From a virus, in the IMG/VR virus record IMGVR_UViG_3300017729_000054, positions 1 through 21,180 of that record: a DNA stretch of 21,180 nucleotides; one strand, 5' to 3'. The notes beneath the pieces were generated by a model. The model made no database searches. It worked only from the letters and a program-made list of their open reading frames with translations, and was not told the DNA's origin. Shown in pieces: positions 1 to 21,180 of this stretch (position 1 is the first letter of the stretch; every line of letters begins with the position of its first letter). Both the position numbers and the translations under genes were made by a program.

Positions 1-474
1 GTTTAATCTTACATCGCGGAAAAAATCTACTTCTACGTCTGCTATTTCTGGGTTTTGTTCTCGTCTTCCAAAGGCTAAAAATTCATCAGATAACGATGGG
101 TCATCTGGATCTTTTGGTCTAACCCTTATTTCCATACGACTATTTGATATTTCGTCTATAATTAAACTGTTAAAATTATTACCTACAATATTTCTAAAGA
201 AATTATATTGTACATCAAATCTTCCAGATCTATATCCAAGATTTCTTATATCTTCATGAATACTAAGTTGAATTGTAGGAGATTGATTTTTTGTATCTTC
301 TTGATTAACAGACCAAGTACTAATATTATATGAACTCTCTAAGGTGTTATCACCACTAATAACGTGCATTTCAACGTAGTCATCAAATAAACCAGTTCCA
401 AAGTTGGTAAACATTGGTCTACTTTTAATAAGCTTTATATCTTTTGGGTCGTATGTATTTATTCTAGTTGCCAT
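1..474 (-). CDS. Putative tail/baseplate structural protein, N-terminal part (runs off the left edge)
   Basis: The first 158 codons of a gene that continues beyond position 1. It begins MATRINTYDPKDIKLIKSRP and has no stop in the window. The start is 7 nt after the stop of the preceding gene, and an AGGAG sequence lies inside the end of that gene. The visible part looks beta-rich, with phrases such as YNFFRN and DEISNSRMEIRVRP, and has no signal peptide or membrane segment. It is the last visible member of the baseplate operon, after gp25, gp6 and two other likely virion proteins, so a tail or baseplate role follows from position. I do not recognise the family with certainty and the C-terminal part cannot be judged. 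Confidence 0.75.
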   Translation of the reverse strand, partial: MATRINTYDPKDIKLIKSRPMFTNFGTGLFDDYVEMHVISGDNTLESSYNISTWSVNQEDTKNQSPTIQLSIHEDIRNLGYRSGRFDVQYNFFRNIVGNNFNSLIIDEISNSRMEIRVRPKDPDDPSLSDEFLAFGRREQNPEIADVEVDFFRDVRLN

Positions 475-481
475 ATATATT

Positions 482-1852
482 TTAGAGCTCCTGGTCTTTA
501 TACGTTAATTTATCTACTTCATTTGTTCCTTGGAAAGTAAATCCTGTCGAACTTTTGTGCGATTCGTATTCACTCATACTTGTAAATTTAACGTTTGGTT
601 TTCCTGGTTCAATGAAGAAAATATTTGAAGTTGAATCTTGAAAATACTTTCCAATGGCTCTTGACCTAGAAAGGTTTTGACTTTTGCTTGCTATAGAGCT
701 TGCCTTTGAAATTAAAGTCTTTGCTTGATTTGTTGACTTAGGCAAATCTTTTCCTTTATAAAAGTTTGGTTCTTGATTTGACTCTACCCACTGGTTTCCA
801 TTCCATTCTGCTAAGAACCATCGTCCATCTTCTGTGTCATAGTCAAAGTATGAATCAAATTGACTAAATTCTGCGTCATGATCGTCATCTCTAACAAGAG
901 CTCCAGTTGGTAATCCATTGTCATCTAATTCCCTTAATAAACCTCCAAGAGGGTTAAGAAATATAGTTTTTGTATACGAGCTACCTTTTTCGTTTTGAAC
1001 CTCACAAGTATATCTACCTCTTTGTTGTAGTTGAACATTATATAGTCTAAGAATAGGTTCGTTTCCAACTATTGCAGCTTGGGCATTTCCTATTCCGTCT
1101 GCTGTAAATCTCCAAATATAGGTTAATCCTTCGTTTTTTCTAGTACCGTCATCATCAATATAACTATATGCATCTGCATAAAAAGCAACATTATTATTAG
1201 ATGGTATTTGATAACTAGGTTCTCCTAGCTCTGGTAGTGTTTGAATGGTGTATCCATCACTTCTAGTACCATCTAATAATCCATATCCTGGATAACATTG
1301 GGTATCTATCACTATAGGTGCTTTATTTGGACCATCTAATGGCTGAGGTTGAACTGCTAATTCAGTAATTTCAGTATCAACTATCCTTCTAAAGTCTGCA
1401 TTGTCAAATACATATCGAGCATTTGCAATCACCATTCGTTCTCCATTTTCTTCACTATCTTCTGTGGAAATTATTATTCCAGCCGGGTTACGCACAACTT
1501 TTTCTGTTGCGACTTGATTGTTTCCGTCTTCGTCTCCTTCGTCAGAAGCTATTCTGTTTTTACCTGCAGGTCGTATTGATATTGAACCTAATGAATAATC
1601 AAAATCATCTCTATATTCAAATTGCTCTGGATTTTCTTTTGCCAGCTCAATTTTACAAGCTCGAGCAAAAGGAGTATATACCTCATCAATAGCTTCAAAC
1701 CTATTAGATGAACCCTTTACAGGCCTGACAATTTTATTTGCTCCGTATTTATTTGACCTAGGTGTTATAGGGCTGGTTGGAAACCTACGCTTATTACTTC
1801 TAGCTTTTCTAGGAGAAGTTCTTCTAGATTTTCCTTTGTTTGAGTATGCCAT
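482..1852 (-). CDS. Putative virion protein with an Ig-like domain
   Basis: 456 residues. Residues 1-50 are very basic and rich in Lys, Arg and Ser. A probable immunoglobulin-like beta-sandwich spans about 211-300: the core Trp is W247 (TYIWRF) and the classic RYTCEV signature has C283. The first Ig cysteine is not evident, so there may be no disulphide. The C-terminal part (380-400) is rich in Ser and Lys. There is no signal peptide. The start overlaps the stop of the upstream gene as TAATG, with AAGGTG about 9 nt before the ATG. Ig-like domains are common add-ons of tailed-phage structural proteins and often help weak surface adhesion. Its place in the baseplate operon supports a virion role. 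The exact position in the tail is unknown. Confidence 0.75.
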   Translation of the reverse strand: MAYSNKGKSRRTSPRKARSNKRRFPTSPITPRSNKYGANKIVRPVKGSSNRFEAIDEVYTPFARACKIELAKENPEQFEYRDDFDYSLGSISIRPAGKNRIASDEGDEDGNNQVATEKVVRNPAGIIISTEDSEENGERMVIANARYVFDNADFRRIVDTEITELAVQPQPLDGPNKAPIVIDTQCYPGYGLLDGTRSDGYTIQTLPELGEPSYQIPSNNNVAFYADAYSYIDDDGTRKNEGLTYIWRFTADGIGNAQAAIVGNEPILRLYNVQLQQRGRYTCEVQNEKGSSYTKTIFLNPLGGLLRELDDNGLPTGALVRDDDHDAEFSQFDSYFDYDTEDGRWFLAEWNGNQWVESNQEPNFYKGKDLPKSTNQAKTLISKASSIASKSQNLSRSRAIGKYFQDSTSNIFFIEPGKPNVKFTSMSEYESHKSSTGFTFQGTNEVDKLTYKDQEL

Positions 1853-3030
1853 TAGTTAATCACCTTAAATATATAATCATTATCAAAAAAAGATTGACTA
1901 CTTGGAAAATCAACGTTTCCTCCAATAGTTTTAAATACAAACTTATACCTTCTTTCAGGATAAAATTGATCCATCCAGAGTTTAAAATGGTTTCCATTGC
2001 CATCAGCAGACAATTGAGTACCAGGCTCATCAAAAGGAATCACAACCTCATCAGTTACATAGTCCCTAACAGAGTAGTATGTTTGTTCGGGTAAAACCAT
2101 TTGAGTTAGGGCTGCTGATACCGTGTCATATGTTTTTGCTGGAAATTTTTCTCTGACTACAAGTCTAAATGTTTCTCTAGACTTTGAGTTATATTTTGAT
2201 TTTAAGTTTTTAATGTCAACGATACTTTCTGTTAGTGTGGTATCTAATACCTGTAATGCTGTTGCGTAATTGTAATCTTTTGTTACGACTTCTAGTTTTG
2301 GTTGGTATACTGTATGAGTATCGGCTGAGAAAAAACTGAGTTCTCCAAGAGGTTTTCCATTTCTTTCTTCATCAACCTCTCCTGACTCTTGTGATCCACT
2401 CCTAAGTATTATGAATCCATTTTGTTCGATTTCTTCGTTAAACCAATTATTTACTATATCGGTAACATCCAATCTTAAATCTGTTAACTCGTAATCAAAC
2501 GACTGTGAAGCACTACCTGAGTTGTAATACCATGTTCCTCCTCCAGGATTATTTGAAAAAGATCCAGTACCGTCTGACCCTTCAAGCACACTACCACTAG
2601 CCCACTGGGTACCAAAGTATTTTTCTCCATCTCTATATTTCCAGCTGGATCCTTCTGTTTGGGTAACTATTATTCCACCTTCGCTTTGACGATCTATTCT
2701 TCTTCCTTTACCCATATTCCATGATTCGCTTACTGGAAAGGCTTCTATTCCGTACTTATAATCTATTGCAGCTGCTTGCAGAGTATATAAGTTGAGATAG
2801 TATTTAGGGGATGACGCATTTGGATAATTTTCGCCTAGTACTCCTGCGGCAACTGAGCTAGATAATGCTGACAAATCGAAATCTATTAGTATTCTAGAGT
2901 TAAATGTTTTAGCAGTATTGGATGATGAAACTATTTTTTGTATTTGTAGCACTTCGTCTACCCCAGTATTCATACTAGAAGTAAATTCGTATAGTGTTGT
3001 ATCTCTATTTGCTTTGATTGAATATATCAT
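1852..3030 (-). CDS. Putative tail/baseplate protein with a DNRLRE/CBM96-like domain
   Basis: 392 residues. Residues about 5-250 have the pattern of a DNRLRE (CBM96-like) beta-sandwich. The N-terminal part includes DTTLYEF and SRILIDFDLSAL. The middle has EAFPVSESW (about 96-104). The later part has LDVTDIVNNWF (187-197), NGFIILRS (204-211) and FSADTHTVYQPKLEV (234-248). Residues about 255-392 are a separate beta-rich region, possibly for attachment to the baseplate. There is no signal peptide. The start has a strong ribosome site (AGGAG, then 8 nt, then ATG). It lies directly after gp6, where T4 has its outer wedge genes, so it may supply a wedge or glycan-binding part of the tail. The family call rests on recognised sequence pattern and is moderate. 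Confidence 0.6.
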   Translation of the reverse strand: MIYSIKANRDTTLYEFTSSMNTGVDEVLQIQKIVSSSNTAKTFNSRILIDFDLSALSSSVAAGVLGENYPNASSPKYYLNLYTLQAAAIDYKYGIEAFPVSESWNMGKGRRIDRQSEGGIIVTQTEGSSWKYRDGEKYFGTQWASGSVLEGSDGTGSFSNNPGGGTWYYNSGSASQSFDYELTDLRLDVTDIVNNWFNEEIEQNGFIILRSGSQESGEVDEERNGKPLGELSFFSADTHTVYQPKLEVVTKDYNYATALQVLDTTLTESIVDIKNLKSKYNSKSRETFRLVVREKFPAKTYDTVSAALTQMVLPEQTYYSVRDYVTDEVVIPFDEPGTQLSADGNGNHFKLWMDQFYPERRYKFVFKTIGGNVDFPSSQSFFDNDYIFKVIN

Positions 3031-3041
3031 TATTTTTTCTC

Positions 3042-4925
3042 CTAGTAGCCTACGACTTTACCTCTAATATCTTTTGATGGGTACTTGATTTCAAATATTG
3101 CTGGGTCTTGAGAAGGATAAATTACTTTGTTTTTTGTTGCAGATTGTATGTCATAAAAATTTCCAGAATATCCAGATGCCTTATCAAATTTACAATGTAT
3201 TTGAAGGTCAGCAACTGTTTGTACTCCTTCAACTTTATCTAACTCTGTTGCTACATTTCCTAAAAATATTGGTTCATTAAATTGCCATTTATCTATAGCA
3301 AATATATCTTGTATTTTAAGTATACACTTAGCAAGTACTTCTTTTCCTTGATAACCAGGTAAAGGCACTATTGAAAAATCAACACCAAGGTTTATTATAA
3401 AACCGTCTTTAATATTTACTGCGTCTGTTAAAAGTCTAAATTTACTTAGGTAGTTTCTAACATTTTCTTTTGTCACTATGTTTGCAGGCGCCAATTGACC
3501 ACTTGCATTATAAGCAAGCATGTAGCAATTTATAGCTAAAGGATTTGACAAAGAACCTCCTGTGTCTGGGTTTTCTTGTTCATCTTGAATTAAATATGCT
3601 TTTGCCACGTTTCCAAATCTACCTGGCATTGAATATATTCTAGCAATATAATCTTCTCTAGTTACTGCTCTATTTTGAGCAGCAAAAAACGCTAATGCAT
3701 TTTGTCTTATTTCTTCTATTGTTTCAGCCGATTTTCCTCCAGCTGCTGGTCTTGGGTTGTTTACCGCTATAGATCCGTTAACAAAATTTATTGCATCTGC
3801 CGCTAATCCATCGTTGTCAAGTGAAAATGCTACCGAGCTTATATCAGTTATGGTTCCTGCTGGAACATTGGCTTCAACTCCTCCTCCAACTAAATACTTT
3901 ATAGTTAAATCTGTATTTGCAGGAGCCTGTCCATATGCTCTAGTAAACATTGTATTTGATGGATCCCAGGCGTTGTCTATTTGAGAAACGTTTCCATATG
4001 GTAGTGCTAATCCAACATTGTCTGGGTTAGGAACAATTATTTCGTCTGCCTGTCCAGAGTTTCCAGCACCAAATAATATTTCAGTTGACATATCTGGCCT
4101 TATGTTGGTCACAAATCTTCTACCGGTTCTTTTTAATTTTAAAAGATAAGGAGTATCTTCATTAAATTGAGCAAGCTCTTCGTCTTGAAGGGCTGTATTT
4201 TTTACATCTACATAAGAAGTTTCTTGAGCTAAATAATCTACCTCGTAATATTTATTTCCATCTGTGTCTACAATATTTAATACCTCTATAACATTTTCTT
4301 CAGGCAAAAGTCTTTTGTCAAATTTAATTGGGCTACCAAATTCAAATGTTCTTGATTTTTCTGTTCCAGATTTTGCGTAAATACTTTTTTTCAATAAAAA
4401 ACTTTCTGGGTTACCATTTGCGTCTATTTTATACACCGATATATCAGTCGCGTCAATTGAACTAGAAAAGGTAAAATCTATTGGGGCCGTCGTAAAAAAT
4501 TCTTGTGCACCTTGGTTTGGAGCATTTACCCGCATTCCTTCATCTACTACTGGGGCATATCTAAAGTCAGGAACAACGTTTGCTCCTGATCCTATTGGGG
4601 GAAGTAATATAAATACATCTAGTTCTACGTTTGCTGCAACAGTTGGTTTAACCTTATAGCCTAATCCTCTTGCAATCGACATTATATTACTTCTTTCTTG
4701 AGCCTCTGTTATTAAGCTTTCTCTAAGCTGGTTATCTATATAATAAGATAATACATCTCCAACATAGGCTGCCATTTCCATAAATATCATTCCAGGAGAA
4801 GATTCATTAAAGTCGTTAAACACATCTGGAAAATAAGTTTTAGAGTAGTCTATTAGTTTTGTTCTAAACTGCTGAAAATCTTTATTTAGGTATCTTAAAT
4901 CTTTTTTAATTGTTTGTAGTCCCAT
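3042..4925 (-). CDS. gp6: Baseplate wedge protein gp6-like (baseplate J-like)
   Basis: 627 residues, close to T4 gp6 (about 660). In T4, gp6 dimers link neighbouring wedges into the inner baseplate ring and bind gp53, gp25 and gp7. The N-terminal region carries SSPGMIFMEMAAYVGDVLSYY (about 42-62), the usual opening of this family. The conserved baseplate-J segment lies at about 396-430 (GGKSAETIEEIRQNA... then NRAVTREDYIARI), followed by MPGRFGNVAKA. The start has AGGCGGA about 7 nt upstream and is 1 nt past the stop of the gp25-like gene. This matches the T4 order 25 then 6. The family identification is secure from these motifs and the neighbour. Confidence 0.92.
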   Translation of the reverse strand: MGLQTIKKDLRYLNKDFQQFRTKLIDYSKTYFPDVFNDFNESSPGMIFMEMAAYVGDVLSYYIDNQLRESLITEAQERSNIMSIARGLGYKVKPTVAANVELDVFILLPPIGSGANVVPDFRYAPVVDEGMRVNAPNQGAQEFFTTAPIDFTFSSSIDATDISVYKIDANGNPESFLLKKSIYAKSGTEKSRTFEFGSPIKFDKRLLPEENVIEVLNIVDTDGNKYYEVDYLAQETSYVDVKNTALQDEELAQFNEDTPYLLKLKRTGRRFVTNIRPDMSTEILFGAGNSGQADEIIVPNPDNVGLALPYGNVSQIDNAWDPSNTMFTRAYGQAPANTDLTIKYLVGGGVEANVPAGTITDISSVAFSLDNDGLAADAINFVNGSIAVNNPRPAAGGKSAETIEEIRQNALAFFAAQNRAVTREDYIARIYSMPGRFGNVAKAYLIQDEQENPDTGGSLSNPLAINCYMLAYNASGQLAPANIVTKENVRNYLSKFRLLTDAVNIKDGFIINLGVDFSIVPLPGYQGKEVLAKCILKIQDIFAIDKWQFNEPIFLGNVATELDKVEGVQTVADLQIHCKFDKASGYSGNFYDIQSATKNKVIYPSQDPAIFEIKYPSKDIRGKVVGY

Positions 4926-4926
4926 A

Positions 4927-5463
4927 TTAATCCGCCTTTATGTCTAGTATAATAGTTCTTTCGTCTATTGTATTATTAATTAAACCTATAGTTAAATGGA
5001 CAATAATACCGTGATTTACATCTGCAAATGATGTTCCTTCTTGCGGATTTTTTGGTATTTCTGCTGAAGGATTCTTAATTACAATATATGGCAACCAAAA
5101 TGCTATTGCGTCGGTTATTTCAGTTAAAACTGCCTCTCTAAGGTTTGGGTAGTTTGGCTCAAATAGAAATCTTCGTATATTTGTTCCAAAGTTTGGATGC
5201 ATTACCCTTTCGCCTTTAACGGTTAATATTAAATTTTTAACATTTGATACTGCTTGGTCTATAGACAAATAGTTTTTATTAAATAACCTCCCATTATCTC
5301 CCTTTAAAGGTAAAGATAATCCCAGCGATATGTCCTGTTCAAAATCTAAAGGCTCTATTTTAAACTCTTCTCTTCCTGGTCCAGGGTTTGAAGATCGCTT
5401 TACAATTTTACCTCTTGAAGGATCAATTTGAACATTATTTTCGTTATCTACTATTGGTTCCAT
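4927..5463 (-). CDS. gp25: Baseplate wedge protein gp25-like (GPW/gp25 family)
   Basis: 178 residues, longer than T4 gp25 (132) because of an N-terminal extension of about 40 residues. The gp25/GPW fold starts near DISLGLSLPL (44-53). The hallmark segment GERVMHPNFGTNIRRFLFEP lies at 84-103 and includes the EPR-like core that lets sheath-initiator proteins dock to gp6. This family sits in the inner baseplate of contractile tails and nucleates the sheath. It is followed after 1 nt by the gp6-like gene. No good Shine-Dalgarno is seen upstream (only A-rich sequence), so translation may depend on coupling to the gene ending at 5473. Identification is firm. Confidence 0.93.
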   Translation of the reverse strand: MEPIVDNENNVQIDPSRGKIVKRSSNPGPGREEFKIEPLDFEQDISLGLSLPLKGDNGRLFNKNYLSIDQAVSNVKNLILTVKGERVMHPNFGTNIRRFLFEPNYPNLREAVLTEITDAIAFWLPYIVIKNPSAEIPKNPQEGTSFADVNHGIIVHLTIGLINNTIDERTIILDIKAD

Positions 5464-5472
5464 TATACGTTA

Positions 5473-5922
5473 TTATTTTTTCTTTTTATCGATTGCTTTC
5501 ATTAAACCGCTATAATCTCTAGTTAATACTCCTGCTAGTTCGTCGTCTATTTGTACGTGTTTTCTGTCATCTGGTAACATTTGTTTGGCTGATGGTTTTC
5601 CTCCAAACATCTGTTCAGGTGATTCCATTCCCATCATTGAAGCTAGGCCGGCCCTACCATCACTTGTATTTAATGTTTTTCCTCCCATAGTTTTCCATTG
5701 ATCTTTAGGAGTAGCTGCAGTTTCATTTAATACTTCATTTAAAATAGGATCTTTTGCAAAACTTTGTTTTTCTGTATTAAACAATCCATCTGCATGTTCC
5801 ATCATTTGATTAAATTCTGTCTTTTTAGAGGGTTGTTTTTTGTTTAGTTCTTCTTTTATTGCTAAACGTACTTCTTTTCTGACAACTTTTTTTATAACCT
5901 CTAGTAAATTTGATTTTTTCAT
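5473..5922 (-). CDS. Conserved-looking phage protein of unknown function in the baseplate operon
   Basis: 149 residues. I placed the start at the ATG at 5922 (MKKSNLLEVIKK) rather than a longer form, because AGAGGA sits 6-7 nt upstream of it. Residues 1-35 form a strongly basic amphipathic helix (KKVVRKEVRLAIKEELNKK). The middle is polar. The C-terminus is LAGVLTRDYSGLMKAIDKKKK. No enzymatic motif, membrane segment or signal peptide is visible. It lies immediately before gp25, so it could be a minor virion or assembly protein. I do not recognise the family. Confidence 0.75.
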   Translation of the reverse strand: MKKSNLLEVIKKVVRKEVRLAIKEELNKKQPSKKTEFNQMMEHADGLFNTEKQSFAKDPILNEVLNETAATPKDQWKTMGGKTLNTSDGRAGLASMMGMESPEQMFGGKPSAKQMLPDDRKHVQIDDELAGVLTRDYSGLMKAIDKKKK

Positions 5923-5945
5923 AATTTTTCCTCTTTTGTAATACA

Positions 5946-5977
5946 CTATTTATCAATATATAAATATCAATAAATAG
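5946..5977 (-). promoter_or_regulatory. AT-rich inverted repeat with a GATATTTA box upstream of the 5922 gene
   Basis: CTATTTAT at 5946-5953 is exactly complementary to ATAAATAG at 5970-5977. Between them, on the minus strand, is GATATTTA (5961-5968), the same kind of box seen in the leaders at 8834, 15588 and, as TATATTTA, at 9725. The CAGATT element seen at three other sites is absent. It could be an internal promoter or operator ahead of the gp25-gp6 half of the operon, or simply AT-rich spacer. Confidence 0.35.
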
Positions 5978-5987
5978 CAAATATTAA

Positions 5988-6440
5988 CTATAACCATGGC
6001 AATGTTACACCGGATGTAGTATTTACAGCTTTTCCTGTAGCAAACCACTGAAGAGCTACTAAAGACATGATATTTCCGGCACTTCCTAATTGGGTTATTT
6101 TAACAATAGTTGCTCCTTGTTGTTCCCATATTGGGCATGGAGATAGTGGTGGAATCGCTGCAAATGCTGGTAGCATTCCTAGTCCTAACGATGCAGCAAA
6201 TGCTGCTGCTCCTTGTTTCATAAGTGTTTTTCCTGGGTCTTCTGGCTGATTATATGCATTTATAAATATTCCAAATGCTGCTTGTCTAGCTATTTCTGCA
6301 GAAACAGATGGTGGAGCTGGTTTTCCAAACCCATTGTAAAATGCGTCTGCCCATCCATTTGCAAAAGCAAGAGCATTAGTTGGAGGATTTGCTTCCAATT
6401 TATCTACTGCGGCTGCGAATAATGCTGGGTTAAACGGCAT
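5988..6440 (-). CDS. Ala/Pro-rich phage protein of unknown function in the baseplate operon
   Basis: 150 residues, rich in Ala, Pro and Gly. The N-terminus is MPFNPALFAAAVDKLEANPP. A hydrophobic central segment at about 76-97 (GAAAFAASLGLGMLPAFAAIPP) could be a membrane-inserting or buried helix. The C-terminus ends TTSGVTLPWL. No catalytic motif is evident and there is no cleavable signal peptide. It is 2 nt from the upstream spike gene, and no Shine-Dalgarno is visible, so it is probably translated by coupling. Its place between the spike and gp25 suggests a small virion component or a tip-associated factor. I cannot name the family. Confidence 0.75.
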   Translation of the reverse strand: MPFNPALFAAAVDKLEANPPTNALAFANGWADAFYNGFGKPAPPSVSAEIARQAAFGIFINAYNQPEDPGKTLMKQGAAAFAASLGLGMLPAFAAIPPLSPCPIWEQQGATIVKITQLGSAGNIMSLVALQWFATGKAVNTTSGVTLPWL

Positions 6441-6442
6441 AG

Positions 6443-6832
6443 TTATAGTGTTTTATTTTGTGGACTTAAAAATTCTTTTAATCTACTTTTTATTGATGAA
6501 TATTGAGATGCGTTTATGGGCGGCCCGCTGACGCCAACCGGAGTGGGATGTGTTTCTGCCGCTAGTGCGTCACATAACTCTTCAAGCAGTCCTAGTAGAG
6601 TATCTCCTAATACTACTGGCTCAACAGCATCTAATCCAAGGTATATTTCCGGACTATTTATTATTGTTTCACCTCCACTATCAACATTAAAAGTTCCGTT
6701 GGTAGATATTCCAACAGTTTCGTTACCTATAATTAAAATAGCGTCTTCTTTTGCGTTAAATAGTAATCTATCTGAATTTATAATTACCTGTTTTCCTGCA
6801 TATTTATTTGGGCTATCTGGTTTGTAAGCCAT
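6443..6832 (-). CDS. Putative baseplate central-spike beta-helix protein
   Basis: 129 residues. Residues about 14-66 show the short repeating beta pattern of a spike beta-helix (VIINSDRLLFNAK, ILIIGNETVGI, TIINSPEIYLG). They are followed by a short helix and the characteristic HPTPVGVSGPPIN at 95-107, then YSSIKSRLKEF. This pattern is familiar from the C-terminal spike parts of gp5-like hub proteins of T4-like phages. Here it is a separate gene directly downstream of the hub-peptidase gene, so the needle seems split from the OB-fold/enzyme part. The ribosome site is strong (AGGAGAAAATT then ATG). The role as a spike is inferred from the pattern and position. Confidence 0.7.
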   Translation of the reverse strand: MAYKPDSPNKYAGKQVIINSDRLLFNAKEDAILIIGNETVGISTNGTFNVDSGGETIINSPEIYLGLDAVEPVVLGDTLLGLLEELCDALAAETHPTPVGVSGPPINASQYSSIKSRLKEFLSPQNKTL

Positions 6833-6841
6833 AATTTTCTC

Positions 6842-8470
6842 CTATACTAAAAAGTCCCATGTTGGGTGGCTTCTAGGTACTCTAGAAAACATACCTGTTC
6901 CTGGCGCATATTCCCAGTGCCAACGCTCTTTTGCAACCGTTCTAATAAATCCATACTCATGCATATTTGCAACAAGCCATCTCCAAGTTTTAGATGTTTC
7001 TTTATAACCTTTAAAGTCTGGATCTCTTTTTGGATGTCCCCATCTTTTACCCATACCTGTATTTATATCAAATGCTTTACCATTTTGGTGGTTGGAATGT
7101 CCTGGTCCAGCGGTTAATGGATCAAAATATCCGCCTTGTTTTTGCTGCTTTGACCAACCATCGTCATATACCCCAGCTGGTTTTGACAATCCAGACTTGG
7201 TACCTTGATATGCTTTATCGGCATTTTTTCTTCTAAGAGTCATTTGGCCATCGCCTCCAAACCCTTGGCCTGAATATGCCTCCATAGGTCTGAATCCGCT
7301 ATTAACTTTAACAGTGACTCCATCTTTTGATGCTGCTTGTTTTACAGTTAATATTTTGTCTGCAAAAGCCTTATTTACAATTTTACCGTCAATAACTACA
7401 CATGTTATTGTTTCAACAAATTTACCTCTTCTATACGCATCGTATTCTCCAGCATCTTGTAGTTCTTCAACAGCTTCTTGTATGTCTTCATCTGCCTCAA
7501 CTTCTGTTTCAGATACTGGCCCAGTTTCGCCTTCTCCATTTTCTGCACCTCCACCACCGGCTCTTTGATCTCCTTCAGCCTTACCTCCACTAGTTGCTCC
7601 ACCATCAGTTGGAATTTCAGCAGCATCAGGTCCAGCAATGGCTTCTCGTTCTGCTTCTTTTGCGCTTTCATAAGCTTGGCCATAAGAATCTGCCAATTTA
7701 GAGGCTACATCTATTGGAACACTTTGTCCTGATAACATCCATACCCCTGAAGAATCTTCGTTTATACTTTCTATGTGATACCCTCCATCGGTTGTTGAGT
7801 GGCCGGTTGATAATATAGTTATTGGATCTCCATCAACTCCGTCTTTAGACCAATCATTTTCGGTATCAGGTTCAGATACGGTACTACCAAATCTTAAGGA
7901 CTGACCAAACCTTCCTTCCAATATAGTATCTCCTTCATATGGAAAAATTCTAGCTATTGTATCTGATTCAAATGTATTACCAAATGGAAGGTCATTTACG
8001 TCTCCCTTAGAGTTACCAGTAAAAGTTCTATAATTCTTATCATCACCTCCGGCTTTATTTATATTATAACTCGCAGCTGGTAATCCGTTTTGGTTAACTC
8101 CTTGCCATACTCCAACTGGCATACTAATATAATACTTTTCAGTTGATGCTGTACTTAATTGAGCTGCTCTTCCAGCGGCTGCCAAAAGTACAACTATTTC
8201 TCCTAGTAAAGGATATTGTCTTAGGTTTGGAAATAAAGGATTATACCAACTACAACTATCTCCAGAAATACCAAACTCTCTTGGAAAAGCTCGAGCCTGT
8301 ATACTACCAATAACCCTATATTGACTAGGATTAAAGGCTGGATGAGATGGATCCATTATTATATCAACAACTTCAGCCGATTCAAGTAAAGCTGATTGAA
8401 TTGCTTTGGCTTGGTTATTTTGACCCGTTACTGATGGATTACTTTTTTTACTTGGTTTTATCCTTGGCAT
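6842..8470 (-). CDS. gp5: gp5-like baseplate hub with C-terminal M15 peptidase (tail-associated lysin)
   Basis: 542 residues in three parts. Residues about 30-250 resemble the gp5 OB-fold hub: IGSIQARAFPREFG, YNPLFPNLRQYPLLGEIVVLL (76-96), then ARIFPYEGDTILEGRFGQSLRFGS (173-196) and GDPITIL. Residues about 260-345 are a low-complexity linker rich in Gly and Glu. Residues about 355-525 form a zinc peptidase of the M15 (VanY/D-Ala-D-Ala carboxypeptidase-like) type. SGFRP is at 391-395. HQNGKAFD gives zinc ligands H461 and D468. ERWHWEY gives catalytic E515 and ligand H518. T4 gp5 carries a lysozyme here, so this phage seems to cut peptide cross-links instead of glycan during DNA entry. The start overlaps the upstream gene by 23 nt. 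Confidence 0.88.
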   Translation of the reverse strand: MPRIKPSKKSNPSVTGQNNQAKAIQSALLESAEVVDIIMDPSHPAFNPSQYRVIGSIQARAFPREFGISGDSCSWYNPLFPNLRQYPLLGEIVVLLAAAGRAAQLSTASTEKYYISMPVGVWQGVNQNGLPAASYNINKAGGDDKNYRTFTGNSKGDVNDLPFGNTFESDTIARIFPYEGDTILEGRFGQSLRFGSTVSEPDTENDWSKDGVDGDPITILSTGHSTTDGGYHIESINEDSSGVWMLSGQSVPIDVASKLADSYGQAYESAKEAEREAIAGPDAAEIPTDGGATSGGKAEGDQRAGGGGAENGEGETGPVSETEVEADEDIQEAVEELQDAGEYDAYRRGKFVETITCVVIDGKIVNKAFADKILTVKQAASKDGVTVKVNSGFRPMEAYSGQGFGGDGQMTLRRKNADKAYQGTKSGLSKPAGVYDDGWSKQQKQGGYFDPLTAGPGHSNHQNGKAFDINTGMGKRWGHPKRDPDFKGYKETSKTWRWLVANMHEYGFIRTVAKERWHWEYAPGTGMFSRVPRSHPTWDFLV

Positions 8471-8816
8471 GTTCTTCTTCCCACTTAACGGGCTTTTCAG
8501 TTTCCTTTATTGTATCTAATAGTTGTTTTCTTTCATCATCGCTAAGACTAAAATCACTTCCTTCAGACTCAGATCTGGTTTGAGCTCTTTGAACAATACT
8601 AGCCATTTTAACCAGCATGTCGTCATTTTTTATTCCTACGTCTAGATAATCCTTTATTAATGGTACTAGTATTGTTGCATCGCTTATATTTTTAATTAGT
8701 GGATGCAATTGAGCAATTAAAGAATTTATCTGCTTATCTTTTTTCTTAGAATTCGTATGAATTTCCTTTAATAAGTCAGAAAAATTCTTACCTTGAAATA
8801 TTTCTTCTTCAAACAT
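8448..8816 (-). CDS. Small helical phage protein heading the baseplate operon, unknown function
   Basis: 122 residues, charged and predicted mostly helical, with no membrane segment. The N-terminus is MFEEEIFQGKNFSDLLKEIHTNSKKKDKQ, followed by LIAQLHPLIKNISDATILVPLIKDYLDVGIKNDDMLVKMASIVQRA, and an acidic/basic tail. The ribosome site AAAGGGA is about 7 nt before the ATG. The 3' end overlaps the hub gene by 23 nt, which implies coupled translation and suggests a linked role such as a hub chaperone or small baseplate component. It is the first gene after a terminator. I do not recognise the family. Confidence 0.75.
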   Translation of the reverse strand: MFEEEIFQGKNFSDLLKEIHTNSKKKDKQINSLIAQLHPLIKNISDATILVPLIKDYLDVGIKNDDMLVKMASIVQRAQTRSESEGSDFSLSDDERKQLLDTIKETEKPVKWEEEHAKDKTK

Positions 8817-8833
8817 AATAATTCCCTTTAGTA

Positions 8834-8841
8834 TAAATATC
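8834..8841 (-). promoter_or_regulatory. Candidate -7 box of the baseplate operon promoter
   Basis: On the minus strand GATATTTA lies 17 nt before the ATG at 8816 and just downstream of the terminator that ends the preceding unit. A new promoter is needed here if that terminator works. The 20-nt-upstream position falls inside the terminator hairpin and does not match CAGATT, so if this is a promoter it belongs to a different class from those at 14754, 20471 and 20974, possibly one read by the phage sigma factor. Confidence 0.4.
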
Positions 8842-8850
8842 AGATTCCGT

Positions 8851-8886
8851 AAAAAATAAAAGGCCCGGAGAATTAACTCCGAGCCT
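8851..8886 (-). terminator. Rho-independent terminator after the 8912-9136 gene
   Basis: Read on the minus strand, AGGCTCGGAG and CTCCGGGCCT form a 10-bp stem with one G-U pair around a TTAATT loop, followed by TTTTATTTTTT. On the plus strand the wobble becomes a C-A mismatch and there is no T tract, so the minus direction is favoured. It closes the transcription unit that starts before 9611 and separates it from the baseplate operon. Confidence 0.88.
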
Positions 8887-8911
8887 AATAATTATTTGTA
8901 TCCTATTCTTA

Positions 8912-9136
8912 TTATTTTTTAATAAAGAATGAGGCCACAACTAGTAATACTACTAATCCTGTGAATCCACCTTGGCCAAATCCGTTTACTAATGTAGTAA
9001 GATTTGCAATCACATCCATTCCAAATACTGAACCACCAGTTAATACGAACCATAAGATCGTTACTGGAAGAACTGCCATAAGTACTGTAAGTAATCCGCC
9101 AAAGAATCCTGTAATATATTTAATTACGTTATCCAT
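8912..9136 (-). CDS. Small membrane protein with two transmembrane segments
   Basis: 74 residues. Two hydrophobic segments lie at about 8-33 (TGFFGGLLTVLMAVLPVTILWFVLTG) and about 54-71 (QGGFTGLVVLLVVASFFI), joined by a Gly/Asn-rich loop. The protein ends in KK, so a hairpin with both ends in the cytoplasm is likely. A good ribosome site (CGGAGAAAACAAA then ATG) and the terminator right after the gene suggest strong expression. Size and topology fit a small holin, but there is no lysis gene beside it. It could also be a membrane or virion-associated protein working with the outer-membrane protein encoded just upstream. Function not recognised. Confidence 0.75.
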   Translation of the reverse strand: MDNVIKYITGFFGGLLTVLMAVLPVTILWFVLTGGSVFGMDVIANLTTLVNGFGQGGFTGLVVLLVVASFFIKK

Positions 9137-9182
9137 TTTGTTTTCTCCGTTTTTTAATTGTTAATAATTGTCGAGAGCATTT

Positions 9183-9195
9183 GTCCAATATGGAC
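9183..9195. repeat. Perfect inverted repeat GTCCA-ATA-TGGAC
   Basis: A 5-bp stem with a 3-nt loop between the two genes of the 9611-8912 unit, without a following T tract. It could be an RNA processing site, a 3'-end stabiliser or a protein site. It is not convincing as a terminator. Confidence 0.4.
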
Positions 9196-9200
9196 GTTAA

Positions 9201-9611
9201 TTAAAATTTAAGACCAAACCCTAACATAAGGTTTGTAGTCTTTTCTCCTGTGTTGTAAACCACTTTAGGATCTACGTATACACCTTTGTGTATAGTGAAT
9301 AATTTACCTAAACCAATCTTTAAAGATTCAGTGTCTAGGCCTGAAGTTGCAGCATATACAAAATATCCTTTGTGAAAATATCTTGCATGGAAATCTAATT
9401 CCATATCAACCGTTGAGTCTGCTTGAGCTATGGAAACTCCAACCATTAAGTTGTCTGTTACCCCATATCCTACAGTTGGCGAAACTGCCCAATCTGTCCA
9501 AGCTACGTTTGCCACGTCTCCAGTACCAATGTACCAATCGCCTTTTGTCTGTGCCTGTGTTCCTATAATAGATGCACATGCCAATACTACTGTTAAAATA
9601 ATTGTTCTCAT
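9201..9611 (-). CDS. Small secreted outer-membrane beta-barrel protein
   Basis: 136 residues. Residues 1-20 are a signal peptide: a short basic start (MR), a hydrophobic core (TIILTVVLACASIIG), then probable cleavage at TQA before QTKGDW. The mature part, about 116 residues, alternates polar and hydrophobic residues in strands (DWYIGTG, WAVSPTVGYGV, LMVGVSIAQ, MELDFHARYF, YFVYAATSGL, SLKIGLGKLF, GVYVDPKVVY) and ends LMLGFGLKF. A terminal Phe is the usual barrel-insertion signal. The ribosome site is GAGGAG, 7 nt before the ATG. A phage would use such a protein to alter the host surface, for example to block other phages, but this is inference. It precedes the 74-residue membrane protein in the same unit. 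Confidence 0.82.
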   Translation of the reverse strand: MRTIILTVVLACASIIGTQAQTKGDWYIGTGDVANVAWTDWAVSPTVGYGVTDNLMVGVSIAQADSTVDMELDFHARYFHKGYFVYAATSGLDTESLKIGLGKLFTIHKGVYVDPKVVYNTGEKTTNLMLGFGLKF

Positions 9612-9657
9612 AATTTTCTCCTCTGTTCTTGCTTATTTAGAATGCTCTCTGTTTAAG

Positions 9658-9719
9658 CCTTTATTGAATAACCACGCGCTATTCATATAACCTTTATTTA
9701 ATAACCTTTTGTTATAACC
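9658..9719 (-). repeat. GGTTAT repeat array in the leader of the outer-membrane protein gene
   Basis: On the minus strand GGTTAT occurs four times within 62 nt (distances 13, 14 and 19 nt). Two copies sit in nearly identical 16-mers, GGTTATTAAATAAAGG and GGTTATTCAATAAAGG. The array lies between the candidate promoter at 9725 and the ATG at 9611, inside the predicted leader. Related GGTTATAA sequences occur in the leaders of hsp20 and the 15014 gene. A repeated binding site for a regulator or RNA-binding protein is plausible. Confidence 0.6.
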
Positions 9720-9724
9720 ATTTA

Positions 9725-9732
9725 TAAATATA
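9725..9732 (-). promoter_or_regulatory. Candidate -7 box for the 9611-8912 unit
   Basis: TATATTTA on the minus strand, identical to the box of the three CAGATT promoters. At the equivalent 20-nt distance upstream the sequence is AAGAAGGT, a partial match only (5 of 8). It lies just after the stop of the sigma factor gene. It would give a leader of about 110 nt containing the GGTTAT array. Confidence 0.45.
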
Positions 9733-9737
9733 CTTTT

Positions 9738-10517
9738 TTAATTAAAAAATTTACCTTCTTGAAATTTTTTGAATTTATCACTAAAATCTTCCTTTATGAC
9801 ATTAACGACCTTTGTAATGTGTTGTGTTTTGGTGTCAGTCATTTCTCTAATTAAAATATATAGTGCTTTTTTATTGAATATTTCTATGTTTTTTCTTTCT
9901 TCGAATAGTCTTAAAACTGCATAGGCTATTCTTTTATCTCTGCTGGATCTAAATCTTTCTTCAACAATTCTTTGATAATATTGTGGAAACTTTTCCATAA
10001 ATACATCTAAGTCGTCTCTATAATCTTGTGTACTGCTTTCTCTACCTAGATCTCTTTCCCTGTCTATTGCAATTATAGGTTTTTTTGCCTTTAAATCTCT
10101 ATAGTTTCTATTATTATTTTGTATTAAATAATTTTTTGCAACAATACTAAAATATGAAAAAGCCTTTCCTTTTCCCTCAACAAATTTTGGCAGTTTTTCA
10201 AGCATAAATGCTATTACTTCATGTTGTATTTCTCTAGGTCCGCCGTCAAAGTAATAAAATTTAAACGTATGTATAATATTTTCTGCTAGCTTCATGAGCG
10301 GTTTATGTATGAACTCATTATACACCTTGTTTTTTAACGCTTGAGAAGTGTCTTTATTATACGCAATAATTGCTCTTTCAGTTTCAAGAGTAAAATATAA
10401 TTTATTTTTTCTAGGTCGACCTCTCTTTGTCTTTAAAGCCTCTATTGCTGCTAATCTTCTTTCTTCCTCTAGGTCAGAATAGAATTGTTCTACTGGAGAT
10501 AGTTTTTTATTTTCCAA
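9738..10517 (-). CDS. RNA polymerase sigma factor, gp55-like late sigma
   Basis: 259 residues. Sigma region 2-like helices lie at about 60-140: ALKNKVYNEFIHKPLMKLAENIIHTF, then a core-binding-like segment REIQHEVIAFMLEKLPKFVEGKGKAFSYFSIVAKNYLIQNNNRNYRD. This is the pattern of T4 gp55-type late sigma factors. An AT-hook-like RGRPRK is at 32-37. The C-terminal half is charged and helical with no obvious region 4. The start is TTG, chosen because GGAGG lies 6 nt upstream and no better in-frame ATG exists. The gene overlaps its upstream neighbour by 11 nt. It would direct host RNA polymerase to phage promoters. The sigma call is firm in kind; gp55 orthology is likely but not proven. Confidence 0.78.
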   Translation of the reverse strand: MENKKLSPVEQFYSDLEEERRLAAIEALKTKRGRPRKNKLYFTLETERAIIAYNKDTSQALKNKVYNEFIHKPLMKLAENIIHTFKFYYFDGGPREIQHEVIAFMLEKLPKFVEGKGKAFSYFSIVAKNYLIQNNNRNYRDLKAKKPIIAIDRERDLGRESSTQDYRDDLDVFMEKFPQYYQRIVEERFRSSRDKRIAYAVLRLFEERKNIEIFNKKALYILIREMTDTKTQHITKVVNVIKEDFSDKFKKFQEGKFFN

Positions 10518-10767
10518 TTAAATCCTCCAATTTTTTAATTTCAGAACTTATTTGATGGTAAATTGAACCCACTTCGTCATCTTTTTCAAACATACCTTTA
10601 TTGTCTAACTCTCTTATATTGGATAAAATTAATGAAAGAGAATTATAGTATGAAACTATCCAGTCAAACGTTTCTTCATTTGCGTCTTCTAATTTTTCAT
10701 TTTTCCTAAATAAATTAATGTTTGTATAAATTGAAACAACTAGTAAAACTGATACTAGCCAAATCAT
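10507..10767 (-). CDS. Small single-pass membrane protein with a helical tail
   Basis: 86 residues. Residues 2-18 (IWLVSVLLVVSIYTNIN) form one membrane segment or signal anchor. They are followed by a charged helical region (FRKNEKLEDANEETFDWIVSYYNSLSLILSNIRELDNKG) and a second helix (YHQISSEIKKLEDLI). The start overlaps the HD gene by 4 nt (ATGA) with GGAG 7 nt upstream. The end overlaps the sigma gene. The tight coupling places it in the same regulatory operon. Function unknown. Confidence 0.7.
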   Translation of the reverse strand: MIWLVSVLLVVSIYTNINLFRKNEKLEDANEETFDWIVSYYNSLSLILSNIRELDNKGMFEKDDEVGSIYHQISSEIKKLEDLIGK

Positions 10768-11525
10768 TTATTATCTCCAAATAAGTCTTTAAATAAGTCT
10801 GCAGCGTTATCGTTTGCAGTAGACACCTTAGGTTTTTTACCGTATGGTTTAGGGTTTTTACTAATAGATTCGACAATCTTATTACCAAATTTCCAATTTT
10901 CATATTCTATTCTAGAAGCCATATGATCTGCATGGTGGAGTACTATTGGTAAATTATTCCATAAAGCTTTTTCTTTACCATAAGGTTTAAGGTACGCATC
11001 ATTTGCTGAGTCATATACTCCATCGTGTGTTAGTATAGCTATCATTTCATTTTGCGAAAACTTTATTCCAAAATTTGAAAGCAACCATATGCTCCTATGT
11101 GGAACAGTCATGTGCTGAATGTTAGGGTTAGGATCATAAATCTTACCTTGATTTTTTCTATGCCATTCACTAGGGTTAGGTACGTAATATTCGTTGTCAA
11201 TGTCTCCGGCCTTACCCAAGTCATGGTTAAGGGCTGCAAACATTAATTCTTCGTGAGAATAATTAGATACATGGGATCCCATATCTTTCCACATGTTGTA
11301 TACCTTATCTGCACACGACATTACTCTCAGTACATGGTCAACATATCCACCAGCAAAACAGTTATGAAAATGTTCTATTCCAGACGCTGGAGCCAACATC
11401 ATAGTTTCTCCTAATTTATTATAAAGCTCTAGTAATTTATTTTTTCTATCGCCTTCAAAATTATCTTCTATTGCCTGAATCAATTTATTCCAGTTCTCTA
11501 GTATTTGGTCTTCTGTTAAATTCAT
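10764..11525 (-). CDS. HD-domain phosphohydrolase
   Basis: 253 residues. The metal-binding HD superfamily pattern is complete: GGYVDHVLRVM gives H64, AALNHDLGK gives H101-D102, then H143 (TVPHRSI), LTHDGVYD (H167) and HHADHMASRIEYE (D200). HD proteins hydrolyse phosphate esters of nucleotides or nucleic acids with divalent metals in the cytoplasm. The opening APASGIEHFHNCFAGGYVDHVLRV resembles the region seen in HD proteins linked to RNA or nucleotide turnover. The C-terminal 35 residues are a flexible basic/acidic tail (ADLFKDLFGDNK). The start has AGGGA about 7 nt upstream. It sits in the operon leading to the sigma factor, so nucleotide metabolism or RNA decay during infection is plausible. 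The substrate cannot be read from sequence. Confidence 0.8.
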   Translation of the reverse strand: MNLTEDQILENWNKLIQAIEDNFEGDRKNKLLELYNKLGETMMLAPASGIEHFHNCFAGGYVDHVLRVMSCADKVYNMWKDMGSHVSNYSHEELMFAALNHDLGKAGDIDNEYYVPNPSEWHRKNQGKIYDPNPNIQHMTVPHRSIWLLSNFGIKFSQNEMIAILTHDGVYDSANDAYLKPYGKEKALWNNLPIVLHHADHMASRIEYENWKFGNKIVESISKNPKPYGKKPKVSTANDNAADLFKDLFGDNK

Positions 11526-11526
11526 A

Positions 11527-11688
11527 TTATTTCCCTATTTTTTTTCCTATTATTAAAGGAGATCCATCTTCGTGTTTACATATATGAAAGCAATTAGACT
11601 TTTCCCTAATAATTAGACTTTCACCCTTGTATGATGGATAATTCTTATAAACGTAATCTGTTATTTTTGCTATTGTTTCTTCTGTCAT
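11527..11688 (-). CDS. Small protein of 53 residues, unknown function
   Basis: A short gene, MTEETIAKITDYVYKNYPSY then KGESLIIREKSNCFHICKHE and a basic end ...IGKKIGK. It has a good ribosome site (CGGAGAATAACG then ATG) made from the end of the upstream gene and is 2 nt from the upstream stop. Its own stop is 1 nt before the HD gene start. It fills what would otherwise be a 165-nt gap in a tightly packed operon. It looks like a compact alpha/beta protein. No family recognised. Confidence 0.75.
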   Translation of the reverse strand: MTEETIAKITDYVYKNYPSYKGESLIIREKSNCFHICKHEDGSPLIIGKKIGK

Positions 11689-11690
11689 CG

Positions 11691-11933
11691 TTATTCTCCG
11701 TATAAACTAAATTGACGTGGTGGTTCTGGCGTTTTTTCTACTTGGTTGATAGAATATACTTTTCCATCAAACGCCGCTAAATGATAATCTCTGCATCCAG
11801 TATCTCTAAACACATATTCCAATCCGTCTGTTAGTGAATCTAGTATCTTGTCTGTTCTACCTACAGGTTTCCATCTGTCTCCTGGGGCTACTCTTTCTAG
11901 AACTAGTGTTTTAATATCTTCAGTTTGTTTCAT
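11691..11933 (-). CDS. Small protein of unknown function
   Basis: 80 residues from the ATG at 11933 (MKQTEDIKTLVLERVAPGDR). A TTG three codons earlier is possible but has no better ribosome site and lies inside the previous gene. The upstream stop and this start form TAATATG, which suggests coupling. The protein contains VGRTDKILDSLTDGLEYVFRDTGCRDYHLAAFDGKVYSIN, a pattern of a small mixed alpha/beta domain. No membrane segment or catalytic motif is seen. It belongs to the operon that leads to the HD hydrolase and sigma factor. Not recognised. Confidence 0.7.
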   Translation of the reverse strand: MKQTEDIKTLVLERVAPGDRWKPVGRTDKILDSLTDGLEYVFRDTGCRDYHLAAFDGKVYSINQVEKTPEPPRQFSLYGE

Positions 11934-11934
11934 A

Positions 11935-12168
11935 TTAGTCAAATAATAATTTCATTTGTTTTTTGTCTCTATCTAAATTTTTGTCTTCGATATCACCAAA
12001 AGTTTCTCTGACAGATTTTTCATGGTATCCTATAGCATGTGCCATTCTAACACATACAACTTTGAATTCATTGCAAGTCATGTCATTTGGAAGCTTTAAT
12101 TCAATAGATTTTGCTTCTTTTGTTTCGTTACCTCTTTTATATATTAAAAAGTCGTAGTCTTTATCCAT
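11935..12168 (-). CDS. Small charged protein of unknown function
   Basis: 77 residues, MDKDYDFLIYKRGNETKEAK at the start, highly charged. The centre, SIELKLPNDMTCNEFKVVCVRMAHAIGYHEKSVRETFGD, suggests a strand followed by helices. A weak AAGAGA lies about 8 nt upstream of the ATG. Its first 25 nt overlap the end of a possible small membrane protein gene at 12144-12296. It has no signal peptide or known motif. Confidence 0.68.
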   Translation of the reverse strand: MDKDYDFLIYKRGNETKEAKSIELKLPNDMTCNEFKVVCVRMAHAIGYHEKSVRETFGDIEDKNLDRDKKQMKLLFD

Positions 12169-12296
12169 ATTAAAAATCTCTTAACCGTTATTATTGGTAA
12201 ATATATAATCCATATAAAAAAGAGAATTGATAAAACAATTGATACGATAAATAATAATATTAATAGTACAATTATTTCTTCTAGTATCTCTTTCAT
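12144..12296 (-). CDS. Possible small membrane protein of 50 residues
   Basis: An open frame MKEILEEIIVLLILLFIVSI, then VLSILFFIWIIYLPIITVKR and FLIWIKTTTF. Residues about 8-37 are a long continuous hydrophobic stretch, with acidic residues before and basic residues after it, as expected for a real membrane protein. It overlaps the next gene by 25 nt in another frame, as several pairs in this genome do. There is no Shine-Dalgarno; the upstream sequence is an AT palindrome. AT-rich DNA can give hydrophobic frames by chance, so this is tentative. Confidence 0.5.
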   Translation of the reverse strand: MKEILEEIIVLLILLFIVSIVLSILFFIWIIYLPIITVKRFLIWIKTTTF

Positions 12297-12347
12297 TATA
12301 TTATAATATAATAAAAATTATTCATATAGAAAAATTATTTGTGAAGT

Positions 12348-12890
12348 TTATTTATTTTTATAGGTTTTTAAGTATTTTTCTCTGTCAAAATTTCTTGGGA
12401 ATTTTGCTGAGGCTACCTTTGAGTGGAGTTTTATTTCGCTAAGTATTGGTTTTTTATCTTTTTTCCAACGGGTTTTTTCTAGTTGTTTTTTAAGGCTATG
12501 CAATTTAAGGGCTGCTGTTGCCATAAGTTCTTCTTTTTCTCTTTTAGTCATTCTTTCAGATTTTTTTCGCTCTCCTTTTTCACTAGGTTTAATACTACCC
12601 TTTAGCTCAGGTACTTCTACGCCTTTATGGAAAACATTGCCATCCTTGTCAACAAATTCTTTCATTAGCGTCCAACCTCTAGGTTTATCTGATTTTGGAG
12701 CACCAAATTCTACTGGTCCAACTAATTCCTGTACACACTGATTACATGTTATTGCAGTAGCTTCGTCTCCACATTTTGACATTTGGCCACATCGTTTACA
12801 TTCCATCCATCTATATGTTGCGCCTTCTCGTTCGTTCCAAGCTGTTCCTTTTCTAAATTCAGTGTAGTATTCTATTATTTCTTTTTTCAT
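12348..12890 (-). CDS. Zinc-ribbon protein with a basic helical C-terminus
   Basis: 180 residues. A zinc ribbon is visible near the N-terminus: CKRC (C31, C34) and CNQC (C49, C52), with an extra C40. After a Gly/Pro-rich linker (60-105), residues about 110-175 are strongly basic and helical (SERMTKREKEELMATAALKLHSLKKQLEKTRWKKDKK). Such a combination fits nucleic-acid binding in the cytoplasm. The start overlaps the stop of the upstream membrane protein by 4 nt (ATGA), with AAGGGA 6 nt before it. Specific function is unknown. Confidence 0.75.
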   Translation of the reverse strand: MKKEIIEYYTEFRKGTAWNEREGATYRWMECKRCGQMSKCGDEATAITCNQCVQELVGPVEFGAPKSDKPRGWTLMKEFVDKDGNVFHKGVEVPELKGSIKPSEKGERKKSERMTKREKEELMATAALKLHSLKKQLEKTRWKKDKKPILSEIKLHSKVASAKFPRNFDREKYLKTYKNK

Positions 12891-13996
12891 AACAATCCCT
12901 TATTTCTTAGTTGACCTATTTGAACTCTGCTAAGCTTTCCTTTTTTAACCAAGCTTTGGTAATATGCTTTGTCCTTTTCTTTATATATCTCTAAATTTTC
13001 AATTTTTTTATCTTTTATTGATTTTTTAATAGCCGTCGTGGGTGTTGCCAATATTTCCTCATTTGTTTTAATCATTTCTTCTAGGTCATCGACAACTAGA
13101 TCTTGCTTTTTTATCTTTGGTTCGTACCAAGATTTTGGCATTGGGTAAGGTTTATTAAATTCCATGCCGTCTGGTACAGACATTACAATATCTTTAGGTT
13201 TTAGCTGTGCAAAAGCCATATTTGCAGCGACTACTAGAGCAATGGCTAATGGATCAAATACAAATATAATCATTAATAAAAACCAATTGACAACCGTATT
13301 CATATCTTTACCAGTTGTCTCTGCAAGATATTTTAATGGTCCTAATTCACGTTCCTGTTCGTTATCTACTTGCTTGTCTAATATAGCCATATCGGTCTTT
13401 GTTATAGAATCTTCAATTGCGGCCAGTTTTTCATTTATAATATTTCGGTCATCTAAGGTTCTAGCCAATTCATTTTGTAAAGCTCTTCTACTTGAGGATG
13501 AGGTTGTAGTTATTAATTGGCCCGATTCTCGGTCTATGTATTGCACTTGAGCTGGATTTGATAAAGATATTCTTAAATCAGAAATAGATTTAGTCAGGCC
13601 TTCTTTTTCATATTTAATATCTTGTTTAGACTCTTCAAACCTAACTTGTTTTTGTTTCAATATTGATAATGACTTATCAAGTAGTTCTGACTTTGTTGCT
13701 GTTGATTGATAGGCTCCAGATAAAAATCCATATATACCTCCACTAGTTATAATCATCAATACAAAGCATGCAATGGCTAAATAGGCTCTTAGTATTTTAT
13801 TTATAGTATCCCAATATTGATATAATAGCGATGCTACAACAAGCTTTGCAAACTCAAGACTACCTGCCATGATGATTACTTGGAGACTGGCGCCTGCAAA
13901 TAACTTACTTAAACCGAATACTGAATAAAACGCTGCTGAACCAGACACTGCTAATGCAGATAAGGCAATTAGTAAAGGTAAAATTTTAGCTTTCAT
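12887..13996 (-). CDS. Four-helix membrane protein with a large coiled-coil loop
   Basis: 369 residues. Membrane segments lie at about 5-28, 36-60 (LQVIIMAGSLEFAKLVVASLLYQYW), 68-94 (ILRAYLAIACFVLMIITSGGIYGFLSG) and 234-263 (VVNWFLLMIIFVFDPLAIALVVAAN). Between segments 3 and 4 is a 135-residue charged coiled coil (about 102-217) interrupted by a Ser/Thr-rich turn (TTTSSSS at 163-169). With the N-terminus inside, the coil would be periplasmic and the Lys-rich tail (265-369) cytoplasmic. The ribosome site is absent or very weak (A/T-rich only). The layout resembles DUF4407-type membrane proteins in outline. It might sense or alter the envelope, for instance in superinfection exclusion or lysis timing, but no function can be stated. 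Confidence 0.78.
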   Translation of the reverse strand: MKAKILPLLIALSALAVSGSAAFYSVFGLSKLFAGASLQVIIMAGSLEFAKLVVASLLYQYWDTINKILRAYLAIACFVLMIITSGGIYGFLSGAYQSTATKSELLDKSLSILKQKQVRFEESKQDIKYEKEGLTKSISDLRISLSNPAQVQYIDRESGQLITTTSSSSRRALQNELARTLDDRNIINEKLAAIEDSITKTDMAILDKQVDNEQERELGPLKYLAETTGKDMNTVVNWFLLMIIFVFDPLAIALVVAANMAFAQLKPKDIVMSVPDGMEFNKPYPMPKSWYEPKIKKQDLVVDDLEEMIKTNEEILATPTTAIKKSIKDKKIENLEIYKEKDKAYYQSLVKKGKLSRVQIGQLRNKGLL

Positions 13997-14005
13997 AATA
14001 AATAA

Positions 14006-14638
14006 TTATATATTTTTTATTGAAAAGTGATATGTGTATAAGATAATATCTACTCCATCAACCATATCAACGCTGTCCTCAGACTTAGATATTAGTTTAT
14101 TTCCATTAGATTCAAATAGGTCTTTTATTTTATCTAATATATTTTTATCAGTTGAACACATAGATAAAGTTCCCCACTTTGAACTCACATTAACAGCCGT
14201 TGGAGATATATTTGCCGCATCAAAATAATCTCCGTAATTTAAAGACTTGTCAATAGAATCTCTGATACTTTCGCCTTTTGATAGATGTTTAACATACTTA
14301 TCAAGTAAATCTTTAGGGCACCTATCTATCCAATCATTAAAAAAATCAATGTCGTCGTGGAATAGGTCTTCTTTATCTTCTGTTGTCAGTAGATTCCATA
14401 AAACTTTAGTGACAATGTCTTCAGCTTCTTTTATTTCTTTATATAGGCTTCTATTTGCTATGTTGTTAAAATATTCTGTAAAATCGCTTTTAAATTTTTC
14501 TGTAGATATTGATTTAGCTTCTAGCTCGGTTAAGGACTCGACATAGGATGACATGTCCTCTTCGATGTTTTCCCAAAAGTTAGAATTGGGGTCAAGTACA
14601 TCATCAATTTTCCATAAATGTCGTTTACCTATTCCCAT
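14006..14638 (-). CDS. Phage protein of unknown function behind a structured leader
   Basis: 210 residues, acidic, no membrane segment. The start is the ATG at 14638 (MGIGKRHLWKIDDVLDPNSN), because AAAGGA lies 6 nt upstream; a longer TTG form would begin inside a G-rich leader element. Residues 20-130 look helical (NFWENIEEDMSSYVESLTELEAKS, then EYFNNIANRSLYKEIKEAEDIVTKVLWNLL). The last 65 residues appear beta-rich (SKWGTLSMCSTDKN to VDIILYTYHFSIKNI). No catalytic motif recognised. It is the first gene of the 14638-9738 operon and has its own CAGATT-type promoter, so it is probably expressed as a separate unit from hsp20. Confidence 0.75.
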   Translation of the reverse strand: MGIGKRHLWKIDDVLDPNSNFWENIEEDMSSYVESLTELEAKSISTEKFKSDFTEYFNNIANRSLYKEIKEAEDIVTKVLWNLLTTEDKEDLFHDDIDFFNDWIDRCPKDLLDKYVKHLSKGESIRDSIDKSLNYGDYFDAANISPTAVNVSSKWGTLSMCSTDKNILDKIKDLFESNGNKLISKSEDSVDMVDGVDIILYTYHFSIKNI

Positions 14639-14655
14639 ATGAATTCCTTTATACA

Positions 14656-14670
14656 CCACCAACCCAACCC
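14656..14670 (-). promoter_or_regulatory. G-rich element (possible two-tetrad G-quadruplex) before the ribosome site
   Basis: On the minus strand GGGTTGGGTTGGTGG gives four G runs with loops TT, TT and T. It ends about 18 nt before the ATG at 14638 and a few nt before the AAAGGA ribosome site. It is the most G-rich short stretch in this AT-rich leader. A folded element here could lower translation, and a phage nucleic-acid-binding protein might use it as an operator. Confidence 0.4.
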
Positions 14671-14696
14671 AGCTGAACTCTTTTAGCTATCTGTGA

Positions 14697-14732
14697 CGTC
14701 TCAGACGCAAACAACTTGAAGGAAGAATTCCT
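14697..14732 (-). repeat. Two short inverted repeats in the 14638 gene leader
   Basis: CGTCT-C-AGACG at 14697-14707 and AGGAA-GAA-TTCCT at 14720-14732 (plus-strand reading). The second contains AGGAATTC on the minus strand, the same 8-mer that forms the ribosome site region just before the ATG at 14638. Together with the G-rich element they make this leader more structured than others in the window. They may be protein sites or part of an RNA fold. Confidence 0.4.
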
Positions 14733-14753
14733 AACACCTTCGTTATATACATA

Positions 14754-14789
14754 TAAATATAGTTTTAAACATTATTATTCTACAATCTG
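14754..14789 (-). promoter_or_regulatory. CAGATT-type promoter of the 14638 operon
   Basis: On the minus strand CAGATTGT (14782-14789), exactly 20 nt, then TATATTTA (14754-14761). The same arrangement with the same spacing occurs at 20471-20506 and 20974-21009. It matches the Bacteroidota -33/-7 layout (TTTG, 19-21 nt, TAnnTTTG) with an added CAGA. The upstream element lies within the last codons of the 14775-15014 gene. It would give a leader of about 110 nt. Confidence 0.68.
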
Positions 14790-15014
14790 AGCGTCTTTAA
14801 TGGTTTGGCAAAGTAAATACTTATTTCCCTTTCTGAGTACGTGGTCGCAATTATTGTCGTCTTTCCACATTTTAAGTATTTGCATTGCTACTTGTTCAGC
14901 CGTTAAACCATACCTAGAATTTGTAATACCATACGTGTTTGGATCTATGCAGCTTTCGCCAATTTCTCTAACTACTACGTATGCGTTATCTCCATTGTAA
15001 AATATTTTTTTCAT
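14775..15014 (-). CDS. Small protein of unknown function downstream of hsp20
   Basis: 79 residues, MKKIFYNGDNAYVVVREIGE at the start. It contains NSRYGLTAEQVAMQILKMWKDDNNCDHVLRKGNKYLLCQTI, suggesting a small alpha/beta fold with two cysteines (C58, C69) besides C22. No signal peptide or membrane segment. The ribosome site is poor (AGG about 11 nt upstream). Its 36-nt leader repeats part of the hsp20 leader, so the two genes may be regulated in the same way. No family recognised. Confidence 0.7.
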   Translation of the reverse strand: MKKIFYNGDNAYVVVREIGESCIDPNTYGITNSRYGLTAEQVAMQILKMWKDDNNCDHVLRKGNKYLLCQTIKDAQIVE

Positions 15015-15016
15015 AT

Positions 15017-15051
15017 AACATTAGCCTGCGGGCCAGTTTTTATTTATAACC
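15017..15051 (-). repeat. Leader repeat, copy 2 (before the 15014 gene)
   Basis: Plus-strand AACATTAG (15017-15024), a GC-rich CTGCGGGCCAG (15026-15036), then TTTTTATTTATAACC to 15051. AGTTTTTATTTATAACC (15035-15051) matches the hsp20-leader 17-mer at 15539-15555 in 15 of 17 positions, and AACATTAG is shared exactly. The GC-rich 11-mer is the near-complement of the one at 15558-15568. Confidence 0.6.
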
Positions 15052-15500
15052 TATTTAATTGTAATTGTTTTTGGCTTACTGTCTGGAGAAACAGGTACTT
15101 CTAATCTTAAAAGACCGTTTTCCATTTTTGCCGTAATTTTAGTTAAATCAAATTTAGGACTAATCTTCCACCCTAAATCAAAAGACCTTTTAGCAATACC
15201 CTTGTGGATATATTCTCCTGCGTCTTGGTCTGAATCATTAGATTCGATGGTTGGTTTAGTATATGAAACCTTTAACATAGTTCCATCCTCTGTAGAAAGA
15301 TTGATGTCTTCCTTATCTAACCCAACTGCAGCAATTTCAAATATTAATGCTTCTTCCGTATAGATAATGTCAACAGGATGGTTTATTTTCCTATCAACAT
15401 TAGTCTCAAAAGCCGAAGCTTGGTCGAAAAAATTCTTAAATAATAAATCAGTTGGGAATAGTCTTGTGCCGAAAGGCGTGTTCACTCTTAGTGTTGTCAT
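15051..15500 (-). CDS. hsp20: Small heat shock protein Hsp20
   Basis: 149 residues, normal for the family. The N-terminal arm is 1-38. The alpha-crystallin domain spans about 40-137: HPVDIIYTEEALIFEIAAVGLDKEDINLS, then FDLGWKISPKFDLTKITAKMENGLLRLEVP, with the conserved ENGLL turn at 127-131. The C-terminal I-x-I motif that docks onto neighbouring subunits is ITI at 146-148. Such ATP-independent holdase chaperones bind unfolding proteins in the cytoplasm and are a recurring gene in T4-like phages of aquatic bacteria, perhaps aiding virion assembly. The ribosome site is strong (AAGGAG, 7 nt, ATG). Its leader carries a repeat shared with the next gene. Confidence 0.93.
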   Translation of the reverse strand: MTTLRVNTPFGTRLFPTDLLFKNFFDQASAFETNVDRKINHPVDIIYTEEALIFEIAAVGLDKEDINLSTEDGTMLKVSYTKPTIESNDSDQDAGEYIHKGIAKRSFDLGWKISPKFDLTKITAKMENGLLRLEVPVSPDSKPKTITIK

Positions 15501-15532
15501 AATAATCTCCTTAGATAATTTTAATTGTGTTA

Positions 15533-15568
15533 AACATTAGTTTTAACTTATAACCGACTGACCCGCAG
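15533..15568 (-). repeat. Leader repeat, copy 1 (before hsp20), with GC-rich 11-mer
   Basis: Plus-strand AACATTAG (15533-15540), TTTTAACTTATAACC (15541-15555), then CTGACCCGCAG at 15558-15568. On the minus-strand RNA, CUGCGGGUCAG here can pair over all 11 positions (one G-U) with CUGGCCCGCAG at 15036-15026, beyond the far end of hsp20. The elements are the same as in copy 2 but in a different order. Confidence 0.55.
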
Positions 15569-15587
15569 TACCAATCGTTATATAAAA

Positions 15588-15595
15588 TAAATATC
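15588..15595 (-). promoter_or_regulatory. Candidate -7 box for the hsp20 unit
   Basis: GATATTTA on the minus strand, followed after 5 nt by TATATAACG, at the end of the upstream gene. TATATAACG also follows the box of the 14638 promoter at similar distance. The position 20 nt upstream reads AAAAAGGT, without CAGATT but similar to AAGAAGGT found 20 nt upstream of the 9725 box. It would give a leader of about 85 nt. Confidence 0.4.
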
Positions 15596-15854
15596 AAGCT
15601 TTAGCCGTTTTATTCACCTTTTTAACAGTAGTATTTTTAGATCTACTATTACTAGAATATTTACGCTTATAGTTTCTCTTAGGCTTATTTTCTTTAAGTG
15701 CCTGTTTTAGTAAATTAACTATCATTCGCTTATCTAGTATAATAGATTTTAGCTCTTTAATTTGTTTGCCTAGCCAGTAGGTAGTACCTAAACTACCCAC
15801 TGCTATGCCTATGATTCCTCCTACTATTAGTAGTTGATGTTGAAATAATTCCAT
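15594..15854 (-). CDS. Small single-pass membrane protein with a very basic tail
   Basis: 86 residues. Residues about 8-29 (LLIVGGIIGIAVGSLGTTYWLG) form one membrane helix with a Gly-rich face. A short amphipathic helix follows (KELKSIILDKRMIVNLLKQALKEN). Residues 56-86 are extremely rich in Lys, Arg, Ser and Asn (KPKRNYKRKYSSNSRSK), suited to binding nucleic acid or acidic lipids at the inner face of the membrane. The ribosome site is strong (AGGAGAAAATT then ATG). It follows the 107-residue gene after 9 nt. Function unknown. Confidence 0.72.
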   Translation of the reverse strand: MELFQHQLLIVGGIIGIAVGSLGTTYWLGKQIKELKSIILDKRMIVNLLKQALKENKPKRNYKRKYSSNSRSKNTTVKKVNKTAKA

Positions 15855-15863
15855 AATTTTCTC

Positions 15864-16187
15864 CTATCTATTTTGTTGCATATCAGAAACAACGTCCATA
15901 AAGCTAACGTGAGGAGTAGATGTTCTATCCATGCCTAATCGTTTTGATGTACGAGCAGCGTCTTTAGCATCGATCAAAGTTTCAATAAGCTTATTACATT
16001 CTGAGAATGTTAAGTCAAACTCTTTACCGCCAATATTAAGTGATCCTATTACCGGTTGATTAGCGTCTCCTTGTGGGGACAGTCCTGGTTTTCCTTTCCA
16101 AAATATGCTAGCCCAAGTAGAGCCAAATTTTGCAGGATTAAACTTTGTTCTTTCTTGTCTGTTGTTGTGATTAAATTTTTTTGCCAT
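15864..16187 (-). CDS. Small basic protein of unknown function
   Basis: 107 residues. The N-terminus is basic and Asn-rich (MAKKFNHNNRQERTKFNPAK). The middle has WASIFWKGKPGLSPQGDANQPVIGSLNIGGKEFDLTFSEC, followed by a helix NKLIETLIDAKDAARTSKRLG and a C-terminal helix with FMDVVSDMQQ. No membrane segment. There is no Shine-Dalgarno; the start follows A-rich sequence (AACAATTAAAAAA). It has a long leader of about 110 nt with a small GC hairpin, and may be first in a two-gene unit. Not recognised. Confidence 0.7.
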   Translation of the reverse strand: MAKKFNHNNRQERTKFNPAKFGSTWASIFWKGKPGLSPQGDANQPVIGSLNIGGKEFDLTFSECNKLIETLIDAKDAARTSKRLGMDRTSTPHVSFMDVVSDMQQNR

Positions 16188-16233
16188 TTTTTTAATTGTT
16201 TTAGCATGATGCCTACTCTATTTCCTTTTTGGA

Positions 16234-16254
16234 CGGGTTTTCAGCTTAACCCCG
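16234..16254 (-). promoter_or_regulatory. Small GC hairpin in the leader of the 16187 gene
   Basis: GGGTT at 16235-16239 pairs with AACCC at 16248-16252 across an 8-nt loop. An additional C-G pair (16234 with 16254) is possible if position 16253 bulges. It sits about 50 nt upstream of the ATG in an otherwise AT-rich leader. There is no T tract after it on the minus strand, so it is more likely a leader structure than a terminator. Confidence 0.35.
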
Positions 16255-16298
16255 GTATGTATATCTTTCTTCAAACACTTTAAATAATAAAGTTATAT

Positions 16299-16306
16299 AA
16301 AATATA
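16299..16306 (-). promoter_or_regulatory. Candidate -7 box for the 16187-15594 unit
   Basis: TATATTTT on the minus strand, followed by ATATAAC, with AAAGTTTT ending exactly 20 nt upstream (5 of 8 matches to CAGATTTT). It resembles the CAGATT promoters only loosely. The site lies between two units whose genes do not overlap, where a promoter is expected. Confidence 0.4.
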
Positions 16307-16341
16307 ATAAAAATTTTTGTAATATGAAAACTTTTTTCAAC

Positions 16342-16509
16342 TTATTTTTGTAATTCTTTAATAAATTTTCTGTGTACTTCATCAAAGTGCCAATCTATAT
16401 CGAAAAATTCTTCACTGGACATTTCACCAATTTTCATTTTCTTTTGGGCTTTCTTTAGGTCTTCCCAAGCATCTATAAATTCGTTAAATATTTTAGTAAA
16501 TTTACTCAT
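16342..16509 (-). CDS. Small helical protein of 55 residues, end of the 20439 operon
   Basis: The start is the ATG at 16509 (MSKFTKIFNEFIDAWEDLKK), which overlaps the last 8 nt of the upstream gene (ATGAGTAA), giving coupled translation. Longer forms would run deep into that gene. The protein is charged and helical (AQKKMKIGEMSSEEFFDIDWHFDEVHRKFIKELQK). It is the last gene before a gap. An AT hairpin-like GAAAAAAGTTTTC follows but is too weak to call a terminator. Function unknown. Confidence 0.72.
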   Translation of the reverse strand: MSKFTKIFNEFIDAWEDLKKAQKKMKIGEMSSEEFFDIDWHFDEVHRKFIKELQK

Positions 16510-16870
16510 CGCCCCATTCTTTTCCGTCACTTGTAGCAAACGATTCAGGACTTTCAATATAATCAGTTGGATCGTAGGTTGATGTATCACCAGAAACTAC
16601 TATGTGATTTAATGACTTTCTCAGTTTTTTCTTATTTCGCGTATTAATTCTATTCCAATATTCTACTGTATCTAGATTTCTCCAAGCCTCCCATGCAGTG
16701 TTAGCAATTGCTAGGTCGGGGTACTCTTCTCCAATAATATTTTTTCCGTCTTGGCTAATGTATGATTGACCAGATGGAGTAGCACTTAAGGTTGCTCCTG
16801 GAAATTTCTTTAATAATCTTTTTTTGGTTCTAGCAAATCTAGATAGAAATGCTTCTTTTGAATTTATCAT
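16502..16870 (-). CDS. Basic protein of unknown function
   Basis: 122 residues. The N-terminus is basic (SRFARTKKRLLKKFPGATLSA). The centre is TPSGQSYISQDGKNIIGEEYPDLAIANTAWEAWRNLDTVEYWNRIN, followed by a basic stretch NKKKLRKSLNHIVVSG and an acidic tail with DPTDYIESPESF. No membrane segment or catalytic motif is visible. No Shine-Dalgarno is seen (TAAGTTATATG). It lies 10 nt after the previous gene and overlaps the next by 8 nt. Not recognised. Confidence 0.7.
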   Translation of the reverse strand: MINSKEAFLSRFARTKKRLLKKFPGATLSATPSGQSYISQDGKNIIGEEYPDLAIANTAWEAWRNLDTVEYWNRINTRNKKKLRKSLNHIVVSGDTSTYDPTDYIESPESFATSDGKEWGDE

Positions 16871-16880
16871 ATAACTTATT

Positions 16881-17399
16881 TTAGTTGTTTTTGTAATAAT
16901 TACTTAGTTTTGTTTGTTCGTTTTTTGTAAGCTTGTAAAACCATGCGGTAAATTCTCCACCAGTTTTGTCTTGTACTTCTGCTAAAAGAGACTCTAATCC
17001 TTTTTCTCCAGAATAATCTCTTTCAACAACACCCATAGAAACTTGTTCTCTATTATTAATATCTCCAGATTTTCTACGGTATACTTTACCGTTATCGGGG
17101 TTTTTTTCAAATATATAGGGTATTTCTTCTCTAGATTTTATGCAGTCTTCTGGATTCCTATTTCTATTGTATTGCGAAACCAACCAATCTTCTTTTTTCA
17201 TAGACATGTCTTGGAGATCGTATATACTTACCTTATTGTCCTCTAAAATTGCAAATTCATCTCTAGATATAGACACTTGAACATAGTCAGTCTCATATTT
17301 GTCAGGATCTTTTAGATTACTTACTGGCTCGGTTGAGTAATACTTAGTTATATTACCGCTTATTGCTTCTTCTTTTTTTATCCAAATATTTATTTTCAT
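16881..17399 (-). CDS. Phage protein of unknown function
   Basis: 172 residues. The N-terminal third looks beta-rich (MKINIWIKKEEAISGNITKY, then YVQVSISRDEFAILEDNKVSIYDL). The centre is polar with many charged residues. The C-terminal 45 residues are helical (GLESLLAEVQDKTGGEFTAWFYKLTKNEQTKLSNYYKNN). A short AAAGG is close to the ATG. The first 47 nt overlap the end of the upstream gene in another frame, one of the longer overlaps in the window. No domain recognised. Confidence 0.72.
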   Translation of the reverse strand: MKINIWIKKEEAISGNITKYYSTEPVSNLKDPDKYETDYVQVSISRDEFAILEDNKVSIYDLQDMSMKKEDWLVSQYNRNRNPEDCIKSREEIPYIFEKNPDNGKVYRRKSGDINNREQVSMGVVERDYSGEKGLESLLAEVQDKTGGEFTAWFYKLTKNEQTKLSNYYKNN

Positions 17400-17568
17400 A
17401 ACCTTTCTCGTTTTTATTTTTTGCTATATTGTATGCTGCCTCTATTTTGTCTCCATAACTAAAGAAATGTTTTCCTTTGCTATCTAAGCTTTTAGATACC
17501 TGAAGAACTTCTTCCCATATGCCTTCTTTATGGGCTTGATATAATATATCTTCTACTTTGTCTGACAT
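17353..17568 (-). CDS. Small helical protein with a basic C-terminus
   Basis: 71 residues: MSDKVEDILYQAHKEGIWEE, then VLQVSKSLDSKGKHFFSYGDKIEAAYNIAKNKNEKG and a basic tail with KKRRSNKR. The first 50 residues look like a compact helical unit. The tail is encoded within the overlap with the next gene. GAGGAA lies about 14 nt upstream of the ATG, and the start overlaps the previous gene by 16 nt. No family recognised. Confidence 0.65.
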   Translation of the reverse strand: MSDKVEDILYQAHKEGIWEEVLQVSKSLDSKGKHFFSYGDKIEAAYNIAKNKNEKGYENKYLDKKRRSNKR

Positions 17569-17822
17569 TCTTTTTTATGTTCCTCAATTAACTTTTGCAG
17601 TTCACCGCATTTTTCATACTCTTCATATCTAATATAAAATTGTATTAACTTATTTGCCAAAGATACTGGATCTTTACTTCCCATTTCCCTTTTCATACCA
17701 CTTATTCCGTGAGTCATAAATAACTCATATCCAGAATCCATAGCTCCTTTCTGTATGTCTTCAAAAAAGTTTTCAAGATCTATCATTTTAAAATCTCCAG
17801 AATCATGGTCAAATATATTCAT
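17553..17822 (-). CDS. Small protein ending in a UVR-like helical motif
   Basis: 89 residues. The start ATG overlaps the stop of the lipoprotein gene (ATGA), which favours it over the internal Met at position 13. The first half is acidic (FDHDSGDFKMIDLENFFEDIQ). The last 35 residues, NKLIQFYIRYEEYEKCGELQ then KLIEEHKKE, resemble the UVR motif (Y-E-x-A-A-x-x-R-x-x-I) found in UvrB, UvrC and McsA, where it mediates protein contacts. The partial gene at the right edge ends with a similar YEKC stretch. The resemblance is suggestive only. Confidence 0.68.
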   Translation of the reverse strand: MNIFDHDSGDFKMIDLENFFEDIQKGAMDSGYELFMTHGISGMKREMGSKDPVSLANKLIQFYIRYEEYEKCGELQKLIEEHKKECQTK

Positions 17823-18334
17823 TTTAATATTATATTTAGTTCAATTTTATCCGTGTATCCATCAGCAAATTCAGCAATTGATGTTATATGTATGGTATCG
17901 CCCTTCATTGATTTTACAGGGGCTAACATTATATTTATTTCACCATCTTCGGTACTATAACAAACCTCATTTATTGTAGGTACCTCAAAACCGTCAAACC
18001 AAGTTATATACGAAGTATCAACTGTACTATAGATATAAATATCATTTAGCATATTATTAAAGTGTATGATATAGCCTAAAGTATCTCCAATATACCAATA
18101 ATGAGAACTAGTCCAATAAACTTTGGTTAAATCATATGTATTACTAACAGGTGATACTTTGCCTGAAATTCTATGTAAAGTTTGCCAACTCTCTGACATT
18201 GGTAAATGATAATAACCTGCAGAGTCAGCACTTAACCTTACGTCTAGTTCAAAATCGTGGCTAATTGGAACTGTTGTTTCTTTTTTGCAACCAAATAGTA
18301 TTAACGCTAACGATATGTATATTATTTTATTCAT
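17819..18334 (-). CDS. Phage-encoded lipoprotein
   Basis: 171 residues. It has a lipoprotein signal peptide: MNK, a hydrophobic core (IIYISLALI) and a lipobox LFGC with the lipidated cysteine at C16. The residues after it are KKETT; a lysine followed by acidic residues near the cysteine is the kind of signal that sends lipoproteins to the cell surface in Bacteroidota. The mature 156 residues look like a beta-sandwich rich in aromatic residues (VYWTSSHYWYIGDTLGYIIHF, YITWFDGFEV). The start forms TAATG with the stop of the VWA gene. Phage lipoproteins often block further infection at the envelope, so that is one possible role here; it is inferred. Confidence 0.8.
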   Translation of the reverse strand: MNKIIYISLALILFGCKKETTVPISHDFELDVRLSADSAGYYHLPMSESWQTLHRISGKVSPVSNTYDLTKVYWTSSHYWYIGDTLGYIIHFNNMLNDIYIYSTVDTSYITWFDGFEVPTINEVCYSTEDGEINIMLAPVKSMKGDTIHITSIAEFADGYTDKIELNIILK

Positions 18335-20439
18335 TATGCTGTTGCGAACATTTTGTTTAGTGAATTTGCTAGAGGAACTAAAGAGTTAGTATCAATAAAT
18401 TCAGCGTCTTTACCGTACATTTTAGTAAAGTTGCCTTTATCTGAACTGTAACCTCCAGTAATAAAATAGCTAAGAACTTTAATGCCTCTAGATTTCATAT
18501 TGTCTACTTGTTTTTTAGTATGGTTAGAAGCTGCATCTCCATAGTAGGTAATATCTGCATTTTCAAAGTATGGTTCGCCATCACTAAAGTTAATAAAGAA
18601 ACTTTCAACACCACTAGAACCATCAACAATTTCTCTTTGAATAGCTTCAAAGCAAAGACCTTCAGGAGTAGTACCTGGACAATTGATGTATTTGAATAAA
18701 GATTGTATCTTTGTAATCTTATCTTTTCTACTGTCATAGGCTATAAATATTGCTGGAGTCATTTTTTTACCTATTTGTTCGGTACTTCTATAAGATATAA
18801 CTACTTCTAAGTTTTGTACCATTGAAGCTGCTTTAGCTATTGCAACAGTAGCTACTTGAGAATTTATCCATTTTTGTCCACTCATAGAGCCTGATGCGTC
18901 AACACTAATGTGAACTATTCCAGGCTTAAATCTTTCTTCAAACACCTGTTGAAATACGCTTTGATAGCCGTGTCCTAGACTAGCAACCAATCTTTTGTCT
19001 AATTTACCCTTGTTAAGTCTACTATATTTTAATGTTCGTTCATCGTTTCTAACTTGTAATTTTCTACCTAGTTTAGACCCTAAAACTATACCTTTATTGA
19101 TAGCTTCTGCATTATTTTCAAATCTCCATTTGTATTGTTTAGAAAATGTTTGGTAGACATTAGACTCTGCTAGATTAGCTGAAATATTTTTAATAACTAA
19201 ACAGTCTGTACCAGTACCAGTTTTATCATACCAATTTTTTGGAAGACCTTTACCAACGGTTTTTTGGTCTGAACCAGAATCAGCAATAGCTTGTACATTG
19301 TTTTTATCTTTTTTAGATAGGTTTGATTTCTTAACCTCGCCGTTTAAAAGTTCTTTTTGTTTTTCAATGGCTTTATCTAAACTTCTTTTTTGAGAATCTG
19401 ATAATTCTATAGCTTTAGAAGCTTTACCATTATTAGATGGTGAACCTTGACTAGTAGAACCTTCATCCTCTACAATTTTCTTTGCAATATTATCAATATC
19501 TTCTTGGCTTAAATCTTTACTAGATGAACCATTACTTTCTTGACTAGAAGAACCTTCACCACTATTTTTTTGATTGTCTCCACCATCTTTTTGTTCTTCA
19601 ACATTTTTAATTTCTGGAATATTTGAATCTATTACTTTGTATATCTCAGCTGCAACGTCTAATGCTTGACCTGTATTTTTAAGTCTATCGATATTCTTAA
19701 GATCTAATATAGACCAGATTTTTCTAAGGTCGGGAAGAGCATCAAGGTTTCTATTAACGTTTGTAAGATTAATTAAACGAAACATATATGAATCTAAATC
19801 AAGACTAGTTTTTTCTTCAGACCTAAGAGCTTTATCTATAACACTAGCATGAAAATATTTATCATATAAAGCTTTGTAATATCCTTGGTATCCAGGAGCT
19901 GATTTATAGATAAAGTTATCTATTCGTCTATCTTCTACATAATTTAATATTTGTTTAAGTGTAGATGCTACTTTATTAATAGCGTGCCTAGTATTTATTG
20001 TATGTGTATTAACATATTGGTCTTTTTCATCGTCCCACATTGTTTCATAATAGCCGTATTTCTCAGCTATTTCTGTAATATTAAAGTTTAATTTAATATA
20101 CTCATCAAAATTGTCTTGTTTTAGAAGATCAAAATTTGTTAGTTTACAGTGAGAACCTTCGTGAAGTGCTAAACCAACAGTAGGGTCGAAATCTTTGTCT
20201 TTAATATTACCAGATATAACGACTTGTTTACCATCAGTAAAACTTTCGTCTTTGTTGCTGTATTTTACAGGAATGTTTTCTCCAGTTACGATTCGAACAA
20301 AGTTTGATATGGCTCTAAGAGTAGCAGCCATTTTTACGTAATCTTTACCAGGTTTAATATCTTCTCCAGTTAAAATATCTACAGTATCGTCTTGATCGAA
20401 GTCATACCAGAATGAGGAGTTTGAATGAGTGTTTGACAT
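18334..20439 (-). CDS. CobT-like VWA-domain protein with an HExxH metallopeptidase motif
   Basis: 701 residues, cytoplasmic. The N-terminal third carries LALHEGSHCK, with a zinc-type HEGSH at 93-97, and YVEDRRIDN at 167-175, whose acidic residues could supply the third ligand. Residues about 280-340 are a low-complexity Ser/Gly/Gln linker. The C-terminal third (about 505-700) is a von Willebrand factor A domain with a full MIDAS: DASGS at 514-518, a threonine in GTTPEG (about T590) and SDGEP with D620. The layout resembles cobaltochelatase CobT-type and VWA-MoxR-associated proteins, which work with an AAA+ partner (CobS/MoxR). No such partner is in the window. It heads a long operon with a CAGATT-type promoter. 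The A/C-rich leader lacks a Shine-Dalgarno. Confidence 0.82.
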   Translation of the reverse strand: MSNTHSNSSFWYDFDQDDTVDILTGEDIKPGKDYVKMAATLRAISNFVRIVTGENIPVKYSNKDESFTDGKQVVISGNIKDKDFDPTVGLALHEGSHCKLTNFDLLKQDNFDEYIKLNFNITEIAEKYGYYETMWDDEKDQYVNTHTINTRHAINKVASTLKQILNYVEDRRIDNFIYKSAPGYQGYYKALYDKYFHASVIDKALRSEEKTSLDLDSYMFRLINLTNVNRNLDALPDLRKIWSILDLKNIDRLKNTGQALDVAAEIYKVIDSNIPEIKNVEEQKDGGDNQKNSGEGSSSQESNGSSSKDLSQEDIDNIAKKIVEDEGSTSQGSPSNNGKASKAIELSDSQKRSLDKAIEKQKELLNGEVKKSNLSKKDKNNVQAIADSGSDQKTVGKGLPKNWYDKTGTGTDCLVIKNISANLAESNVYQTFSKQYKWRFENNAEAINKGIVLGSKLGRKLQVRNDERTLKYSRLNKGKLDKRLVASLGHGYQSVFQQVFEERFKPGIVHISVDASGSMSGQKWINSQVATVAIAKAASMVQNLEVVISYRSTEQIGKKMTPAIFIAYDSRKDKITKIQSLFKYINCPGTTPEGLCFEAIQREIVDGSSGVESFFINFSDGEPYFENADITYYGDAASNHTKKQVDNMKSRGIKVLSYFITGGYSSDKGNFTKMYGKDAEFIDTNSLVPLANSLNKMFATA

Positions 20440-20459
20440 AGGTTTTGTTTGTTTGTTGT

Positions 20460-20476
20460 TATTTATAGTATAAATA
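20460..20476. repeat. Perfect 17-bp palindrome TATTTATA-G-TATAAATA, copy 1
   Basis: Two 8-bp arms around one base, 20 nt before the ATG at 20439. An identical palindrome is at 20963-20979. It overlaps the TATATTTA box on the minus strand and includes the probable transcription start, the usual place for a repressor operator. It also holds a T4-late-like TATAAATA on each strand. Confidence 0.65.
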
Positions 20477-20507
20477 TAATAAAAATAAACGACATAAAAA
20501 AATCTGG
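20471..20507 (-). promoter_or_regulatory. CAGATT-type promoter of the 20439 operon
   Basis: On the minus strand CCAGATTTT (20499-20507), exactly 20 nt after its CAGATTTT part, then TATATTTA (20471-20478). The same elements and spacing occur at 20974-21010 and 14754-14789. Transcription would start near the palindrome, giving a leader of about 20-25 nt rich in ACAAAC before the ATG. Confidence 0.72.
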
Positions 20508-20534
20508 GGTGATTATTTTCAATTTATTTTCAAA

Positions 20535-20550
20535 AGTTATTAACAATTTA
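20535..20550 (-). promoter_or_regulatory. Upstream box with GTTATTAAC palindrome
   Basis: Plus-strand AGTTATTAACAATTTA, immediately after the stop of the 20551 gene, 58 nt beyond the 17-bp palindrome. The same 16-mer is at 21018-21033, and a partial copy at 21039-21051 sits at almost the same distance from its own promoter. GTTA-T-TAAC is a perfect palindrome, as expected for a dimeric regulator. Confidence 0.5.
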
Positions 20551-20949
20551 TTAACGTTTATTTTTTCCACTAATAAAGTCTTGTTGTTTTGAGATGGCAT
20601 CATCTAATTCAGACGTGGTATCGTTAAATTTATTTGTGATTACCTTAGACTTTTTTCTAGTTGAACCGCTTAATACGTTCTTCTTTGTGAAGGCGTATTC
20701 TTTATTAGTTACCCCGTTAGACTCGATAATTCTATGTGGACCAACAGATGGGTACAACATAAAGCCTCTACTATCGTGCCTATCAGGTACCTGCATAGTA
20801 TATAGAGTTTGCTTGTAGTCTGTTTCCAGATGATCCCATGAGTCACCTTGATAAGTCTGCTTGATGACTACCCCAATGTGAATAGATCCATCAAAGTATT
20901 TGAATTTTACCTCTGTACCTACTGGGTATTTGTGCTTAGCTTTTTTCAT
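20551..20949 (-). CDS. Small protein with an SH3/Tudor-like N-terminal fold, unknown function
   Basis: 132 residues. Residues about 8-75 have a barrel-like pattern: YPVGTEVKFKYFDGSIHIGV, then VIKQTYQGDSWDHLETDYKQTLYTMQVPDRHD and RIIE. The opening G-T-E-V-x-F-K-Y-x-D-G-S resembles SH3-like modules that bind proteins or nucleic acid. The C-terminal 55 residues are basic, then helical and polar (LDDAISKQQDFISGKNKR). There is no Shine-Dalgarno before the ATG, only A-rich sequence (AACAAACATTAATT). It has its own CAGATT promoter and appears to be a single-gene unit. Confidence 0.72.
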   Translation of the reverse strand: MKKAKHKYPVGTEVKFKYFDGSIHIGVVIKQTYQGDSWDHLETDYKQTLYTMQVPDRHDSRGFMLYPSVGPHRIIESNGVTNKEYAFTKKNVLSGSTRKKSKVITNKFNDTTSELDDAISKQQDFISGKNKR

Positions 20950-20962
20950 AATTAATGTTTGT

Positions 20963-20979
20963 TATTTATAGTATAAATA
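20963..20979. repeat. Perfect 17-bp palindrome TATTTATA-G-TATAAATA, copy 2
   Basis: Identical to the palindrome at 20460-20476 and in the same relation to the promoter. It lies 13 nt before the ATG at 20949. Confidence 0.65.
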
Positions 20980-21010
20980 TAATCAAAATAGTTGACCCCT
21001 GAAAATCTGG
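20974..21010 (-). promoter_or_regulatory. CAGATT-type promoter of the 20949 gene
   Basis: On the minus strand CCAGATTTT (21002-21010), 20 nt, then TATATTTA (20974-20981). Identical in both elements and spacing to the promoter at 20471-20507. The 20-nt spacers differ in sequence, so the match is confined to the functional-looking parts. Confidence 0.72.
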
Positions 21011-21015
21011 ATGAT

Positions 21016-21051
21016 ATAGTTATTAACAATTTACTGATAGTTATTAACAAT
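21016..21051 (-). promoter_or_regulatory. Two tandem upstream boxes, 21-bp period
   Basis: ATAGTTATTAACAAT at 21016/21017-21030 and again at 21037-21051, spaced by 21 bp, about two turns of DNA. Both contain the GTTATTAAC palindrome. The distal copy is positioned like the single box of the 20439 promoter. Such spacing suits cooperative binding of a regulator to one face of the helix. Confidence 0.5.
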
Positions 21052-21072
21052 ACCGTGGGGCGGCGCGCGCGA

Positions 21073-21180
21073 TTAACATGAGGTGGTCTCCGACGCGGTG
21101 GTTTCGCTCGATTCGTTTGTTATGCCTACGTGGCTCTCGCGAGCCTCTATTAAATCACGTATTACGGCACATTTTTCATA
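21073..21180 (-). CDS. C-terminal 35 residues of a gene running off the right edge, with a UVR-like motif
   Basis: An open frame from the edge to TAA at 21073, ending YEKCAVIRDLIEARESHVGI then TNESSETTASETTSC. The YEKCAVIRDLIEARE part fits the UVR helical motif and resembles the end of the 17553-17822 protein. The codons are GC-rich (GCG, TCG, ACC, CGC), unlike the rest of the window. The other two minus frames are closed by stops. Because it is short and partial, coding is likely but not certain. A plus-strand frame is also open here but runs against every other gene. Confidence 0.55.
   Translation of the reverse strand, partial: YEKCAVIRDLIEARESHVGITNESSETTASETTSC

Follow-up and report, generated by a model that had tools for sequence, protein, structure and literature searches.

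Two sites in a 21,180-base virus record, at positions 20471-20506 and 20974-21009, are by their sequence two members of a widespread predicted promoter family, here termed class E. Its members are found in T4-like phages that differ in their late boxes, and a more degenerate version in a cultured Chryseobacterium phage. We consider it probable that both sites are early-type promoters of a T4-like flavobacterial phage, recognized by the RNA polymerase of the host when it carries the Bacteroidota primary sigma factor, and that a third site, at 14754-14789, is a late-type box outside the family. Conservation, the fixed spacing, helical phasing, strand and position upstream of genes are shown directly by the sequences; promoter function, early timing and the identity of the polymerase we infer from the DNA, the term early being chosen on gene context and by analogy.

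Class E sites share a fixed spacing and a long conserved unit

The window, meaning the whole stretch of DNA analyzed, is the complete IMG/VR record, and the genome-wide scan proposed in the preliminary description was therefore run in relatives. Scanning the window for the motif of that description, CAGATTKT and a partner box separated by exactly 20 nt, returned the three reported exact matches at 14754-14789, 20471-20506 and 20974-21009, all on the minus strand, where nearly all genes are encoded, and no further exact match anywhere in the window. Allowing up to three mismatches gave 4 matches against 2.5 expected, so that only exactness is informative. Megablast of the whole window against phages yielded no match.

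Scanning IMG/VR for CAGATTTT-N{14,26}-TATATTTATAC identified 59 distinct sites, 48 of them with N20 and the other 11 distributed over seven spacings, none with more than two sites, confirming the exact spacing noted before. In the alignment of the N20 sites, the conserved unit proved to be far longer, about 75 nt, and reads approximately GAAAATAAaTCACtC-CAGATTTT-tttatgTCGtttatTatgat-TATATTTATACTaTAAttaA. It comprises the TTTT stretch (-36 to -33) with an A-rich/TCAC block upstream, a spacer that is partly conserved (ATGTCG) and TATATTTATACTATAA. When the final base of either box was allowed to vary, 56 sites were obtained, in which box 1 was CAGATTTT in 31 cases, AAAGTTTT in 13 and others in the rest. 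The CAGA extension previously regarded as conserved is thus simply the commonest extension of the TTTT at -36 to -33 (CAGA in 31/56 sites, AAAG in 13, AACA in 3, besides others). The base at -33 was T in 56/56 sites, and TATATTT was kept with A at -5 in 53/56, a count that retains some bias from matrix flanks trained on A-5 sites; the Flavobacterium phage immuto, analyzed without the matrix, also has A.

We built a matrix from 42 N20 sites of other phages, leaving out the window's closest contigs, and took as class E any site scoring above all shuffled sequence, where no score exceeded -9. In the window, 20471 ranked first (77.9) and 20974 second (35.2), the next best sense score being -20, whereas 14754 ranked 22nd (-48.9) and falls outside class E. 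The proposal that all three sites represent one motif was hence not confirmed; only two belong together. In whole contigs, the matrix detected 11 sites in G001 (80 kb), 10 in G004 (79 kb), 4 in G006 (66 kb) and 19 in G007 (149 kb). Most were placed immediately upstream of a gene of the same orientation, leader lengths clustering between 14 and 40 nt, as judged from contigs that are mostly fragments and from gene starts set by mechanical ORF calls. The expected clustering before genes was thereby seen in the relatives. The proposed class of phage promoters, arranged like the Bacteroidota -33/-7 promoter and preceding coding-strand genes, is supported; it recurs in large phage contigs and, as the same layout, in cultured Flavobacterium and Chryseobacterium phages. 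We also considered class E as a host promoter or repeat and rejected this, as CAGATTTT-N{17,23}-TATATTTATACTNTA had two matches in 84,980 genomes, neither with N20.

Both predicted promoter cores of the window lie on the minus strand. The first consists of CAGATTTT (20499-20506), N20 and TATATTTA (20471-20478); its predicted transcription start at ~20466 lies 27 nt before the ATG of a 701-aa VWA-like gene (18334-20439) that it would drive, and the site is conserved in G014, G015 and G017. The second, conserved in G014 and G015, consists of CAGATTTT (21002-21009), N20 and TATATTTA (20974-20981), with a predicted start at ~20969, 20 nt before the ATG of gene 20551-20949, which it would drive. 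The earlier statement that the motif stands directly upstream of a gene applies to these two sites, but not to 14754, where a tmRNA remnant intervenes.

The CAGATTTTTTT stretch could in principle be the intrinsic terminator of the preceding gene, formed by a hairpin AATCTGGAGTGA...TCACTCCAGATT and a T-run, rather than part of a promoter, and an inverted repeat followed by a T-run is indeed seen in L056, L077 and L089. We consider this very improbable, as the left arm is missing at most sites and the T-run keeps a fixed distance of 20 nt from a -7 box, from which the leader up to the ATG is almost constant.

Site 14754 as a probable late-type box

The two halves of site 14754-14789 behave differently in relatives. 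The first half, CAGATTGT (14782-14789, minus strand), belongs to the coding sequence of ORF 14775-15014 and forms its 3' end (Q-I-V-E-stop), its box corresponding to the codons CAG ATT GTA (Q-I-V) just before the stop. Relatives keep the Q-I-V peptide with CAA or CAG, the box changing to CAAATTAT by synonymous change (CAA) in L014, L027 and L029, and to GAAATCAT, with loss of the box, in L042. The second half lies within TATATTTATA (14752-14761, minus strand) and persists where the first box changes; in relatives it is kept as [TG]ATATTTATA, directly before a permuted tmRNA. From its sequence, the site is probably a late-type box, and by its matrix score it is not a class E promoter. Since a coding CAGATTKT would fall exactly 20 nt from a late-type box by chance only with a probability of the order of 1e-3, 14754 may nevertheless carry a weak real -33 element.

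Behind this box lies a permuted tmRNA remnant (14661-14747, minus strand), recognized by alignment to intact copies and lacking the tRNA-like and tag parts. ARAGORN detected no tmRNA in the window, and Rfam returned nothing for 14000-15300. Intact circularly permuted genes, with an RF04321 match (E 3e-9 to 2.5e-12) and a tag frame, were found by ARAGORN in the relatives L012 (4197-4485), L014 (795-1086), L026 (577-866), L029 (5283-5571), L030 (5109-5398) and L042 (1056-1350), with tags such as GEQVELAMAA and variants; in five aligned relatives the late-type box is directly followed by the permuted tmRNA. Most of the gene is deleted in the window and in L009, where the remnant was kept. Two-piece tmRNAs are known in aquatic phages (PMC9004378). 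Rfam additionally matched positions 3798-3833 of L029 to DUF805b, a cis-regulatory RNA (RF02914, 39.5 bits).

Further late-type boxes are located on the minus strand at 5959-5968 ([TG]ATATTTATA) before gene 5473-5946, at 8832-8841 before gene 8448-8816, and at 9723-9732, 111 nt before gene 9201-9611; the box is enriched in sense intergenic DNA. Its presumed reader is a gp55-like sigma factor candidate encoded at 9738-10517 (minus strand), with homologues in immuto and in Microcystis phage Mel-JY01. A late-sigma PHROG is the best match of its distant homologues, at weak E-values of 0.006-0.02. The structure model is of moderate confidence (pLDDT 75, pTM 0.50) and yielded a Foldseek list dominated by sigma factors, none significant, with no E-value below 0.09; phmmer against PDB sequences returned nothing. 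On these sequence and model data, the late-type boxes, including 14754, are probably read by this candidate. T4 late promoters consist of TATAAATA, read by gp55. We also tried TATAAATA on the coding strand as a signal and discarded it, as it was not specially concentrated before genes.

A distal element stands in helical phase with box 1

Allowing up to two mismatches, a distal element, TTGTTAATAAC, was present in 33/77 non-redundant class E sites and absent from 44/77. Exact TTGTTAATAACT copies were located 20 nt (1 copy), 30-32 nt (20 copies) or 40-42 nt (9 copies) upstream of box 1 and at no other distance, and are thus in helical phase with it. The corresponding Rayleigh value of ~4e-11 overstates the significance, as sites within one genome are not independent and most of the 31-32 nt class comes from G007; with one value per genome and distance, ~15 values were left, all in phase. 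In the window, the 20471 promoter has TTGTTAATAACTT at 20534-20546 (minus strand), 40 nt upstream of box 1 and within the 40-42 class, and the 20974 promoter has two TTGTTAATAACT copies, at 21018-21029 and 21039-21050 (minus strand), 20 and 41 nt upstream of box 1, respectively. Within the window lineage, the shift from 30 to 40 nt shows up as roughly one helical turn of inserted sequence. As an abundant, DnaA-box-like host repeat, TTGTTAATAACTTTT was rejected, with 15 copies and no clusters in 60 Bacteroidia genomes sampled outside the close flavobacterial hosts.

These features bear on the question whether class E sites are instead middle-type, activator-dependent promoters, at which the host polymerase would depend on an additional DNA-binding protein, encoded by phage or host and similar in role to the MotA protein of T4. 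Such a protein would recognize either the block upstream, the palindrome TTGTTAATAAC with its phased position, or the block CAGATTTT/ATGTCG. Conservation extending beyond the sigma elements, the helical phasing of the distal element and the non-host A at -5 would all fit such an activator. However, the distal element is missing from 44/77 sites, box 1 varies, and the cultured phage MA9V-1 has the host-type TATATTTG at many sites, and we regard this reading as unlikely. A further reading, likewise unlikely, is that some protein binds TTGTTAATAAC, always on one face of the DNA but at any of three turns, and would rescue the non-host -7 box with A at -5, in an activated promoter common to distantly related T4-like flavobacterial phages whose genes would thus be selectively transcribed.

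The class E layout in cultured phages

In immuto, the top-enriched 8-mer upstream of genes was TATATTTA, found in 27/90 regions against 0.8 expected. Its small-gene region at 60-76 kb shows GTTG-N20-TATATTTAGGTATCAATAATTAAAA, and its capsid and tail genes are preceded by KATATTTATA, with no -33 box. In Chryseobacterium phage MA9V-1, ~30 sites resemble class E, without exception on the coding strand; their -7 boxes include TATATTTG, the host consensus, at many sites and TAAATTTA, with both A and G at the last base. The pattern [GT]TT[GT]-N20-TAHHTTT[AG] before genes peaked at N20 in immuto and MA9V-1 (30 and 39 sites, respectively), and Mel-JY01 showed no N20 peak for it. A different upstream word, CTTGCATA, is enriched before Mel-JY01 (PP395634.1) genes, in 10 regions against 0.3 expected. 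The MA9V-1 paper makes no mention of promoters, and the searchable literature yielded no description of early transcription signals of Bacteroidota phages.

Host RNA polymerase as the probable reader of class E

Late-type boxes differ between the phages that share class E. KATATTTATA is found in the window and in immuto, and GATATATAA in G001, G004, G006, G007 and G009, where it ranks at or near the top of the words enriched upstream of genes and is apparently a second late-type box of these lineages. The capsid-type proteins of G001 and G007 are ~25% identical to that of immuto. A signal common to phages with differing late boxes and such a low capsid identity is best explained by a shared host enzyme. 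A single sigma factor for both classes would fit the occurrence of TATATTTATA in both within the window lineage and the encoded gp55-like candidate; we consider it very unlikely and rejected it, as late-type boxes differ between lineages, phages that share class E having GATATATAA instead, while class E does not differ, and as the late-type boxes have no fixed upstream box.

In the host-polymerase reading, 20471 and 20974 would be read leftwards by RNA polymerase carrying sigma-ABfr, the -33 element being TTTT (-36 to -33) and the -7 element TATATTTA (-12 to -5). Transcripts would begin 4-5 nt downstream of the second box and carry A-rich leaders 20-27 nt long, and the A-rich/TCAC block together with the phased TTGTTAATAAC would strengthen the promoter via the polymerase alpha subunit or a same-face activator. 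This geometry matches that of sigma-ABfr promoters, where TAHHTTTG occupies -12 to -5 and the start lies 4-5 nt downstream (PMC6847099; PMC9723704). The main difficulty is the A at -5, as hosts prefer G, which is nearly invariant at this position in F. johnsoniae (PMC6847099). Among 30 Bacteroidia genomes, TTG-N20-TATATTTG occurred 252 times versus 112 for the reversed control; the same test with TATATTTA gave 199 versus 185. The A at -5 may be tolerated through compensating upstream blocks, or may be the mark of a dedicated factor.

Two further observations speak against parts of the host-polymerase reading. The closest annotated match of the window's gp6-like baseplate protein is that of Microcystis phage Mel-JY01 (48% identity). 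The window lineage has Shine-Dalgarno-like leaders, which are unusual and unexpected for Bacteroidota hosts. Class E constitutes real, although indirect, evidence for the host phylum.

Shine-Dalgarno-like AGGA/GGAG/GAGG leaders were enriched in the window lineage (9/29 versus 2.7), G008 (43/101 versus 12.5) and Mel-JY01 (64/226 versus 17.3); no such enrichment was present in immuto, G001, G004 and G007. Ribosomal protein bS21 is the subunit controlling Shine-Dalgarno use in Flavobacterium. Phage-encoded bS21 (PF01165) was detected in G005 (28209-28349), G006 (56789-56923), G009 (14747-14902), G010 (3558-3716) and PP395634.1 (22231-22392), and does not simply track the Shine-Dalgarno-rich phages.

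Class E is a defined and scorable predicted promoter family across lineages, with a phased upstream element and a layout present in cultured phages. Four features had been missed before: the conservation of spacer and upstream block, the distal element in helical phase, the A at -5 and the late-type nature of 14754. The phage take-over of an unusual Bacteroidota polymerase becomes directly testable, and the family could help to assign contigs of uncultivated phages to a host group, besides supplying candidate strong promoters for flavobacterial genetics.

Comparison with known promoter systems

Boxes of the 14754 type resemble T4 late promoters in being short single boxes without an upstream partner before structural genes, in a phage encoding a gp55-like sigma candidate, but their coding strand reads TATTTATA, the reverse complement of TATAAATA. 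Class E resembles T4-type early promoters (PMC1524935) in that numerous, almost identical copies precede small genes and combine the sigma elements of the host with an A-rich UP-like region; it differs in the sigma consensus and the distal phased element, and the two were not homologous by any test made. The early-like promoters of immuto found in this analysis share with class E the arrangement GTTG-N20-TATATTTA, a conserved leader, ~20 copies and the location in a small-gene region, but have GGTATCAATAATTAAAA downstream instead of TACTATAATTAA and lack TTGTTAATAACTT. With sigma-ABfr promoters (-33 TTTG/-7 TAnnTTTG), class E shares both element positions, the spacing of ~20 nt, which is exact in class E, and a short A-rich leader, whereas it differs by TTTT at -33, where immuto has G as the final base, by the A at -5, and by the long conserved spacer and upstream blocks.
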